From: Microcoleus sp. FACHB-61
GTDB taxonomy: Bacteria; Cyanobacteriota; Cyanobacteriia; Cyanobacteriales; Microcoleaceae
DNA: 64,000 bases
NCBI GenBank assembly: GCA_014695295.1
Contig: JACJNY010000070.1
Span: 124,001 to 188,000, forward strand
Direction: 5' to 3'
Made by a program: the position numbers and the translations under genes
In this document: positions 1 to 64,000 of the stretch, piece after piece
How the letters are laid out: every line of letters begins with the position of its first letter
Position numbering within the stretch: position 1 is the first letter of the stretch
The notes under the pieces: model-generated
What the model saw: the letters and a program-made list of their open reading frames with translations, nothing else
What the model was told of the DNA's origin: nothing
The model's database searches: none

Positions 1-2
1 CA

Positions 3-1769
3 GAGCAACTTTTAGGTTATTCGCTAGAAGAAGTGGTGGGGAAAGTCACGGTAGAAATAATTCACGATCCTCTGGAGGTCGCTAAAAGAGCTGAAGTTCT
101 TTCTCAAGAATTAGGAGTGAAAATAGAGCCGGGAATGGAAGCCTTTGTTGCCTTGCCGCGCCGGAAAATCGCTGACGAAAATGAATGGACTTACATTCGC
201 AAAGATGGTTCGCGGTTTCCGGTACTGCTGTCGGTGACTGCCTTATTTGACAGTAACGGAAATATTAACGGTTTTTTGGGTATCGGTCAGGATATTAGCG
301 ATCGCAAACAAGCTGAAAAAGAGCTGCGCGACCTCACTAATGCCATGCAAAATGCGGTGGAAGGCATTTCGCTGCTGGACATTGAGGGACGCTACGTGAA
401 GGTTAACCGAGCTTACGCTCATAAATGCGGTTACGAACCGGAACAAATGCTTGGCATGGAATGGCAGCCCACCGTACATCCGAGCGATCTTGAGATGATG
501 GTCTCAGCTTATCAGGAAATGCTAATTTCTGGCAAAGTAGAAGTTGAAGCTAGGGGCGTTCGGAAAAATGGGTCGTTTTTTTACAAGCAATTAACGATGG
601 TAAAAGCTTGCGACGCACAAGGGATATTTAACGGTCACCACTGTTTTATGAAAGATATTACCGAGCGCAAACTAACTGAAACAGCTTTGCAGGAAAGCGA
701 ATTCAAGTACAGGCAAATCGTTGAATTAGCAGAAGAAGGTATTTGGGTAATTGACAGCAATGGCCTCACGAATTACGTGAACCACGCAATGGCGCGAATG
801 CTCGGCTATAGTGAATTAGAAATGTTCGGGCGGTCGCTTTTTGATTTCATGGACGAACAGGAAAAACGACAAGCTCTTGATAATTTCGAGCAGCGCAAGC
901 AAGGTATTGGTGAACAACACGAATTTAAATTCAAAACTAAGGACGGCAAAGATATTTGGACTGATATGTCTACCAGTCCCGTCATGGACTCTCAGGGTAA
1001 TCTGCTATCTTGTTGCGCCTTGGTTTACAACATTACAGGCCGCAAAGAAGCAGAGCAGCAAATGCTGCAACTTACAGAAGATTTGAAGCGTTCCAACGAG
1101 GAATTAGAACAATTTGCTTATGTAGCTTCCCACGATTTGCAAGAACCGCTCCGAGCCGTTACCAGTTACACTCAATTGCTGGCCCAGCGCTATCAAGGAA
1201 ATTTGGACGATCGCGCAGATAAGTATATTAATTATATTGTCGATGGCGCCACCAGAATGCAGCAGTTAATTAACGATTTGTTGGCGTATTCGCGCCTGGG
1301 AACGAGGGGTCAGGAGTTTGAGCCGGCCGACTGCAAGGCTGCTGTGCAGCAAAGTTTGTGTAATTTGCAAATTGCGATCGCCGAAAAGAAAGCTGTCATC
1401 ACCTGCGACGCGATGCCAACCGTGATGGCGGATGAATTTCAACTGGTGCAATTATTTCAAAATTTGATTGCTAACAGCATCAAATTTTGCCGCCAAGATA
1501 TCCCGTTGATTCATATCGCTGCCTGCAGGCAAGAGAGCGAATGGGTGTTCAGCGTCCGGGATAACGGCATTGGCATCGATCCGGAGTATGCCGATCGCAT
1601 TTTTATCATTTTTGCGCGCCTGCACTCCCGCCGCGAATATTCCGGTACTGGCATAGGTTTGGCGATGTGCAAGCGAATTGTTGAACGCCACGCCGGGCGC
1701 ATCTGGGTGGAATCTCAGGAGGGAAAAGGAGCGACTTTTTACTTCACTATTCCTATAATTAGTACCTGA
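3..1769 (+). CDS. Multi-PAS sensor histidine kinase (5' end outside window)
   Basis: The reading frame is open from the window edge; the first codons already encode the end of a PAS core, so the N-terminus lies upstream. Visible order: a PAS/PAC ending in DISDRK (nt ~3-305), a PAS/PAC ending in DITERK (~310-670), a third PAS ending in NITGRK (~690-1040), then HisKA with the H-box SHDLQEPLR (His codon 1131-1133) and a HATPase with an N-box (NLIANS), DNGIGI and GTGIGL. The H-box type SHDLQEPLR is the bacteriophytochrome-like kinase subfamily. No membrane segment is visible, so this part should be cytoplasmic. The Rcp-type receiver 47 bp downstream on the same strand is its probable phosphate acceptor. 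The ligand of the PAS domains cannot be read from sequence. Confidence 0.93.
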   Translation, partial: EQLLGYSLEEVVGKVTVEIIHDPLEVAKRAEVLSQELGVKIEPGMEAFVALPRRKIADENEWTYIRKDGSRFPVLLSVTALFDSNGNINGFLGIGQDISDRKQAEKELRDLTNAMQNAVEGISLLDIEGRYVKVNRAYAHKCGYEPEQMLGMEWQPTVHPSDLEMMVSAYQEMLISGKVEVEARGVRKNGSFFYKQLTMVKACDAQGIFNGHHCFMKDITERKLTETALQESEFKYRQIVELAEEGIWVIDSNGLTNYVNHAMARMLGYSELEMFGRSLFDFMDEQEKRQALDNFEQRKQGIGEQHEFKFKTKDGKDIWTDMSTSPVMDSQGNLLSCCALVYNITGRKEAEQQMLQLTEDLKRSNEELEQFAYVASHDLQEPLRAVTSYTQLLAQRYQGNLDDRADKYINYIVDGATRMQQLINDLLAYSRLGTRGQEFEPADCKAAVQQSLCNLQIAIAEKKAVITCDAMPTVMADEFQLVQLFQNLIANSIKFCRQDIPLIHIAACRQESEWVFSVRDNGIGIDPEYADRIFIIFARLHSRREYSGTGIGLAMCKRIVERHAGRIWVESQEGKGATFYFTIPIIST

Positions 1770-1816
1770 AGCCTCAAAATTCAATTTTTTTTATAATCAA
1801 TAAGGATACGCCGATT

Positions 1817-2263
1817 ATGAGCGATCGAACCACTGTTAGACCTATAGAGATTCTGCTGATTGAGGATTCTCCCAGCGATGCCGATTTGGCAAGAGAAGCT
1901 CTCGGTCACGGTAAAATATTGAATAACTTGCATTTTGTGGAGGATGGAGTCGAAGCAATGAAGTTTTTGCGCAGGAAAGAACCCTATCTCAGGGTACCGC
2001 GTCCCGACTTAATTTTGCTTGATTTGAATTTGCCCAAAAAAAGTGGCGTAGAAGTGCTAACAGAAATTAAGACAGACCAAAGTTTAAAACTAATTCCAGT
2101 AGTGATTCTCAGCACTTCAGCCGCCCAAGAGGACATTATCAAGTCCTACTCGCTGCACGCCAACTGTTACATTACCAAGCCCGTAGATTTCGTACAATTT
2201 ACTAAGGTAATCAGGTTAATTGAGGAATTCTGGCTCGCCGTCGTCCAACTTCCTGTAAATTAA
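1817..2263 (+). CDS. Single-domain response regulator, Rcp1/CheY-like
   Basis: A stand-alone receiver of 148 aa. It has the acidic pocket IEDSPSDAD near residues 15-22, phospho-acceptor Asp69 in ILLDLNLP, the switch Ser/Thr in ILSTSA, and the conserved Lys in YITKPVD. The long insert between beta2 and beta3 and the ITKPVDF tail match the Rcp family that pairs with phytochrome-type kinases. It has no output domain, so it probably relays phosphate or acts by protein contact. It lies 47 bp after the PAS kinase, consistent with an operon. A degraded second copy follows at about 2564-2859. Confidence 0.93.
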   Translation: MSDRTTVRPIEILLIEDSPSDADLAREALGHGKILNNLHFVEDGVEAMKFLRRKEPYLRVPRPDLILLDLNLPKKSGVEVLTEIKTDQSLKLIPVVILSTSAAQEDIIKSYSLHANCYITKPVDFVQFTKVIRLIEEFWLAVVQLPVN

Positions 2264-2563
2264 ACGAACAGATACTTTGCCGATCGGCGATATAATTTTT
2301 TTTAAACCTCTTGACATTCGGCTGGTAGAAGATTAATTAGCCCAGCGATGCTGATACCAGTAAAAAAAAAGATGCAACTGTAAGCCCGTGATTCAAACCG
2401 CAATAGTCATCACTCATTTCCCAATCTAAAATCCTTGGACTGAGCAATCACGCTCAAGTTTAAAATATCAAATTTCAAAGGGTATGACTTGGTTTTACAA
2501 AGTCTGGCGTAAAGCCAATTTTTGAACAAATTGCACAAGAAGGGAAGATGGGTGTCAGAAATT

Positions 2564-2859
2564 AATTTTTTGAAGCAAGAAGGTTTGTATGTGGAGGTAC
2601 CCCCTCCAAATTTAATTCTGCTTGACTTTAATTTGCCTAGAAAACTGGTTGAGAAGTGTTGGCAGAAATTAACTCAGCACCCAAGTTAAAAATGATTCCG
2701 GTGGTAATTATGACAACCTCAGCAGCAGATGAAGAGATTCTCAAGTCTTATGCCCTGTCAGCCCGGTGCTACATTGCTAAGCCTGTCAATTTTAGTCAAG
2801 TCGCTAAGCTGGTAAGATGGATTGAGGATTGGTGGCCGGTGGTGACAGTTCCCAAATAA
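2564..2859 (+). pseudogene. Decayed Rcp-like receiver duplicate
   Basis: From 2564 the frame reads as receiver sequence around the phospho-acceptor strand (LILLDFNLPRK). The frame then breaks near 2641-2646, apparently by loss of one base, and a TGA stands in the restored frame at 2650-2652. After it the frame continues to 2859 with the switch region IMTTSAADEE, the Lys motif YIAKPVNF and the helix-5 end. The N-terminal acidic pocket is not recognisable. Similarity to the intact receiver at 1817-2263 indicates a local tandem duplication that decayed. The downstream piece has a possible GTG start at 2656 but would lack the phospho-acceptor. Confidence 0.75.
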
Positions 2860-2950
2860 TAATTTTCAAGTTGAAAATGGTAAGGGAAAGCAAAAAAGTT
2901 TAACCTGAGATGGGTAGAGTAAAAATTTTACAGTCAAAAACGTCTAAGCT

Positions 2951-4450
2951 ATGTGGATTAAGATTCTGTTAGTAGAAGACAATCCGGCTGATGCTGATTT
3001 GCTTGCAGAACTGTTAGAAGTATCTGTGGGCGTCCAGTGGGAACTGGTGTCTGTTGAGTTCCTGCATGAGGCGATCGCACAACTGTGTATACAACCCTTT
3101 GATGTAGTTTTGCTCGACCTTTCTTTGCCGGACAGCCGCGGTTTGGAAACGCTAACTCGCCTCCGAGAAGTTGCCCCGGATACGGCAATGGTGGTAATGA
3201 CAGGCTTGGACGATGAGGCGATCGCACTTGAATCAGTTCGCTTGGGAGCTCAAGATTACATTGTTAAAGGTCAAATTACTACTCAATTATTAGTGCGGAC
3301 GATCCGCTACGCGATCGAACGATCTCAAACATTTCAAATGCTGCGGGAAAGCGAACGGCGTTTTCGGGCAATTTTTGACTCTTCGTTTCAGCTAACAAAG
3401 CTGCTGACTCCCGAAGGAATCGTGCTGGAAGTGAACGAGACAGCCCTCGATTTTGCCGGATTGCGATCGGAGGATATTGTGGGCCGGCCGATTTGGGAAA
3501 TGGCGATTTGGGCTCAGTCGCTAGAGGTTTGCGAACAATTGCAATGGGCGATCGGCAAAGCAAGCCGCGGCGAGTTTTTCCGCAGCGAAATCGACTTTTT
3601 AGCAAAAAGTGGCCAAATTGTGACAGTTGATTTCTCACTGAAACCTGTAAAAAATGAGACAGGACAAGTTTTGCTGCTGATTGCTGAAGCCCGCGACATT
3701 AGCGATCGCAAACGAGCAGAAGCCGAAATCCTCAAAACACTCGCACGAGAAAAAGAACTTTCAGAACTGCGAGCTAAATTTGTCACAATGGTTTCCCACG
3801 AGTTCCGCACCCCCTTGACAACCATTCAATTTTCTGCTGGATTGCTGCAAGATTATAGTTCTCAGTGGTCAGAAGATAAAAAATCTACTCATTTTGTGCG
3901 GATTCAGTTAGCCATTAAACGCATGACAGAGTTATTAGAAGATATTCTCGTAATTGGCAAAATAGAAGCAAATACCTTGCAGTTTCAACCTGTTTCCTTA
4001 AACCTCGAAAAATTTTGCCGTCAACTCGTAGAAGAGCAGCAGCTCAACGACAGCAACCAACACCCGATCGTCTTTCAACATGAAGGCGGAAACTGCGACG
4101 CTCAAATGGATGAAAAACTGCTGCAGCAAATGTTGGGGAACGTCCTCTCCAATGCCCTCAAATATTCTCCTGCCGGCAGTACAGTTTCCTTGCACCTCAA
4201 CTGTAAAAACAAAGAAGCTGTTTTTCAAGTTCAAGACCGGGGTATCGGGATTCCTCAAGCCGATCTAGAGCGGATCTTAGAAACTTTTTACCGATCTACA
4301 AATGTCGGGATTATTTCGGGAACAGGGCTCGGTTTAGCAATTGTGAAAAGGGCTGTGGAGCTTCACGGCGGCAAACTCGCGATCGACAGTCAAGAAGGAA
4401 AAGGCACAACTTTCACTATTACCTTGCCTTTAATTTGCGCTAGCATATAA
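2951..4450 (+). CDS. REC-PAS hybrid histidine kinase
   Basis: 499 aa in the order receiver (1-125; Asp56 in VLLDLSLP, Lys in YIVKGQ), PAS/PAC (about 135-260, ending DISDRKRAE), HisKA (H-box VSHEFRTPL, His283) and HATPase (N-box NVLSNALKYS, DRGIGIP, GTGLGLA). No membrane segments, so it is soluble. An N-terminal receiver in front of a kinase is common in cyanobacteria and makes the protein an intermediate in a relay: the receiver is probably phosphorylated by another kinase, for example the upstream PAS kinase. The gene is preceded by about 90 bp of AT-rich DNA after the decayed receiver. Confidence 0.93.
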   Translation: MWIKILLVEDNPADADLLAELLEVSVGVQWELVSVEFLHEAIAQLCIQPFDVVLLDLSLPDSRGLETLTRLREVAPDTAMVVMTGLDDEAIALESVRLGAQDYIVKGQITTQLLVRTIRYAIERSQTFQMLRESERRFRAIFDSSFQLTKLLTPEGIVLEVNETALDFAGLRSEDIVGRPIWEMAIWAQSLEVCEQLQWAIGKASRGEFFRSEIDFLAKSGQIVTVDFSLKPVKNETGQVLLLIAEARDISDRKRAEAEILKTLAREKELSELRAKFVTMVSHEFRTPLTTIQFSAGLLQDYSSQWSEDKKSTHFVRIQLAIKRMTELLEDILVIGKIEANTLQFQPVSLNLEKFCRQLVEEQQLNDSNQHPIVFQHEGGNCDAQMDEKLLQQMLGNVLSNALKYSPAGSTVSLHLNCKNKEAVFQVQDRGIGIPQADLERILETFYRSTNVGIISGTGLGLAIVKRAVELHGGKLAIDSQEGKGTTFTITLPLICASI

Positions 4451-4536
4451 CAACTGAATTATAGAAGAAGGCAGAAGGAAGTTCGGCAACAGATTCGCTT
4501 TCTTCAGATGTAACGGATATAACGGAGGTCAGGAAT

Positions 4537-4588
4537 AAGGCTTTAGTTATCTAGGATAGAAGAAGGCTTTAGTTATCTAGGATAGAAG
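4537..4588 (+). repeat. Tandem duplication of a 26-bp unit
   Basis: Two identical back-to-back 26-bp units, 4537-4562 and 4563-4588, lie in the 320-bp gap 4451-4770 between two kinase genes. No ORF or clear hairpin is associated. The rest of the gap shows no recognisable feature apart from the ribosome-binding site (AAAGGAG) before the GTG at 4771. Confidence 0.9.
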
Positions 4589-4770
4589 GAAAAAGCAATC
4601 GACCGCATGGGGAAAGGGTCATTAAGAACGTCCTAAGCGTGTTGGCGGTTCCTATATAAACTAAAAAGATCCACAGCTTAAGGCTCAATCAAGTCCATAC
4701 ACATACAAATTTGTCAAGTGTCTGAACGCAGATTTTTTCAACGAACTACTAACTAAAAGGAGCAATAACC

Positions 4771-5859
4771 GTGGCAAAAATTTTGGTAATTGAAGACGAA
4801 GAATCGATTAGAGAAAATATTTTAGACTTGCTGGAAGCCGAGAATTTTGAAGGAATTGGAGCGATTAACGGCAAACTCGGCATCAAACTGGCGATCGAAC
4901 AAATCCCAGATTTAATTTTGTGCGACATGATGATGCCGGAAGTTGACGGTCACGGCGTCCTCAAAGCTTTGCGATCCGAACCCCTGACTGCCACAATTCC
5001 GTTTATTTTTCTCACAGCCAAAGCCGATAAAAGTGACGTTCGCACGGGCATGGAACTGGGAGCAGACGATTACATTACTAAGCCTTGTACGCCGCAAGAA
5101 CTGCTAAAAGCCATTGCTATTCGGCTTGAAAAACAGAAAACAATTAGCAGGCAATCTCAAAAAACGCTAGACGAATTGCGCACCAATATTAGTATGTCGC
5201 TTCCCCATGAATTGCGGACTCCTTTGAATGCCATTCTGGGTTTTTCCGAGCTAATTCTGTCAGAATATCAGGTCTTAGAGGAATCAGATATCTTAGAGAT
5301 GATCGGTCAAATTCAAACTTCCGGTCATCGCTTGTACAGGCTGATTCAGAACTTTTTGCTGTATGCAGAACTGGAGATAGCAGCCACAAATCCCGAACTG
5401 CTCAAGGAGATGCGCAATAGCGAATTTAGCTGCGTAAAATCTTTGCTGACTCAAAAAGCGCGGCAGCAAGCCAAAAACGCGAATAGAACAGACGATTTAC
5501 AATTAAACTTACACGATTATTCGGTCGCTATTGATTCTGTGAAACTAGCAAAAATTGTTGAGGAACTATTGGACAATGCCTTCAAATTTTCTTTAGCAGG
5601 AACGCCAGTCTTCTTAAGCACTTTGGTGGAAAATCAGACTTTTATTCTGTCTGTAAAAGACCAAGGCCGCGGCATGACTGCCGATCAGATTGCACAGCTA
5701 GAAGCTTACAGGCAGTTCGATCGCAAACTTTACCAACAAGCAGGTTTGGGATTGGGCCTAGCTATCGTTCAACGCCTGGCAGAATTGCACGGAGGAGAAT
5801 TTAAAATAAAAAGTTTGCCGCAGCAAGAAACAATAGTTTGCGTTTCCCTGCCTGTCTAA
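4771..5859 (+). CDS. REC-HisKA-HATPase response regulator/kinase
   Basis: 362 aa starting with GTG; AAAAGGAGC about ten bases upstream supports this start. The receiver spans 1-120 (acidic pair IEDEES, Asp52 in LILCDMMMP, LTAKAD, YITKPCT). A short linker leads to HisKA with H-box LPHELRTPL (His146), then a compact HATPase (ELLDNAFKFS, DQGRGM, GLGLGLAIVQ). The G1 box has DQGRGM instead of DxGxG followed by I, still compatible with ATP binding. No transmembrane segment or PAS domain is present, so signal input must come through the receiver. Confidence 0.93.
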   Translation: MAKILVIEDEESIRENILDLLEAENFEGIGAINGKLGIKLAIEQIPDLILCDMMMPEVDGHGVLKALRSEPLTATIPFIFLTAKADKSDVRTGMELGADDYITKPCTPQELLKAIAIRLEKQKTISRQSQKTLDELRTNISMSLPHELRTPLNAILGFSELILSEYQVLEESDILEMIGQIQTSGHRLYRLIQNFLLYAELEIAATNPELLKEMRNSEFSCVKSLLTQKARQQAKNANRTDDLQLNLHDYSVAIDSVKLAKIVEELLDNAFKFSLAGTPVFLSTLVENQTFILSVKDQGRGMTADQIAQLEAYRQFDRKLYQQAGLGLGLAIVQRLAELHGGEFKIKSLPQQETIVCVSLPV

Positions 5860-5977
5860 ACAATGATTTTACCAGTTTCAAAAAAGAATGCAACTGTAGG
5901 CAAACTCCAAACGCTTATCGAATAAGCCATTCCCAATTCTAAAATATAATATTTAAAATCTAAAATCTAAAATGGTA

Positions 5978-8584
5978 TTATGCAGGAGCGATCGCCCCTT
6001 TCATACACCGCTGCATATAAATTTGAGCTACCTTATCATTAGGGTTGATTTGCAAGCACGCCGAAAACAATCTTATAGCTTCGACACACCTGTCACTATT
6101 GTAGAGTACCAAAGCGTGCTCAAAGATTGTCTTGGTCTCTAACTTTTTCTGTCGTAACTCTGGCGGGTCGGCCGCAAATACTTCATAAACTGTTACCATC
6201 CGCGATTTGCCTTTAACTGCTACGCGATCGATCAACCTCAAATCATAAATATAGTTCAACTGTATAAAAGTATTGTGAGTAATTAACATCGAAACTCCAT
6301 ACTCTTTCGTCAAAGTTTCCACGCGAAAGGCTAAGTTTACCGCATCGCTAATCACCGTGCTGTCCATCCGACTTTGGCCGCCAACCGTGCCTAACATTAA
6401 AGAACCCGTATTGATTCCAATGCCAATTTGCAGTGGCGGGCAATCGGGTCGATTGCGGCTAATATTATACTCGTTAAGCTGTTCTAGCATAGCAATTCCA
6501 GCTTTCACAGCATGGTCCGCACTGCCCTCAAACAGCGCCATAATCCCATCGCCAATGTATTTATCAATAAAACCCAAATTGTCAGTAATTGCCGGTTCCA
6601 TCCGCGACAAATAAGCATTAATAAATTTAAAATTTTCTTCGGGATTCATTGTTTCAGAAAGAGAAGTGAAATCGCGAATATCTGAAAACAGCACGGACAT
6701 TTCTTTCTGTACCTGATCGCCTAATTTTACCTCCAGAATACTTTCATATCCCAGAAAGTGGAGAAATTCGTGCGGCACAAACCGCCCGTAAGCATCTGTT
6801 AATTTTTCTTCCGCTGCTAAAGCTTTTTCCAACTCCTCTGTGAATTGGCGGCGCTCGGTTTCTACCTTTTGACGCTCTGTGATGTCTTGAAAAGCCGCGA
6901 GCGCGTAAACTATGTTTTTTCGTTCGTCGTAGATTGGAGTCGCCCAAAGCTCGATCGGCACAATCCGATCCGACCCATGAATTTCTATATCGTCCATACG
7001 CACAAATTCTCCCCGCAACGCCCGAATAATCGGTTGGCGATCGATCGGATACAATTGATTAGTTCCAGGGTCGTAAAAATGATAAGCTTCAGAAAATTTG
7101 TCAGTACCCCCATCAGAAATTAAACTTTGGGCTAGTATCCTTTCGCCCCAAGAATTCAGGTAAAAAGGTTTACCCTTACCATCCACAACAAATATTCCCA
7201 CCGGCATCGCTTCCAGCAATTGAGTCAATCGGCTTTCGCTTTCTGACAGTGCCTCATTTAACTTTTCTTTTGCTGCCAAGGCTTTTTCTAAATCATTAGT
7301 AAACCTGATTCGTTCCAATGCCACCTGTCTTTGCAAACTAATATCTTTAGCAAAACCCTGATAGTAAAGCACTTCACCGTTAGCATCATAAACTGTGCGT
7401 GCATACTCAGAAATCCATATAATGCTGCCATCTCGACAGTAAACCTGAGACTCAAACTCAGACAGAGTACCGTGCTGTTTCATCAGCGCCAGAAACTCTT
7501 GACGGCGGTTCGGTTCCACGTACAATTGCTGCTGAATATCATTAAAACTTTCTATCAATTCTGACGCGGAATCGTAGCCGAAAATTTCCGCAAGAGCAGG
7601 ATTCCCACTGATAAAATGTCCGTCCGGCGCAGTCTGAAAAATACCTTCTAGAGCATTTTCAAATATCCCGCGATACTTCTCTTCAGCTTCAATTAGTGCA
7701 GCTTCAGCTTTCTTGCGTTCAGTTATGTCACTAAAAGCAATAATCGCATAGGAAATGTCGCCTGTAGAATCATAAATGGGAGTCGCCCAACTCTCTATAG
7801 GAATAATCTTATTACCTGTACGAATTTCTACACCCTCAGTCCGTACATTTTCGCCCCGCAGCGCCCGCATAATCGGCAGTTCTTCTACAGCGCATCTCTG
7901 ATTAGTTCCAGCTTTATAAAATTGATAAATTTCCGCTTGTTGCTCCGAATTAGTATGCGGCACAGTACCTTTGCCAAATACATCCCGCGCTTTATGATTA
8001 GCGAAGAAAGATTGCCCGTTCGCATCAAGTACACACACGCCCAAGGGCATAGCTTCTAAATATTGCGTCAAACGACTTTCGTTTTCGTGGAGTTCGGCAA
8101 TCAGCATCGCTTGCTTGCGATTTAATTTTTCCAACTCCTGATTCATCTCCTGAAGTTCTCTTTGTTTTTCAGCTAATTGTTTATCTTGAAAATATCTATA
8201 TATTGCCTCCGTAACAGTTAATATTAAGTCATCTGATTGCCAAGGCTTAGGTATGTATCGGTACAATTTAGCATAGTTAATAGCATTGGCTACCGCCTCC
8301 AAATCAGCCTGCCCGGTCAGCATAATCTTGAGAGAGTTCGGCGAGATAGCATGAACGCTCCTTAAGAACTCGTCTCCTTTCATATTAGGCATGATATGAT
8401 CGGAAATAACCAAAGGAACTTCATACTGTCCTGCTAAAAGTTCTGAGAGCAACTCTAAAGCTTCTTCGCCGCTTTGGGCTGTTTCAATTAAATATTTATC
8501 TTTAAAGGCTTTTAGCAGGTCTATTTCGAGACTATCGAGTATGGTCTGATCATCATCGACACAAATAATGACTGGTTTTTTCAT
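5978..8584 (-). CDS. REC-PAS(x3)-class III adenylate cyclase with TPR-like tail
   Basis: 868 aa. The N-terminal receiver (1-130) has a DDD pocket and Asp62 in VISDHIMP. A coiled coil follows, then three PAS domains (about 170-290, 300-420, 455-580; two end in ITERKK/ITERQK), a class III cyclase (about 615-805) and a C-terminal TPR-like helical pair. Cyclase residues seen: metal Asp in FSDIRDFT and in YIGDG, adenine-type Lys in DKYIGD, transition-state Asn and Arg in AVNLAFR. The second purine-contact position appears to be Thr (DSTVISDAV), as in class IIIb, bicarbonate-responsive cyanobacterial enzymes such as Spirulina CyaC. It therefore most likely makes cAMP. Its start overlaps the upstream receiver gene by 4 nt (ATGA), so the two are co-translated. 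Confidence 0.9.
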   Translation of the reverse strand: MKKPVIICVDDDQTILDSLEIDLLKAFKDKYLIETAQSGEEALELLSELLAGQYEVPLVISDHIMPNMKGDEFLRSVHAISPNSLKIMLTGQADLEAVANAINYAKLYRYIPKPWQSDDLILTVTEAIYRYFQDKQLAEKQRELQEMNQELEKLNRKQAMLIAELHENESRLTQYLEAMPLGVCVLDANGQSFFANHKARDVFGKGTVPHTNSEQQAEIYQFYKAGTNQRCAVEELPIMRALRGENVRTEGVEIRTGNKIIPIESWATPIYDSTGDISYAIIAFSDITERKKAEAALIEAEEKYRGIFENALEGIFQTAPDGHFISGNPALAEIFGYDSASELIESFNDIQQQLYVEPNRRQEFLALMKQHGTLSEFESQVYCRDGSIIWISEYARTVYDANGEVLYYQGFAKDISLQRQVALERIRFTNDLEKALAAKEKLNEALSESESRLTQLLEAMPVGIFVVDGKGKPFYLNSWGERILAQSLISDGGTDKFSEAYHFYDPGTNQLYPIDRQPIIRALRGEFVRMDDIEIHGSDRIVPIELWATPIYDERKNIVYALAAFQDITERQKVETERRQFTEELEKALAAEEKLTDAYGRFVPHEFLHFLGYESILEVKLGDQVQKEMSVLFSDIRDFTSLSETMNPEENFKFINAYLSRMEPAITDNLGFIDKYIGDGIMALFEGSADHAVKAGIAMLEQLNEYNISRNRPDCPPLQIGIGINTGSLMLGTVGGQSRMDSTVISDAVNLAFRVETLTKEYGVSMLITHNTFIQLNYIYDLRLIDRVAVKGKSRMVTVYEVFAADPPELRQKKLETKTIFEHALVLYNSDRCVEAIRLFSACLQINPNDKVAQIYMQRCMKGAIAPA

Positions 8585-8976
8585 AAAATTGCTACACCAG
8601 ACTTAATGGCTTCAATTAATTCTTGACTTTGCCAAGGTTTTTGTATAAAAGCATGAAGATTGGCTTGAACTTTTGTTCGTTCGATTGCTTCTTTATCTGC
8701 TTGTCCCGTCAGCATCACTGTCACAATTTGCGGATATTTTTGATGAATTTTAATCAGCAACTCATCTCCTTTCATTCCGGGCATCAACCAATCAGAGACA
8801 ATCACTAAAATCTTAACCTCAGCTTCAGATAGCTCTTCAATAATCTCTAGGGCTTCGGCACCACTTTCAGCAAATTCCCAAAGATATTTACCGTTAAAAG
8901 CCTGTTGCAGTTCAATTTCCAGACTTTCCAACACCCCTACTTCATCGTCAACACACAAAATTGCTGGTTTAGACAT
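8581..8976 (-). CDS. Single-domain response regulator paired with the cyclase
   Basis: 131-aa receiver. It has pocket VDDEVG, phospho-acceptor Asp62 in IVSDWLMP, MLTGQAD and IQKPW. It resembles the receiver at the N-terminus of the following cyclase (same VSDxxMPxMKGDE and TGQADxEAI wording), so the two probably arose by duplication. The stop codon overlaps the ATG of the cyclase gene. It may compete with, or relay phosphate to, the cyclase receiver. No output domain. Confidence 0.92.
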   Translation of the reverse strand: MSKPAILCVDDEVGVLESLEIELQQAFNGKYLWEFAESGAEALEIIEELSEAEVKILVIVSDWLMPGMKGDELLIKIHQKYPQIVTVMLTGQADKEAIERTKVQANLHAFIQKPWQSQELIEAIKSGVAIL

Positions 8977-9103
8977 CGCTAGTTTCCTTCTTTAGTGGGG
9001 CAGGGTCAACCCCTATGGATAAGCACACCGTTTTCCAAATTCTACATTCTGCGCGGTTAGACTGCAAATTTTTAGCCCCCGACTTCAGTCTGCGGCGCTT
9101 TAC

Positions 9104-10540
9104 CTACTCAGTTAAATTAATTGGCAAAGACACTGTAAATGCAGTTTTACCGGGCACAGACTCCACATCTATTTTACCCTGATGTTTTTCAATTATTTTT
9201 TTGACAATATCCAACCCCAACCCGCTGCCTTCTCCCGCAGGTTTCGTAGTAAAAAACGGCTCAAAAATTTTCATAAAAATCTCCGGTTGAATCCCCTTAC
9301 CGCTGTCAGTAATTTTTACCATGATGCTGGTATCTTGCTGTCCCGCGTCAATTGTTAAAGTTCCTTGATTGTCCATCGCTTGTAAGGCATTGTGAATTAA
9401 ATTTGTCCAAACTTGATTTAGTTCGTCGGGATAGCACAGTACCGCAGGCAATTGAGATTGATAGTTTCTGACGACTTCCACACCCTGCTTAATCTGGTTC
9501 TGATAAAGAGTTAATACAGTTTCAATTCCCTCGGTAATATTTACCTGTATTTTTTCCCCATTTACATCGTAACGCGCATAATTTTTCAGGGCAAAGACGA
9601 CTTTTGCAGCGCGTTCAGTAGCGGTAGCGATGGTTCGGGCGCTTCGGTGAATGCTAGCAAAGTCGTAGGCTGTTTTTATAATATTTTCGCTGTCAGGGTC
9701 TTTGAGCAACGGCAAGAATTCTTGCAGGTTTCCCTGCAATCCGATATTGACTAAAATGCTAGCAAGGCTGTCAGCATTGTCAATCCCTTCCGACTCTAGT
9801 TGCTGCTTCACGGCTTTTTTAAATCCACGTTTCTCTCGCGTAGATAAAGAGTAAGTTTGTTGGCTGGAACTGTACATCAAACTCACGAAATCGTGCTGGC
9901 GTTCGGTTGACAGTTCTTTAAAAAAAACTGGCAAACTTTCGAGATTGTTATCCAAAAAGCTGGTAATATTTCCAATAGACGATCGAATCGCCCCCAGCGG
10001 CGTATTAATTTCGTGAGCAATGCCCGCAATCAGTTGCCCTAAGGCGGCCAGTTTTTCCGATTGCACTAATTGATTCTGAGTAGCTTGCAGTTGCTCTAAA
10101 GTGACTGTCAGTTCATCGTTTTTCTGTTGGAGCTTTTTTTGCAACTGGCACATTGCTAAGTGGGTTTCTACCCTAACTAGAACCTCTTCCACCTGAAAGG
10201 GCTTGGTAATATAATCTACCCCGCCCACCGCAAAGGCTTTGACCTTATCCAGTACGTCATTAATCGCGCTAATAAAAATCACCGGAATGTTGCGAGTGCG
10301 TTCATCAGCTTTGATTTTTTCGCAAACTTCATACCCATTCATTTCGGGCATCATAATATCCAGCAAAATCAAATCGGGAGGCATACCTTTTGCCGCCGAA
10401 AGCGCTAACTCGCCGCTAGGTACAGGACGGACTTTATAGCCCTTGCCCTTCAAAATTCCGGCTAGCAGCCGCAAATTAGCTGGGGTGTCGTCCACTACTA
10501 AAATATTACCGCGATCGGTGCTAGGAAAATCGTTATTCAT
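9104..10540 (-). CDS. REC-HisKA-HATPase hybrid kinase
   Basis: 478 aa. The receiver spans 1-125 (VVDDTPAN, Asp61 in LILLDIMMP, YITKPF). A coiled coil of about 25 residues leads to an unusual HisKA with H-box GIAHEINTPLG (His176), the NtrB/ZraS-like subfamily with a long insert, and a HATPase (NLIHNALQAM, DSGKGI, GEGSGLGL). Its first codons overlap the 3' end of the 954-aa hybrid kinase by 8 nt, so both are made from one message. The receiver is a likely acceptor for that kinase. Soluble; no sensor domain of its own. Confidence 0.92.
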   Translation of the reverse strand: MNNDFPSTDRGNILVVDDTPANLRLLAGILKGKGYKVRPVPSGELALSAAKGMPPDLILLDIMMPEMNGYEVCEKIKADERTRNIPVIFISAINDVLDKVKAFAVGGVDYITKPFQVEEVLVRVETHLAMCQLQKKLQQKNDELTVTLEQLQATQNQLVQSEKLAALGQLIAGIAHEINTPLGAIRSSIGNITSFLDNNLESLPVFFKELSTERQHDFVSLMYSSSQQTYSLSTREKRGFKKAVKQQLESEGIDNADSLASILVNIGLQGNLQEFLPLLKDPDSENIIKTAYDFASIHRSARTIATATERAAKVVFALKNYARYDVNGEKIQVNITEGIETVLTLYQNQIKQGVEVVRNYQSQLPAVLCYPDELNQVWTNLIHNALQAMDNQGTLTIDAGQQDTSIMVKITDSGKGIQPEIFMKIFEPFFTTKPAGEGSGLGLDIVKKIIEKHQGKIDVESVPGKTAFTVSLPINLTE

Positions 10541-13397
10541 GTGATATTGCTTGAGATATTAACTTTAAAATTTTGTCGTACTCGAAATTTTCCATACAAT
10601 TCGCGATCGCACCAGCCGTTACTGCATCCTTTAATCGAATCTGCTCAATCGAGCTATCAATAGAACCCATATCTGCATTCAGTATCGCCAGCTTTAAATC
10701 AGCTACCAGCGACTCAGGCAATTTCACAAAATCAGCCGCAGTCATTGGACGATCGCCTTCTTTGATTGCCAATAAATTAGCTTGACCTGGATCTTCATAA
10801 AGATAGCGCACTCCGATCTGTTTGTGCATAGCATCAAAAATATCCGCTTCCCGAAAAGGTTTCCGCATAAAAGCATCGCATCCCGCCGACAAGATAACTG
10901 CCCGTTCTTCCTCCAAAACGCTCGCTGTCAGCGCAATAATCGCAGTAGCTTGACCTTTAATAGTGCTTTTAATGTATTGCGTCGCTTCGTAGCCCTCCAT
11001 CACGGGCATTCTCATGTCCATCCAAATTAAATGCGGTTCCCAACTGTCCCAAATCTCAATAGCTTCTTGACCGTTAGTAGCTTCTTTCAGTTCAAAACCT
11101 AGAGGATTGAGCATTTTAACTAACAGTTGGCGGTTGAGCGGTTTATCGTCTACTATCAAAATTCGATAGGTGTGTTGGTTGGGTGCCAGTGCAATAACAC
11201 TCCGGGTCGGTTTTCGGATTTCAATATCAGCAGCATCGACCGCAATAACTTGAATGTCAAACTTGAAATTAGTTCCCTTGCCAACAGCAGAACAGACGCT
11301 CATTTCGCCGCCCATTAATTCCACAAACTTGCGACTGATGGGCAATCCCAAGCCTGTACCTTCTTGCGAATCTTTGCCTGTCTTGGTTTGGACGAAAGCT
11401 TCAAAAAGATCGTCTAATTCATTGGTAGCAATACCGGGACCAGTATCTTCGACTTCAAAATGGAGGAAGAAGGAAGAGGCAGAAGCTGTCTCGTCATTTT
11501 TTGTTGCAAAAATCGCGTTTTTAGATTTACTTTGCGATATTTCCAGATTATTAATGGCGGAACCTTCTGTATTCGTTAATTCTTCGGAGAGATAAACTCT
11601 TGCCCCTTCTGCCTGTTGATTTCTGCCTGATGACTGCTTGCTAACTCTAACCGATACACCGCCATTATCGGTAAATTTAATAGCGTTATTGAGCAGATTA
11701 ATTAAGATTTGCCGCAATTTTAAATCGTCAGTTTCTACGTATTGTGGCACGTTTTGGCTGCGCTCAAAAACTAACTGCAAGTGCTTGTCATCTGCTTTGA
11801 GTTGAAACATATCTTCCAAGTCGTTTAGCAGGCGATAGAGGTCGAATTTTTGGGGATTGAGGGTGGTGCGCCCCGATTCAATTTTAGATAAATCGAGCAC
11901 GTTATTAATCAGGGTGAGCAGGTGTTCTCCGCTGCTGCTAATTATGCTAATATTTTCTTGATGTTCTGGGGATAGAGTTTGGCTGCGAGTCATCAGTTGG
12001 GAAAAGCCGAGAATTGCATTGAGAGGCGATCGCAATTCGTGGCTCATGTTAGCCAGAAAGGTACTTTTAGCTTGATTCGCTACTTCCGCTTTGTCTTTAG
12101 CTACAGCCAATTCTGCCGTCCGCTCTTGCACTCGCTGCTCTAAAGTTTCAAAAGATTGTTGCAGTTGTTGAGCCATGCTGTTAAATGACTTGGCTAATTC
12201 CCCCAATTCGTCGGAGCGTTCGCTTTGTACTGTTTTGTCCCATTCACCTTTAGCAATATTTTTGGCTGCTGTATTTAAGCGCAAAATAGGATTTGTCACC
12301 CACCGAGAAGTCTGAATGCCGATCGCCACAGCTACTCCTAAAGCTGCCAAACAAAGCAAAACCGCTGTGCGGGTATTGGCATCGATTTCTTTGGTGAAAT
12401 CGGCCTCGGGAACAACTACGACAATCAGCCAGTCTAAACCTTTGCCGTCTTGGAACGGCAGGACTTTTAAAAAGTGTCGCTTGTCATCTATTTCAAAGCT
12501 CAATAACTCATATTTTTTAATTTTGTCTAAATTTTGAAACTGTGCAGTCAAATATTTAGCTGTCGCTTGAGTAATAGGGTTGCTGCTTTCTTCCACTTTA
12601 AACAATTGTCTTTCATTACCTTGGGTGCGAAACGGTTTTTCGGTGGTGGAAGTTGCTAACAAAGTACCCTGGCGATCCATAATAAATGTTTGAGCGGATT
12701 TGCTAACTTTAAGACTGTTGAGAAATCTTCCAATATGGTCTAGACGCAAAGCAGCAAATAATACTCCTTCTAGCTGATTTTTGTCGCTGTATACGGGTTG
12801 GATAGCGCTGATAATTAACGTCGGCTCTAGTAAGGAAACATAAACTGAACTCCAAGTTAGCTTTCCGGCTTTTACGGCACTTTTGTACGCAGTATTTTGC
12901 CGATTATCAAAGTTTTTGACAACGGTGACCACTGTAGTGCGATCGCCTCGCTCATTTGTATTGTAAGAATAAAAATTTAACCCAGTAGATGGGTCTATCA
13001 CATTCATCGTTCGGGAGCCGTTAGAAAGTTGTTCGCCGCATCTATAATCTCCCTTTTCGTTGCCAACCGAGGTAAAATTGATATAGGGATATAATTGTAC
13101 TTGCCGCCAAAGATATTTCTCCCAAGCTGATAAGTTTTCCATCTTTAACAGCCCGAGTTTGACAGCATCCAGCTTGGTTTGATTGATTTGATGGGGAGTT
13201 GTCAGGTAAACTTGCAGGTTTTGCTCGACACGCAAACTCACCTCGCTCATTAACTGACTGGCAAGGTTATTAACTGCTTTTTGTCCGTTTCTAAAAGACA
13301 GATATCCTACGAGTCCCACGGCTCCCACGATTTGCAGTACAAATGGAACTATGAGAACAGTTCGCAGCGGTAATTTGTCTAAAAGTTTAGAAACCAT
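10533..13397 (-). CDS. Membrane dCache-HAMP hybrid histidine kinase with REC
   Basis: 954 aa. TM1 (about 13-35), a large periplasmic double-Cache-like sensor (about 40-335), TM2 (about 343-365), HAMP (about 366-420), HisKA (H-box MSHELRSPL, His453), HATPase (NLLNNAIKFT, DTGPGI, GTGLGLPIS) and a receiver (VDDKPLN, Asp794 in WMDMRMPVMEG, FMRKPF). The last 90 residues are a helical tail where an Hpt would sit, but no phospho-His motif is visible. A low-complexity Ser/Asn/Glu insert interrupts the HATPase domain near residues 605-645. Cache domains usually bind small extracellular molecules such as amino acids or carboxylates. Co-transcribed with the overlapping kinase at 9104-10540. Confidence 0.93.
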   Translation of the reverse strand: MVSKLLDKLPLRTVLIVPFVLQIVGAVGLVGYLSFRNGQKAVNNLASQLMSEVSLRVEQNLQVYLTTPHQINQTKLDAVKLGLLKMENLSAWEKYLWRQVQLYPYINFTSVGNEKGDYRCGEQLSNGSRTMNVIDPSTGLNFYSYNTNERGDRTTVVTVVKNFDNRQNTAYKSAVKAGKLTWSSVYVSLLEPTLIISAIQPVYSDKNQLEGVLFAALRLDHIGRFLNSLKVSKSAQTFIMDRQGTLLATSTTEKPFRTQGNERQLFKVEESSNPITQATAKYLTAQFQNLDKIKKYELLSFEIDDKRHFLKVLPFQDGKGLDWLIVVVVPEADFTKEIDANTRTAVLLCLAALGVAVAIGIQTSRWVTNPILRLNTAAKNIAKGEWDKTVQSERSDELGELAKSFNSMAQQLQQSFETLEQRVQERTAELAVAKDKAEVANQAKSTFLANMSHELRSPLNAILGFSQLMTRSQTLSPEHQENISIISSSGEHLLTLINNVLDLSKIESGRTTLNPQKFDLYRLLNDLEDMFQLKADDKHLQLVFERSQNVPQYVETDDLKLRQILINLLNNAIKFTDNGGVSVRVSKQSSGRNQQAEGARVYLSEELTNTEGSAINNLEISQSKSKNAIFATKNDETASASSFFLHFEVEDTGPGIATNELDDLFEAFVQTKTGKDSQEGTGLGLPISRKFVELMGGEMSVCSAVGKGTNFKFDIQVIAVDAADIEIRKPTRSVIALAPNQHTYRILIVDDKPLNRQLLVKMLNPLGFELKEATNGQEAIEIWDSWEPHLIWMDMRMPVMEGYEATQYIKSTIKGQATAIIALTASVLEEERAVILSAGCDAFMRKPFREADIFDAMHKQIGVRYLYEDPGQANLLAIKEGDRPMTAADFVKLPESLVADLKLAILNADMGSIDSSIEQIRLKDAVTAGAIANCMENFEYDKILKLISQAISHE

Positions 13398-13743
13398 AAG
13401 ATTGAGAGGTTTGGTGAACTTAGTCTAGAACCGTCCTTGCACAGCCTGTCTTAACAGCAGCGCCATTTACTGCCGGCTAGCTAGAGGGAATTGATGCGGG
13501 CTATTTTAGCTGTGGTAGATGCTCGACCCCGATCGAATGTGAACCTAATGTTTGCTAGATTAAAGTCTCTTATTTTACCCATTGTCGTATTCTTGCGATC
13601 ATTTCGTTAGAATTTGCAGTCTCTGGCTTCGAGAACTGCCTGATACCCGATCGCGCGGGCGAGTTGAACCCTGATGGGTCAAGCGGTTTGGAGGCAGACC
13701 AGGAAATTTGCGATCGGCACTCGCCATTTTCCGCAAGACGTGT

Positions 13744-13749
13744 TATACT
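13744..13749 (+). promoter_or_regulatory. Probable -10 element of tRNA-Arg
   Basis: TATACT stands 12 bp before the mature tRNA 5' end, a usual distance for a leaderless-type tRNA promoter. No good -35 hexamer is visible at 17 bp spacing. Confidence 0.4.
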
Positions 13750-13761
13750 CAAAAAAGTCGA

Positions 13762-13834
13762 GGGCACGTAGCTCAGTGGATAGAGCATCAGGTTCCGGTC
13801 CTGAGGGTCGGGGGTTCAAATCCCTCCGTGCTCA
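13762..13834 (+). tRNA. tRNA-Arg (anticodon CCG)
   Basis: A full cloverleaf can be drawn by hand: acceptor 13762-13768 with 13827-13833 (one G-U pair), D stem GCTC/GAGC, anticodon stem TCAGG/CCTGA with loop TTCCGGT (CCG at 13795-13797), a 5-nt variable loop, T stem with loop TTCAAAT, and discriminator A at 13834. CCA is not encoded. It decodes CGG. The gene lies alone between two minus-strand signalling operons. Confidence 0.95.
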
Positions 13835-13906
13835 TTTAAATTTATAGAATGACTGACTTTGAGAGACAGGAGACAAGTTTTTGTCCTCGGTCTCAATTAT
13901 TTTTAT

Positions 13907-15523
13907 TTAAGCGTCAGTGTCAAAAATCGAATCGCCCCTGTAGTCACAGATCCCGGACTGATTGCGCCCCTGTTGCTTGGCCCGGTAGAGTGCACGATCT
14001 GCCAGCGCAATCAAGTCAGCCGATGATAATTCCGAAATCGGAATTAAGTTGGCGATACCCATACTAATAGTAACTACATCGCTCACATCAGAGGTTTTGT
14101 GAGGAATATTTAAAGCTTGAATAGCAGCGTGAATCCGTTGGGCCACCGAACTCGCTCCTTCAATATCAGTATTAGGCAAAATGATACCAAATTCTTCCCC
14201 GCCGTAACGCGCCACCAAATCCGCCGGACGGTACACCACCTCTTGCACAGTCTGAGCAAGTTTGAACAGACAATTATCCCCCATTTGATGGCCGTAGCAA
14301 TCATTATAACGTTTGAAATAATCGACATCAAACAACAAAAGAGAAAGAGGTTTTTGTTCCCGGTATAGCCGCTGCCATTCCTGCTCTAAGCGGTCATTAA
14401 AACAGCGGCGATTAGCAATTTGAGTCAACCCATCAATATTGACCACTTGTTCTAAGAGGCGAGTAGCGCGGGCTAGTTCTTCGTTAGAGAGTGCAAGTTG
14501 TTGATTAATTTCTCTCATTCGCGCTTGGGCCTGCTGCCTTTCTGCCAATTCCTTCTGTAATTTCTGGAAAATATCCGCTTGTTTAATGGCGATCGCTAAC
14601 TGATTAGCTATCTGTTTAACAAGGTCTATTTCAAATTCTTCCCATTGCCGAGGAGCAGAACATTGGTGGATACATAGCAACCCCCACAAATCTTGCCCAT
14701 TGAGCAACGGCGCCACTAAATTAGCCCGAACCGGAAATTGTTTCCAAAGAGCGCGACAACAGTGTTGAAGGTCAATTTTATTGAGATCTTCTACTACCTG
14801 CATTTTACCCTCTTGGTAGGAATCAGGGTATTGTTCATTACAATAAGGGTCGTTAAATTGATTTCTGCTTACCAATTTACATCCTTCGCCTACCGATTCT
14901 GAAACAAACTCACCATATTCAAAATTACTGTCAGGATAGAACTTAAATATGCCGACGCGCTCGGCCTCAAGAAACAGGCGAATCTCCTGCGAAGCAATCT
15001 CAAAAATTGTAGACAAATCAAGAGATTGACGGATGTGTTGAGTAATTTCTTGAAGTAATATCGCTTTGTCGTACTGGTGTCGCAGAGCGATTTCCGCTTG
15101 CTTTTGGGCGAGAATAGCTGCCTCTGCTGCTTTTTTTGCTTTAATAATTTCACCTTCGTAGTGAATACGCTGGCGGATACAGATCAAGATGCAATCGTTG
15201 ACGAAGTTTCCTCCGTTCTCCCGACGCACAGCGTTGATCAGCATGGGTATATCAATACCCTGCTTTGACCTTAATGAGAAGTAAATTTCCTCTACTTTAC
15301 CGTGGAGCTTCAAGAGAGGGAAGAAATGGGTTTGAAAGAAAATCCGGCTGCCGATCGGCAGAATGGATTCCATCTTCTGTCCCCGCAGTTCATCGCTTTC
15401 GTGCCCGAGTAATTTCAGTAATGTGGCGTTGACCATTACGATCGTACCATCGTCAGCAAACGAGAGGAATCCACAGGGGGAGGTGTTGAGTAGCTCGTCT
15501 ATCTGGTAGGTCATGTTTGCCAT
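13907..15523 (-). CDS. PAS-GAF-GGDEF diguanylate cyclase (RsbP-type PAS)
   Basis: 538 aa. An N-terminal PAS (about 6-120) resembles the PAS of RsbP-like proteins. A helical linker is followed by a GAF of the phytochrome/cyanobacteriochrome class (about 165-335), with LVAPLL and LWGLLCIHQC, and Cys255-Cys256 where cyanobacteriochromes have Cys-His. A coiled coil leads to GGDEF (about 370-530) with active site RYGGEEF and an intact inhibitory I-site RPAD five residues before it. It should make c-di-GMP under product control. The gene starts 5 bp after the RsbQ-like hydrolase, so the hydrolase may produce a ligand for this PAS. Bilin attachment is possible but unproven. Confidence 0.9.
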   Translation of the reverse strand: MANMTYQIDELLNTSPCGFLSFADDGTIVMVNATLLKLLGHESDELRGQKMESILPIGSRIFFQTHFFPLLKLHGKVEEIYFSLRSKQGIDIPMLINAVRRENGGNFVNDCILICIRQRIHYEGEIIKAKKAAEAAILAQKQAEIALRHQYDKAILLQEITQHIRQSLDLSTIFEIASQEIRLFLEAERVGIFKFYPDSNFEYGEFVSESVGEGCKLVSRNQFNDPYCNEQYPDSYQEGKMQVVEDLNKIDLQHCCRALWKQFPVRANLVAPLLNGQDLWGLLCIHQCSAPRQWEEFEIDLVKQIANQLAIAIKQADIFQKLQKELAERQQAQARMREINQQLALSNEELARATRLLEQVVNIDGLTQIANRRCFNDRLEQEWQRLYREQKPLSLLLFDVDYFKRYNDCYGHQMGDNCLFKLAQTVQEVVYRPADLVARYGGEEFGIILPNTDIEGASSVAQRIHAAIQALNIPHKTSDVSDVVTISMGIANLIPISELSSADLIALADRALYRAKQQGRNQSGICDYRGDSIFDTDA

Positions 15524-15528
15524 ACAAC

Positions 15529-16407
15529 TCAGGTAGTATGAGGGACACTCAAATACTCCTTAATCATGTCGATCGTCTCTTGTGGATGACTCATGTGCGG
15601 GGAATGTCCCGTAGCTTTCATCAGCCGTAGCGTACTTTTAGGCAGGTGGCGGTGGAGGTAATGTCCTACGTCGGTGGGAGCGATCACGTCATCCGCACAT
15701 TGCAATATCAGTGAAGGTACTGACACATTGGGTAAATCACTGCGATTGTCAGAGTAAAAAGTCACCTCGGCAAAGCGATTGGCAATCACCGGATCTGTGG
15801 AGCAAAAACTTGCCTCAAGCTCTTCACTTAACTCAGGACGATCCTGATTTTGCATCACCATTGGTGCCATCAAGCTTGCCCAACCCATGTAATTTTTCTC
15901 CATGATATCGAGGAGATCTTCAATATCTTTGCGGTCAAACCCTCCGTTATAATTTGGTAATTCATTGATGTAGCAGGGTGAAGACCCTACGAGAATCAGG
16001 CGACTAAAGTAATTAGGAGCTTGAATTGATGACAGGATGCCGATCATACTGCTGACAGAATGTCCGACAAAAATCACATCAGTCAAGGCAAATTCTTCAC
16101 AGATATCGAGGACATCCTGAACATAGCCATTAAGGTCGCTGTACCGTTCATAACTGTAGGCACTAATATCAGACTGTCCCGAACCTACATAATCAAAAAG
16201 GATAATTTTGTAGTCCTTCTCGAAGGCCGGTGTTACGAAACGCCACATATTTTGATCGCACCCAAATCCATGAGCAAACATCATGGTCTGGGTGCCTTGT
16301 CCAAACACTTTTATATTATTCCGCAGAGAAATATTTTGGGCCATTTGAGCGACATGAGCATTAAATTGATTATAAGACTTTTGCGCGCTTTTATGAGGAT
16401 TGCTCAT
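15529..16407 (-). CDS. RsbQ-like alpha/beta hydrolase
   Basis: The chosen ATG at 16407 gives 292 aa; an in-frame TTG/ATG extension to 16506 would run through pseudogene sequence and is rejected, and a shorter start at 16344 is possible. The RsbQ-family signature MMFAHGFGCDQNMW is present, with nucleophile elbow GHSVSS (Ser117), Asp in CADDVIAPTD and His in GHSPHMS, forming a complete triad. RsbQ is the partner of the PAS phosphatase RsbP in the Bacillus energy-stress pathway, where it is thought to supply a small hydrophobic ligand. Here the partner gene, 5 bp downstream, carries an RsbP-like PAS but a GGDEF output. The start overlaps the last codons of the dead GGDEF-EAL gene. Confidence 0.88.
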   Translation of the reverse strand: MSNPHKSAQKSYNQFNAHVAQMAQNISLRNNIKVFGQGTQTMMFAHGFGCDQNMWRFVTPAFEKDYKIILFDYVGSGQSDISAYSYERYSDLNGYVQDVLDICEEFALTDVIFVGHSVSSMIGILSSIQAPNYFSRLILVGSSPCYINELPNYNGGFDRKDIEDLLDIMEKNYMGWASLMAPMVMQNQDRPELSEELEASFCSTDPVIANRFAEVTFYSDNRSDLPNVSVPSLILQCADDVIAPTDVGHYLHRHLPKSTLRLMKATGHSPHMSHPQETIDMIKEYLSVPHTT

Positions 16408-17380
16408 CCCAAATAGTGGTAGACAAAAATTCAGGATGTCGAATGAATTGAGTGGCAACCTCAGCACTGACAGGCTGGCTAAACATATAACCCTGCCCGA
16501 TTTCACAGCCGATCGCTTCTAACTATTGCAATTGGGCTGGGGTTTCAATTCTTCGGCAATTGTGCTCAGGTTTAAGCCATGTGCCATTGCAACTAGGGCT
16601 TTGGCAATTCCGCCATCCCTCGGAGGGCTGGCTAAACCGCGCACAAATGAGCGATCGATTTTGAGCGACATCACCGGAAAATTTTTCAGGTTGTTAAAAG
16701 CAGCATAGCCAGTCCCAAAATCATCGACATAAATCTCAATACTACGCTGCGATAATTGGCTCAAAACATTGTAGGTAATGTCAAAATTAAGCATCATTGC
16801 CGTTTCGGTAATCTCTAGCTCTAAATATTTCGGCTTCATCTCGGTACGCTCAAGAATGCGATCGCTCTTAGCGATTAAAGTCGGTTGGGTGAATTGACGT
16901 GCCGACAGATTCACCGCGATATTAGGAAGAATTAGTCCTGCTCTTAGCATCTGCTGATATTGCCAACAAGCTTGCTCTAAAGTCCATTCGCCCAATGGCA
17001 AAATCAATCCAGCTTTTTCGGCAATGGGAATAAATCGATCGGGAGGAATCCAACCTTGTTCAGGAGAGTGCCATCGTAGGAGAACTTCAACACCAGCAGG
17101 GCTACCTGTTTGCAATAGAGCTGAGGCTGATAATACAGCAAGCATTCGCCTTCCAAGCACAATTCAAGCGATTTTTGCTCGCCTGGGAGCTGGATTCGGG
17201 CGAAGGTATTTTTGGTGTGTAAAAACTATAGGTATTGCGTCCCGCTCCCTTAACACGATATAGGGCAATATCTGCGTTTTTGGGCAAGGTATCGAGATTT
17301 ATTCCATCTTGTGGATGTAGGGAGATGCCAATACTGGTGATGATGTCTAAATAATGATTTTTGAGAATAAAATTAGTTCT
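16391..17380 (-). pseudogene. Decayed GGDEF-EAL protein
   Basis: Reading on the minus strand, the end of a GGDEF domain appears from about 17380 (SIGISLHPQDG, LPKNADIALYRVKG). It continues in a second frame (ECLLYYQPQL), then a third from about 17155 (EVLLRWHSPEQG, NLSARQF, LELEITETAMM, VDDFGTGYAAF, LKIDRSFVRGL). A further frameshift follows near 16540, where GIET is lost. An in-frame TAG comes next, and the EAL C-terminus (CEIGQGYMFSQPVSAE) runs to a stop at 16391. At least three frameshifts and one nonsense codon are visible; the GGDEF active site and everything before it is missing. The original stop overlapped the RsbQ-like start by 17 bp, so this was once the first gene of that operon. 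Confidence 0.88.
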
Positions 17381-17686
17381 AATATTTTTGTAGAGGCAAG
17401 TCCCCGTGGTTCCCCTAATCGAGGGGTAGTAGGGATAGGCACGGCACTAAGCTGCTAGGCTAAAAAGATTTTCCGTTATGTTCGAGGGTTCGATGGCGAG
17501 AGGTTTTCTGATTTTTGATACGTCATTGAAATATACAATTTAGATTCACAACAGCTTACCCTAGATTTTTAGTACAACCTATTTAGTCGGATTGCTATAG
17601 CAGAAGGCAATAAAAGCTCATATTTCAGCCATTAAAAACCTCCCAAACATTGTCGCGGTTGCTATAAATGTTCACAAACTCCTCAA
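17381..17686. other. Gene-free stretch downstream of kaiC
   Basis: About 300 bp of AT-rich DNA between the end of the GGDEF-EAL remnant and the kaiC terminator. I see no credible ORF, tRNA or further remnant of the pseudogene here. Confidence 0.6.
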
Positions 17687-17733
17687 ATTAAAAGTAGGTT
17701 GGGTTTCCTAGCTCAACCCAACCTACTTTTAAT
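17687..17733 (-). terminator. kaiC terminator: perfect 19-bp hairpin
   Basis: 17687-17705 and 17715-17733 are exact reverse complements (19 bp), separated by a 9-nt loop, and begin 20 bp after the kaiC stop. On the minus strand the 3' arm ends in AAAAGT/TTTTAAT-rich sequence. The symmetric arm should stop transcription from either side. Confidence 0.8.
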
Positions 17734-17752
17734 CAAGAATCACTGCTAACTA

Positions 17753-19315
17753 TCAAATATCCTCATCGTCTTGACCTTGCACACCCTGGAGAATCCGCGA
17801 TAGCTCACTCTTCTCATTAATCGTAATCCGAGTAGGAGAACCGCTGATAATCCGTTCGTAACCACGGAAAGAATCTTTAATTTGCGGCCCTCTTTCAGTA
17901 ATCGTGTATTCCCGAATTCCTTTATCGTGCCACGAACCGCGCATTTTAAACACATTAATTGCCCGCGACATTTCTCCTCGAATCTCTACATACTGCAGCA
18001 TGATAATCGTGTCAGTAATCGTAGAAATATGGGAGTCGGTAATCGAATTAGAACCCATAAACTGGTCGCTTGTATTCGTGAAAAAGCCGGTTATTTCTTC
18101 CTGCTTCGCAAAACCTGTCACTCCGATCACAAATTGCCTGAAAGCATTATTGCTGACACCCCTAGCTAAGGCCGACAGCGAGTCTATAGCAATTCGAGAA
18201 GGTTTGAACTCAGCAATTTCTGATTTAATAGTCTGCAAGTGGTCTTCCAAACCCGCAGATTCCGGGTAAGTGCACAGCAGCTTTAGCAGTCCTTTCTCTT
18301 CCATTTCCTCAAAATCAATGCCCCAAGAATAAGCATTGCGGAACAACTGAGCACGCGACTCTTCATAGGCAAACAGCAGCGCCCGATTGCCGTTCATACA
18401 AGCATTCTGCAAGAACTTGCTCACCAACAGCGTTTTGCCGGTTCCCGTTGCACCCGTAGCTAAAATAATCGAGTCTTTGAAGAAACCGCCACCGCACATC
18501 TCGTCGAGAGTTTTATCCCCGGAAGAAACCCGCACGTTAGAAGACTTTTGAGTTAATCGCATCGCCCCCAATGGGAAAATATTAATTCCGTCATTAGTCA
18601 TAGTAAAAGGATATTCGCCCTTCATGTGAGTTGTACCCCGCAACTTCAAAATTTCCATTGTGCGGCGGCGGCGTTCCCCTTCCAATACGTTGCGAACAAT
18701 CACTACATTGTCCGACACAAACTCTTCCACTCCAAACCGCGCCACCGGGCCGTATTCTTCCACCCGTTCCGTAGTCATAACTGTAGTTGCTCCTACTTGT
18801 TTGAGGCGCGCAACTAAGCGAAAAATTTCTCGGCGCACCACAGATGCAGCGTCGTACTGCTGAAATACGGCTGTCACCGAATCTATAGAAACCCGCTTGG
18901 CTTTGTACTTGCGAATGGCGTACTGAATTCGCTCGATTAATGCTGATAAATCAAAATTTCCTACGATATCTTGACCTTCCGGATCGGGGGAAGCGTCCAA
19001 AATAAATAGCTTGCCTTCATCGATTAGCTGTGCCAAATCCCAACCGAAACTGCAAGCATTTTTAATAATATCTGCCGGAGATTCTTCAAAAGTTACGAAC
19101 ACTCCAGCTTCGTCAAAATGGGTAATTCCGTTATAAAGAAATTGTACGGCAAATAAAGTTTTTCCCGTTCCTGACGTGCCGCTGACTAGGGTGGTTCTGC
19201 CGAGCGGCATTCCGCCGTGACTGATGTCATCGAAACCCTCAATCATCGTGCGAATTTTTTCAACTCCTGCCGTTACCAATCCTTCTCGTTGAACCATTTG
19301 ACTAATTTCATTCAT
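17753..19315 (-). CDS. kaiC: Circadian clock protein KaiC
   Basis: The central clock ATPase, kinase and phosphatase; it forms a hexamer. The ATG at 19315 gives 520 aa and aligns without gaps to the 519-aa Synechococcus protein; the in-frame TTG at 19330 would add five residues. CI carries GTSGTGKT and catalytic Glu pair FEES; CII carries GATGTGKT and YEES. The autophosphorylation motif TDSHISTITDT places Ser and Thr at 431 and 432, with Thr426 intact. The C-terminal A-loop sequence RIISGSPTRI that binds KaiA is present. It is followed by a strong hairpin. The 340-bp gap to kaiB is long for a kaiBC operon and holds repeats. Confidence 0.99.
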   Translation of the reverse strand: MNEISQMVQREGLVTAGVEKIRTMIEGFDDISHGGMPLGRTTLVSGTSGTGKTLFAVQFLYNGITHFDEAGVFVTFEESPADIIKNACSFGWDLAQLIDEGKLFILDASPDPEGQDIVGNFDLSALIERIQYAIRKYKAKRVSIDSVTAVFQQYDAASVVRREIFRLVARLKQVGATTVMTTERVEEYGPVARFGVEEFVSDNVVIVRNVLEGERRRRTMEILKLRGTTHMKGEYPFTMTNDGINIFPLGAMRLTQKSSNVRVSSGDKTLDEMCGGGFFKDSIILATGATGTGKTLLVSKFLQNACMNGNRALLFAYEESRAQLFRNAYSWGIDFEEMEEKGLLKLLCTYPESAGLEDHLQTIKSEIAEFKPSRIAIDSLSALARGVSNNAFRQFVIGVTGFAKQEEITGFFTNTSDQFMGSNSITDSHISTITDTIIMLQYVEIRGEMSRAINVFKMRGSWHDKGIREYTITERGPQIKDSFRGYERIISGSPTRITINEKSELSRILQGVQGQDDEDI

Positions 19316-19655
19316 GTCGATTTTTGTCAACTCTCAGTATTCTTTAGCTGTCACTCATTAACCGCCGATCGTGAGTCTTTGTACGCAGCTTTTAGTTTTG
19401 ACTCTTGCTCAATAACTAATGACTGCTGACTCCTGACTAATGACCCCGCCCAAAAACAGATACCGTGCCACGTACTCCTGTCGTCGAGAGATCACAATTT
19501 TAGACTCTTGTTCAAGCTCCCAGATTCATCTGTAGAGTAAATCTAAAATCTCAAATCGTTCGACTGAGCGCGACTCGACCGCTCGACTGAGCGCTCGCCG
19601 AACGTCTCACGCCGAAGTCTCAAATCTAAAATCGACTGACTCTCACCTGATGATC
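19316..19655 (-). repeat. kaiB-kaiC intergenic region with dispersed repeats
   Basis: 340 bp separate kaiB and kaiC. Within it are two blocks with the ATCTAAAATC heptamer-type repeat (about 19541-19551 and 19623-19632). Between them is a GC-rich segment (about 19560-19615) with repeated CGACTGAGCG and CTCGCCGAACG motifs. No ORF is credible. The spacer could carry a separate kaiC promoter or an mRNA-processing site; nothing in the sequence proves either. Confidence 0.55.
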
Positions 19656-19970
19656 TTATGAATTCAGGTCTTCTTCGCGAAGTTCTTCATAGAGCAAATC
19701 TAATCCTATCAGAACTTTCTCGCGATCGGACAAATCGCCAATAATTTTTCGCACCGGCGGCGGTAGGATTTTCGACAGCGTTGGGGTTGCCAATATTTTG
19801 TCCTCTTCTGCTAGCTGAGGATTTTTGAGAACGTCTATGACTTTTAGCGCATAGACTCCTTGAAATTCTTGTTCTAAAATGTCCTTGAGGGTTTTCAAAG
19901 CTCGCACGGAGTTGGGAGTATTCCCCGCAACGTACAGCTTCAGAACGTAGGTTTTCTTCAGAGAACTCAT
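19656..19970 (-). CDS. kaiB: Circadian clock protein KaiB
   Basis: 104 aa, thioredoxin-like fold-switching protein that binds phosphorylated KaiC and sequesters KaiA and SasA/CikA-type partners. Family hallmarks are all present: [36 protein letters not shown] and [12 protein letters not shown]. Length and sequence are standard, with a short acidic C-terminus. It stands between kaiA (189 bp upstream) and kaiC. Direct repeats lie upstream at 20101-20147. Confidence 0.99.
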
Positions 19971-20100
19971 GAACTTTTTTAAATGTTGAGTATTAGTTGT
20001 CAGATATTAGTTATAGTTGTTATTTGTCTTGAAGCCGCTCTTCTTTGTTATTTTATAATAATTTCAGCCTCGCGATCGCTGTGCGGAATGTCTTCTCCTT

Positions 20101-20147
20101 TCTTCTTTGTTAAATTCTATCTTCTAGCTTCTTCTTTGTTAAATTCT
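20101..20147 (-). promoter_or_regulatory. Direct repeats upstream of kaiB
   Basis: The 18-bp sequence at 20101-20118 recurs exactly at 20130-20147 (period 29 bp), and a partial copy (TTCTTTGTTA) occurs at about 20041. They sit 130-180 bp before the kaiB start, between kaiA and kaiB. Position suggests regulatory sites or simple duplications; no factor is known to me for this motif. Confidence 0.4.
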
Positions 20148-20159
20148 GCCGCATCCCTT

Positions 20160-21095
20160 CTAACTTTTACCTTGAGATGCCTCTTTCGGAATCGATCGCC
20201 TGTACATCTCGCACATATGAGCGATCGCGTCAATCAGAGTCAAGCGGTAATCGAGCAATATTTCCTCGTTGCGCCCTTCTATTTTTAGCTGTTTAGCAAA
20301 CTCTTCCATCAATTCCATGTGAATTTCTACAATTTGAGTCACGGGAACGTCAGCAAAAAAAGCCAAATTCACAAATTCATCTATTTGATTGTTGACCGCA
20401 GTATCTTGAGAAAAATAATTTAAAACGATATCGCGATAACTTGACTTGAGTTGCTCCAAAAACTTTTGCTTCTCTGGTCCAGACAGATTTCGCAAAAAAA
20501 TCTGGGAATTTCTTTTATAATACACACCTAAGTATCCTAATCGCTCCCGTAATTTTTCCGCCAGCCGCCGCTGCTGTAGGCTTAGCAAACTTTGAGCAGT
20601 TAATTGGGCCGTCGCATCGACTGTTGCGGATTGGTAATTGACAGGAACCGGAGTTGAAAGTTTCAGAAATTGTGCGATCGCCCGCTCAATACCTGAACCT
20701 ATTTCACTCGATCGAGCTATTGCCAGTTGCACCTCAGCAGGGTGATAAAAAAAAGCACAGCTTTCCTCTTGACTCTTGTTGGCGGTACTGGCTGCCACAT
20801 CAAAACCATCTGAATATGGTGCTTCGGGCCTTCCATCCACCCCGGGCTGGGGCGAAAAAATCACCGCAGGCAAAAAGATCGATCGTTCTTGCAGCTTGCG
20901 CAGAAGCGATCGCAGATCCCCATCCACCTCAAAAACCAAACAATCGAGGTGGTAATTGTGCTTAAGGAACCCCAAAAACTCCACTGCCGATTTAAGGTGC
21001 GTTAAAGCATAGCGTTCGCCCCTCAAAAGGTCTATCACAGAAGCTGCGATTTCCTCAGAGCGGATAAAAATACCGATAGACAGTTGGGGAAGCAA
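20160..21095 (-). CDS. kaiA: Circadian clock protein KaiA
   Basis: 311 aa, full length with both domains: an N-terminal pseudo-receiver (about 1-140, no phospho-acceptor Asp) and the C-terminal four-helix dimer domain that stimulates KaiC (RLGYLGVYYKR, FADVPVTQIVEIHMELM, LDYRLTLIDAIAHMCEMYRRSIP). The start is a TTG at 21095: the first residues MLPQLSIGIFI align with the MLSQIAICIWV start of Synechococcus KaiA, so this rare start is well supported. It is somewhat longer than the 284-aa Synechococcus protein because of inserts between domains. Divergent from the kinase at 21492. Confidence 0.98.
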   Translation of the reverse strand: MLPQLSIGIFIRSEEIAASVIDLLRGERYALTHLKSAVEFLGFLKHNYHLDCLVFEVDGDLRSLLRKLQERSIFLPAVIFSPQPGVDGRPEAPYSDGFDVAASTANKSQEESCAFFYHPAEVQLAIARSSEIGSGIERAIAQFLKLSTPVPVNYQSATVDATAQLTAQSLLSLQQRRLAEKLRERLGYLGVYYKRNSQIFLRNLSGPEKQKFLEQLKSSYRDIVLNYFSQDTAVNNQIDEFVNLAFFADVPVTQIVEIHMELMEEFAKQLKIEGRNEEILLDYRLTLIDAIAHMCEMYRRSIPKEASQGKS

Positions 21096-21491
21096 AGCTG
21101 TAGGTGCACCACCTAAGTTGCCCGAAAGTGCTCGATCGCTCAGAGTTGATATCTCCTTTACAAAAAACTTAACATTTTAACAATCATCTCAACATTTATT
21201 TTAACCAATCTTAACCGCAAAATAAGCGATGTGCTTGCAGCACAAGAATAATCAAACTGTACTCCTTAGTGTTTGTGTCAAGCACCCTGAGCTTGATTTC
21301 TGCAATTAAGCTTAAGCCTTAAAATAATTGCTAGTCGCCTCAAATCAGGTGCAGGTATCGAACTCCCAGGTTTCGGTACAGCTCCCGGGCCTGATAGGGA
21401 ACTGATATAAAACAAATAAGATACAGAAATCAGCAGCTACATTACCTCTTAAAAATATTACTGCTCTCGCGAGCAGACTCTCAGGTTTGTT
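21096..21491. other. Divergent promoter region kaiA / hybrid kinase
   Basis: 396 bp without a gene between the divergent starts. It must contain the kaiA promoter and that of the kinase. AT-rich segments (for example around 21165-21200) are present but no -35/-10 pair is convincing enough to call. No repeats of the kaiB-upstream motif were seen here. Confidence 0.45.
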
Positions 21492-24400
21492 ATGCCACCC
21501 ACCAGCCCCAGTCTCAAAAATTTTATCGAGCCAGTGCCGCTGTGCCTTCAAACGGCTGCGCTAGAATCGCTGCTGTCAATTTTTAGCTCCAGTAACTGCG
21601 ATCGAGTCGCAGTAGTCAACGAACAGCTACAGCCGCTGGGATTAGTTTACCTCCGCAGCCTTTGGGCTTGCGGAGCCGATCGCGCAAACGACGGGCAGCA
21701 ACCTTTGTCAGAAAGCGATCTCGCGATCGAACCAGTCAGGGCATTACCCGCCGCTCTGAGCGTCAGCGAATTCTGGCAGTACCTACAAACAGAGGAACTG
21801 AACACCCCAGCCCGGCCAAACCGCCAAACCGCCGGCAGAGCCTCAAACAGCCCGATCGCCCTCACAGATGGCAGCGGTAAATTTTTAGGAATCCTAGACA
21901 GCCTGAGCTTGCTGCAATTCGCTGCACTCAACAGCAGCTCGATCGGCAGCCTCACAGAGCAGCCACCAGCAGTCCAAGAAATCGAATTAATGCCGGTTTC
22001 CGCAGCCATCGCCACCGCCCTAGGCGCTCAAGTGCGCTTTCTAGAAGCAGGATTGAAACCCTCGGAAAACCTGAACTCCCTAGTCCAACTCCTAGAAAAA
22101 CTGCCCCTGCCCCTGAGATTGCAAACCCCCACCGCACAAATAGTCAGCCAAAACGCAGCGTGGCGGATTTTGCTGGGAGCAGGCCCGGAACCAGTTCCAG
22201 AACCAGCAGCAAATTTGCGCAAACACTCGCCCCAGAAACCCAGCCATTTAACAACCGAATACAAGAGCGTGCAGCTAGAAGCCATCACCCAAGAGTGCAT
22301 AAGCCTAGTAGGAGCAAGTAGATCGGGCGATCGCGATTCAACCGCAGCCACCAGTTGCCCGCTTCCCCTGTACGCTGCCGCCTCCCCCTCAACATTAACC
22401 GCTCCAGCTTGGTGTCCGATGGCCGGCAAACCAGACACCTACATTTGCGAGTGCCCCGTACAAAAAGGTCAAGAACGGATCTGGCAATTTGTCAAACAGC
22501 CGCTCTCAGACAAGCTAATTTTAGTAATGGGACAAGATGTTACCGAAGAACATTTAGTCGCCAAAGAACTAGCAGCGAAAAACGCAGATTTAATCCACCT
22601 CAACCGACTCAAAGACGAATTTTTATCCTGCATCAGCCACGAACTAAAAACCCCGCTCACCGCCGTCCTCGGTTTGTCCAGCCTCCTCAAAGATAAATTG
22701 ATCGGAGAACTCAACGACCGCCAAACACGCTACGCCAAACTAATCCATAAAAGCGGGCGGCATTTGATGACAATAGTGAACGACATATTAGACTTGACCC
22801 GGATGGAAACCGGGCAGCTAGAACTAATTCCCGAACCGGTCGAAATAGCAGCCACCTGCAAAAGAGCCTTTGAACAAGCAAAACAACTGCAACAGCAAGA
22901 AGAAAAATCCCCTCCCGAGCCGAGCAAAACAAACGCCGCAGCAAACGCAGAACCCTCCACCCAAATAGAATTTACACTTGAAATAGAACCAGGGCTGAGC
23001 CACTTAATTGCCGACGAACTGCGGCTGCGGCAAATGCTCGTTAACCTCCTTTCCAACGCTCTAAAATTCACCGAACCGGGCGGCAAAATCGGATTGAAAA
23101 TAAATGTTTGGGAAGGCTGGCTCGCATTCACAGTTTGGGACACCGGCATCGGCATCCCCGCCGACAAACAGCACCTGATCTTTCAGAAATTCCAACAGCT
23201 AGAAAGCCCCCTCACGAGGCGCTTTCAAGGAACCGGACTGGGACTGGTACTGACTCAACGCCTAGCTCGGCTCCACGGCGGAGACGTTTCGTTTATTTCC
23301 TCAGAAAACCAAGGCTCTCAATTTACCCTGCTGCTGCCACCAAATCCTCCGGGAAACAGCAGCGAAGAACTCCCAGGAGCTCGATCGACCGAGGAAGAAT
23401 TATTAAAACCCCAATATCAGACTCCGATCGCCAATTCTCGCTCGCGTTTAGTATTAATAGTCGAAGCAGTTCCCAAATATATCGAAGATTTAACCAACGT
23501 CCTCTCGGGTTTGGGCTACCAAGTAATAGTCGCCCGTTCCGGCACCGAAGCGCTGGAAAAAGCCCGCAGGTTCAGTCCCGAAGCGATTTTTCTCAACCCG
23601 CTGCTGCCGCTGCTGTCCGGTTGGGACGTGCTGACGCTGCTCAAGAGCGATCCTGATACCCGATCGATTCCGGCGATCGTCACGGCCACAAGAGGGGAAA
23701 AAGAACGGGCCAGTGTCAACCGAGCCGAAGGCTTTTTGAGCTTGCCGGTGGAAGAACCCGCTTTGCGGCGGCTGCTGGGAGACTTGATCGGCCACAGTAA
23801 TGCCAGTACCGGCAAAGCGAGGAGTTCTTTAACCGTGTTGTGGCTCAGCCCGCAAAACAGTTCCTCTCAAGGTTCCGCTTTACTGCTCAACCCCAACTAC
23901 TGCCGGGTTTTAGAAGCAGACGACCTGGACCAAGCAGAACTCGTGGCCCGAATTTGGCGACCCGACGCGATCGTGTTGGACGGTACAAGTCAACTGCAAA
24001 ACCCCTCAGCTTTTATCGAACAGTTAAGTCGGTCTCGAAATTTGGGTTCTCTGCCCTTGGTGACTTTAGAACCCACAACTACGCAACTGGCAAATCAAGT
24101 CAAAGGATTGTCGGTATTTCCCTGTCTGGCTACCCGCAGTCCAGACGACAGTGAAACTTCAGGTACCGGGTTGGTGGCAAGTGCATTGTGGCAAGTGATT
24201 CAAGTCGCTGCAGGCATGAGTTGGAAGCCCAGCATTTTATTTGCCGACATTTCGACTTTAGCCGATTTGCACCGCACTGCTGGGGGGAACCCGACGGGAG
24301 AATTAAAAAATCGCGATCGACCGACAAATGCCGAGATTCCGATGCCCAATTCCCAGTTTTCTACTCCGAACTTTCAAGCTTTGATTCAGTACATCCAAAC

Positions 24401-24725
24401 CGCCGGATTTCGAGGGTCGATCGCTCCCTCCTGGACAGAAGTTTTGCAGCAGTTGCAATATCAAAGCGTTGACTTAGTTTTGCTGTGCTTGCGAGATGCC
24501 CCCTCAGAATCCCCCGCTATGCTGCAGGCGCTATCGAACCTGCGGGAAATGGCAGTAAAACTGCCTATTTTAGTCTGGGATTATCGGTCTGCTGTAAATT
24601 CGGAATCCGAGGCGATCGACTTTCTCCTGCAAGAAGTATCTGCAAAAATTTTGCCTTCTTCCTTGTCGGCAGCACAATTATTAGAAAAAATTCAACAGAC
24701 TTTATTAACTCACTCAAGTTGCTAA
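21492..24725 (+). CDS. CBS-like/HisKA kinase with three degenerate receivers, next to kaiA
   Basis: 1077 aa, soluble. The N-terminus (about 1-150) resembles a CBS-domain pair. A degraded PAS-like region follows, then HisKA (H-box ISHELKTPL, His383) and a HATPase (NLLSNALKFT, DTGIGIP, GTGLGLVLTQ), both intact. The C-terminal 430 residues hold three receiver-like folds. The first (about 655-770) has Asn702 where the phospho-acceptor Asp belongs (FLNPLLP), lacks the acidic pair and the Lys, so it is a pseudo-receiver. The second (about 780-900) and third (about 915-1075) are still more divergent. CikA and KaiA also carry pseudo-receivers, which with the location suggests a clock input or output role; that role is inference. 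Higher GC than neighbours in places. Confidence 0.87.
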   Translation: MPPTSPSLKNFIEPVPLCLQTAALESLLSIFSSSNCDRVAVVNEQLQPLGLVYLRSLWACGADRANDGQQPLSESDLAIEPVRALPAALSVSEFWQYLQTEELNTPARPNRQTAGRASNSPIALTDGSGKFLGILDSLSLLQFAALNSSSIGSLTEQPPAVQEIELMPVSAAIATALGAQVRFLEAGLKPSENLNSLVQLLEKLPLPLRLQTPTAQIVSQNAAWRILLGAGPEPVPEPAANLRKHSPQKPSHLTTEYKSVQLEAITQECISLVGASRSGDRDSTAATSCPLPLYAAASPSTLTAPAWCPMAGKPDTYICECPVQKGQERIWQFVKQPLSDKLILVMGQDVTEEHLVAKELAAKNADLIHLNRLKDEFLSCISHELKTPLTAVLGLSSLLKDKLIGELNDRQTRYAKLIHKSGRHLMTIVNDILDLTRMETGQLELIPEPVEIAATCKRAFEQAKQLQQQEEKSPPEPSKTNAAANAEPSTQIEFTLEIEPGLSHLIADELRLRQMLVNLLSNALKFTEPGGKIGLKINVWEGWLAFTVWDTGIGIPADKQHLIFQKFQQLESPLTRRFQGTGLGLVLTQRLARLHGGDVSFISSENQGSQFTLLLPPNPPGNSSEELPGARSTEEELLKPQYQTPIANSRSRLVLIVEAVPKYIEDLTNVLSGLGYQVIVARSGTEALEKARRFSPEAIFLNPLLPLLSGWDVLTLLKSDPDTRSIPAIVTATRGEKERASVNRAEGFLSLPVEEPALRRLLGDLIGHSNASTGKARSSLTVLWLSPQNSSSQGSALLLNPNYCRVLEADDLDQAELVARIWRPDAIVLDGTSQLQNPSAFIEQLSRSRNLGSLPLVTLEPTTTQLANQVKGLSVFPCLATRSPDDSETSGTGLVASALWQVIQVAAGMSWKPSILFADISTLADLHRTAGGNPTGELKNRDRPTNAEIPMPNSQFSTPNFQALIQYIQTAGFRGSIAPSWTEVLQQLQYQSVDLVLLCLRDAPSESPAMLQALSNLREMAVKLPILVWDYRSAVNSESEAIDFLLQEVSAKILPSSLSAAQLLEKIQQTLLTHSSC

Positions 24726-24746
24726 AAATGAAGAATTTACCCGGTT

Positions 24747-24774
24747 TTTAGAGAGGGCTTCAGTCCTCTCTAAA
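24747..24774 (+). terminator. Hairpin after the kai-adjacent kinase
   Basis: 24747-24756 pairs with 24765-24774 over 10 bp with an 8-nt loop, 22 bp after the stop codon. There is no U-tract, so it may be a weak terminator or a mobile palindrome; the loop carries the CTTCAGTCC wording that recurs in the hairpin at 25837. Confidence 0.5.
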
Positions 24775-24935
24775 GCAGTGAAGAAAAACTCTTATTCCTG
24801 AGTGCAAACAGAATTTGAGAACTATTTAACTGAAAACGGCGAATCGTTGCGAGTCAGGAAGCAATATCAAAACTCAAAAATATGGGTTATTATAAGCGAT
24901 CGAGAAACCCTTATATTTTTTTCTGGGGCTGTACA

Positions 24936-25817
24936 GTGCCTAATCGCATTCCTTTACTATCTCTGGTGCTCGCACTCGGTTTGTGGACAATGCCCAAACC
25001 AGTTGTCGCACAGGCACTCCTGCCTTACACTCTGCAAATAGACTCAGCCCAACTCGAACAAACAGCCTTGAGCCTTGCAGAAGAAGCCGTCCAGCTAGCC
25101 AGACTCCAGCAGTACCAACTCGCCGTCCCCAGAGCCGAACTCGCCACACAGTTAGCTCCCAAGAATGCTCAAACATGGACTTTGTTAGGTAGCTTGTACC
25201 TTCAAGTCGAGCAGTTTGACAAAGGCATTGAAGCTTTGGGGCAAGCTCAATCTCTGTCGCCTGAAAATGCCTCAATTAAATTTGTCTTGGGAGAAGCTTA
25301 CTTTCGGCAAACAAACTACCAGAAAGCAGCCGAATATTTGCAAGCAGGGTTGAAGTTGCAACCAGACACTCCGGGCGCATTATTTGATTTGGGCAACACT
25401 TTTTACAAGCTCAAGCAGTTCGATCGGGCGATCGCCCAGTACGAAAAAGCCTTTGCTTTAGAAAAAAAACTCTGGCCCGCTATCAACAATATCGGATTAG
25501 TCAGATACGAAATGGGAGATGCCGATGGCGCTATCAAACGCTGGGAACAGGCGATCGCGATCGACAACAAAGCAGCAGAATCAATGCTAGCTCTAGCAGT
25601 GGCACTGTACACCAAAGGTGACAAAGAAAAAGGCTTAGCGATGGGAGAAGCAGCTCTAAAACTCGACAAACGCTATGCTACCGTAGAATATCTCAAAGAA
25701 AACCTCTGGGGCGATCGCCTGATCGCAGCCACCCAAAACTTCCTAGCCACTCCTGAAATAAAAGCAGCACTCGCCAAAATTGAAGACGCCCCACCCCCTC
25801 CCCAAATGTCGCCTTAA
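24936..25817 (+). CDS. Secreted or periplasmic TPR protein
   Basis: The GTG at 24936 is preferred: it puts a signal peptide (IPLLSLVLALGLWTMP, cleavage likely after VVAQA) at the N-terminus, whereas the ATG at 24882 adds an 18-residue charged leader and has no ribosome-binding site. About 293 aa, with at least five tetratricopeptide repeats (for example AQTWTLLGSLYLQVEQFDKG, ALFDLGNTFYKLKQFDRA, AINNIGLVRYEMGDADGA) and a Pro-rich tail. TPR proteins mediate protein contacts; the partner is unknown. It is followed by a good terminator hairpin. Confidence 0.85.
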   Translation: MPNRIPLLSLVLALGLWTMPKPVVAQALLPYTLQIDSAQLEQTALSLAEEAVQLARLQQYQLAVPRAELATQLAPKNAQTWTLLGSLYLQVEQFDKGIEALGQAQSLSPENASIKFVLGEAYFRQTNYQKAAEYLQAGLKLQPDTPGALFDLGNTFYKLKQFDRAIAQYEKAFALEKKLWPAINNIGLVRYEMGDADGAIKRWEQAIAIDNKAAESMLALAVALYTKGDKEKGLAMGEAALKLDKRYATVEYLKENLWGDRLIAATQNFLATPEIKAALAKIEDAPPPPQMSP

Positions 25818-25836
25818 TGGTAGTTAAGTTGGTAGT

Positions 25837-25864
25837 GAGGACTGAAGTCCTCAAAGCCTTTTTT
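25837..25864 (+). terminator. Rho-independent terminator after the TPR gene
   Basis: GAGGAC (25837-25842) pairs with GTCCTC (25847-25852) around TGAA, followed six bases later by six Ts (25859-25864). It lies 20 bp after the stop codon at 25817. Confidence 0.7.
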
Positions 25865-26017
25865 AACTGATAACCAACTATCTTATTGAGGACTAAGACC
25901 AAAAAATAGTTGAATACTTTATGGGTAGGGGTAAGGTGCGCGCACAGCGCACCCTACAGATAGAGTTGGTGCGTAAGTTCTATTATTGCCACGAAGCAGT
26001 CGCTGTCTTCAATTCTC

Positions 26018-26057
26018 CAATCTAAAATCTAAAATCTAAAATCTAAAATCGCATGAC
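26018..26057 (+). repeat. TCTAAAA heptamer array running into a start codon
   Basis: Four TCTAAAA heptamers (26021-26048) followed by TCGCATGAC, which contains the ATG of the next gene. The same 40 bases occur at 54504-54543, again ending in a start codon. This is a short tandemly repeated sequence of the kind common in filamentous cyanobacteria. A palindromic GGTGCGC...GCGCACC element stands upstream at 25935-25953. Confidence 0.9.
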
Positions 26058-27246
26058 CCCTCTAAGCTGGACACAACTAGAGTCACTCACAGACTTTCAA
26101 GTCGATCGCGTCAACGGGCCAACCAACGCTCAATCCCGCTTGCGGCTCTTTGGTAAAACCGAATCCGATGTGCGAGTCACCCTGTACCGCGATAACCATG
26201 CTTGGTGTCCCTACTGTCAAAAAATCTGGCTGTGGCTGGAAGAAAAAGAAATCCCCTACCGTATTGACAAAGTTACCATGTTCTGCTACGGGGAAAAGGA
26301 AAGCTGGTACAAGCGGAAAGTGCCATCGGGAATGCTACCGGCGATCGAACTAGACGGGCGCATCATCACCGAAAGCGACGATATCTTAATCGCCCTCGAA
26401 CGAGTCTATGGCCCCTTGGGTTTGGGCATGGAAAACCCGGCAGTAATACCCATGCGGCGGCTAGAGCGACTGCTATTTAGAGCCTGGTGCTCTTGGCTGT
26501 GCTACCCAGCAAGTTCAGCCAAAGTAGAACAACACAACCGCAACCAATTTATCAGCGTCGTTGCCCAGGTAGAAAAGGCTCTTGGCAGCACCCCCGGGCC
26601 TTATTTCCTCGATGAATTTGGCACTGCGGATGTGATATTTACGCCCTACGTCGAACGCATGAATGCCAGTCTTTACTACTACAAAGGCTACTCGATGCGG
26701 GAAGAAAACCCGCGCTTTGCTGACTGGTTTGCGGCGATGGAAAGCCGCCCTACCTATCGCGGCACTCAGAGCGATTTTCACACCCACGTCCACGATTTAC
26801 CGCCTCAGATGGGCGGGTGTTATGAAAACGGCGAACCTCAGATGCTACTCAATAAAGCCCGCGTGGATAATGGGCCTTGGGCTGGACTCCCGGATGTGAT
26901 GTATCCAGAACCGGAAACCTCCCGCGCTGAAGCACTTCATCGCGTCATTAAGCACCAGCGCAACATCGTTCGAGTCAATCCTGCTGATGACAAGTTATTC
27001 GATGAGGCTTTGCGTTGTGCTTTAACTTTGATGATGACTGGCGAAGTTTGTACGCCGCCGGCTGGTTCTGATGCGGCTTTGCGGTATTTGCGCGATCGGG
27101 TGAATGTGCCCCGGGATATGTCGATCTACGCGGCCAAGCGATTGAGGGAAGCGTTGGAAGAAACGGCGGCTTTGGTGGGAGATGGCCAAGGTTCTCCGAT
27201 TCTGCTGAAGCATCGGCGAGATCAAGATCCGGCTAATTTTGTGTAG
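26053..27246 (+). CDS. Glutathione S-transferase family protein
   Basis: 397 aa. The N-terminal thioredoxin-like domain (about 40-120) has the redox motif [20 protein letters not shown] and ITESDDIL, the last two being the cis-Pro loop and glutathione-binding Glu-Ser. An all-helical GST C-domain follows (about 140-245). A 140-residue C-terminal extension of unknown function is typical of a plant and cyanobacterial GST subgroup. CPYC suggests glutaredoxin-like or Cys-GST chemistry rather than Ser/Tyr-GST conjugation. Soluble. The region immediately before the ATG is a heptamer repeat array with no ribosome-binding site. The substrate cannot be inferred. Confidence 0.9.
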
Positions 27247-27357
27247 GGGGCGATCGCAATCAGACAAAATCGCCGTTGCTGCTGCTCTACTTCATCAGCT
27301 TGCTATCTGCTCGATCGTTGTGCTACCATTGGTAGTATTAAAAGTGGCATAAATAAT

Positions 27358-27500
27358 GTCAGGAACCTCAGCCTAAAGGCATGAGGCTTGTAAGAGATTC
27401 TTGCGAGCCGTCCTGACCAGCCTAAGACTTTCGAGGTCTACGTTTTGTGAGTCACGACACCCTGGGATGCGAAGCTAGTCCCCTGCCCTGTCATTTGCAG
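27358..27500 (+). ncRNA. HEARO (IscB omega-RNA type) structured RNA
   Basis: GTCAGGA at 27358 pairs with TCCTGAC at 27411, closing a junction. Inside are a hairpin CCTCAGCC-TAAA-GGCATGAGG and a 9-bp stem CTTGTAAGA/TCTTGCGAG. Downstream come AGAC/GTCT and the conserved-looking GTGAGTCACGACACCCTGGG and GATGCGAAGCTAGTCC. This order and wording match my memory of the HEARO RNA that accompanies IscB HNH nucleases. No iscB follows. Family assignment is from recall, not from a covariance search. Confidence 0.65.
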
Positions 27501-27690
27501 TTAAACAGTTTTAAGGTCACTGAAACAGTGCTGCAAGTTTAACAAGCTCTCAAAACATTGGCGAAGCTAACTTTACCCGTAAGGGAGTTTTGGAGAAGAC
27601 CACATCTCCACGGAGGGGCAACCATACCCCTCCACCCCAATCCAATGTAAAGCCGTCCTAGAAGGACGGGGTTTCAGACCCATTTTTCTG
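27358..27690 (+). mobile_element. Non-autonomous IS200/605-like element carrying HEARO RNA
   Basis: From the 5' end of the HEARO RNA to a right-end hairpin CCGTCCT-AGA-AGGACGG (27653-27669) followed by GGGGTTTCAGACC, a layout typical of IS200/605-family ends. There is no transposase and no nuclease ORF in the 330 bp. The element ends directly against ATGA (27691-27694), which is also the start codon of the antitoxin gene; HEARO elements are reported to sit next to ATGA or GTGA. The exact left boundary is uncertain. Confidence 0.55.
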
Positions 27691-27921
27691 ATGAAAGTGT
27701 CTATCTCTTTGCCAGATGAGCTAGTGCGTTACATTGACGAGCGTGTAGAAAATCGCAGTCGGCTAGTTGAGCTTTTATTGCAAGCATGGCGCAAACAACA
27801 AGAACAGCAGGCAATGGTAGAAGCCTGTTTATTGCTGGATGAACTGAGCGATCAATTAACCGATGAGGATGAAGCATGGCAGCAAGCAGCGATTACCGAC
27901 TGGGAAGCATCTGGCTCGTGA
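27691..27921 (+). CDS. Ribbon-helix-helix antitoxin
   Basis: 76 aa. The N-terminal MKVSISLPDELVRYIDERV is a ribbon-helix-helix DNA-binding motif; the C-terminal half is acidic and Gln-rich, as expected for the toxin-binding tail. It overlaps the toxin gene by 46 bp, so the two are co-translated. It should bind its own promoter and neutralise the PemK/MazF-like toxin. The upstream 330 bp are a mobile element, so its native promoter may have been displaced. Confidence 0.85.
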   Translation: MKVSISLPDELVRYIDERVENRSRLVELLLQAWRKQQEQQAMVEACLLLDELSDQLTDEDEAWQQAAITDWEASGS

Positions 27922-28238
27922 ATTTCGATCCCTCAGTCGGTACAGAAATCCGCAAGACTCGACCGGCGGTAATTATTTCAGGAACTGCTTTTAATCAACG
28001 CAGTAAAGTCACAGTTCTGCCCATCACTTCTGCTGTTCCAAACGAGCATTTACGGCCCATTGTTTTGCCTGTAATTCCTTCAACTATCAATGGTCTGAGT
28101 ATCGAGAGTTTTATCGTGTGCGTCGATCCGATGACGTTTGATAAACGCAGACTGGTGCGCTGTCTTGGGCAATTGGAGTTGCACCAAATACCAGAAATTA
28201 AACAGATTTTGGCTCGATATTTAGAACTTGAAGAGTAG
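27876..28238 (+). CDS. MazF/PemK-family endoribonuclease toxin
   Basis: 120 aa with the PemK/MazF core: GSIWLVNFDPSVGTEIRKTRPAVI (read here as the GxIwxvxfdP...Grp region), KVTVLPITSA, and SFIVCVDPMTFDKRRLV. The catalytic Arg and Thr/Ser of the family (RKTRP and PITS) are present. It would cleave mRNA at short motifs when the antitoxin is degraded. The ATG chosen overlaps the antitoxin gene by 46 bp; a slightly later start is possible. Confidence 0.9.
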   Translation: MAASSDYRLGSIWLVNFDPSVGTEIRKTRPAVIISGTAFNQRSKVTVLPITSAVPNEHLRPIVLPVIPSTINGLSIESFIVCVDPMTFDKRRLVRCLGQLELHQIPEIKQILARYLELEE

Positions 28239-28428
28239 GGAAATGCAAAAGCTGGGGGGTGACAAATATAGCATCCAGCGACGCAGGATTTTGGGAGTGT
28301 TAAAAAACTTCCTACATGGCGGCCTTTGGCATCAGTGTAAGCGGGATAGAAAACGGAAATTTTGAGTCTTTATTCTGTGAACCTTGTGGCGACCATGAGT
28401 TTATTTGTCCTCACATTTGCGGTTTAAA

Positions 28429-28860
28429 CTATAAAAATTTGACTCGATTGTTAGCATCAATTTGTATATATTTTAACTTTTGGAGTTGAGATATTATTTT
28501 TTCTTGTTCAGACTCAGAAATTCCGCCTTGAAATTGAAACATGGCGGCGATTGAATTCTTAAGTGAGCTTATTTTGGTGGGCTTTAACTTTATGAGCCTT
28601 TCAAAAACATATTCAACTACTTCCGAACTATTTAGAGGTTTCGAGAAGTCTTTCGGGTTCTCTTCAATTCGGTGTTGGGCGTTTTGAGTTTCCTCTTCTT
28701 TTCTGGCTAGCTGTATCAGCAGTTGCGCCAAACGCAACTTGTCCCTGTATCCAAGCTGCTCGCATAAGCCAGCTATCTCATCATAAGTCATCACAACTTT
28801 CATTTGAAAATTCTCATCACGGGATAACTGCCGCCGTTGAGCCAATTCTGGATTTGACAT
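28429..28860 (-). CDS. Hypothetical protein, helical
   Basis: 143 aa, not recognised. The N-terminal half is predicted helical and polar (MTYDEIAGLCEQLGYRDKLRLAQLLIQLARKEEE in part), and the last 60 residues look like a small winged-helix-type module (SSLKNSIAAMFQFQGG, EKIISQLQKLKYI). The ATG at 28860 follows an A-rich leader. It stands alone between the toxin gene and decayed sequence. The C-terminal module may bind nucleic acid, but this is a guess from pattern only. Confidence 0.65.
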   Translation of the reverse strand: MSNPELAQRRQLSRDENFQMKVVMTYDEIAGLCEQLGYRDKLRLAQLLIQLARKEEETQNAQHRIEENPKDFSKPLNSSEVVEYVFERLIKLKPTKISSLKNSIAAMFQFQGGISESEQEKIISQLQKLKYIQIDANNRVKFL

Positions 28861-28869
28861 AAAACAACA

Positions 28870-29226
28870 TTGAATTCATTTTTTCATCTTACCACTGCCG
28901 CAAAGATTCGAGTAAACCCTCCAACTCCTCTGCATCATCGCAGCAAATTCGATAAACCCGATCGCCCCGCCGCCGACATCTACCTGCAACTCGTCAACAA
29001 ACACCACTGCCCCAAATCCACAGAAGGCATCGCCCCGCACCATCACGGAACTCCAAATCTACTCGCAACTCCTAGACGGGTAGAAATACCCCATCCTCAT
29101 TTTCTACGAAGACGCGATCGCCGCTACCCAAGGTTTTAGCCAAACTTTTCTGGATGCCCTCACACGCTTTGACGCTACAATCTGCCTCATCACCGACTCA
29201 TCCCATCCCATCATTCCCACTTTCTA
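28870..29226 (+). pseudogene. Degraded coding remnant, unrecognised
   Basis: Two frames on the plus strand give protein-like stretches that do not join: ADIYLQLVNKHHCPKSTEG in one, then TELQIYSQLLDG, a TAG, and KYPILIFYEDAIAATQG with LDALTRFDATICLIT to a stop at about 29226 in another. The break pattern (frameshift plus nonsense) suggests a decayed gene. On the minus strand 28895-28967 also reads as a plausible short C-terminus (VYRICCDDAEELEGLLE), so the area may be a patchwork. Family not identified. Confidence 0.35.
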
Positions 29227-29322
29227 AACTCAACACCCCCACCCGATCCAATCTATACTTACCTGGCTGCAACGCACCCTATTACAAAACTAGCCGATAA
29301 AAGTTAGTCTTCAGATTTGATA

Positions 29323-29964
29323 TTACTCCCAGTAATTTTCCCAATCATCCTTAAAAGCTTGCTGCAATCTCTGCATATACGCATCAGTCTTAATCTTCAC
29401 CATCCACAGATTATTAGCATTGCGGCCTCCCTTGCACACAACACCTTCATCCACACCGTATTTCCCCTTGCGAAGATCATCCATAAACTTGCCCGTCAGT
29501 TTGCCGCGATAAATCACTCGCGCAATATTGAATTTACCAAAATCCTGAATAAATCGATCGGGAACAACCATACCGCCCTCAGTTTCCACATCAAAAAGCA
29601 CCAGTTTTTTGCGATCGTCCTTTTTGTGCCTTCCCGCAAACGAGTTAGCACCAAAAAACTCTGTAAACACAGTAATTTCAGGGCAGTGATACTGTTCGTT
29701 CTCTCGAAATATAGACTCTAAGGGACTAGCAAAGTCTCTTTTAAATATTTCCGGTGCTTCTTCTAAACCTGGATGTGCAGCATTAAATTCTGCAATTCCC
29801 ATCTCATCCAAATCAAATCTACTGCGGCGCGTACCAAAAGCATACCAACCAAGTTCAACTTCCCAAACCCAATGCAAATTAGTGCCATCGTACTTCTCAA
29901 AAGCTACACATTGTTCGTTAGGGCAATTTTTACTATCTGGAATTTTGGGATAGGCAAGAAGCAT
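29323..29964 (-). CDS. RNA ligase-like nucleotidyltransferase
   Basis: 213 aa carrying the covalent nucleotidyltransferase motifs: motif I EKYDGTN (Lys24 would take AMP), motif III-like ITVFTEFFG, motif IV DEGVVCKGG and motif V WMVKIKT. No OB-fold or zinc domain is attached, so it resembles the compact T4 Rnl2-type RNA ligase core. Family knowledge predicts ATP-dependent sealing of RNA ends. It is a lone gene next to decayed sequence, with no Rtc or Pnkp/Hen1 partner in view. Phage or plasmid origin is possible. Confidence 0.8.
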   Translation of the reverse strand: MLLAYPKIPDSKNCPNEQCVAFEKYDGTNLHWVWEVELGWYAFGTRRSRFDLDEMGIAEFNAAHPGLEEAPEIFKRDFASPLESIFRENEQYHCPEITVFTEFFGANSFAGRHKKDDRKKLVLFDVETEGGMVVPDRFIQDFGKFNIARVIYRGKLTGKFMDDLRKGKYGVDEGVVCKGGRNANNLWMVKIKTDAYMQRLQQAFKDDWENYWE

Positions 29965-30119
29965 AAGTCGTGCGTTAGCGAAGCCCTCGAAGACGATCGC
30001 TCCCCAACAAAAGAGACTATTCTCAGTTTACCCCATAATCGATGAAAGCGTTTGCCATAAAACGATCGCGGTTTTTTCCGTACCGAACTCCTGGAGTATT
30101 GCTATATATATGAAGGGCT

Positions 30120-30149
30120 AAAAAGTTAAGCTGAAAAACTTAACTTTTT
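30120..30149 (-). terminator. Terminator after the EF-hand/Erv gene
   Basis: An 11-bp stem (30120-30130 with 30139-30149), A-rich on one arm and T-rich on the other, with an 8-nt loop, lies 9 bp after the stop codon of the minus-strand gene. The T-run within the 3' arm makes it usable in both directions. Confidence 0.7.
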
Positions 30150-30158
30150 AACTGCTAT

Positions 30159-32576
30159 TCAAGTAGCCTCTACGAACAAACCGCTTCGAGCAAACTCCTC
30201 TTCTTCAGGAGTAAAGACTGGATCTTCATCCACAAGGTCAGGGTCAAAGTAGTATGTCTCTTGTAGGAATTGCCCCGTGACGATCGCCTCGTCCAACTCC
30301 TGGATGTAATCTTGGGCAACTAAGCATACCTCCTTGATTCCTTCCTCATCCCTCTTATCCAACAGCTTATGCAATATTGCTCTCACCCCTGTCAGTCGTG
30401 CTGCGGGCTTCAGGATACCGTAGAGGCGGTACATCCGATCGGTGGCAATGCTGATTTGTTTGAGGGCTTTGGCTTGTGCTAGCTCAGACTCAATGCTGGG
30501 CCAATAACGGGTGGTGTAGAATGCTTCCTCATCCTTTTGATACCACTCCTCGGATCGCCCAATTGATGAGGAGACAGTGTTGTGCAACTTCCAGAAGAAT
30601 AAGCGCATAGAAGGGCCATCTACTACGGTGGACAGCTTTGCCTCCATTGATACCTCAAAGCTATTCAGACGCGGGTCGCGCCCAAGCACGAGGTACTCCA
30701 CAGGGTAAATTTCCACCTCCTTATTCTGCACGACGTAGGCGTTGAGGTGGTGGCGGCAGTAGGGGCAGGGATACATACTGGCAAACAGGTTGAAGAAGTG
30801 CTTGAAGATGGCCACCAGAGTTTTTTGGTGTTCTGGGGTCTTGGTAGAGACTATCTCAGCCGTAGTGTGCAAGAAACGCCACACCGCAGGGCCAATATAG
30901 TAAGGGAAGCTGACCCGCATTTGTGAATTCTTTACTTCAGGGCGATCGATATACACATCGATGAACGCCACATATTGCGAGAGTTCGCCAGACTCGCGCC
31001 CAGACTCTAAGCGTTCGCGCCGTTTCTGTATCCCATTGAGGTAGTGGTGCGTCAAGCGCCATGCCTGTTGAAGCATCAGCTTCTGTTTTGGAGCGCATTG
31101 GGGAAAGCCTTCTGCAACATCCGCCCCATAGCGCCCAAATTCCCCTGACGTTTTAGTCGCTTCGTACCACTGGTTTAAAGCCACTTCGTCAGGCACCGTG
31201 TTGAAGGGAATGTCTGCTGCGGTAATGACGCTGAAGGCAGCCAGCAACTTCGGCATAAAGTCTTCATACCAATATGCTACTGGCATCATCGCACCATCTA
31301 TTTCCTCTGATGCCTCCGAGAGGATGACGCGGTTCCACTTCTTCAGGTACTCCTTGGGATCTCCCTCGGATGGGGCTGGTGGCGCTGCCATGTTCTCACT
31401 CAGCTCCAGGTTTCGCAGTCGGTTGAGTTCGTTGATGGCAAGCACACCTTCGGCAATGTCACGCAAGTTGACACTATCCTTTTTGATGGTCATTGCCAAC
31501 TCGACTGCCGCCCCAAACTTCTCCTTGCCGGTGGCAGACTTATCCCGCGCCTCCAACATGGCTTGTTCTTGGGCCAACATTTCAGGAGTTTTTTCTATGG
31601 TTTTCCAGTTCTTGATGCGATGCTCTAGTCGGGCATATTCATCTTCGACCGATTTAACTACTGCATCCAGTAGAGGGTTGCACGCCGGCTCTACTACACC
31701 CAATCCTTTATAAAGCGCGATCGCACTCCTGACAAATCGCACAAAATCAGCAATTCTGTATGGCAAGTCTCTCACGCACAGGTGAGTCTCGTGGTTGGCA
31801 CAGAAACTCTCGCGGAAGCTGCGGTAGGCTGCTCCCTGGATCAGACGAAATAAACCAATCTGCATCTCCAAGCGGGATGTACCGCGCTTCTTCTCAGCTT
31901 GTGGGTGTTGGGCGAGTAGTTCTTTTAGCCGCGCTATTTCTCGATTGCAAGCGGTAGGTGGTTCTTGTAGATCTTCTAGATTAGGTTCAATAGTGGCAGA
32001 AGCTGCCTCGTTGGCAGCAGTGGCTATACTTTCGAGCGCAGCGGCTGTACTATCTGAAATCTCGGCTGTCTGTGTACTGACAACCGGAACCGGCGAGTCT
32101 CGATCTCCTGTTGTGATCTCTGGCTCATCGGGTACGAGTGTGCAGAATTCCTCAAAGTCAATTAAGGCATTGCCGTCATGGTCTGCCTCTTTGATAATCT
32201 CATCGAGCTCTGGCTCTGTCAGCCCAAACGGGCTCATCACATCCTGCAGCTCGTTTTTACTGATTTGACCGGTACCGTTTTCATCAAATACACTAAATGA
32301 CATTTTGAGACGACTCTGGCGATCGCCTTGCTGGGACACCATCAGCATTTTGAATTCCTCAAAATCGATACTGCCAGACTTGTCTAAGTCCACTTCCTCG
32401 ATCATGTCGCGCAGCTCGGTTTCGTTAGGACTCTGGCCTAGCGATCGCATCACTTGACCGAGTTCTTCTGATGAAATAGCACCGCTCCCGTCCGCGTCCA
32501 ATACTTTGAACACTTCCCATAACTTTGCCTCCTCTTCTTCAGTCATGGCTTTTTTTTCAAACTCCACAGAGGTCAT
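30159..32576 (-). CDS. Calmodulin-like EF-hand protein fused to an Erv/ALR-like sulfhydryl oxidase domain
   Basis: 805 aa from the ATG at 32576 (GGGAGA nine bases upstream; the TTG at 32591 is less likely). Residues about 15-150 hold four EF hands in two pairs, calmodulin-like in spacing and wording. The loops start DADGSGAIS, DLDKSGSID, DENGTGQIS and DHDGNALID, and ELGQVMRSLGQSP follows the first. A helical middle region of about 370 residues is not recognised. Near 570-690 there is an Erv1/ALR pattern: GPAVWRFLHT, YPCPYCRHHL with the CxxC centre, and FFWKLHNTV. No signal peptide or membrane segment is evident. The predicted activity is Ca2+-regulated disulfide formation; this is inference. 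Such a fusion is very unusual for a bacterium. Confidence 0.82.
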   Translation of the reverse strand: MTSVEFEKKAMTEEEEAKLWEVFKVLDADGSGAISSEELGQVMRSLGQSPNETELRDMIEEVDLDKSGSIDFEEFKMLMVSQQGDRQSRLKMSFSVFDENGTGQISKNELQDVMSPFGLTEPELDEIIKEADHDGNALIDFEEFCTLVPDEPEITTGDRDSPVPVVSTQTAEISDSTAAALESIATAANEAASATIEPNLEDLQEPPTACNREIARLKELLAQHPQAEKKRGTSRLEMQIGLFRLIQGAAYRSFRESFCANHETHLCVRDLPYRIADFVRFVRSAIALYKGLGVVEPACNPLLDAVVKSVEDEYARLEHRIKNWKTIEKTPEMLAQEQAMLEARDKSATGKEKFGAAVELAMTIKKDSVNLRDIAEGVLAINELNRLRNLELSENMAAPPAPSEGDPKEYLKKWNRVILSEASEEIDGAMMPVAYWYEDFMPKLLAAFSVITAADIPFNTVPDEVALNQWYEATKTSGEFGRYGADVAEGFPQCAPKQKLMLQQAWRLTHHYLNGIQKRRERLESGRESGELSQYVAFIDVYIDRPEVKNSQMRVSFPYYIGPAVWRFLHTTAEIVSTKTPEHQKTLVAIFKHFFNLFASMYPCPYCRHHLNAYVVQNKEVEIYPVEYLVLGRDPRLNSFEVSMEAKLSTVVDGPSMRLFFWKLHNTVSSSIGRSEEWYQKDEEAFYTTRYWPSIESELAQAKALKQISIATDRMYRLYGILKPAARLTGVRAILHKLLDKRDEEGIKEVCLVAQDYIQELDEAIVTGQFLQETYYFDPDLVDEDPVFTPEEEEFARSGLFVEAT

Positions 32577-33237
32577 ACTAAATTCTCCCAAATTTTTTTA
32601 TTTTATGTCTATTAATTATGGCCACTATAAGTAGGTAATCACAAAAAAACAATAATATTTTGTAAGCTTTTGTAGGGGCTGGTTTAGCCTAGGATATATA
32701 CTAAGAGAGATGTTATGAGTGCAAAACCCGCGCTATCATGTAATGTTTATTTGAACCCACTTACTTTAACTCCTGATGAATTACGCAACTGTTACAAATG
32801 ATACTATAACTCTGCATAGTTGCCAGCGTTATCGCAATGATTGGGCGTTTTAGTGGGTAAATTAAATAGTTAGAAAGCCATCCGTATTTAAGTCACTCAA
32901 GAGTTTTTATTGTTGACCTTGGAAAGTTGACTGTGAGTCGATAAACTCAAAATTGCGCTCATATATCGAAGATACATATGATTGCCACTTGACTCAACTT
33001 TGTAATTCCGATGAAGCGCGGATTTGAGCTGAAGCGGTTATCCTGCGATCTAGACTGAAGGGCGAGATCCTTTTGCATCAGGATTTAAGTTAAAAGTAGA
33101 GGCAATATTCGGTCATAGTTGAGTGAATTTAAATCATCTATGATAGCAATCCTATTTCATTTGTGAACAATTTTTATGCCCAGCACGCGATCGAGTCTAG
33201 GAGGGGGTTTTAACGATTTCCCCCCTTCCCCTTCTAG
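32577..33237. other. 660-bp gene-free region
   Basis: AT-rich DNA upstream of the EF-hand gene. I see no ORF of quality, tRNA or repeat array. A G-rich/C-rich inverted segment (about 33201-33226) sits just after the htrA-like gene and may help termination. Confidence 0.5.
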
Positions 33238-34515
33238 TTAAAAATCCCTCAGTTGAGCAGTTTGAACGGGAACTTCTTTAATCTCGGAACCTCGGCGCAC
33301 CTTCAGTTCCAGAATTTGACCGATTTGGCTGTTTTCCACCAAATTTTGCAACTGTTCGGGTTCAGTCACTGCCTCGCCCTCAATTTGAACGATGACATCC
33401 CCCTTGCGAATCCCTGCTTCCTCAGCAGGCGTATTTGGCACAACTCGCATCACTAACACCCCTTTCACTTCCGGCACAATCAAAGGAGCGTTGGGGTCAG
33501 AATTATTCTCTCTGGCCATTTCAGGAGTCAAAGCAATCATCTGAATCCCCAAAAACGGATGGCTGACTTTTTCTCCCTTGGCTAACTGCGCGTAGATGGC
33601 CTTGGCTTTGTCGATCGGAATCGCAAACCCAATACCCATTGCATCAGCTCGAATCGCCGTGTTGATGCCAATTACTTCTCCTCTGCTGTTTAACAGGGGG
33701 CCGCCGGAATTGCCGGGATTGATGGCGGCGTCGGTTTGAATGAAATCGAGCCGCTTGTCGGGAATGCCGACGGCTGCACTGGAGCGTTTGAGGGTGCTGA
33801 TAATGCCCAAGGTGACGGTGTTGTCAAATCCCAGGGGGTTGCCCACGGCGATCGCCCAATCTCCCACTTTCACCGCGTCGGAATCTCCCAAGGTGGCCGT
33901 CGGCAGGTTTAATTGCTTGGTATTAATTTTGACAACAGCCAAATCAGTTACTTCGTCAGTACCTTGCACTTCTCCTGGAAATGTCCTGCCGTCGTTTAAG
34001 GTGACAGTCACTCGATCGGCTTTGTCAACTACGTGAGCGTTGGTTAAAACAATCCCGCTTTTGTCAATGATGAAGCCGGAACCTTGACCGCGCAACCGTT
34101 CTTGTCTGGGGGTCATGCTGCGCAAATCTTCTCCCAAAAATCTGCGGAAGAAGGGGTCTTCCATTAACGGATCGATGTTGCGGCTGACAGTGCGCTCAGT
34201 ATCAATACGGACAACTGCCGGCCCGACTCGATCGACTGCAGCCGTTACAAAACTGCCGGTATCCGCCGGGAGTTCCCCGCCCCGCAGCGCTAACAGTTGC
34301 GGATTCGGCGGGCTGGCTGGCGAAGTCTGGAACTCTACTTTATGCACGGCTGTTTTGGCCTGTTCCCGCAAGTTGAGCGGATTTTTGCCGTCAGCGGCGG
34401 CAGCGGGTGCAGCATTTATGGCTGAAGCACTCAGGGCGATCGTCATTGCTAAAATGAGGGCGAACCAGCGAACAACGGTTCGGGGCCCGGGGCGAAAAAA
34501 CTTAAATAGTGGCAT
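33238..34515 (-). CDS. HtrA/HhoA-type periplasmic serine protease
   Basis: 425 aa. An N-terminal membrane or signal segment (about 16-42, ending in AAPAAAA) is followed by a trypsin-like domain with a full triad: His161 (TNAHVV), Asp191 (VTDLAVV) and Ser270 (NPGNSGGPL). A single PDZ domain (about 315-420) carries [16 protein letters not shown]. One PDZ and this length match the cyanobacterial HhoA/HhoB/HtrA set, but I cannot tell which paralog this is. It degrades or refolds damaged periplasmic and thylakoid-lumen proteins. Monocistronic, divergent from the repressor gene at 34718. Confidence 0.95.
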
Positions 34516-34717
34516 AGCGTCAATCTTGGTTACTCTGGGTTAGTCTAGTAAAGGTATTCGATCGTGCGGAATCAATAATCTGTCGCTATGAAGATCCTAA
34601 ATATATTTTGCCAGTTAGAATACAACAGTTACAATACATGAGTTAGGAGCCAGTACAAACTCAACATATTCTCAATTCTAACTTTTTCTAACTTTTAAAA
34701 TTGCCCTCGTAACCCCG

Positions 34718-35071
34718 ATGATTATATCTGATACTTCTACTGACAAATCCGTACCGTCAAATTCCCACCACCATCACGACGCTGAATCAGTCCACCCTCA
34801 CCTTCACAATGAAGAATCTATGCGGCGGCTGGTCAATCGCTTGTCTCGGATTGAGGGACACGTCCGCGGCATCAAAACTATGGTGCAAGAAAACCGTCCC
34901 TGTCCCGAAGTTCTCGTGCAAGTTGCTGCGGTTCGAGGGGCGCTCGATCGCGTAGCGAGAATCATTCTCGACGAACATTTAACTGAGTGCATCGCCAGAG
35001 CAGCGAAAGAAGGCAATATTGATACCGAAATAGAAGAGTTGAAAGCGGCTTTGGATCGGTTTTTGCCTTAG
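34718..35071 (+). CDS. InrS-like Ni(II)-sensing repressor (CsoR/RcnR family)
   Basis: 117 aa, all-helical DUF156 fold. The His-rich N-terminus (residues 17-30) and metal ligands His30, Cys62, His87 and Cys91 reproduce, with a constant offset of 9, the His21/Cys53/His78/Cys82 set of Synechocystis InrS. CsoR copper sensors lack the N-terminal His and RcnR has His-Cys-His-His, so a nickel sensor is the best call. In Synechocystis InrS represses the exporter gene nrsD; no exporter is present here, and an IS1 remnant sits where a target gene could have been. Followed by its own terminator. Confidence 0.88.
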   Translation: MIISDTSTDKSVPSNSHHHHDAESVHPHLHNEESMRRLVNRLSRIEGHVRGIKTMVQENRPCPEVLVQVAAVRGALDRVARIILDEHLTECIARAAKEGNIDTEIEELKAALDRFLP

Positions 35072-35102
35072 CCGTTGCCAATTTATACCGAAAATTTGGG
35101 TT

Positions 35103-35130
35103 AAAGCCCCGCACTAAGCGGGCAGCTTTT
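35103..35130 (+). terminator. Terminator after the InrS-like gene
   Basis: AAAGC-CCCGC (35103-35112) pairs with GCGGG-CA-GCTTT (35118-35129) around a 5-nt loop and ends in TTTT, 32 bp after the stop codon. Confidence 0.7.
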
Positions 35131-35229
35131 ATCTAGCACTTTTCTTGATACAAAGAGCTGAGGTGTGAGCTCATCATACCATGATAGTAACAGAAGCAAA
35201 GCTAAAAAACGGAACGAGAAAGCAATACT

Positions 35230-35517
35230 GTGCAGTTGATGAAGCCATCCGAACAGCGCAGTAAATTGTGGGAATCGTTGCCTCCGGTCTATCGCCAATG
35301 TGCAATCGCCTATACGGATTTCTGGGCAGCGTATGGAGCCGTTCTACGCGCGCAAACGACAGCAAAACCAGCTAACGAAGAGCGATTCAACAATACATTG
35401 AGGCAACGGGTGTCTCGGCTAATCCGAAAAACTTTGTCCTTTTTAAAATTGTTGGAGAATCACATTGGTGCCATCTGGTATTTCATTCATCACTACAATG
35501 GAGCATTAATTGTGTAG
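35230..35517 (+). pseudogene. Truncated IS1-family transposase (C-terminal part)
   Basis: The frame contains LWESLPPVYRQCAIAYTDFW, TDFWAAYGAVL, RFNNTLRQRVSRLIRKTLSF and NHIGAIWYFIHHYN, the C-terminal part of IS1 transposase including catalytic-region sequence. The N-terminal DNA-binding half is missing. Between AYGAVL and RFNNT the spacing is too short, implying an internal deletion with a compensated frame. No terminal inverted repeats could be recognised. Inactive. Confidence 0.82.
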
Positions 35518-35669
35518 CACTACCAATACTTTGTGGAGGCTTTTAAGTGTTTAGAAAGCGACGAATTATAATTGGCATAATGAGCTGTTACTTTTCCAAA
35601 GGACATTAAGTTTTAAGCCTAATGTTGTTGGGAATATTTTATCGAAGCTCTTCTATCAAGGTGTAACCT

Positions 35670-36254
35670 GTGCTCAACTTACTTCTTCAAGTATGGGGAG
35701 GATTATTTTATCTTCTCAACAAAGTTTTTTTCTCAAGGGCGGAACGCAGTAAAAACAGTCAAGGCAAGCAAAAATCGCGTTTTTGGGCCTGGGCATTCTA
35801 TCTCATTGGTGTACCAGCATGGGTCATAGTTTTGGTATCGGGACGCAACTGGATAGCCGCAGCTATCGAAACAGGGGGCGCTCCGGCTATGCTGGTTGGG
35901 CTGATTAACGCGCGGAGGGGTCAAGGGCACGCACCCCTATGGCTTGACCATTTTGCAAAACTAGCCTTAGCAATCGGTCTGGGATTGAGCTTGTATGACT
36001 TCGGAGGCCTCACAAGTCTCAGTCAGGTGCTGGAACTAGGAATGGCTTCTGGATTCCTAATGGGAACTTATCTGCTTTCCAAAGACAAGCCTCATGGATA
36101 TTTCTGGCTGATGCTAGGGAATATTACCTGCGCCGGTCTTATGGGTATTCAGGCTCATTGGCTGCTTCTAGCCGAACAAACAATCTCCCTTGGATTCGTG
36201 TTTGACGCTTATTGGGTACAGCGGAGAAGACTTAAAATCAGGTCAAATAATTGA
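35670..36254 (+). CDS. Multi-pass membrane protein, possibly PnuC-like
   Basis: 194 aa with GTG start. After an amphipathic N-terminus come about six hydrophobic segments (for example FWAWAFYLIGVPAWVIVLV, LALAIGLGLSLYDFGG, YFWLMLGNITCAGLMGI). The order and the ending QTISLGFVFDAYW recall nicotinamide riboside transporters of the PnuC family, but the diagnostic residues are not clear enough. It sits between IS remnants, so horizontal acquisition is possible. Confidence 0.6.
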   Translation: MLNLLLQVWGGLFYLLNKVFFSRAERSKNSQGKQKSRFWAWAFYLIGVPAWVIVLVSGRNWIAAAIETGGAPAMLVGLINARRGQGHAPLWLDHFAKLALAIGLGLSLYDFGGLTSLSQVLELGMASGFLMGTYLLSKDKPHGYFWLMLGNITCAGLMGIQAHWLLLAEQTISLGFVFDAYWVQRRRLKIRSNN

Positions 36255-36439
36255 CCTACCTTTGAGGGCTTTTAATAACAGTAAGATTTGCCTCTGCTTG
36301 AGTTTCTCTATCTCCAAAAAAAAGTTTGCTAAAAAATGATGCAATAGTTGTGCATTTTTTTACCCAACAGATGAGAGCGATCGCAAACAATGATTTGTGC
36401 TTGATGTCTAAAATCATTTCCAAATATTTTTTTAACGAA

Positions 36440-36623
36440 GAAACTGCTGAACCGCTTGGAGCGGCAAAACGGTACCTCTGGGCAAGAGGAATCCGCCTCG
36501 AAAGAGGGAAAGCATGGAGAGAAGACCCCCTGTACTATTGACGAGGCACCCTGAGATAGCAAGTGGACTTCGATGAACCATGAATTAGAATCTCCACGCA
36601 TCGACGGCTTGAGAGTATGTCAA
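36440..36623 (+). mobile_element. IS200/605-type right-end remnant
   Basis: AACCGCTTGGAGCGGCAAAA (36450-36469) forms a short hairpin, followed by ACCTCTGGGCAAGAGGAAT and, at 36588-36623, GAATCTCCACGCATCGACGG with GAGAGTATGTCAA. In cyanobacteria this order (hairpin, GAAT, stem, GTCAA) marks the region after tnpB where the omega-RNA and right end lie. No tnpB is left. The 71-codon ORF at 36326-36541 overlaps this and is not considered a gene. The surrounding 36255-37010 holds nothing else. Confidence 0.45.
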
Positions 36624-37010
36624 ATCCATATAACAAAACCTGCAAATTAGACAAAACTTGCAAGTTATGATTTCTGGCGCATTTTTTAAGCATCTTTCAC
36701 AACCCGGGAAAAAGCGTCAAATATTCTCCCCCTCACCCCAATCGCCGCAACATCTAATTTACAGCAAATTGCAGGTTTATGAAGTACACCCGCCTATCGA
36801 TCAATCCTCCTAGGGACACGGGGCCCGGCCGTGTCTAAAGCTGCTTCATAAACCAGGGATACACTGTATATGCTCCACAGTTTATGAGAGCGAGTTTTGT
36901 TAAAAAATAATTAGTCAGGTTTGTCGTGACGGCGGAACTCCTCAAAATCTTCAAAAGCTGACGGCAAACAATTAGATAATCGGTGGTTAATCGGACTTGG
37001 TATGAAGTGT

Positions 37011-37448
37011 CTAGACTTTCGTCAGCTTGGCTTTTAGGTGGTATTTGACTGTTGCGTAAACGGCTTTATAGGAAGCCTCAATGCTATATTCCTGTTGCAA
37101 CCACTCTTGAATTTCTCCATAGCTTTTAAAGCCTTTCTGGGGGTCGCTGAGGCGCATTGCCAAACTAGCGCGGGCTAGAGGAGGAATGGCCGGCTTGCGG
37201 CCGCCGCTGTGCTTTGTTTCGAGGAGTCCTTCGAGCCCGTCAGAGCGGTACTTTCTCAGCCACCGCTGCACTGTAATTCGGTTTACCCCGATCGTCATTG
37301 CCAATTCTTTAACTGTCTTAACATGACAAATTTTGAACAGGTAAAGTGCTTGAATTTTTTGAAAGCCGCTTGCTGTTTTTTGTTCTGTTAACAGGTTTTT
37401 TAGTTCTTCAGTTGTCTCTGTGATGCTAAGTTTACATACTCCAGCCAT
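37011..37448 (-). CDS. IS630-family transposase N-terminal (helix-turn-helix) ORF
   Basis: 145 aa. It holds a helix-turn-helix (VKELAMTIGVNRITVQRWLR) and a second winged-helix region (YGEIQEWLQQEYSIEASYKAV), as in OrfA of IS630/Tc1-type elements. The DDE catalytic half that should follow is absent: the sequence beyond the stop at 37011 shows no DDE motif. Probably a stranded fragment; DNA binding could persist. Confidence 0.75.
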   Translation of the reverse strand: MAGVCKLSITETTEELKNLLTEQKTASGFQKIQALYLFKICHVKTVKELAMTIGVNRITVQRWLRKYRSDGLEGLLETKHSGGRKPAIPPLARASLAMRLSDPQKGFKSYGEIQEWLQQEYSIEASYKAVYATVKYHLKAKLTKV

Positions 37449-38410
37449 ATTAATTACCTCACGATTTGCGTTCTACAATGCCTTTGTTTGACAAGGGAGC
37501 AAAACCCGCTCCTATCCTAAATGCTCGCCCTTTGTTTGCCATGAAGCAATACAAAAGCGATCTCATTAAACTTTTTCATTCCTGGACGCACTCAGACGCT
37601 CAGAAACCGGATAATTTTAACCTGGAGCAAGGGCTGCAACGAAGTCTTTTGTTAAAAAAACCCGGTTTATGGGTCAGTTTTGTATTTGATGTACAAGCGT
37701 CATTGCTAATAGTGATAGCCGTCAACCGCTCGACTGTAACATTAGCTGCAATAGGTGACTTTTAAGGAATACCATTTATTCTCTTATTGTCAAACATATA
37801 TCATGGTTTTCCTGGTATCTCTTGGTAATTTTTGCGAACGTATGGGCGATTTTTAGTCATTAGGTACTAGCAAAGAGGCTTGGTCTGTACACCAGCGATC
37901 GCATTTTTATACAGACATTCCCCTACTCCCAGAAGTGCATTTCTGGGTTTCGCTGTGCGAGAAATCTTGATACATCAACACTCTCATCACCCGGAGCGGG
38001 TAGCGCCGAGTGACGTTGCAACCTACTTTCACAGCAAGCGGCCAAGTCTCTGTGAAACTACTTGCTTTATCGCCTGTTGAGTAAAACACGACGAAAGCGG
38101 CATTGTCAATTTCCCAGCATTACAGTACAAGTATCGGCTATTTTTTCCCGCCTGCTGTGATCGAAACCGCGTTTTCTATGTGATCCTACTAACGTTTGTT
38201 GGTGATCTTGGTCACAGAGCTACTCAGTAATCTCAACTACCAACAAAAAGTTATGGGTTCGATCGCACTTTCCACCTAAGATCTTGCAGATTGAGGGAAG
38301 TCTCACCCTGGGTGTGAATCTTTCAGAACCTAAAATCTAAAATAGCAGAAGATCCGGTGTAACCAGCTTGCTGACAGTATTCTTCATTTAAAAGGTGTAG
38401 AGAAGCCACA
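37449..38410. other. 960-bp region without supportable genes
   Basis: Upstream of the pentapeptide gene. Short ORFs exist (for example 37466-37765) but have no family resemblance and poor composition. A CCCGG-centred repeat element (AAACCCGGTTTAT, about 37660) and a small heptamer array (about 38331-38345) are present. Probably decayed insertion-sequence surroundings. Confidence 0.5.
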
Positions 38411-39055
38411 ATGAACGTTGACGAACTGCTCAAGCTATACGCAATAGGAGAAAGAAATTTTAGCGGGGTCTACCTGCACGAGGTTTACCTCTACGAAGCA
38501 GAATTGATAGGAGCCAATCTGTATGAAGCCGACCTGATTGGAGCCAATCTCAGCAAAGCGAAACTCAACAGAGTTAACTTTGGCAAAGCCAATTTGTGCA
38601 AGATTAATTTGAGCAGAGCAGACTTAGGTGGAGCCGACCTCACAGAAGCACTTTTAGTTGAAGCTAACCTGCATCGAGCTGAGTTGATGGGAGCGAACCT
38701 CAGCAAAGCAGACTTGAGCGGAGCTTCTCTGATACAAGCAACTTTAATTGGAGCCAACATATCTCGGGCAACACTCAGCCGTGCAGACTTGCACGGAGTA
38801 AATCTTTACGGAGTAAACTTGCGCAGGGCGGTACTGACAGAATGCGATTTAATTGGTGCAAACTTGAGCAAAGTAGACCTTAGCGGAGCCGACTTAATGG
38901 GGGCAAATTTAATTAGGGCAGACTTGACTGAAGCGATTTTAAGTGCATCAGACTTAAGCGGCGCCAACCTGTTGGGAGCAAACCTTACAAAAGTCAACCT
39001 GAGCGGAGTATATCTTAAGGGTGCGACGATGCCCGACGGCACGATTCACGACTAA
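38411..39055 (+). CDS. Pentapeptide-repeat protein
   Basis: 214 aa, almost entirely A(D/N)LXX repeats from about residue 25 to 207 (for example GANLYEADLIGANLSKAKL), which fold into a right-handed quadrilateral beta-helix. No signal peptide, so cytosolic. A short non-repeat head (MNVDELLKLYAIGERNF) is typical of small cyanobacterial members. Preceded by GGTGTAGAGAAG as a possible ribosome-binding region. Function unknown; some family members mimic DNA or bind gyrase, but nothing here indicates that. Confidence 0.9.
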   Translation: MNVDELLKLYAIGERNFSGVYLHEVYLYEAELIGANLYEADLIGANLSKAKLNRVNFGKANLCKINLSRADLGGADLTEALLVEANLHRAELMGANLSKADLSGASLIQATLIGANISRATLSRADLHGVNLYGVNLRRAVLTECDLIGANLSKVDLSGADLMGANLIRADLTEAILSASDLSGANLLGANLTKVNLSGVYLKGATMPDGTIHD

Positions 39056-39096
39056 TTTATTTGTTAATTTTTATGGTTGCCGAGAACCGCGGCTAA

Positions 39097-39121
39097 AGGG
39101 TAATGAGTATTTCATTACCCT
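39097..39121 (+). terminator. Hairpin after the pentapeptide gene
   Basis: AGGGTAATGA (39097-39106) pairs with TCATTACCCT (39112-39121), loop of 5, starting 41 bp after the stop codon and followed by AATTTATT. A weak U-tract. Confidence 0.55.
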
Positions 39122-39314
39122 AATTTATTGGCAGCAAAATATTTATTTGACACTCAGGTAAGGCGGATAACTTCAATGTAGGGTGCTGATGGCGCACATA
39201 ACCCCTACATACGGCGAGCCAAAGGATTTGTTGGTGAACTCGTGTTATGGTGATTTTCAATTGGTTCGATAAAAGCTATTTTAGATTTAATATTGTGGAT
39301 TTTGGACGGTCAAA

Positions 39315-40091
39315 ATGAAACTCAGAATCCTCGCTGCTGCAACGCTGCTGAGCGCGATCGCCCCGATGGCTCCTGCACCAGCCGAGAACATCCAACACAC
39401 GCAACAATTACTAGCCACCCGGCAGTGTCCCAACTGCGACCTCAGCAGTGCAGGCTTGGTTTTAGCCAATTTAACAGGAGCCAATCTCAAAGGTGCTGAC
39501 TTGAGGTTGGCTAACCTCAGCCGAGCGAACCTCACCGGGGCTGACCTCAGCGGTGCCAACCTCAGCGGCACCAGCCTGTTTGGCGTCAACCTGACGGGGG
39601 CTAACCTCAGCGGTGCCAACCTCAGCGGTGCTGACTTGAGAAGTGCCTATCTCAGCGACGCAAATTTGCTCAACGCCAATTTAACTAACGCGCAACTGCT
39701 CGGAGTTAGAGGAATGCCAACCAATATCGGCACCGCTGAAGACTTCTACCGGTTGGGAGTGCTGGAAGCTCAAGCGGGAAACTACAGAAACGCCATTGAT
39801 TATTACAATCAAGCCCTGAATCTGAAATCGGATTTAGCAGCCGTTTATTTTGCGCGCAGTATGTCTCGCGCTGACTTGGGAGACTTCGCCGGCGCGACTC
39901 TAGACGCTGCAAGAGCAAACCAACTCTTTGCCGCTCAAGGAAATCCCCAAGGTCAGGAATTGTCCAAGCAGTTAGCCGAAGCAATTGTGGCGCGCCAAAA
40001 GCCAACCGAACCCCGCACTGCCAGCCGCGGCGACTTTATGAGTCTTCTGGGCTCGATCGGCTCTGTGCTGATCAAGTTGGTTTTACCTTAA
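39315..40091 (+). CDS. Secreted pentapeptide-repeat/TPR protein
   Basis: 258 aa. Signal peptide (about 1-24, ending PAPAEN), then [16 protein letters not shown] leads into ten or so pentapeptide repeats (about 42-128). A TPR pair follows ([40 protein letters not shown]), then a tail. The Cys-x-x-Cys (QCPNCDL) at the head of the repeat is common in this cyanobacterial subgroup. Probably periplasmic. The C-terminal hydrophobic stretch ([15 protein letters not shown]) could associate with membrane. Confidence 0.88.
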
Positions 40092-40259
40092 GAACTTGTG
40101 AACGGCCTGCTCCAACGACTTTTCATGCTGCGTCAACCCAAGCGATGCAGAGCGTTTCATACACCCATCTGGCTTTACTAAACCCCTAATGTGTGTAAGG
40201 CAGGTATACTGAGCCTAGTCTGGATATATCTGTCTAGGCTAGTTTAACTATTGATAGTA

Positions 40260-41423
40260 ATGATGGTTAGTAGTATGAATAAATTTGAAAATATATCAGT
40301 AAGGGGTTTTCGGCGTCTTCAAAATATTGAGCTTGAGATGAGAAATCTCATCGTCATGATTGGTGCAAACGGAGCAGGAAAAACTTCTTTTTTAGATGTT
40401 CTTTCAATACTAGCCGCTTCAGCAAGTGGAAATTTACAGAATTTATTGCAACTTAAAGGCGGCTTGAATGAAATTTTGACAAGAGGTAAAGTACAAGAAC
40501 TGGAAATTGAAATTTCAATGCAAGTGCCAGATGAACAACCTTTGATGTACAGCTTAACATTGTCACCCAAAGGTTTATCCTATGAAGTCAGAGACGAATC
40601 TTTAACACAGCAGAGAAATCCCAACAGACCTGAACCATTCAAGTATATTGAATCACAAGGTTTGGATATTAAATATTCTCCACAAGACAGCAGAAAATTT
40701 GTGAGACCGACTTGGGATCACAATCCTCTTGAAACATCCCTTTCTCAAGTTCCTAAAATGTATCGCGAACCAGAGAACCTGAGAAAGAGCCTTGCTTCTT
40801 GCACATATTATGGAGCACTCGATGTTTCAGAGAAAAGTCCAATCCGTCTACCGCAAGCAATGCGCCCTGCAAAGTTGCCTGGAGCAAGCGGTGAAAACCT
40901 CGTTTCCTGTCTTTATGACCTTCGGGAAACCGATCGCGACCGTTTTGAAATGGTTGAAAATATCATTTCTGCTGCCTTTCCAGATTTCGAGCGATTAAAC
41001 TTTCCTCCGGTTGCCGCAGGAACTATGTCTATGACTTGGACAGATAGAAATTTTCCTCAGCCTTTCTATGTCCATGAGTTATCAGAGGGAACGCTGCGTT
41101 TCCTCTGGTTGGTTGCGCTGCTTCAAAGTCAAACTTTAACAACCGTCACGTTGCTAGATGAACCAGAAGTTAGCCTGCATCCCGAACTCTTAAGACACTT
41201 GGTTTATCTAATGAGAGAAGCTTCAAAACACACTCAACTGATAGTTGCAACACACTCAGATAGACTCATCAGATTTCTTAAGCCAAGCGAAGTTTTGGTC
41301 TGTGACCTAGAAGAAGGTGAGGCAAAAATGACGTGGGGTGACACTTTTAATCTGGATAAATGGTTAGAAGATTACAGTCTTGACCAGCTTTGGGCAATGA
41401 ATATAATGGGTGGCCGCCCATGA
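40260..41423 (+). CDS. OLD-like AAA (ABC-type) ATPase
   Basis: About 387 aa; ATG at 40260, 40263 or 40275 are all possible starts. RecF/OLD-type ATPase: Walker A GANGAGKTS near residue 35-43, signature LSEGTLRFLWL, Walker B VTLLDEPEVSLHP, and H-loop VATHSDRLI. No TOPRIM domain is attached. The stop codon overlaps the ATG of the following DUF4276 gene (ATGA), so the pair is translationally coupled. DUF4276 supplies the TOPRIM-like part, making a split OLD arrangement comparable in logic to PARIS AriA/AriB or Gabija. A defence function is inference. Confidence 0.88.
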   Translation: MMVSSMNKFENISVRGFRRLQNIELEMRNLIVMIGANGAGKTSFLDVLSILAASASGNLQNLLQLKGGLNEILTRGKVQELEIEISMQVPDEQPLMYSLTLSPKGLSYEVRDESLTQQRNPNRPEPFKYIESQGLDIKYSPQDSRKFVRPTWDHNPLETSLSQVPKMYREPENLRKSLASCTYYGALDVSEKSPIRLPQAMRPAKLPGASGENLVSCLYDLRETDRDRFEMVENIISAAFPDFERLNFPPVAAGTMSMTWTDRNFPQPFYVHELSEGTLRFLWLVALLQSQTLTTVTLLDEPEVSLHPELLRHLVYLMREASKHTQLIVATHSDRLIRFLKPSEVLVCDLEEGEAKMTWGDTFNLDKWLEDYSLDQLWAMNIMGGRP

Positions 41424-42025
41424 AAATTGCTATTTTGGTTGAAGGTGCTACTGAAATGGCATTTAGAGAGAAGCTTCGTGAGTTTCTGCAAAGCCGTTTA
41501 CAAAAAATGCCAAAACTCCGCTTTATACCACAAGATGGTGGAATTCCCAAGGAAGGGAAACTCAAGCGTATTGTTGAAAATCTCCTCAATAATGATGGCT
41601 ATAATGCTGTAATTGCACTTACAGACGTTTATACGGGAAAGGCGGACTTTAAAGATGCCAATGATGCTAAAGAGAAAATGATGACATGGGTAGATAACAA
41701 CCCAAACTTCTATCCTCACACAGCATTACATGATTTTGAAGCATGGCTTCTTCCCTACTGGCCAACTATCCAGAAGCTGGCGAAACACAACCTTTCTGCT
41801 CCTAGCGGTTCGCCTGAAACAGTGAATCATCAAAAGCCACCTTCCTATTGGATTAAGGAAATTTTTAGAACAGGAAAATGCAGAAAAGACTATGACAAAG
41901 TGAGTGATGGAAAGGCTATTTTGAAAAACAACGATCTGATGATTGCGATTAAAGATTGTCCAGAGCTAAAAGCTTTTGTGTATCGAATTATCTCTCTCTG
42001 CGATGAAGAGAAAATAATTTCTTGA
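41420..42025 (+). CDS. DUF4276 (TOPRIM-like) partner of the AAA ATPase
   Basis: 201 aa from the ATG at 41420, which overlaps the ATPase stop. TOPRIM-type landmarks: VEGATEMAF (Glu of motif 1), IALTDVYTG (Asp of motif 2) and HDFEAWLLPYW. DUF4276 proteins are regularly found beside AAA15/AAA21-type ATPases. The TOPRIM fold suggests nuclease activity, possibly triggered by the ATPase. The composition and AT content differ from the flanking kinase genes, fitting a transferred module. Ends 12 bp before a strong terminator. Confidence 0.85.
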   Translation: MKIAILVEGATEMAFREKLREFLQSRLQKMPKLRFIPQDGGIPKEGKLKRIVENLLNNDGYNAVIALTDVYTGKADFKDANDAKEKMMTWVDNNPNFYPHTALHDFEAWLLPYWPTIQKLAKHNLSAPSGSPETVNHQKPPSYWIKEIFRTGKCRKDYDKVSDGKAILKNNDLMIAIKDCPELKAFVYRIISLCDEEKIIS

Positions 42026-42036
42026 TGTCCGATGTT

Positions 42037-42080
42037 AGAGTCCCGACTTCTTAAAGAAGTCGGGGCTCTGGGTGTTCAGT
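42037..42080. terminator. Convergent terminator
   Basis: AGAGTCCCGACTTC (42037-42050) pairs with GAAGTCGGGGCTCT (42056-42069) around TTAAA, with a T-run on the plus strand at about 42080-42086. It separates the converging DUF4276 and three-GAF kinase genes and is symmetric enough to serve both. Confidence 0.8.
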
Positions 42081-42097
42081 TTTTTTGGTTGTTCTAG

Positions 42098-45000
42098 TTA
42101 ATTCAGCGGAATCTCGATCAAAAACTCTGTACCAGTACCCGGTACAGAAACACATTTAAGTACGCCTTGGTGTTTCTCAACTACAATTTGGTAACTGATA
42201 GACAGTCCTAAACCCGTGCCCCGACCAACGGGTTTAGTAGTAAAAAACGGATTAAATATGTGAGAGATTAACTCTTTGGGGATGCCGTGACCGTTGTCGG
42301 CAATGCAAATTCCTACCGTTTTTTCATCGAGCAATTCGGTGCGAATCCGGATGCAAGGGGAGGGGGAATCAGGAATCAAAGACTCGGTGCTGCCATTTAT
42401 ATCTACTGGCTCGACAGCGAGTGTTTGGGAGCTTAAATGTGTCGCCGCTGCACTTGCCGCTTTAAAGGGAAGATTCATAACTCGCTCTCTTTGTCCCATT
42501 TCTAGGGCGTCAAGGGCATTGCCGATCAGATTCATAAATACCTGATTGAGCGAGCTGCCATAGCATTCTACTAAGGGCAAATTGCCGTATTCTTTAATGA
42601 TTTGTACGGTGTTGTGATCGGAATTGGCTTTGATCCGGTGCTGCAAAATCAACAGGGTACTGTCAATGCCCTCGTGAATGTCAACGGCTTTTTTCTCGGC
42701 TTGATCGCTCCTGGAAAAATTGCGCAAAGATACAACTAACTGGCGGATGCGCTCTACTCCGACTTTCATCGAACCCAAAATTTTGGGCAAATCTTCGGCT
42801 AGGAATTCGATGTCGATTGCTTCGGATCTCTGGCTAATTTCTGGCTGGGGATTGGGGTAGTGTTGGCGGTAGAGTTCCACCAAGCAGAGCAAATCTGTGG
42901 TGTATTCGCTGGCGTGGGACAGATTGCCGCAGATAAAGTTAACGGGGTTATTGATTTCGTGGGCGACTCCCGCCAGCAGTTGTCCGAGACTGGACAATTT
43001 TTCGGTTTGAATCAGTTGGGCTTGGGTATTGTGCAGTTCTGTGAGGGTTTTAGCTAGCTGTTCGGCTTTTAATCGATCGGCAGTTGCTGCATTGAGACTT
43101 TCTTGATAAAGTTCTGCTTGGTGAATGGCGATCGCAGCTTGAGCCGCTAAATGTTGCACCAATTCCTGTTCTGCTGTTTGCCAAACTCTCGGCCCCGAAC
43201 ACTCATGGGCAATCAGCAACCCCCACAATTGGGAATCTTTACCTTTCATGGGCACAATTAAACTTCCTCTCACCTGCAACTCTTCCAAAAATTCGCGGTG
43301 ACAGGGTGTTAAATCCTCAGTATAAATATCATTAATTGCTCGCACCCGTCCGGCTCGATAAAAGCAGTCTGAGCCTTCGGGAAAGCATCCTTGTGGAGAT
43401 TTAATACCTAAAATTGACTGCCACTGGCCGCAAACAGCTTCGACAACTACCTCGCCCTGTTTGTCTGCTGCAAATTGGTAGATTACCGTGCGATCGGTAT
43501 CCAACAAAACTCTGACTTCTCGCACAATAGTTTGCAGTATGATTTTCAAATCCAAGGTGCTGCGAATCTGGTCTCTAACTCGCGTCAATACTTGAGCAAA
43601 GTCCAAGGATTTTTGCAATTGGGCGGTGCGTTCTTGGACTTGGCGCTCCAAGTTGGCATTTAGGGCTTGCACTTCTTTATAAAGAACGTACTGGCCAATT
43701 GCCGCACAAAATTGGCTGCCTATAGCTAAAGCTTGCTCGATCTCCTCCCGCTTCCACTCCGGCGACTGACCTTTTTTGATTTCTCGCCAGACTTCAAAGG
43801 ATTGTCTGGGAAGCCTTTGTGCAGCGCTGCTATCAAAGCGCCCCGCCCACATTTTTTCGGTATCAATTTCATTGCGAAAAATGGTCAAACAGCCGACTAC
43901 TTGTTGTTGGTAGTGGAGCGGGATTACTAGCAAGCCCCGGATTTTAGTATCTTGGAAAGCTGGAACTAAAACTCTAAATAGAGGTTCTTTGTATAAGTCT
44001 GTAATTATCCAAGCTGGGAATTCAGAATTAGTAAGAATAGGAAATTTTGGAAGTTTTTCGGTATTTTGGAATCCTTTGGTTAGCCATTGCTGCCAGAGGG
44101 GATGAGCTTCGAGATCCTTGACTATTTCCCAGTCGGGAAGTGTCGGTTGTTCTCCTGTGGCGAACAGTTCAAAGGTAGCATCAGTTTGGGCAGGGGAAAT
44201 GGAAAATGCTCGATCGATCTTGGGAACCGATAACTTTTCACCGTTGATGTTCGGGGGGTTGAGATAGAGTCTGCCGCCGCTGCCACCGAAAGCGGTGACG
44301 GTGGCTTCTAAACCCTGTTGCAGTTGAATGTTGAGGTGACCGTACAACAGGGCTGCTATGCGGCTCACGGTAGCTTCCCGGGCGGCTTGAGAGCGGGTTT
44401 GCTGGAGGAGAAGCGCGTGGGCGATAGCGCTAGACAATTGATCTGATACGAGCTGAACTACTTCTAAATCTGCTGGTGAAATATTGAGGGGGGCCGAGTG
44501 GTGGGACACTAAAAGCCCCCACAGTTCGATGTGAATTTTTTGATTGTTTCCTGGCTCGTATCGAGTCAGACACGCCGGGGCATCGCAGATATGTGTGTTG
44601 CTGTTTTCCGACGCAATCCTGCGGTGCAAAATCGGCACGACTAAGGAAGATTGCACTCCCATTGCCATCAGGTAAGCTGTGTGGCAAGGATCGAGCGCTC
44701 GGTAGTGCATCTCTTCATTTACTAAAGGTTGGCCGGTGTCTGCAGCATCGAGGGGACTCAGGACGATCGTCCCGGAGCTAACATCTATGATTGTCCGCTG
44801 GCGCAGAGTGACATACATCTCCCGGGCCTGTGCGGGAATGTCGTCTGCTGGAAAGTGCAGCCCTTTCAAGGAAGGGAGAAGGTTGTTATTAATTGATTCA
44901 GCAACAACTTCTCCACTCCCGTCGGCACTAAACCTGTAAATCATACTGCGATCGGTTTTCAAAAAAGACCGCACTTCTGCTACCGTACTGGTTAAAATAT

Positions 45001-45103
45001 CTTCTAATTCTAAAGATTGGCGGATGCGTTCAGTTATCCGCCGTACCAAAACTTCTCTGTCTAATTTATAATGTAATTCTTGGGTATTTTCTGTGAGTTG
45101 CAT
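42098..45103 (-). CDS. Three-GAF histidine kinase with two bilin-type GAF domains
   Basis: 1001 aa from the ATG at 45103, chosen for its AAGGAGA ribosome-binding site; the ORF extends eight codons further. GAF1 (about 20-240) has Cys140 in LDPCHTAY; GAF3 (about 505-680) has Cys601 in LTPCHREF and LWGLLIAHEC. Both show the Cys-His pair that carries a bilin in cyanobacteriochromes. A central GAF (about 260-475) has no such Cys. The kinase core has H-box GVAHEINNPVNF (His715), a long-insert HisKA, and HATPase NLIGNALDAL, DNGHGIP, GTGLGLSIS. Soluble. Probably a photoreceptor or redox sensor kinase; no adjacent response regulator. Confidence 0.92.
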   Translation of the reverse strand: MQLTENTQELHYKLDREVLVRRITERIRQSLELEDILTSTVAEVRSFLKTDRSMIYRFSADGSGEVVAESINNNLLPSLKGLHFPADDIPAQAREMYVTLRQRTIIDVSSGTIVLSPLDAADTGQPLVNEEMHYRALDPCHTAYLMAMGVQSSLVVPILHRRIASENSNTHICDAPACLTRYEPGNNQKIHIELWGLLVSHHSAPLNISPADLEVVQLVSDQLSSAIAHALLLQQTRSQAAREATVSRIAALLYGHLNIQLQQGLEATVTAFGGSGGRLYLNPPNINGEKLSVPKIDRAFSISPAQTDATFELFATGEQPTLPDWEIVKDLEAHPLWQQWLTKGFQNTEKLPKFPILTNSEFPAWIITDLYKEPLFRVLVPAFQDTKIRGLLVIPLHYQQQVVGCLTIFRNEIDTEKMWAGRFDSSAAQRLPRQSFEVWREIKKGQSPEWKREEIEQALAIGSQFCAAIGQYVLYKEVQALNANLERQVQERTAQLQKSLDFAQVLTRVRDQIRSTLDLKIILQTIVREVRVLLDTDRTVIYQFAADKQGEVVVEAVCGQWQSILGIKSPQGCFPEGSDCFYRAGRVRAINDIYTEDLTPCHREFLEELQVRGSLIVPMKGKDSQLWGLLIAHECSGPRVWQTAEQELVQHLAAQAAIAIHQAELYQESLNAATADRLKAEQLAKTLTELHNTQAQLIQTEKLSSLGQLLAGVAHEINNPVNFICGNLSHASEYTTDLLCLVELYRQHYPNPQPEISQRSEAIDIEFLAEDLPKILGSMKVGVERIRQLVVSLRNFSRSDQAEKKAVDIHEGIDSTLLILQHRIKANSDHNTVQIIKEYGNLPLVECYGSSLNQVFMNLIGNALDALEMGQRERVMNLPFKAASAAATHLSSQTLAVEPVDINGSTESLIPDSPSPCIRIRTELLDEKTVGICIADNGHGIPKELISHIFNPFFTTKPVGRGTGLGLSISYQIVVEKHQGVLKCVSVPGTGTEFLIEIPLN

Positions 45104-45474
45104 AAATCTCCTTTTGTACTTATACAATGATAATAAGAAGTTTTGATGTGCTGTTGGAGCGATCGAACTCAGGCTGATGCCTTTGAATTCGATCGCTCAA
45201 CCGATCTGTACAGTTAATCGGTGGCGCACTGGTGAGAGACTACGGTGTATAACGTTTGGCGCCCTGGGGTAAGAAAAATCTGCGATCGCGCCGGTTGATT
45301 CCTTGCCTTCAACCTGCTGAACGACTCAAGCAAATAATAATTATTATTTTAATGCTCTTATAAATTTCTCGCAATATTCAACTCTTACTATGAGAATTAT
45401 TGATTGTTAGTATAACTTGACATTTGTTATATAACTTTATATAATGATAATTAACGAAATAATTTTAGTTTCTA
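45104..45474. other. Leader region with a CGATCG-based hairpin
   Basis: 371 bp upstream of the three-GAF kinase. GAGCGATCGAA (45157-45167) pairs with TTCGATCGCTC (45188-45198); an inner CAGGC/GCCTTTG stem lengthens it. A ribosome-binding site AAGGAGA is at about 45107-45113. The rest is AT-rich with no ORF. Confidence 0.55.
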
Positions 45475-45927
45475 TCAGCGCGTAAGGCGCTGACTAATTT
45501 CTTGGCGCACGCTCATCAGAATTTTACCCAAATGATTTTGACCGGTTCCGTCGCAGCCGCACCCCCAGTAGTAATCCGTTGGGGAATCCTCGACGATCAC
45601 TCGATCCGCTGTGGCGAGGAGAATAGCTTGAATGTCTTTATGAGTGAGAAACTTAGTTAAAACTGCTTCGCGCATAATAGGAATTTTCACAGCTTCCCAA
45701 TCAGCGCGAATCCGGTGGTTCGGATCGCGACCTAATTTGGCGGCTTCTTGAGGAGTCGGTACGCCTCGAATCATCGCCACTAATCTTTCATCAGTGCTGA
45801 CAAATTTTTGGGCTTGATAGTAATGTTCCACAGTCAACCAATCTTGACCGTGCAGACTAATGTCGTGTAGTGAAAAATTAGAAAAGCAGCCGTAAGGCTC
45901 CTCTACTTTATAAAAATAAATGATCAT
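45475..45927 (-). CDS. NADAR (YbiA-like) family protein
   Basis: 150 aa of the NADAR/YbiA fold: FYKVEEPYGCFSNFS at the N-terminus, LTVEHYYQAQKF, and DYYWGCGCDGTGQNHLGK near the C-terminus, all family hallmarks. Members hydrolyse N-glycosidic bonds; NADAR acts on ADP-ribosylated guanine or on riboflavin-pathway intermediates. It stands alone here. A role in NAD/ADP-ribose metabolism or in countering ADP-ribosyl toxins is possible; no DarT-like toxin is adjacent. Confidence 0.9.
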   Translation of the reverse strand: MIIYFYKVEEPYGCFSNFSLHDISLHGQDWLTVEHYYQAQKFVSTDERLVAMIRGVPTPQEAAKLGRDPNHRIRADWEAVKIPIMREAVLTKFLTHKDIQAILLATADRVIVEDSPTDYYWGCGCDGTGQNHLGKILMSVRQEISQRLTR

Positions 45928-46270
45928 TAGATTTAAGGTTTTATCTTTTACAGGATTTAGGTAGAATGTAATTATTCAGAGTGCGCCTGAAGCACCTTAC
46001 CGCGCTGTTAGTAACGTGTCAAACCATTTTTTTTCAGGATTATTTGAGGTTGATTCTATAAGCAGCGCGGGGCTTCTATTAAAAAATCCTGGAATCGACT
46101 TTATTTAAAATAGGAGTTACGCTTTTGATTAGGTAACGAAAAATCTAGGAATCAACAGGCTTTCTGAGGAATAGTGCGTAATTTCTATTTTTAAATTAAG
46201 GATTAACAATTGGAAATGAAGAATAAGGAATTAGCATTTAAGAATATTCCTTCTTTCATCTTCCTACGTT
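45928..46270. other. 343-bp gap with a dispersed repeat
   Basis: No ORF of quality. The segment at about 46141-46180 (AATCTAGGAATCAACAGGC, TTTCTGAGGAATAGTGCGTA) recurs in similar form at about 62595-62633, so it is a dispersed intergenic repeat. Confidence 0.5.
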
Positions 46271-47365
46271 CTAAAACGGCATCAGCTTTTTAAGAGCGCG
46301 GTTAGCGATATCGGCATAACGCAGTTCGCCGCACAAAATTTTGCTCATCGACTTAGTAGCGCTCGGCAATTTAACGCCCGCTCTATAAGCAGCTCCTGTA
46401 AACTGATAGAATGCCCCAGCCAAGCGACCGGCCCAAACCATATCAGTTCCCCATTCTTGGGCGATCGTTTGAGTATACTCCTCTAGGGCGTCGCCGGCAC
46501 CTCCAAGAGCTCGATCGATCGCCTCAGCAGCCTTAAAGCCGCTAAAAATGGCAGGCCGAATTCCCTCACCGGAGAGGGGGTCGGCGAGACTAGCGGCGTC
46601 TCCTGCGAGCAGGGCATTTTGCGAGTGCAATTTGCGATCGCCATCCCACAGACTCATGGGGTGTTCCCGCACGTTGCTGACACTAACATCCGCACCGCAC
46701 TTCGTTGCGTAGTCGGCCAACATTTTCTTGATATCTTTTGGCTTGTCGCCGCGCATCGCAGCAATACTCAAAGAGTAGCCGTCAGCTTTGGGAAAGCTCC
46801 AGATAAAACCTTTTCTAATAGTACCAAAATCGAAATTGATGGAATCGCCCTTGATTGAGCGAGTTTCTAAACTTGCGCTCAAACAGAGTTTTGGTTCTTT
46901 CAATCTGAGCCACTTAGTCATCGGCCCGCCGGCACCGTCAGCAGCAATCAAATAGCGGCCGGAAACTGATTCAGAGTTAGTTTTAACTTCCCAAACAGAA
47001 TTTTTAAACTCAATCCCTTTGACTTCTGTAGAGTCTCTAAGTTCCGCACCAGTTTTTTGAGCTTGTTTAATTAAAAAATCGTCAAATATATCTCGCTGTA
47101 CCATCCACATTGGCGAATTTATCTCAACTTTCACCTGGTCTTGCATTTTCCAGGTGTAGCTAATTTTGTTAGCTTTCAGAGAAATAGCTGGCCTCAGGTC
47201 AAAATCCAGCCATTGGGCGATCGCGGGAGAAACGCCGCCGCCACAAGGTTTATTGCGGGGCAGAGAGGCTTTTTCTAGTACCAAAACAGAACGTCTCTGT
47301 TTTGCCAGGTGATAAGCTGCTGTGCTGCCTGCCGGGCCTGCACCGACAATAATGCAATCAAACAT
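46271..47365 (-). CDS. Geranylgeranyl-reductase-family FAD oxidoreductase
   Basis: 364 aa. The N-terminal Rossmann motif VGAGPAGSTAAYHLA binds FAD, followed by KPCGGGVSP (family signature), and the second flavin motif LLAGDAASLADPLSGEGIR near residue 275. This family (ChlP, BchP, archaeal GGR) reduces isoprenoid double bonds. The sequence is shorter than true chlP products (about 400 aa), so a related menaquinone/lipid-isoprenoid or unassigned reductase is more likely than chlorophyll GGR. Monocistronic; repeats of GGTAATTGGTTAT lie just upstream at about 47373-47398. Confidence 0.85.
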   Translation of the reverse strand: MFDCIIVGAGPAGSTAAYHLAKQRRSVLVLEKASLPRNKPCGGGVSPAIAQWLDFDLRPAISLKANKISYTWKMQDQVKVEINSPMWMVQRDIFDDFLIKQAQKTGAELRDSTEVKGIEFKNSVWEVKTNSESVSGRYLIAADGAGGPMTKWLRLKEPKLCLSASLETRSIKGDSINFDFGTIRKGFIWSFPKADGYSLSIAAMRGDKPKDIKKMLADYATKCGADVSVSNVREHPMSLWDGDRKLHSQNALLAGDAASLADPLSGEGIRPAIFSGFKAAEAIDRALGGAGDALEEYTQTIAQEWGTDMVWAGRLAGAFYQFTGAAYRAGVKLPSATKSMSKILCGELRYADIANRALKKLMPF

Positions 47366-47566
47366 TTTTGGTTATGGGTAATTGGTTATTGGTAATTGGT
47401 TATGGGGAACAGGGAATTAGTAACTGGTAATTGCTAACTCTTGAAGTGTTAAATCTTGAGTTTTTAACTCACAAATCACAACTCATCGAGCGTCTGGGCG
47501 TTGTTCGCGGCCGAATCTCGCCAATCTCAAAACTATTCCTATTCCCCATGCCCAATTTCCCATTCC

Positions 47567-48115
47567 CTAAACTGTCGTGATATCTTTCTCTTTCCCTGCC
47601 AGAACTTCTTCTATTTTGGCAATGTACTTGTCCGTCAGCTTTTGAATTTTATCTTGCAAGTCCCGCGATTCATCTTTAGAGATATCGCTGCTTTTTTCCT
47701 GCTTGCGAATCGAGTCAACGGCATCGCGGCGGATATTGCGAATTGCAACTTTACCTTCTTCAGCAAACTTACTGGCCATTTTGACAAATTCTTGGCGTCT
47801 GTCGCTCGTCAGCGGCGGAATGTTCAAGCGAATAACTGAACCGTCGTTGTTGGGAACGAGTCCTACATCCGACAGGGAAATCGCTTTTTCGATCGAGTTG
47901 AGGGCTGTGCGATCGAACGGTTGAATGGTGATCGTAGTTGCATCCGGCGTGCCGATGTTGGCAAGGGATTTGATCGGAGTTGGAGAACCGTAGTAATCTA
48001 CCATGACTCGATCGAGGAGGGAGGCGTTGGCCCGTCCCGTCCGAATAGTATTAAAAGACCGTTGAGTAGCCTCAACTGCCTTTTGCATATGATCTTCTGC
48101 TTCAGCTAACTTCAC
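47567..48115 (-). CDS. frr: Ribosome recycling factor
   Basis: 182 aa from a GTG at 48115, preceded six bases earlier by GGAGG inside the end of pyrH; the first residues [20 protein letters not shown] fit cyanobacterial RRF. Core motifs [24 protein letters not shown] and [12 protein letters not shown] are present. With EF-G it splits post-termination ribosomes. The start lies within pyrH (14-bp overlap), so translation is coupled. The pyrH-frr order is the normal bacterial one. Confidence 0.97.
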
Positions 48116-48830
48116 AAAAACCTCCGACAAGAGTTCCAATAGATTCTCCCATTACAGCTCGGTAGATGTTGCCCGACACCGAGAGGTCAAATACCATAAT
48201 AGGAATATTATTTTCTTTGCAAAGGGCGATCGCGGTACTGTCCATCACCCGCAAATCTTGATTCAAGACGTGTGCATAGGTGAGGGTTTGATACCTGCGC
48301 GCGTTGGGGTTGAGGTGGGGGTCGCAATCGTACACCCCATCTACCTTAGTAGCTTTAAAAATCACCTCTGCATCAATTTCAGCCGCCCGCAGAGCGGCTG
48401 TAGTATCCGTAGTAAAAAAAGGATTGCCAGAACCGGCACCAAAAATCACTACTCGTTTTTTTTCGAGGTGGCGAATCGCCCGCCGCCGGATGTAGGGTTC
48501 AGCTACTTCTTGCATAGCTATCGCCGATTGCACCCTCGTTGGCACTCCTACTTGTTCCAGGGCATCCTGCAAAGTGATAGCATTCATCACCGTAGCAATC
48601 ATGCCCACATAATCAGCCGTTGCCCGATCCATCCCTGCCGAAGCAGCTTTCACTCCGCGAAAAATGTTGCCGCCACCGACAACAATCGCGATTTGAATGC
48701 CTTCGGACACGACTTTGGCCACTTCCTGGGCGATCGACTGAACGACTATCGGATCGATGCCGTAGCCCAAGCTGCCCATCAGCGCTTCACCGCTGAGTTT
48801 CAGCAAAACTCGCTGATAAACCATCCCCAT
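48102..48830 (-). CDS. pyrH: UMP kinase
   Basis: 242 aa. Hexameric amino-acid-kinase-fold enzyme making UDP from UMP. Motifs: [76 protein letters not shown]. The ATG at 48830 (or 48824) is supported by alignment of KLSGEAL to the usual position. Ends with GGFCEVS, overlapping frr. Confidence 0.97.
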
Positions 48831-49041
48831 GCCGCCACTATTTTTTTACTCTGTTTGCCTCCACCATAAGATACCAGTACGGGTGCATTTTGAACATCAA
48901 TTGCCCGGAACAGGCATCCTGCTTGTGCTGCAAGAGAATTTGTTTGTTGCGCCGGCTGCTAGGTGAACAGGCCCGAAAGCCTGTTCCACAACCGGATTGA
49001 TTTTTTGTGGGGTGGGTACTCTTAGCCCGCCCCTAAAAGAC

Positions 49042-49440
49042 TCAATCCTTGGGGACGAAATTAAGAGCAGCAGAATTCATGCAGTAACGCTGACCGGTCG
49101 GTTTGGGCCCGTCGTTAAATACGTGACCCAGATGAGAGTCACAGACAGCACACAGTACCTCCGTGCGGCGCATGAACAAGGTGTTATCCGACTCGCACTT
49201 GACATTTTCTTCGCTAACGGGAGCGTAGAAACTCGGCCAACCGGTACCGGAATCGAACTTTGTTTCTGATTTAAATAGCTCTGTGCCGCAGCAAATACAC
49301 TTATAAATTCCGGTTTTTTTGCTGTCGTGATATTCCCCACTAAAAGCTCTTTCCGTTCCTTTCTTGCGGGTGACTTTAAACTGTTCTGGCGTGAGTTGTT
49401 GTTGCCATTCTGCGTCGGTTTTTTGAACTTTTTCAGTCAT
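49042..49440 (-). CDS. msrB: Peptide methionine-(R)-sulfoxide reductase
   Basis: 132 aa. MsrB signatures: [45 protein letters not shown] and RYCMNSAAL with the catalytic Cys. Two CxxC pairs (CICC and CAVC) hold the structural zinc. It repairs oxidised methionine using thioredoxin. No signal peptide, hence cytosolic. Monocistronic. In the neighbouring gap an inverted GAACAGGC/GCCTGTTC (48965-48986) may mark its 3' end. Confidence 0.97.
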
Positions 49441-49611
49441 GATTTGATGTTGGGTTTAGATGGTTTAACAAAGAATTAGGTCAAGCTTTTTTGAAGTTTA
49501 TGACTAAGACTAAAGAAACCTGGTTTCTCCGAAAAAAATGTGGCAAAACGAGACATTTAAGAAGAAACCGGGTTTCTGAAACAAGCCTGCTTAAGTCATA
49601 GACTGGTTAAC

Positions 49612-51432
49612 TCATGCCTCCATTAATATTAACCTAATTGGCTCGATATGAACATACCAGGGAAAAGGATTGTCCTTAATAGCCCTCCACTTTTCCTTAA
49701 AAACTTCGACTTGCAAGTGATAATCTTGGGAATGATTGGGAGGCGAGTGCAATTTGAGATATAATGTCACCCGGTGCGGAGTTTCCACAGTTGAGGCGAT
49801 CCAACAAGCAAATGTATTTTCGCGATCGCACCCGCTAACAAAACTCAGTTGATGAGCCCGAATTCCCACAGAAACTAAAGATTTGGGAATTGGTTCGACT
49901 ACAGTCAGAGTACAGCCCCAGTCGATCGCCTCCACGAGAGTTTCTGCGATCGGTTTAGCTGCTGAGAAATTCTTGCAGCCCGTCAACTGGGCGACAGTGA
50001 AATTGCGAGGGCGATCGAAAATGTTCTCTTTGGTATCAAAGGCGATCGGCTTTCCCTCGGCCAACACCAACAGATTTTTGCACACCCGGTAAACTTCCTC
50101 TAAATTGTGGCTAACAAACAAAGTAATTCCCCGATAATTAGCCAGAGTCTGCATTAACTCCCGTTCCAGTTGACTGCGCAAGTGAGTGTCCAAAGCAGAA
50201 AACGGTTCGTCTAACAGCAGCAATTCGGGAGAAGGGGCGATCGCCCTCGCCAAAGCCACCCGCTGCTGTTGGCCCCCTGAAAGTTCGTGCGGGTAGCGGT
50301 TTTCCAGTCCCAACATTTGCACCGAAATTAGTTGTTCTTTTACCCGAAGTTTTTGCTCGCTTTCTGATAAATGCTGCAAGCCAAACGCAATATTTTGAGC
50401 AACTGTCAGGTGAGGAAATAAAGCATAGTTTTGAAACAAAAAACCGATGCGGCGGTCTTTAGAAGGTACATTAATGCCCTGTGCTGAGTCAAATAAAACC
50501 TTGCCGTTGACGGCAATTTTACCGCTGCTGGGAGTTTCCAAACCAGCGATGCAGCGCAGAGTCATGCTTTTACCGGAACCCGACGCCCCCAAAATTCCCA
50601 GCACTTCCTGGCTGATATCGAAGCCTACATCCAAAGCAAAGCCGGAGAGAGGTTTGAAGATGTTTAAACAAAGGCCGCTTTCCGGCTGTTGTTTTTGGGG
50701 TTTTGCGGTAAAACTAGACGCGACTTTGGGAAGATTTGATTGCGGTCTTTGGCTCGAATTCTGTTTGGGCGAGATCCTTTGTAAATCAGTCCAAAAATTA
50801 ACAGCAGTTAGCACGCTCAAAGAAAGACTAAGAATAATCAAAACCCAAATAGCAGCTTGCCTCATATCCCCTGCTTCCACAGCAAAATAAATTGCCATCG
50901 GGATAGTTTGAGTTTGTCCGGGAATGTTCCCCGCTAACATCAGCGTCGCGCCAAATTCACCCAAAGCGCGGGCAAATGCGAGAATAGTTCCTGCTAAAAT
51001 TCCCGGCCATGCTAGCGGCAACATAATTCGCCAAAAGACTTGCCACTCCGAGGCCCCCAAAGTGCGAGCAGCGTTGAGAAGATTGGCATCAATTTGCTCA
51101 AAAGCTCCCAAAGCAGTTTTGTACATCAGGGGAAATGATACAACTGTGGCGGTAATGGCGGCGGCTTGCCAAGTGAAAATTATAGTTAAGTCGAATTGTA
51201 GCAATAATTGACCGATCGCTCCATTTCTCCCAAACAGCATGAGGAGTAAAAATCCCACTACCGTCGGCGGCAAAACTAAGGGAGAAATGAAAATGCCTTC
51301 AATCAGAGCTTTACCTTTGATGCGAGTTGAAAGCATCCACCGGGCGGCGGCTATTCCGAGAAAGAATGTAAAGAAGGTGGCGATGGCTGATGATTTCAGA
51401 GATATCCATAATGGAGATAAGTCAAATTCCAT
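49612..51432 (-). CDS. modB: Molybdate ABC transporter, fused permease-ATPase (ModBC)
   Basis: 606 aa; modC-type sequence is fused in frame to modB. Residues about 1-215 are a ModB permease with five to six membrane segments and the EAA-loop region (AARTLGASEWQVFWRIMLPLAWPGILAG). Residues about 250-480 are the ModC ATPase: GASGSGKS (Walker A), LSGGQQQRVALARAIA (signature) and LLLDEPFSALD (Walker B). The C-terminal about 110 residues resemble a degenerate TOBE/MOP part. ModBC fusions are known in several cyanobacteria. It imports molybdate with ModA (51560), 127 bp upstream in the same direction. Confidence 0.93.
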   Translation of the reverse strand: MEFDLSPLWISLKSSAIATFFTFFLGIAAARWMLSTRIKGKALIEGIFISPLVLPPTVVGFLLLMLFGRNGAIGQLLLQFDLTIIFTWQAAAITATVVSFPLMYKTALGAFEQIDANLLNAARTLGASEWQVFWRIMLPLAWPGILAGTILAFARALGEFGATLMLAGNIPGQTQTIPMAIYFAVEAGDMRQAAIWVLIILSLSLSVLTAVNFWTDLQRISPKQNSSQRPQSNLPKVASSFTAKPQKQQPESGLCLNIFKPLSGFALDVGFDISQEVLGILGASGSGKSMTLRCIAGLETPSSGKIAVNGKVLFDSAQGINVPSKDRRIGFLFQNYALFPHLTVAQNIAFGLQHLSESEQKLRVKEQLISVQMLGLENRYPHELSGGQQQRVALARAIAPSPELLLLDEPFSALDTHLRSQLERELMQTLANYRGITLFVSHNLEEVYRVCKNLLVLAEGKPIAFDTKENIFDRPRNFTVAQLTGCKNFSAAKPIAETLVEAIDWGCTLTVVEPIPKSLVSVGIRAHQLSFVSGCDRENTFACWIASTVETPHRVTLYLKLHSPPNHSQDYHLQVEVFKEKWRAIKDNPFPWYVHIEPIRLILMEA

Positions 51433-51559
51433 ATTTTGGATTAAGTATAGGTAGTTTTAAATAATTTATGAAGGAGATTTATTTTAACGAACCGCGAAGA
51501 CGCTAAGAACACGAAGGAAGAGAAGAAAGGTTCTGAATATCTACAATTTTTACAACTAA

Positions 51560-52366
51560 TTAACGAGCTGTACCAAATCCGTATTTCTGAAATACTATTT
51601 TAGCTCGATCGCCCGCTAAAAACTCAACAAACGCTTTAGCAGCAGCCGGATTGCGACTGCTTTTCATAACTGCTAGGGGATAAAGTATTGGCGAGTGCAA
51701 ATTTGCCGCAGCCGTGGCGCGTACCGCGACTTTTGGCGATGCTTTGGCATCTGTCGCGTAGACTATACCTGCATCCGCATTGCCGCTTTCGACAAAAGTC
51801 AGCACTTGGCGGACGTTATTTCCTAGCACTAATTTGGGTAATATTTGCTGCAAAATTCCGATTTTCATCAGCATTTCCTGAGCGTATTGTCCGACAGGTA
51901 CGCTCTTGGGTTCGCCGATCGCAATTTTCTTGATTCTGGCATCTGTCAACTGTTTGAAATCGCTCAAAACTACGCCATTTTTAGGAGTAATCAAAACCAG
52001 GCGATTTGTAAGCAAATTGCGGCGCGTGTCGTTAATTAGCAAATTAGATTGCTGCAAATCGTTCATTTGCTTGGTAGCGGCGCTGAAAAATACATCTACC
52101 GGTGCTCCCTGTTGGATCTGCTGTGCGAGGGCGCCGGAAGCACCAAAATTATAAGTAATAGTAACATTTGGATTGCTGCCTTGATAAACAGTCTTGATTT
52201 CTGCTAAGGCTTGCGACAGACTGATAGCAGCAGATACAGTTAAAGACGTTCGCTGCTGCGCCGCGACAGGAGAAACACTCTGAAATAAGTTCCAACTAAT
52301 CAGCAGTGCTAGCGCCGCGATGGCTGCGAAAATCAATTTGAGAATGGGTGTATTTTTTAAGTTCAC
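51560..52366 (-). CDS. modA: Molybdate-binding periplasmic protein ModA
   Basis: 268 aa, GTG start. Signal peptide (about 1-36, LIFAAIAALALLISW, cleavage near VAAQQ). Type II binding-protein fold with the ModA signatures LTVSAAISLSQALAEI, NFGASGALAQQIQQGAPVD and TNRLVLITP. It captures molybdate or tungstate for the ModBC transporter that follows, with a 127-bp gap carrying a 32-bp dispersed repeat (51489-51520). No molybdenum-cofactor riboswitch could be recognised upstream. Confidence 0.95.
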   Translation of the reverse strand: MNLKNTPILKLIFAAIAALALLISWNLFQSVSPVAAQQRTSLTVSAAISLSQALAEIKTVYQGSNPNVTITYNFGASGALAQQIQQGAPVDVFFSAATKQMNDLQQSNLLINDTRRNLLTNRLVLITPKNGVVLSDFKQLTDARIKKIAIGEPKSVPVGQYAQEMLMKIGILQQILPKLVLGNNVRQVLTFVESGNADAGIVYATDAKASPKVAVRATAAANLHSPILYPLAVMKSSRNPAAAKAFVEFLAGDRAKIVFQKYGFGTAR

Positions 52367-52592
52367 CGAAAATAGTTTTTAATTTTAATTTTGAGTTACT
52401 TTGAAACCACTATAAAACTATCTTCTTCTCTTTCTTGCTTCGCGTTCTACCCTACCCTTCGGGAACGGCTTCGCCGAACGCGTCTTCGGGGTTCGTTAAC
52501 AAAACTTAGGCGCTACTGAAAGCGATAAGGTGCGCAGTGCGCACCCATACATAATTAGGTTCTGCATCCTGGATTGTTAATTTAAAACCTCC

Positions 52593-53150
52593 CTATTCTC
52601 GCCATTTGACAGAACAGCCGATCGCCTCTGTACTCGAAGGCTCCACGGGTTGGTTATTGAGCAATTGGTCGATCGCGCTCCGCAGATAAGACACCCCCAC
52701 CGCCCCCGGGTCGTCCGGGTTGTCGTCAATTAAACCTTTATAGCGCAATCTGCCGTCTTGGTCTAACAAAAAAACTTCCGGCGTTTTAGAAGCACCAAAA
52801 CTTTCAGCCACATCTTGAGCAACATCTCGGATGTAGGGGAAGTTGAGTTGATTGTTGGCTGCAAAGATTTTCATGTTATCAAAACTGTCGTCGGGATGCT
52901 GGTTTGCATCATTAGCATTCATCCCGATTAAAGTAACACCTCGATCTTGAAATTCTGCTTGAATTTCTTTCAGGCGATTTAGATACAACTGCACGTAAGG
53001 GCAATGATTGCCCATAAATATTACCGCTATCGCCCGAAATTTTTCTAAATATCGAGCTAAATGGTGAACCTCTTCGTCAACCCCCGGCAGTTCAAAATCG
53101 GGAGCGTAGCCGTTAATGGGAGTACCCGTTGTATCGATTAGTAAATTCAT
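52593..53150 (-). CDS. Thioredoxin-like redoxin (AhpC/TSA-Redoxin family)
   Basis: 185 aa from the ATG at 53150; the in-frame TTG at 53180 is less likely. Thioredoxin fold with APDFELPGVDEEVHHLARYL and MGNHCPYVQLYLNR: a Cys at the peroxidatic position with HCPYV instead of CxxC. A second Cys near the C-terminus (GCSVKW) could be the resolving residue. The usual cis-Pro motif KTPEVFLLD is present. Peroxiredoxin-like or thiol-transfer activity is likely. Cytosolic. Confidence 0.88.
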   Translation of the reverse strand: MNLLIDTTGTPINGYAPDFELPGVDEEVHHLARYLEKFRAIAVIFMGNHCPYVQLYLNRLKEIQAEFQDRGVTLIGMNANDANQHPDDSFDNMKIFAANNQLNFPYIRDVAQDVAESFGASKTPEVFLLDQDGRLRYKGLIDDNPDDPGAVGVSYLRSAIDQLLNNQPVEPSSTEAIGCSVKWRE

Positions 53151-53283
53151 GTTTTCACGAGGTGAAGAGCAGTTTTGCAAGCATGAAATATGAAACGGTC
53201 AGCGCGAATAAAATTGGCTGTTTTTTGGCTTTAACTTAATTTTAGCCTTGCCAACAGCCTATGAGTGATTCGTACTTCGCGAT

Positions 53284-54213
53284 TTATCCCTCGTCTGGCT
53301 TTAGCCAACCTTGAGCCAGAGCTTGATATCCAATAAGTTTGTATGCTAATTTGGCGGCGGTAAATTCTGAGACTACAGAATCTACAATAGGTGCTAATTC
53401 CATAATGTCACACCCGATTACTTCGTAGGACTCGAAGATGCGACGCAAAAATCCGGTCAGGGAATACCAATTTAACCCGCCCGGTTCGGGTGTGCCAACC
53501 CCTGGAATTAAAGTCGGATCGATGCCGTCTAAGTCGATCGTCAAAAATACCCGCTTGGTTGTAATGCTGGCAATTGCCCGATCGGCCCAATCCGGTTGAG
53601 TAGCGATTTCCCTAGCTCTAATCACGTTTAGCTGTTTTGCTTTTATCAAGTCTGCTTCTTCCTTGCAGATAGCGCGAATCCCGATTTGCAGTGTCGGTAA
53701 GCCCATATCGACAACACGCCGCATCACGCAGGCGTGGTTGTGAATCGAGCCCTCGTACTCGTGCCGCAAGTCGCCGTGGGCATCGATTTGCACGACTGTG
53801 AAGGGTTCATCCGGGTATGCTTGGCGATAACCTTCGACAACGCCGGCAGTGATGCTGTGTTCGCCTCCGAGGGAGATGACAAATTTATTTTCGGTAACTA
53901 GCTGGTGGACTGCGGCTTGGGTGACTTGCAGCATTTCTGAGGATGAAACCGGTTGTCTGTTGCGGGTATCGGCGATCGGCTCTGTTGTATAAATTCCGAC
54001 ATCGTAGCAAACTTCGGAATCTAGTTCTTCGTCATAGCACTCGAGTTGATGAGAAGCTTCTAGAAGTTTCGCCGGCCCGTTTTCGCACCCCCGGCGGTAA
54101 GTGGTGGTAGCTTCGTAGGGAATTGGTAAGATAACTACTTTGGCGGTGTCGTAGTCGGGTACAATTTCCGACCCCAGAAACGGTACGACAGCAGTGGAAA
54201 TGATCGTTGGCAT
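53284..54213 (-). CDS. speB: Agmatinase (ureohydrolase family)
   Basis: 309 aa. Binuclear Mn-site motifs: GGEHSITAG, DAHGDLRHEYEG and LDLDGIDPTLIPGVGTPEPGG read with ligands His, Asp-x-His-x-Asp and Asp-x-Asp. It hydrolyses agmatine to putrescine and urea, a polyamine pathway step. Arginase or guanidinobutyrase activity in the same fold cannot be excluded. Monocistronic. Confidence 0.93.
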   Translation of the reverse strand: MPTIISTAVVPFLGSEIVPDYDTAKVVILPIPYEATTTYRRGCENGPAKLLEASHQLECYDEELDSEVCYDVGIYTTEPIADTRNRQPVSSSEMLQVTQAAVHQLVTENKFVISLGGEHSITAGVVEGYRQAYPDEPFTVVQIDAHGDLRHEYEGSIHNHACVMRRVVDMGLPTLQIGIRAICKEEADLIKAKQLNVIRAREIATQPDWADRAIASITTKRVFLTIDLDGIDPTLIPGVGTPEPGGLNWYSLTGFLRRIFESYEVIGCDIMELAPIVDSVVSEFTAAKLAYKLIGYQALAQGWLKPDEG

Positions 54214-54538
54214 AAGGGAAATTTCAATAAGGCAAAGAAGTCAGCATCTTTAATCCTGACATAATATCGGCTCTACCTGCAAATTCAGAAGGAATAGGGA
54301 AGAAGGAAGATAAATGAACCGCAGAGAGCGCAGAGGGCGCTGAGGGAAGAGGGAAGGAAGGCTGAGGATTTATGTGGGGGCAATCTCCCCGTGGTTGCCT
54401 CGAATTACGATACCTTTTGTAGTAAGGGCTTCACTCCTTCTTACTCTTAAATTTTCAATCTTATGACCGAAAGCAATTTGGTCGCAGAAGGGGAGCAATT
54501 CTTCAATCTAAAATCTAAAATCTAAAATCTAAAATCGC
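54214..54538. repeat. Repeat-rich 325-bp gap before the hydrolase gene
   Basis: Contains a degenerate copy (about 54312-54340) of the GAACCGC...CGCTGAGG-type element and ends in the TCTAAAA heptamer array (54507-54534), the same 40 bases as at 26018-26057. No ORF. Confidence 0.6.
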
Positions 54539-55453
54539 ATGACATCTTCTACTCCCACTTCGTCAACTGCTGTTGCACCTCAAACTTGGCTGTGGAAAGG
54601 CTTTCCCATTTGCTACCAGGCTGCGGGTTCCCAGGGGCCTGCGGTAGTGTTCGTCCACGGTTTCGGTGCGTCTTGGGGTCACTGGCGCAAAAATTTGCCG
54701 GCGCTGGCTGCTAATTGTCGGTGTTATGCGATCGACCTCATCGGTTTTGGCGGTTCTGCTAAACCCGCGCCCAAGCTTGAAATTGACTATACTTTTGAAA
54801 CTTGGGGACAGCTAATTGCTGATTTTTGTCGGGAAGTTGCGGGCGGGCCGGCTTTTTTGGTGGGAAATTCGATCGGCTGCGTGGCAATTATGCAAGCGGC
54901 TGTTGATTTTCCCGACATTGCTGAGGGCGTAATTTTACTCAATTGTTCCCTGCGCTTGCTGCACGATCGCAAACGCGCCGAATTGCCTTGGTATCGCAGT
55001 TTTGGAGCGCCAATTGCACAAAAAATTTTAAATGTCAAGTGGATAAGTCAATTATTTTTTCAACAATTAGCAACGCCAAAAACAGTTAAAAAAGTGCTTT
55101 TGCAAGCTTATCACCGTCCTGAATCTGTCACCGACGAACTGGTAAATATGCTGCTGGAGCCTGCCAAAGACAGCGGCGCAGTCGAAGTATTTGTGGCATT
55201 TATCAGTTATTCTCAAGGCCCGCTACCGGAGGATTTGTTGCCGCGTTTAAGCTGTCCGGCTTTGATTTTGTGGGGGACAAATGACCCTTGGGAGCCGATC
55301 GCATTAGGGCGAGAATTGGCAAAGTTTCCGGCTGTGGAAAAGTTTATTGCGCTGGAAGGCGTAGGTCATTGTCCCCAGGATGAAGCGCCGGAATTGGTCA
55401 ATCCTATTTTACTCGATTGGATTAAAGAGCGATCGGCATTTGCAGAAAATTAG
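54539..55453 (+). CDS. Alpha/beta-fold hydrolase
   Basis: 304 aa. Oxyanion region VFVHGFGASWGHWRKN, nucleophile elbow GNSIGC (Ser), GTNDPWEPIA (acid) and GVGHCPQDEAP (His) give a complete triad. No signal peptide. The family includes esterases and pheophytinase-like chlorophyll-degrading enzymes; the sequence is close in wording to the cyanobacterial and plant AB-hydrolase group with WLWKGFPICYQAAG. Substrate unknown. The ATG is the end of a heptamer array, with no ribosome-binding site within it. Confidence 0.9.
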   Translation: MTSSTPTSSTAVAPQTWLWKGFPICYQAAGSQGPAVVFVHGFGASWGHWRKNLPALAANCRCYAIDLIGFGGSAKPAPKLEIDYTFETWGQLIADFCREVAGGPAFLVGNSIGCVAIMQAAVDFPDIAEGVILLNCSLRLLHDRKRAELPWYRSFGAPIAQKILNVKWISQLFFQQLATPKTVKKVLLQAYHRPESVTDELVNMLLEPAKDSGAVEVFVAFISYSQGPLPEDLLPRLSCPALILWGTNDPWEPIALGRELAKFPAVEKFIALEGVGHCPQDEAPELVNPILLDWIKERSAFAEN

Positions 55454-55492
55454 GGCTTTTACTTATTGCGGGCAGGAATAATTGGTTTGATT

Positions 55493-55524
55493 GAACCGCG
55501 AAGACGCTAAGAACACGAAGGAAG
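55493..55524 (+). repeat. Dispersed 32-bp repeat (copy 2)
   Basis: Identical to 51489-51520 upstream of modBC; a degenerate relative is at about 54312. The gap 55454-55828 holds no gene, only this repeat and AT-rich DNA with an ACAGATAAACGCAGATAAA tandem tract (about 55722-55746). Confidence 0.8.
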
Positions 55525-55828
55525 AAGTAGGAAGAAGAAATTAGGAAACTGTACTGCCTTGTCCTCGGTTTCATGAGGAGTGCAGCCGGAATTGATATTA
55601 GATCAAATCTATTAGCCTCGGAATTATTCCTATCTCTATTCTCGACCTCTGCGTGAATCAGCGTCAATCCATTGTCATCTACCGCCCGAGAAATTCTCTT
55701 TTTTTAACCGCAGATGAGGGCAGATAAACACAGATAAACGCAGATAAATTATATCAATTCCGGTTGCACCACCCGTGATTGTTGACTGTTGACTGGATTT
55801 TACTATTCCGATGCTACCGGAATTAATA

Positions 55829-56875
55829 TTACACAAACAGGAAACTATCAGGGGTAAACGGGCCTTGAATGACAGCAATTTGGTCAGACGTACCAGCCAA
55901 ATTGATGGAGTTACCAACAATATTGTAGTCAGAGAGACTCCCACGTAACTGAATGCGATCGATTCCCTGCTGAAAATATGCAATCGATGCAAATCCTGTT
56001 CCACTATAGTATGTCTTGGTGGCATCGCCGAGAACAAAAACATCTATACCTCGACCCCCAATCAGCATATCCGTTTCATTGCTTCCCGGTGTAGCACTCA
56101 ATGGATTTACTCCAATCAGGGTATCATTGCCGCGCAAACCTGAGAGTATATCGTTACCATCTCCTCCTACTAAATAATTGTCTTGGATGTTTCCGGTAAG
56201 GACATCTACATTGGGAGTACCTGCGACATTAACGAAATTCTCTACAGTAAAATTCCGAGTGCCGATACCGGGTAGATTGTTAACCGCCAAACGATTCTGC
56301 CACAAATCCACATTAATAGAAGCTGTGCCGCTACCTGTAGAAGCATCGATGGTATTAGTCTGTCCCAAAGGACCAATTATTTGTTCTATATTTTGCATGG
56401 TATCTGTACCGGCTGCGCCTTTATTTACAATACCTTTAGCCTCAAGGGTAATGCGGCTGCCGAGGGAAAGATAGCTAATTGTATCTGTGCCTGCTCCTCC
56501 AATTATGCTATCAGTGCCACTACTACCGAGGATGAAGTTATCTAAACTATCTCCGGTAATATTGTCGTTTCCTGCTGTGGTGCTAATACTGTTAGCTGGC
56601 GGAGGGGGTGGAGTTTGGTTTTGGGGAGGTAAAGCAGAATTCGTAAGTTGTGCGTCCTGATTTTGGGGAGGAAGATTTCCCGCTGGGCCTTGGTTTTGAG
56701 GATTCGGATTGTCGATTCCCCCCAGGTTTTGAGGAGGATTGCCCGGTGCGCCCTGGTTTTGAGGAGAATTGCCCGGTGCGCCTTGATTTTGCCCTGGAGG
56801 ATTGCCCGGTACTCCTTGATTTTGGGGAGAAGAATTGCCCGGTACATTGATTGAATTAGCAAATAGTTGTGGCAT
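55829..56875 (-). CDS. RTX (hemolysin-type calcium-binding) repeat protein
   Basis: 348 aa. The first about 95 residues are a low-complexity Pro/Asn/Gln region built of GxPGNPPQNQ-type units. After about residue 110 come RTX-type nonapeptides: NITGDSLDNFILGSSG, TDSIIGGAGTDT, LVGGDGNDILSGLRGND and MLIGGRGIDVF, which bind Ca2+ in a parallel beta-roll. No standard signal peptide, so type I secretion is likely. An ATTACA-GTTT-TGTAAT inverted repeat lies 132 bp upstream. Confidence 0.87.
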   Translation of the reverse strand: MPQLFANSINVPGNSSPQNQGVPGNPPGQNQGAPGNSPQNQGAPGNPPQNLGGIDNPNPQNQGPAGNLPPQNQDAQLTNSALPPQNQTPPPPPANSISTTAGNDNITGDSLDNFILGSSGTDSIIGGAGTDTISYLSLGSRITLEAKGIVNKGAAGTDTMQNIEQIIGPLGQTNTIDASTGSGTASINVDLWQNRLAVNNLPGIGTRNFTVENFVNVAGTPNVDVLTGNIQDNYLVGGDGNDILSGLRGNDTLIGVNPLSATPGSNETDMLIGGRGIDVFVLGDATKTYYSGTGFASIAYFQQGIDRIQLRGSLSDYNIVGNSINLAGTSDQIAVIQGPFTPDSFLFV

Positions 56876-57006
56876 GGTATAATTACCCCGATTAGTTTTC
56901 TAAGTTTGAAGCAGTTGTCAGGCTAAAGAAATGAATTCTCGATCGCCCTGTGAGTTAGTCGCTACAATCATTAAGCTGGTTGAACATGACATTTATCCCT
57001 GTGCTG

Positions 57007-57024
57007 GGATTACAGTTTTGTAAT
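57007..57024. promoter_or_regulatory. Inverted-repeat box, copy 1 (upstream of RTX gene)
   Basis: GGATTACAGTTTTGTAAT contains the dyad ATTACA-GTTT-TGTAAT. The same 18 bases recur at 57521-57538. It lies 132 bp before the RTX start and 10 bp past the end of the small secreted-protein gene. TTACA-N4-TGTAA dyads resemble heavy-metal-type OmpR-family boxes (from memory). Confidence 0.65.
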
Positions 57025-57033
57025 GTGGAAAAA

Positions 57034-57444
57034 TTAGCGCTTTTCGGAATTTTGAGGTAGATTACGATCGCCGGGTGGACGCGGTGGAATGCCCAGAATT
57101 TTAATCAAATCTGCTTCGGTAACTCCCAACTTTTTCGCTGCACCGGGAATATCTAAACGAGGACGGGGCGGTGGGCTGGACGGGCGATTATTTTCACTTG
57201 GTGGTTCTGGCGGTTTGGCGGGTAGGCCCAAAGCTTCGATTAGCTCGGCTTCGCTGACTCCTAATTGTTTGGCAGCAGCAGCAAAATCTATGCGGGGCGG
57301 ACGTCTGCGCTCTTGACTGGGTTCGGGCTGGCTCTGGGCTAGTACAGTATTAGAATTAGCTGTAGTCCGATCGGGGAAAGTCAAGCTGCTAAATCCCAGC
57401 AGCAAGGCTGTAGCAGGTAATGCGAGCAGTGAAGCAATTTTCAT
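57034..57444 (-). CDS. Small secreted two-repeat protein
   Basis: 136 aa from the ATG at 57444 (an upstream frame to 57510 exists but lacks a signal). Signal peptide (about 1-38, LLALPATALLLGFSSL). After a Pro/Arg-rich linker come two copies of a helical motif, AAKQLGVSEAELIEALGLP and AAKKLGVTEADLIKILGIP, separated by a Pro-rich spacer. This wording recurs in cyanobacterial secreted proteins of unknown role. The divergent two-component operon and shared 18-bp box suggest co-regulation. Confidence 0.8.
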   Translation of the reverse strand: MKIASLLALPATALLLGFSSLTFPDRTTANSNTVLAQSQPEPSQERRRPPRIDFAAAAKQLGVSEAELIEALGLPAKPPEPPSENNRPSSPPPRPRLDIPGAAKKLGVTEADLIKILGIPPRPPGDRNLPQNSEKR

Positions 57445-57520
57445 GATAGTTACGATCGCCGTCCTAAAAATGTTTATAACTACATCAAATTCCCCCAACA
57501 TAACCTGCAACAGTGCGAAT

Positions 57521-57538
57521 GGATTACAGTTTTGTAAT
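57521..57538. promoter_or_regulatory. Inverted-repeat box, copy 2, in divergent promoter
   Basis: Identical to 57007-57024. It lies 49 bp before the response-regulator ATG and 76 bp before the secreted-protein ATG. A good -10 (TATAAT, 57561-57566) is 22 bp downstream, so the box stands just upstream of the -35 position, as expected for an OmpR-type activator site. It is probably autoregulated by the adjacent regulator. Confidence 0.65.
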
Positions 57539-57587
57539 TTAAGTAAATCCCTGATAGCCGTATAATCGCAACCGAATAGGTAAATCT

Positions 57588-58271
57588 ATGAATGTTTTAT
57601 ACGTTGAAGATGAAGAAAAAATCGCCAATTTTGTTTGTATGGGCTTGAAAGAACAAGGCTTTGTTGTGGATTATTGCGATAATGGCAATGATGGCTATGG
57701 GCGGGCGATGGATAATGAGTACGATGCGATCGTGCTTGATATTGTATTGCCGGGAAAAGATGGATTATCTATTCTCAAACATTTGCGAAAGGCTGGACGC
57801 AACGTACCCGTAATTTTATTAACTGCTCGCAATGAACTAGACGATCGCATTGAAGGGTTACATCTGGGTGCTGATGACTATTTGGCTAAACCGTTTTTTG
57901 TTGAGGAGTTAGTTGCTCGGATTTATGCTGTAGTACGACGTGCTTCGGGCGGTGGGCACAATATTCTGAGTGTTGGTCCCGTTAAGCTCGATCGCATTCT
58001 CCGAGAAGTTACCTGCGATCGCCATACAGTCGAACTGACAACCCGGGAGTTTAATCTATTGGAATATCTGATGCGATCGCCTGGCCGGGTACTCACCCGC
58101 ACTCAAATCCTCGAACATATCTGGGGCTATGATTTCAACCCAAATACCAATGTAGTAGATGTATGTATTCAACGCATTCGCAAGAAAATTGAACCGATCG
58201 GCGGTATGGGATGGGTTGAGAGTGTGCGCGGCGTTGGCTATCGGTTTCGCAAACCAGATTCACCATCATGA
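57588..58271 (+). CDS. OmpR/PhoB-family response regulator
   Basis: 227 aa: receiver (1-115; EDEE pocket, Asp51 in AIVLDIVLPGKDG, LTARN, YLAKPF) and a winged-helix DNA-binding domain (about 125-223; ELTTREFNLLEYLMRSPGRV, VDVCIQRIRKKIE, VRGVGYRF). The wording is of the CopR/CusR/RppA subgroup, which regulates metal or redox responses. The stop overlaps the start of the kinase gene by 4 nt. An 18-bp box immediately upstream is the likely binding site. Confidence 0.95.
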   Translation: MNVLYVEDEEKIANFVCMGLKEQGFVVDYCDNGNDGYGRAMDNEYDAIVLDIVLPGKDGLSILKHLRKAGRNVPVILLTARNELDDRIEGLHLGADDYLAKPFFVEELVARIYAVVRRASGGGHNILSVGPVKLDRILREVTCDRHTVELTTREFNLLEYLMRSPGRVLTRTQILEHIWGYDFNPNTNVVDVCIQRIRKKIEPIGGMGWVESVRGVGYRFRKPDSPS

Positions 58272-59890
58272 AACTCCAATCTTTCCGCCTTCGCATTGCT
58301 TTATCATCTTCTGTTCTCGCAAGTATTGCTCTGATTGGCTTTGGTGTTGTTTCGTGGTGGTTGATTTACGATGCTAAAGTCAAGCGTCTTGATGCTGGAA
58401 TAGAAACTCAGTTAATCCACGCTACCCGCCCGCGATCGCCCGAATGGGATGCTTATACTGATTCTTTGCCATCACTTTTGGGCATGAATGGGGAAACCAC
58501 CGTCGCTTTGGTCGTGGCTCAAAAAGATGGTAATTTAATCTACAAATCGAGCCAGTGGCAAGATGGACTTGATGCGAATTCCATCTGGCGATCGTTGCCG
58601 CTACCCCCTCCCGATCCTGGCATAATAGATTTTGAATCAGAACCTCCCCCTCGACAAAATCCATTAGATCCACCACCTCCCGATCGCCTCAATTTATTTC
58701 CACCGCCCGAAACCAGACCCCCATTCGATCCACCGCCACACGATCGACCTCCACACGATCGGCCGCCACACAATCTGCCGCCATTCGATCGACCTCCACA
58801 CGATCGACCCGCATTCGATCGGGCGTCATCCGATTCACTTCAACCTCCTCAATTGCCCAAAGCTCAGCTAGCAACCCAGCGTACTAGCACTGCAATTTGG
58901 CGTGTCGGCGCGATTAATTCTGCTTATAGTCAAGCAGCCATCGCCGTTAACTTGCAAGCTATCGATGGGGAAATGGAATTGATTCGTAATATCTTTCTAA
59001 TTTCTATTCCCGTAGTGCTTTTACTGGTGGCGAGTGGAGCGTGGGTCATATCGCGGAGTATTCTGTATCCAATTGGGCGCCTCACGATGGCGATCGGGAA
59101 TGTTACCGTACAGGGGCTAGATCGGCGCGTCCCTTACGGAGCAACGGATATAGAGTTTCTAGAATTAATTTTTGTGTTCAATCAGATGTTAGAACGTCTA
59201 GAGCGAAGTTTTAAACAAGCTTCTCGTTTTAGTGGAGATGCTGCCCACGAATTAAAAACTCCGCTAGCAATTTTGCAAGGTCAACTAGAACGGGCTTTGC
59301 ATCAAGTTGAAGCTGGTTCTGAGGTGCAGCAAACGCTGAGTAATTTATTGGATCAAGTGCGCCGTTTGAATGAAATAACCCGTAAACTTCTCTTACTTTC
59401 TCTAGCCGATGCCGGACGTATGGGTTTACATTTGGTTGATGTGAATATGTCGGCTTTGCTATCGGAAATTGCCGAAGATATGGAACTGCTAGCACCGCAT
59501 TTAGATGTACAAATGGTAATTGCTCCCAATTTATATATCAAGGGCGATCGCGATTTGCTGGTGCAGGTTTTGCAAAATCTGGTTGGTAATGCGATTAAAT
59601 ATAATTTACCGAAGGGTTGGCTCAGGTTACAGGCTAACTGTCAGGGAAAAAGAGTAATTGTGAAAATTGTCAATAGTTCTCAGGATATTTCTTTTAGCGA
59701 GCGCGATCGCATTTTTGAGCGCTTCCATCGCGGTGACTCGACTCAGATCCAAAAAATAGAAGGATCGGGATTGGGGCTAAGTTTAGCAAGGGAAATCGCA
59801 CGGGCCCACGGCGGCGATATCAAACTAGATGCTGCCATACTTGGTCAAACAGCATTCACACTCAGCTTACCTGTGGGCGATCGCGATTAA
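58268..59890 (+). CDS. Sensor histidine kinase with His/Asp/Pro-repeat periplasmic domain
   Basis: 540 aa. TM1 (about 10-32), periplasmic domain to about 238, TM2 (about 239-260), HAMP, HisKA (H-box AAHELKTPLA, His327), HATPase (NLVGNAIKYN, VNSSQDI in place of DxGxG, GSGLGLSLAREI). The periplasmic domain contains a Pro-rich insert with pentapeptide repeats HDRPP, FDRPP and HNLPP (about residues 152-191), rich in His and Asp, a plausible metal-binding stretch. The G1 box VNSSQDI lacks the canonical Asp-x-Gly-x-Gly, as in some active CusS-type kinases. Partner regulator is 57588. Confidence 0.93.
   Translation: MKLQSFRLRIALSSSVLASIALIGFGVVSWWLIYDAKVKRLDAGIETQLIHATRPRSPEWDAYTDSLPSLLGMNGETTVALVVAQKDGNLIYKSSQWQDGLDANSIWRSLPLPPPDPGIIDFESEPPPRQNPLDPPPPDRLNLFPPPETRPPFDPPPHDRPPHDRPPHNLPPFDRPPHDRPAFDRASSDSLQPPQLPKAQLATQRTSTAIWRVGAINSAYSQAAIAVNLQAIDGEMELIRNIFLISIPVVLLLVASGAWVISRSILYPIGRLTMAIGNVTVQGLDRRVPYGATDIEFLELIFVFNQMLERLERSFKQASRFSGDAAHELKTPLAILQGQLERALHQVEAGSEVQQTLSNLLDQVRRLNEITRKLLLLSLADAGRMGLHLVDVNMSALLSEIAEDMELLAPHLDVQMVIAPNLYIKGDRDLLVQVLQNLVGNAIKYNLPKGWLRLQANCQGKRVIVKIVNSSQDISFSERDRIFERFHRGDSTQIQKIEGSGLGLSLAREIARAHGGDIKLDAAILGQTAFTLSLPVGDRD
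58722..58841 (+). repeat. Eight 15-bp units encoding HDRPP-type pentapeptides
   Basis: Within the kinase gene, consecutive 15-bp units from 58722, each built around CGATCG/CACACGATCGACCTC, encode FDPPP, HDRPP, HDRPP, HNLPP, FDRPP, HDRPA, FDRAS and SDSLQ. The HIP1-like palindrome inside each unit suggests slippage-driven expansion. Confidence 0.85.
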
Positions 59891-60058
59891 CCTTATAGCG
59901 GTGAAGCAGGACGAATTCTGTTGGCTAAGACTTTGGCTAATTCTGATTTTAAAGTTAACCGTGCGACTGGGGAAGTTAAGTTTTTGCTCAGTGGCGATCG
60001 CCACAGCAATGTAATTCTTTTGCAAGTGGTACCAGACACTCAATCCGATACAGGTTAA
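59891..60058 (+). other. In-frame tail ORF after the kinase stop
   Basis: Immediately after the kinase TAA the same frame stays open for 55 codons, reading SGEAGRILLAKTLANSDFKV and then LLSGDRHSNVILLQVV, to a TAA at 60056-60058. It has no good start codon. It may be a remnant of a downstream gene. The rest of the gap to 60181 holds nothing recognisable. Confidence 0.3.
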
Positions 60059-60181
60059 GATTTTATGCCAGTCATATCAAGTCCGGTTAAATAGATATGC
60101 CTTACCCAAGCAATCTTTGATATTGAACCAAAAATCATATATTAGAGTAGTAAAAAAGTTCTATCTAACTGCGATCGCCTC

Positions 60182-61288
60182 ATGTCCCCAAAGACTCATA
60201 CCAACTTCCTCGCAGCATTCGAGCCCAATCAAGTCTACGAATCGCTCACAGAAGGTCGCATAACCAGTGATGTTTTTCAGGCGGGTGACTTAGTTTTACC
60301 TTCAGGGCGTATTATTGCTTGCGACCCCGGTTGGCTGTGGTGCAAAGACGTTGACCCGTTTAGCAGAACGGTTCCACCAGGGCGCTATCCTGTGTTCCTA
60401 AGTGTGGTTGACAGTGGGCGCATTGCCTGTGCGATGGTTAAGTTTTGCTCTGAATCCCCTGTCCGTTGGGAGATGGCTCTGCGTCCAGGTGAGGATTTGG
60501 CCGAGTTAAGACGGAATCAGTTTTTTACCTATGGTGTTGATGCGGGACTGGGGTGTTTTGTCGATGCTCAGGTAGTTGAGCGACGTTCTGATGAAGAATT
60601 GCAGTATCTAGTCGAGGATGCCATTGAACAAAAGATTCAATTGGATGACTGGCTAGCAGCTCAGGATCTGGTAACTCAATTGACCTACCCATCTCAGCAA
60701 ATTATGGATCGGAGTGGTTTCAATCTGACCCTAGACCCCGATACTGACACTTTCCATCTTACCCTAGACCCTGATACTGGGGCCAATGCGATCGCATTTG
60801 GAAGTGGATACGGGGATGGTAGCTATGCCAGTTATTGGGGGTTCACAGCCGATGATGAACTGGCTTGTTTGGTCACGGATTTCGGGGTACTGCTTGAGCA
60901 CATCACGAAAAATATCGAGATTGAAGTTACAAGCTTCCTAGAAAAATCCATAGAGCATCGTGACTTGGAGCGGCTTGAGATGGCTATAAGACTCAGCGTT
61001 AATCGCCCAAGTTGGGTTCAGCTTAGTGATGATTTCCTCAACGATCAACCCAGCAACCCAGATTGCATACTGGTTTTGGAAGGACAGGGGCGCCAGCCCT
61101 GGAGCGTCAATTTAGAGCCGGGCGGTCGATTTTCCGGCTGTCCTATGATGATGGTTTCAGAATGGATAGAAGAGGATAGGTGGTACAGAGAATATTGGTT
61201 CAATGAGCCGTTGCAAGCCAATGCAGTATTGAAGATCACACTTAATTCTGAGGTTTATCCACTTCAACCTGTGACAACAAATGCGTGA
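60182..61288 (+). CDS. DUF4241-family protein
   Basis: 368 aa. Matches the DUF4241 layout: LPSGRIIACDP, PPGRYPVFLSV, VRWEMALRPGED, FTYGVDAGLGCFVD and GDGSYASYWGFTADDELACLVTDFG. Near residues 182-203 the block LTLDPDTDTFH/LTLDPDTGANA is a 33-bp-spaced internal duplication. The C-terminal 120 residues add a DUF4241-unrelated-looking beta region. Cytosolic. DUF4241 proteins often turn up near polymorphic-toxin or immunity genes; none is seen here. Function unknown. Confidence 0.88.
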   Translation: MSPKTHTNFLAAFEPNQVYESLTEGRITSDVFQAGDLVLPSGRIIACDPGWLWCKDVDPFSRTVPPGRYPVFLSVVDSGRIACAMVKFCSESPVRWEMALRPGEDLAELRRNQFFTYGVDAGLGCFVDAQVVERRSDEELQYLVEDAIEQKIQLDDWLAAQDLVTQLTYPSQQIMDRSGFNLTLDPDTDTFHLTLDPDTGANAIAFGSGYGDGSYASYWGFTADDELACLVTDFGVLLEHITKNIEIEVTSFLEKSIEHRDLERLEMAIRLSVNRPSWVQLSDDFLNDQPSNPDCILVLEGQGRQPWSVNLEPGGRFSGCPMMMVSEWIEEDRWYREYWFNEPLQANAVLKITLNSEVYPLQPVTTNA

Positions 61289-61303
61289 TTGTCCCCGGAA
61301 TCA

Positions 61304-61726
61304 ATGACTTCCCCAATTTCTCCCCATCACCGTTTTTTAAAATATCGAATTGCCCTGCTCATCAGTATAATCGTGATTATCCCTTTAGGTTACGTAGTGA
61401 GATTTTCTCGCGGCCCTGCACCGGAATGGTTCAACGACTTTTTTGGGAGCATAGCCTATGAGGTATTTTGGATTTTGCTGGTAGTTCTGATATTGCCGCG
61501 ATTTTCGCAAATTAGGGCGGCTGTAGCTGTGTGTCTAGCTACCTGCGGAGTAGAGTTTCTCCAACTGTGGACACCTCCGTTTTTACAAGCAATGCGAGCT
61601 ACTTTACCCGGAAGGCTGATATTGGGAAATCACTTTAGTTGGTCAGATTTTATCTCTTATTTTGTGGGGAGTTTTTTAGGTTGGTTGTGGGTGCGATGGC
61701 TTCATTTCACTTGCTTCCGCTTGTAA
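61304..61726 (+). CDS. DUF2809-like membrane protein
   Basis: 140 aa from the ATG at 61304 (the in-frame TTG at 61289 is unlikely). Four hydrophobic segments: YRIALLISIIVIIPLGYVV, IAYEVFWILLVVLILP, AAVAVCLATCGVEFLQLW and FISYFVGSFLGWLWV. GVEFLQLW and the ILGNHFSWSDFISYFVG ending match DUF2809. Starts 15 bp after the DUF4241 gene, so the two may be co-transcribed. Function unknown. Confidence 0.85.
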   Translation: MTSPISPHHRFLKYRIALLISIIVIIPLGYVVRFSRGPAPEWFNDFFGSIAYEVFWILLVVLILPRFSQIRAAVAVCLATCGVEFLQLWTPPFLQAMRATLPGRLILGNHFSWSDFISYFVGSFLGWLWVRWLHFTCFRL

Positions 61727-61899
61727 GTTGTACTGCATTTAAATTGTATATTTCGATAGCCCGAGCCACAATCGTCAAATCCTCTCCCCATTGAACCCTC
61801 TCCCCATCAAGCCCTCGAACACCATAGACAATCTAAATTCACAAAAGCTTAATGATATGGTTGCGGTTATTTTCACTATAACTAAGCGATGGGGTTAAC

Positions 61900-62328
61900 T
61901 TAGAATTGAGAATTTTTAGGAGTTGAAGTGGGAGCTATATTTCCGCGATCTCGCCACAGCAACAAGGGAATGCTTAACGTTCCTAAAATCATCACAGTTC
62001 CAGCCAGAATCCAAACTAGCACAGGATTTGGGCGATAATCACCTCGCTCGATTTGCCAGAAAACTCGATTATAACGCCATGCTGCTAAGGCAATAACCGC
62101 AATGCCAAAAACGACCAGACTCAGCCCTAAGTTTTCCGAGTTGAAGAAGGGAGGGGAGGAAACTTGTTGCTGAGTCACTGTAGCTTGAAATTGACGCAGA
62201 AATAAACTGAACCGAGCGATCGCCAACCCAAAACCAATTAAAGCGAGTGAAGTTCGTAACCATGCAAGAAACGTGCGTTCATTTGCCTGATGTTCTCGCT
62301 GTCGGTCTATTTTAGAACCCTTGTTCAT
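61900..62328 (-). CDS. DUF202 (YidH-like) membrane protein
   Basis: 142 aa. N-terminal signature ANERTFLAWLRTSLALIGFG, then three hydrophobic helices (about 22-45, 70-92, 108-128). DUF202 proteins are small inner-membrane proteins of unknown role, often annotated YidH. Monocistronic, convergent with the DUF2809 gene. Confidence 0.9.
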   Translation of the reverse strand: MNKGSKIDRQREHQANERTFLAWLRTSLALIGFGLAIARFSLFLRQFQATVTQQQVSSPPFFNSENLGLSLVVFGIAVIALAAWRYNRVFWQIERGDYRPNPVLVWILAGTVMILGTLSIPLLLWRDRGNIAPTSTPKNSQF

Positions 62329-62745
62329 CCACCCTACCTTTATAAAATATCTTAAGCTTTCCCGGGTTGATTATTGTTTCAGTTCAGATTGCAGAGGGAA
62401 GTATTGGTATTGCGATCGTGATTCATCATCACCAAAAAAGATAGTATCATAGGAATGGCGCAGAAACCGGTTTTTTTTAGGAATAGACTGTGTTATAGCC
62501 TTTAATCCCGGTAAAAAACCTTCCAGGCATCCGAGTGCGCAAGTCCTAGCTCATAAACCCGGTTTATACGAAAAAATTTTGGTTTGGTAATTAGAAATCT
62601 ACGAATCAAGGGGGTTTCTGAGGATTAGTGCGTCTAGGAGTGTATCAGTAAATTTGCAAAAAAGCGATCGCCCCATCTCTACTAACAGAAAAGAAGAGGA
62701 CACAGCATTGCTGTGTCCCTACAAATACTGCGATTAAAACGCTGT
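62329..62745. terminator. Gene-free gap with a terminator for the LCP gene
   Basis: 417 bp. GGACACAGC (62698-62706) pairs with GCTGTGTCC (62710-62718), 28 bp past the LCP stop. The left part holds a dispersed repeat similar to 46141-46180 and a palindromic AAACCGGTTT/ATAAACCCGGTTTAT pair (about 62467 and 62552). No ORF. Confidence 0.6.
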
Positions 62746-64000
62746 TTAAAAAGACTTGGCGGCACCGCCGGACTGAGCCTTTTTCTCCAACCAATCCTTA
62801 CCCAATCTGATGGTCACGTCCGACTGCAAAGAACCGGTACTCTCAACCAGCACATCTCCAAAACCCAAAAACTGGCGAATCGCTTGAGCACCTTTAATAT
62901 CGCCCTGTTGAGCTACTAGAGTAGTTACCTCCAACGGTTCGGGCCAAGCTTTATAAACCTGAACATTCCGATAACCTGCTTGAGTCAGAGTATTGACAAA
63001 ATCTTCAACAGCAGATTGATCTCCGGTACTATCTTGAATCGCCACCTTCAGAAAAGTTGCATCAGCATTCTCAATTGTCCAACTATTCTCACCGAAGTCA
63101 AAATGTTCTGATACCAGAGTTTCGATGCCATTTTGGTCGGGCAACCAAAAACTCCCCTTGTAGTCCTTAGAATCGCTGAATTTGCCGGGAACCATCAACA
63201 TCTGCACGCCAGCGCGCTCGGTTTGAGTAGCAAAACCAGCCAAAGCCACCAATTCTTCTATACTCAAATTCGTGTCAAGGTGAGACTGAATCACCGACAA
63301 AATCTTCGGTAGTCGAGAGAGCAAACCTACATTAACTTCCTGTTCGACAAAAGCCCGCATCAACAATTGCTGGCGCTGCACCCGCCCGATATCGCCCAAA
63401 TCGTCGTGCCGGTAAAGCAAATATTGCACGATTTGTTCGCCGTTGAGTTTCTGCTTGCCAGCCTTTAAATTTATATATAAATGCTGGCTTTCATCGGTAT
63501 ACTTCATGTCTTTAGGGACATTAATAGTAATGCCACCAAGTGCATCTACCAAACTTTTGATGCCTTGAATATTGACTGTGACATAGCGGTCAATTCCCAC
63601 GCCCCCCAAGAGTCCGCTGACTGCCTTCGCTGACGAAGCTGGACCACCGTGGTAATTAGCTTCGTTTATTTTCACCTCCCCTCTACCTTCAACATAGGTG
63701 CGGGTGTCTCGCGGAATGGAAAGCACGCTTAACTTTTTATTTTGAGGGTCAAACCTAACCAAAAGCATGGTATCGGTTAACCCCTTGAAAGAGTTTTGCC
63801 AGACCTCGTATCCCAGATCCTTATCGGCATGGCCGTCGATGTCGGAACTCAGAACTTTAAGTCCTAAAACTAAAATATTAACTGGGCGTGTCAGCTCCGG
63901 CATCTTCATGTTGAGCTTTGCCATGTCGCCTTGAGAAAATACCGCTGCTTCTTCAGGGCTCAACTTTTGTTGCTGAAGCGGCGTTGTGGAAAGGGACACC
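62746..64000 (-). CDS. LytR-CpsA-Psr family protein (5' end outside window)
   Basis: 417 aa visible; the frame is open at the right edge and the N-terminal membrane anchor is missing. The LCP domain starts near PVNILVLGLKV, with TDTMLLVRFDPQNKKLSVLSIPRDTRTYV (Arg ligands of the pyrophosphate site), NEANYHGGP, ALGGITINV and YLLYRHDDLGDIGRVQRQQ. A C-terminal LytR_C domain follows (FVNTLTQAGYRNVQVYK). LCP enzymes transfer glycopolymers from undecaprenyl pyrophosphate to peptidoglycan. Cyanobacterial role is unclear (possibly glycan attachment to the cell envelope). Confidence 0.93.
   Translation of the reverse strand, partial: VSLSTTPLQQQKLSPEEAAVFSQGDMAKLNMKMPELTRPVNILVLGLKVLSSDIDGHADKDLGYEVWQNSFKGLTDTMLLVRFDPQNKKLSVLSIPRDTRTYVEGRGEVKINEANYHGGPASSAKAVSGLLGGVGIDRYVTVNIQGIKSLVDALGGITINVPKDMKYTDESQHLYINLKAGKQKLNGEQIVQYLLYRHDDLGDIGRVQRQQLLMRAFVEQEVNVGLLSRLPKILSVIQSHLDTNLSIEELVALAGFATQTERAGVQMLMVPGKFSDSKDYKGSFWLPDQNGIETLVSEHFDFGENSWTIENADATFLKVAIQDSTGDQSAVEDFVNTLTQAGYRNVQVYKAWPEPLEVTTLVAQQGDIKGAQAIRQFLGFGDVLVESTGSLQSDVTIRLGKDWLEKKAQSGGAAKSF

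Follow-up and report, generated by a model that had tools for sequence, protein, structure and literature searches.

Calmodulin is a Ca2+ sensor; Ca2+ signals occur in cyanobacteria as well, and to our knowledge few Ca2+ effectors are known in these organisms. CSE and CcbP are described as cyanobacterial Ca2+ effectors (PMC10574481). Among sulfhydryl oxidases, yeast Erv1 is described as using C30-C33 as its shuttle pair and C159-C176 as its structural pair (PMC7318334), and QSOX, built from thioredoxin (Trx), pseudo-Erv and Erv domains, is an established example of an Erv domain joined to other modules (PMC3616962). Erv1/Alr has been recorded in Nostocales, Oscillatoriophycideae and some Alphaproteobacteria, in a text whose accessible part does not use the term "EF-hand" (PMC10598087). 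In titles and abstract openings of the open-licence literature, we found no description of a fusion of an Erv or other sulfhydryl oxidase to EF-hands, and other work may exist.

The window, i.e. the whole stretch of 64,000 nucleotides of Microcoleus sp. FACHB-61 DNA analysed here, encodes a protein in which these two elements are combined. The open reading frame has the coordinates given in the original prediction, but lies on the minus strand, and is organized as follows.

30159-32576, minus strand: whole fusion gene, 805 amino acids plus stop (ATG at 32576, stop TGA at 30161-30159)
32127-32549, minus strand: calmodulin-like module with four EF-hands, residues 10-150 (Pfam and PDB calmodulin matches; 47.9% identity to calmodulin over 142 columns)
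31905-32126, minus strand: variable linker, residues 151-224 (mostly low model confidence, with pLDDT below 50 at 151-208)
30945-31904, minus strand: conserved, mostly helical middle region, residues 225-544 (helical in both structure models)
30477-30944, minus strand: Erv1/ALR sulfhydryl-oxidase domain, residues 545-700 (Evr1_Alr of Pfam matched at E up to 10 by all 46 aligned rows; PDB ERV structures)
30162-30476, minus strand: C-terminal helices, residues 701-805 (conserved in the family; long helices in the model)

A Shine-Dalgarno-like GGGAG (32589-32585) lies 8 bases 5' of ATG 32576, the likely start codon judging from the sequence. The gene stands alone, with more than 600 bases between it and the end, at 33238, of the upstream HtrA-like protease gene. 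Divergent from this protease gene is a gene for a metal-sensitive transcriptional repressor with a His-rich N-terminus (34718-35071, plus strand; Pfam Trns_repr_metal, 7.8e-28). Downstream of the fusion gene, an open reading frame at 29323-29964 (minus strand) weakly resembles RNA ligases (Pfam 3.3e-5, short of the cut-off); its homologue lies upstream, not downstream, of the fusion gene at loci L022 and L066. The window also holds a PemK/MazF-like toxin of a type II toxin-antitoxin system (27876-28238, plus strand; Pfam 1.3e-22) and tandem repeats at 56668-56845 and 58716-58821, with units of 30-33 and 15/30 bases, respectively. Searches with the fusion protein gave no NCBIfam model above its cut-off and a best E value of 0.1 in PHROGs.

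The fusion is not confined to the window. A scan of genome contigs recovered 58 loci, mainly in filamentous cyanobacteria, with others in unicellular cyanobacteria and in six proteobacterial metagenome-assembled genomes (MAGs; 44-54% identity). As the whole architecture recurs in many genomes, the combination of EF-hands with an Erv domain goes beyond chance, and the presence of both in one protein, as originally proposed, is real. For comparison, 42 rows were aligned (A1: the window protein, three other loci and 38 of the 58 scan loci, the 20 omitted being mostly near copies or partial); a second alignment without the EF part (A4) held 46 rows, namely 40 of those in A1 plus L064, L071 and L091-L094. 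An EF-less profile matched 18 of 386 cyanobacterial genomes, two short remnants and one partial copy with a stop among them. Matches were present in 14 of 29 genomes of the window's genus, two of them split over contigs, and in 11 of 34 genomes of a genus in f36, a cyanobacterial family with small genomes (2-3 Mb) whose members are, by inference, picocyanobacteria. Outside these groups the family is very rare: in the classes of one alphaproteobacterial and one Burkholderiales-labelled carrier, one of 385 and one of 229 genomes matched, in each case the carrier itself. The six proteobacterial scan loci all stem from MAGs and could be binning errors. A single plasmid among 72,556 records carries the fusion gene, that of Gemmobacter aquarius, a complete record, where it is annotated "ERV1/ALR-related protein". 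The EF-Erv architecture is thus common to cyanobacteria and proteobacteria, with the N-terminal region kept even where it is degenerate. A search for PF04777 in other architectures returned nine matches in 244 cyanobacterial genomes and one in 289 alphaproteobacterial genomes, all belonging to the fusion family; this search was not exhaustive, since the copies of the small-genome cyanobacteria were not among its matches.

In a tree midpoint-rooted for drawing only, f36 and Gemmobacter group together on one side (100/97), on long branches for which the program warned of false joins. The proteobacterial MAG rows L071, L073 and L074 fall among cyanobacterial ones, and the tree requires two changes of the label Pseudomonadota. 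Transfer between phyla, in either direction, would be consistent with this tree. Several copies appear decayed: in G213 (L095/L112) a shortened frame lacks the middle region and passes from the EF module straight to Erv sequence; short remnants of the gene occur in G015 (L128-L129), G173 (L096) and G414 (L097); and at L025 the frame stops after 567 residues though the match continues. Such copies fit repeated loss and a patchy distribution, with assembly error as an alternative.

The N-terminal region had been predicted to contain four calmodulin-type EF-hands, and database matches bear this out. Pfam assigned EF-hand_7 (6.6e-30) and EF-hand_1, the latter with four stretches, and phmmer against the PDB aligned residues ~10-150 with calmodulins (E ~1e-35 to 1e-33), the top row being a calmodulin-calcineurin fusion (2.2e-45), among the best 60 of 635 matches. 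The sequence words on which the prediction drew (ELGQVMRSLGQSP, GPAVWRFLHT, YPCPYCRHHL and LHNTV) are all present in the translation; ELGQVMRSLGQSP, which had been taken for central-linker wording, is actually an N-lobe stretch following EF loop 1, where the aligned calmodulin reads ELGTVMRSLGQNP. We counted a loop as canonical by a rule of our own (D at position 1, D/N/S at 3, D/N/S/T/G at 5, E/D at 12) across 47 rows, i.e. A1 plus L091-L094 and L114.

32463-32498, minus strand: EF loop 1, residues 27-38, DADGSGAISSEE; ligands canonical in 38 of 47 rows
32355-32390, minus strand: EF loop 2, residues 63-74, DLDKSGSIDFEE; ligands canonical in 36 of 47 rows
32250-32285, minus strand: EF loop 3, residues 98-109, DENGTGQISKNE; ligands canonical in 43 of 47 rows
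32148-32183, minus strand: EF loop 4, residues 132-143, DHDGNALIDFEE; ligands canonical in 42 of 47 rows

All four loops of the window protein are canonical by this rule. The same holds for 35 of the 47 rows, so loss of the Ca2+ ligands in most homologues was not seen; two rows retain three canonical loops, four retain two, five retain one and one retains none. Degeneration is seen in divergent members. The 12 rows with losses are six proteobacterial ones (L061, L072-L075 and L114), L091-L094 of f36, L056 and L078. Identity to calmodulin amounts to 45-53% in 34 of 47 rows and to 19-24% in L091-L094 (in L091 over 69 residues only). In line with the proposed rarity of such tandems in bacteria, the top nine calmodulin matches among 244 cyanobacterial genomes (49-54% identity) all fell at loci of the fusion family; in the same genomes, the next match by score showed 35% identity over 139 residues, while G040 contains a two-EF stretch with 42% over 72 residues. 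A frame of 834 residues (L139, G190:C3:765163-765579) carries an EF tandem 35% identical to calmodulin. The closeness of the module to calmodulin fits the eukaryotic origin that had been suggested for it.

Comparisons with four relatives gave pairwise dN/dS values of 0.24, 0.62, 0.29 and 0.09 for the EF module, 0.50, 0.29, 0.26 and 0.16 for the middle region, 0.22, 0.24, 0.34 and 0.09 for the Erv domain and 0.67, 1.64, 0.49 and 0.57 for the linker, all being point values of which those for the closest pairs rest on few changes. Residues 151-208 showed the highest dN of five regions in all four pairs. At the level of these coding-sequence comparisons, the EF module evolves under constraint. This constraint, together with the four calmodulin-like Ca2+ sites in 35 of 47 rows and the role of calmodulin itself as a sensor, argues against a constitutive thiol oxidase that lacks Ca2+ switching and uses its EF module as a structural or docking arm, with Ca2+ merely stabilizing the fold. 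Such an arm would account for the persistence of the N-terminal region in divergent members even when degenerate, and for the Erv core being kept alongside zero to two canonical loops in L091-L094 and in the proteobacterial L061, L072-L075 and L114; on balance, we regard a non-switching enzyme as unlikely, if a serious competitor. As members with degenerate Ca2+ loops keep the Erv domain, Ca2+ binding cannot be required for core activity, and the loss of Ca2+ ligands from an intact Erv core makes Ca2+ likelier to be a regulator than a part of catalysis. From the sequences, we consider the chances about even that this cyanobacterial protein acts as a soluble thiol oxidase and senses Ca2+ through a module of its own.

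The enzymatic half of this assignment depends on the Erv domain, whose proposed presence in the same polypeptide as the EF-hands is upheld by a Pfam Evr1_Alr match above the cut-off (residues 564-620; 2.5e-10; 41 bits vs a cut-off of 27.6). A profile of residues 225-805 matched 11 PDB chains at E up to 5, nine of them ERV/ALR chains (best 2.4e-5), and the signature residues W566, H570, C604, C607, H665, N666, V668 and R674 are invariant in all 46 rows of A4. The following elements were located within the domain.

30756-30767, minus strand: active-site motif C604-P-Y-C607; both Cys in 46 of 46 rows
30627-30716, minus strand: insert of ~30 residues, residues 621-650, between ERV helix 3 and helix 4 (Pfam score gain and deletion scan)
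30573-30587, minus strand: LHNTV, residues 664-668, the ERV helix-4 His-Asn motif, aligned with HNTV of 2hj3

C607 and H665 are 58 residues apart in the window protein vs 29 in the ERV structures 2hj3 and 4e0h. Upon removal of residues 621-650, the Pfam score rose from 41 to 55.7 bits, with positions 2-82 of the 93 in the profile then covered, and LHNTV came to lie opposite HNTV of 2hj3, an Erv1p chain, placing the helix-4 motif collinear with known ERVs. At E up to 1, the insert-less Erv region matched 16 PDB sequences, each of which bears the name of an ERV/ALR protein or of a FAD-linked sulfhydryl oxidase. As a control, 257 deletions of 20-40 residues were scored against a small, rough ERV profile made from three stretches: the three best removed 30 residues starting at 619-625 (38.4-38.8 bits vs 32.6 for the intact stretch), those starting at 550-604 scored lower than the intact stretch, and those from ~640 on changed the score little because the intact alignment ends before helix 4. 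As far as its sequence goes, the Erv domain is complete, with an insert, and would be expected to bind FAD.

Structure prediction gave a less clear picture. The full model reached a pLDDT of 70.5 and a pTM of 0.66, a model without the EF part a pTM of 0.81, and in both pLDDT fell below 50 around the CxxC motif. The predicted Erv helices (563-577, 581-601, 607-616 and 654-675) follow each other in the expected order, yet the 35 matches that Foldseek listed for the EF-less model up to E 10 (best match E 3.0) include no ERV; together with the low confidence at the CxxC, this absence from the model comparisons is the main result against the Erv reading. It also speaks for another explanation, namely that an unrelated helical protein matches the motifs by chance, as does the local and modest match of the intact protein (41 bits). 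This explanation, which we hold to be highly improbable, is for practical purposes refuted by the Evr1_Alr match in all 46 rows, by the collinear 55.7-bit match after insert removal and by the deletion scan, in which the insert position was the best of 257. Foldseek with the full model against the PDB found calmodulins or calmodulin-based chains among the best 50 of 864 rows. Its sole viral match below 0.001 was the Yasminevirus protein A0A5K0UAY3, named "Histidine kinase" (E 4.6e-15; 828 columns; TM-score 0.45 to the query); a nudivirus sulfhydryl oxidase appeared at E 1.2. The long structural alignment of A0A5K0UAY3 hints that a giant virus may have a relative with the entire architecture, but identity is 19% and the rmsd 22.3. 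Four viral-contig pattern scans and a phage collection yielded no viral or phage relatives of the family.

The middle region (window 30930-31910) matched no Pfam family at E up to 10. It includes blocks whose conservation is on par with that of the Erv domain (mean identity 0.92 for residues 245-264, 0.89 for 425-444 and 0.91 for 505-524), and it carries the motifs FRLIQGAAYR, YWYEDFMPKLL and YLNGxQKRRER as well as invariant charged residues. A QSOX-like internal duplication, with the middle region as a pseudo-Erv domain, was considered and rejected: profile comparison of two middle stretches gave no similarity to the Erv part, although these profiles are shallow and a distant fold may escape them.

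The original prediction had suggested counting conserved cysteines. C604 and C607 are present in 46 of 46 rows, in agreement with an Erv active site; a second universal pair is missing. C299 is a Cys in 42 of 46 rows and Ala in four, L091-L094 being without it, as is Gemmobacter (read from the sequence). Of 42 rows, 37 have C494, 37 have C751 and 31 have C145; as C494 and C751 are absent, along with C299, from L092-L094, no second pair is universal. The family alignments also contain no second closely spaced conserved Cys pair that might act as a shuttle disulfide. A long-range second disulfide in the main group is possible from the alignment, given C299 in 42 of 42 rows and C494 and C751 in 37 of 42. 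The shuttle position varies among ERVs, and the missing pair therefore speaks against classical Erv1 mechanics, not against membership of the domain family. No 19-residue hydropathy mean above 1.55, and hence no sign of a membrane helix, was seen in 42 rows, some divergent ones being cut at the match start and thus scanned without their true N-terminus. As the N-terminus of the window protein is, in addition, charged, the protein should be cytosolic, judging from hydropathy. A net oxidase in the reducing cytosol would be unexpected, which is a point against the thiol-oxidase reading.

Gene neighbourhoods named no partner. When the neighbours of loci L021-L078 were clustered, the largest of the 22 largest clusters covered nine loci, all from Nostoc-type strains, and those spanning unrelated strains were generic families, TPR or ABC proteins for example, at differing places. 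Six of ten further regions and the Gemmobacter plasmid, compared by eye, showed no neighbour common outside close strains. As neighbours are shared by close strains only, barring generic families, they point to no partner in an operon. In Gemmobacter, the fusion gene lies directly 3' of a sugar-phosphate nucleotidyltransferase gene, preceded on the same strand by DJ-1/PfpI, epimerase and GlgX genes. Directly after the Gemmobacter copy, L114:9797-10270 encodes a small secreted-looking protein with a weak Dirigent-like match (7.7e-5, below cut-off).

The lack of universal shuttle cysteines, a membrane helix or a conserved substrate gene nearby, and the large conserved middle region with its invariant charged residues, could also be understood if the Erv domain were a redox or flavin sensor and not an oxidase; its CxxC would then sense the thiol state, with the helical region as output and Ca2+ as a second input. 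Against this stand the invariance of the compared ERV signature residues in 46 of 46 rows and the fact that no known output domain was recognized, and we consider a sensor quite improbable. For a Ca2+-regulated thiol oxidase, we envisage that the Erv domain would bind FAD and accept two electrons from a dithiol directly at C604-C607, from where they might pass to O2, yielding H2O2, or to another acceptor. Ca2+ on the EF module could alter its contact with the helical or Erv region, opening or closing access to the CxxC. Given that the family has no shuttle disulfide in common, a particular thiol partner, perhaps resembling thioredoxin, probably docks to the middle region.

A more far-reaching proposal, which we put forward tentatively and with some doubt, is that the fusion is a bacterial converter of Ca2+ into redox signals, in which a calmodulin-type sensor and a cytosolic flavin thiol oxidase would turn a Ca2+ rise into protein disulfides and H2O2 in one step. 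If true, it would be a soluble analogue of the EF-hand NADPH oxidases of eukaryotes and would provide cyanobacteria with a cytosolic pathway of disulfide formation. A near-calmodulin sensor joined to an oxidative enzyme domain would tie the thiol redox state of a bacterium to Ca2+ in a way that can be tested.

Set against known systems, the fusion protein shares four EF-hands with calmodulin, at the identities given above, but its inter-lobe and EF3-EF4 stretches are each two residues shorter than in 4il1 calmodulin and its EF module is joined to an enzyme domain. Cyanobacterial CSE is likewise an EF-hand Ca2+ sensor, described as almost confined to filamentous cyanobacteria; it is set apart by having two EF-hands, and the accessible part of its description mentions no enzyme domain (PMC10574481). 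With QSOX, as far as described in PMC3616962, it has in common a large size and an Erv domain at the C-terminal end, preceded by a helix-rich region. Unlike QSOX, it carries EF-hands and no thioredoxin domain (no Pfam match in the whole protein at E up to 0.1), and, as noted above, two stretches of its middle region did not resemble the Erv part in profile comparisons. The Erv1/ALR proteins (PF04777: yeast ERV1, Erv2, Erv1p of 2hj3 and mammalian ALR) share with it the collinear motifs GxxxW..LHT, YPCxxC and HNxV. In contrast to these, the fusion protein is bacterial, has no visible membrane helix and no family-wide second disulfide, accommodates ~30 additional residues between helices 3 and 4 and adds EF-hands and a 320-residue helical region; the enzyme family is known, this domain architecture within it new.
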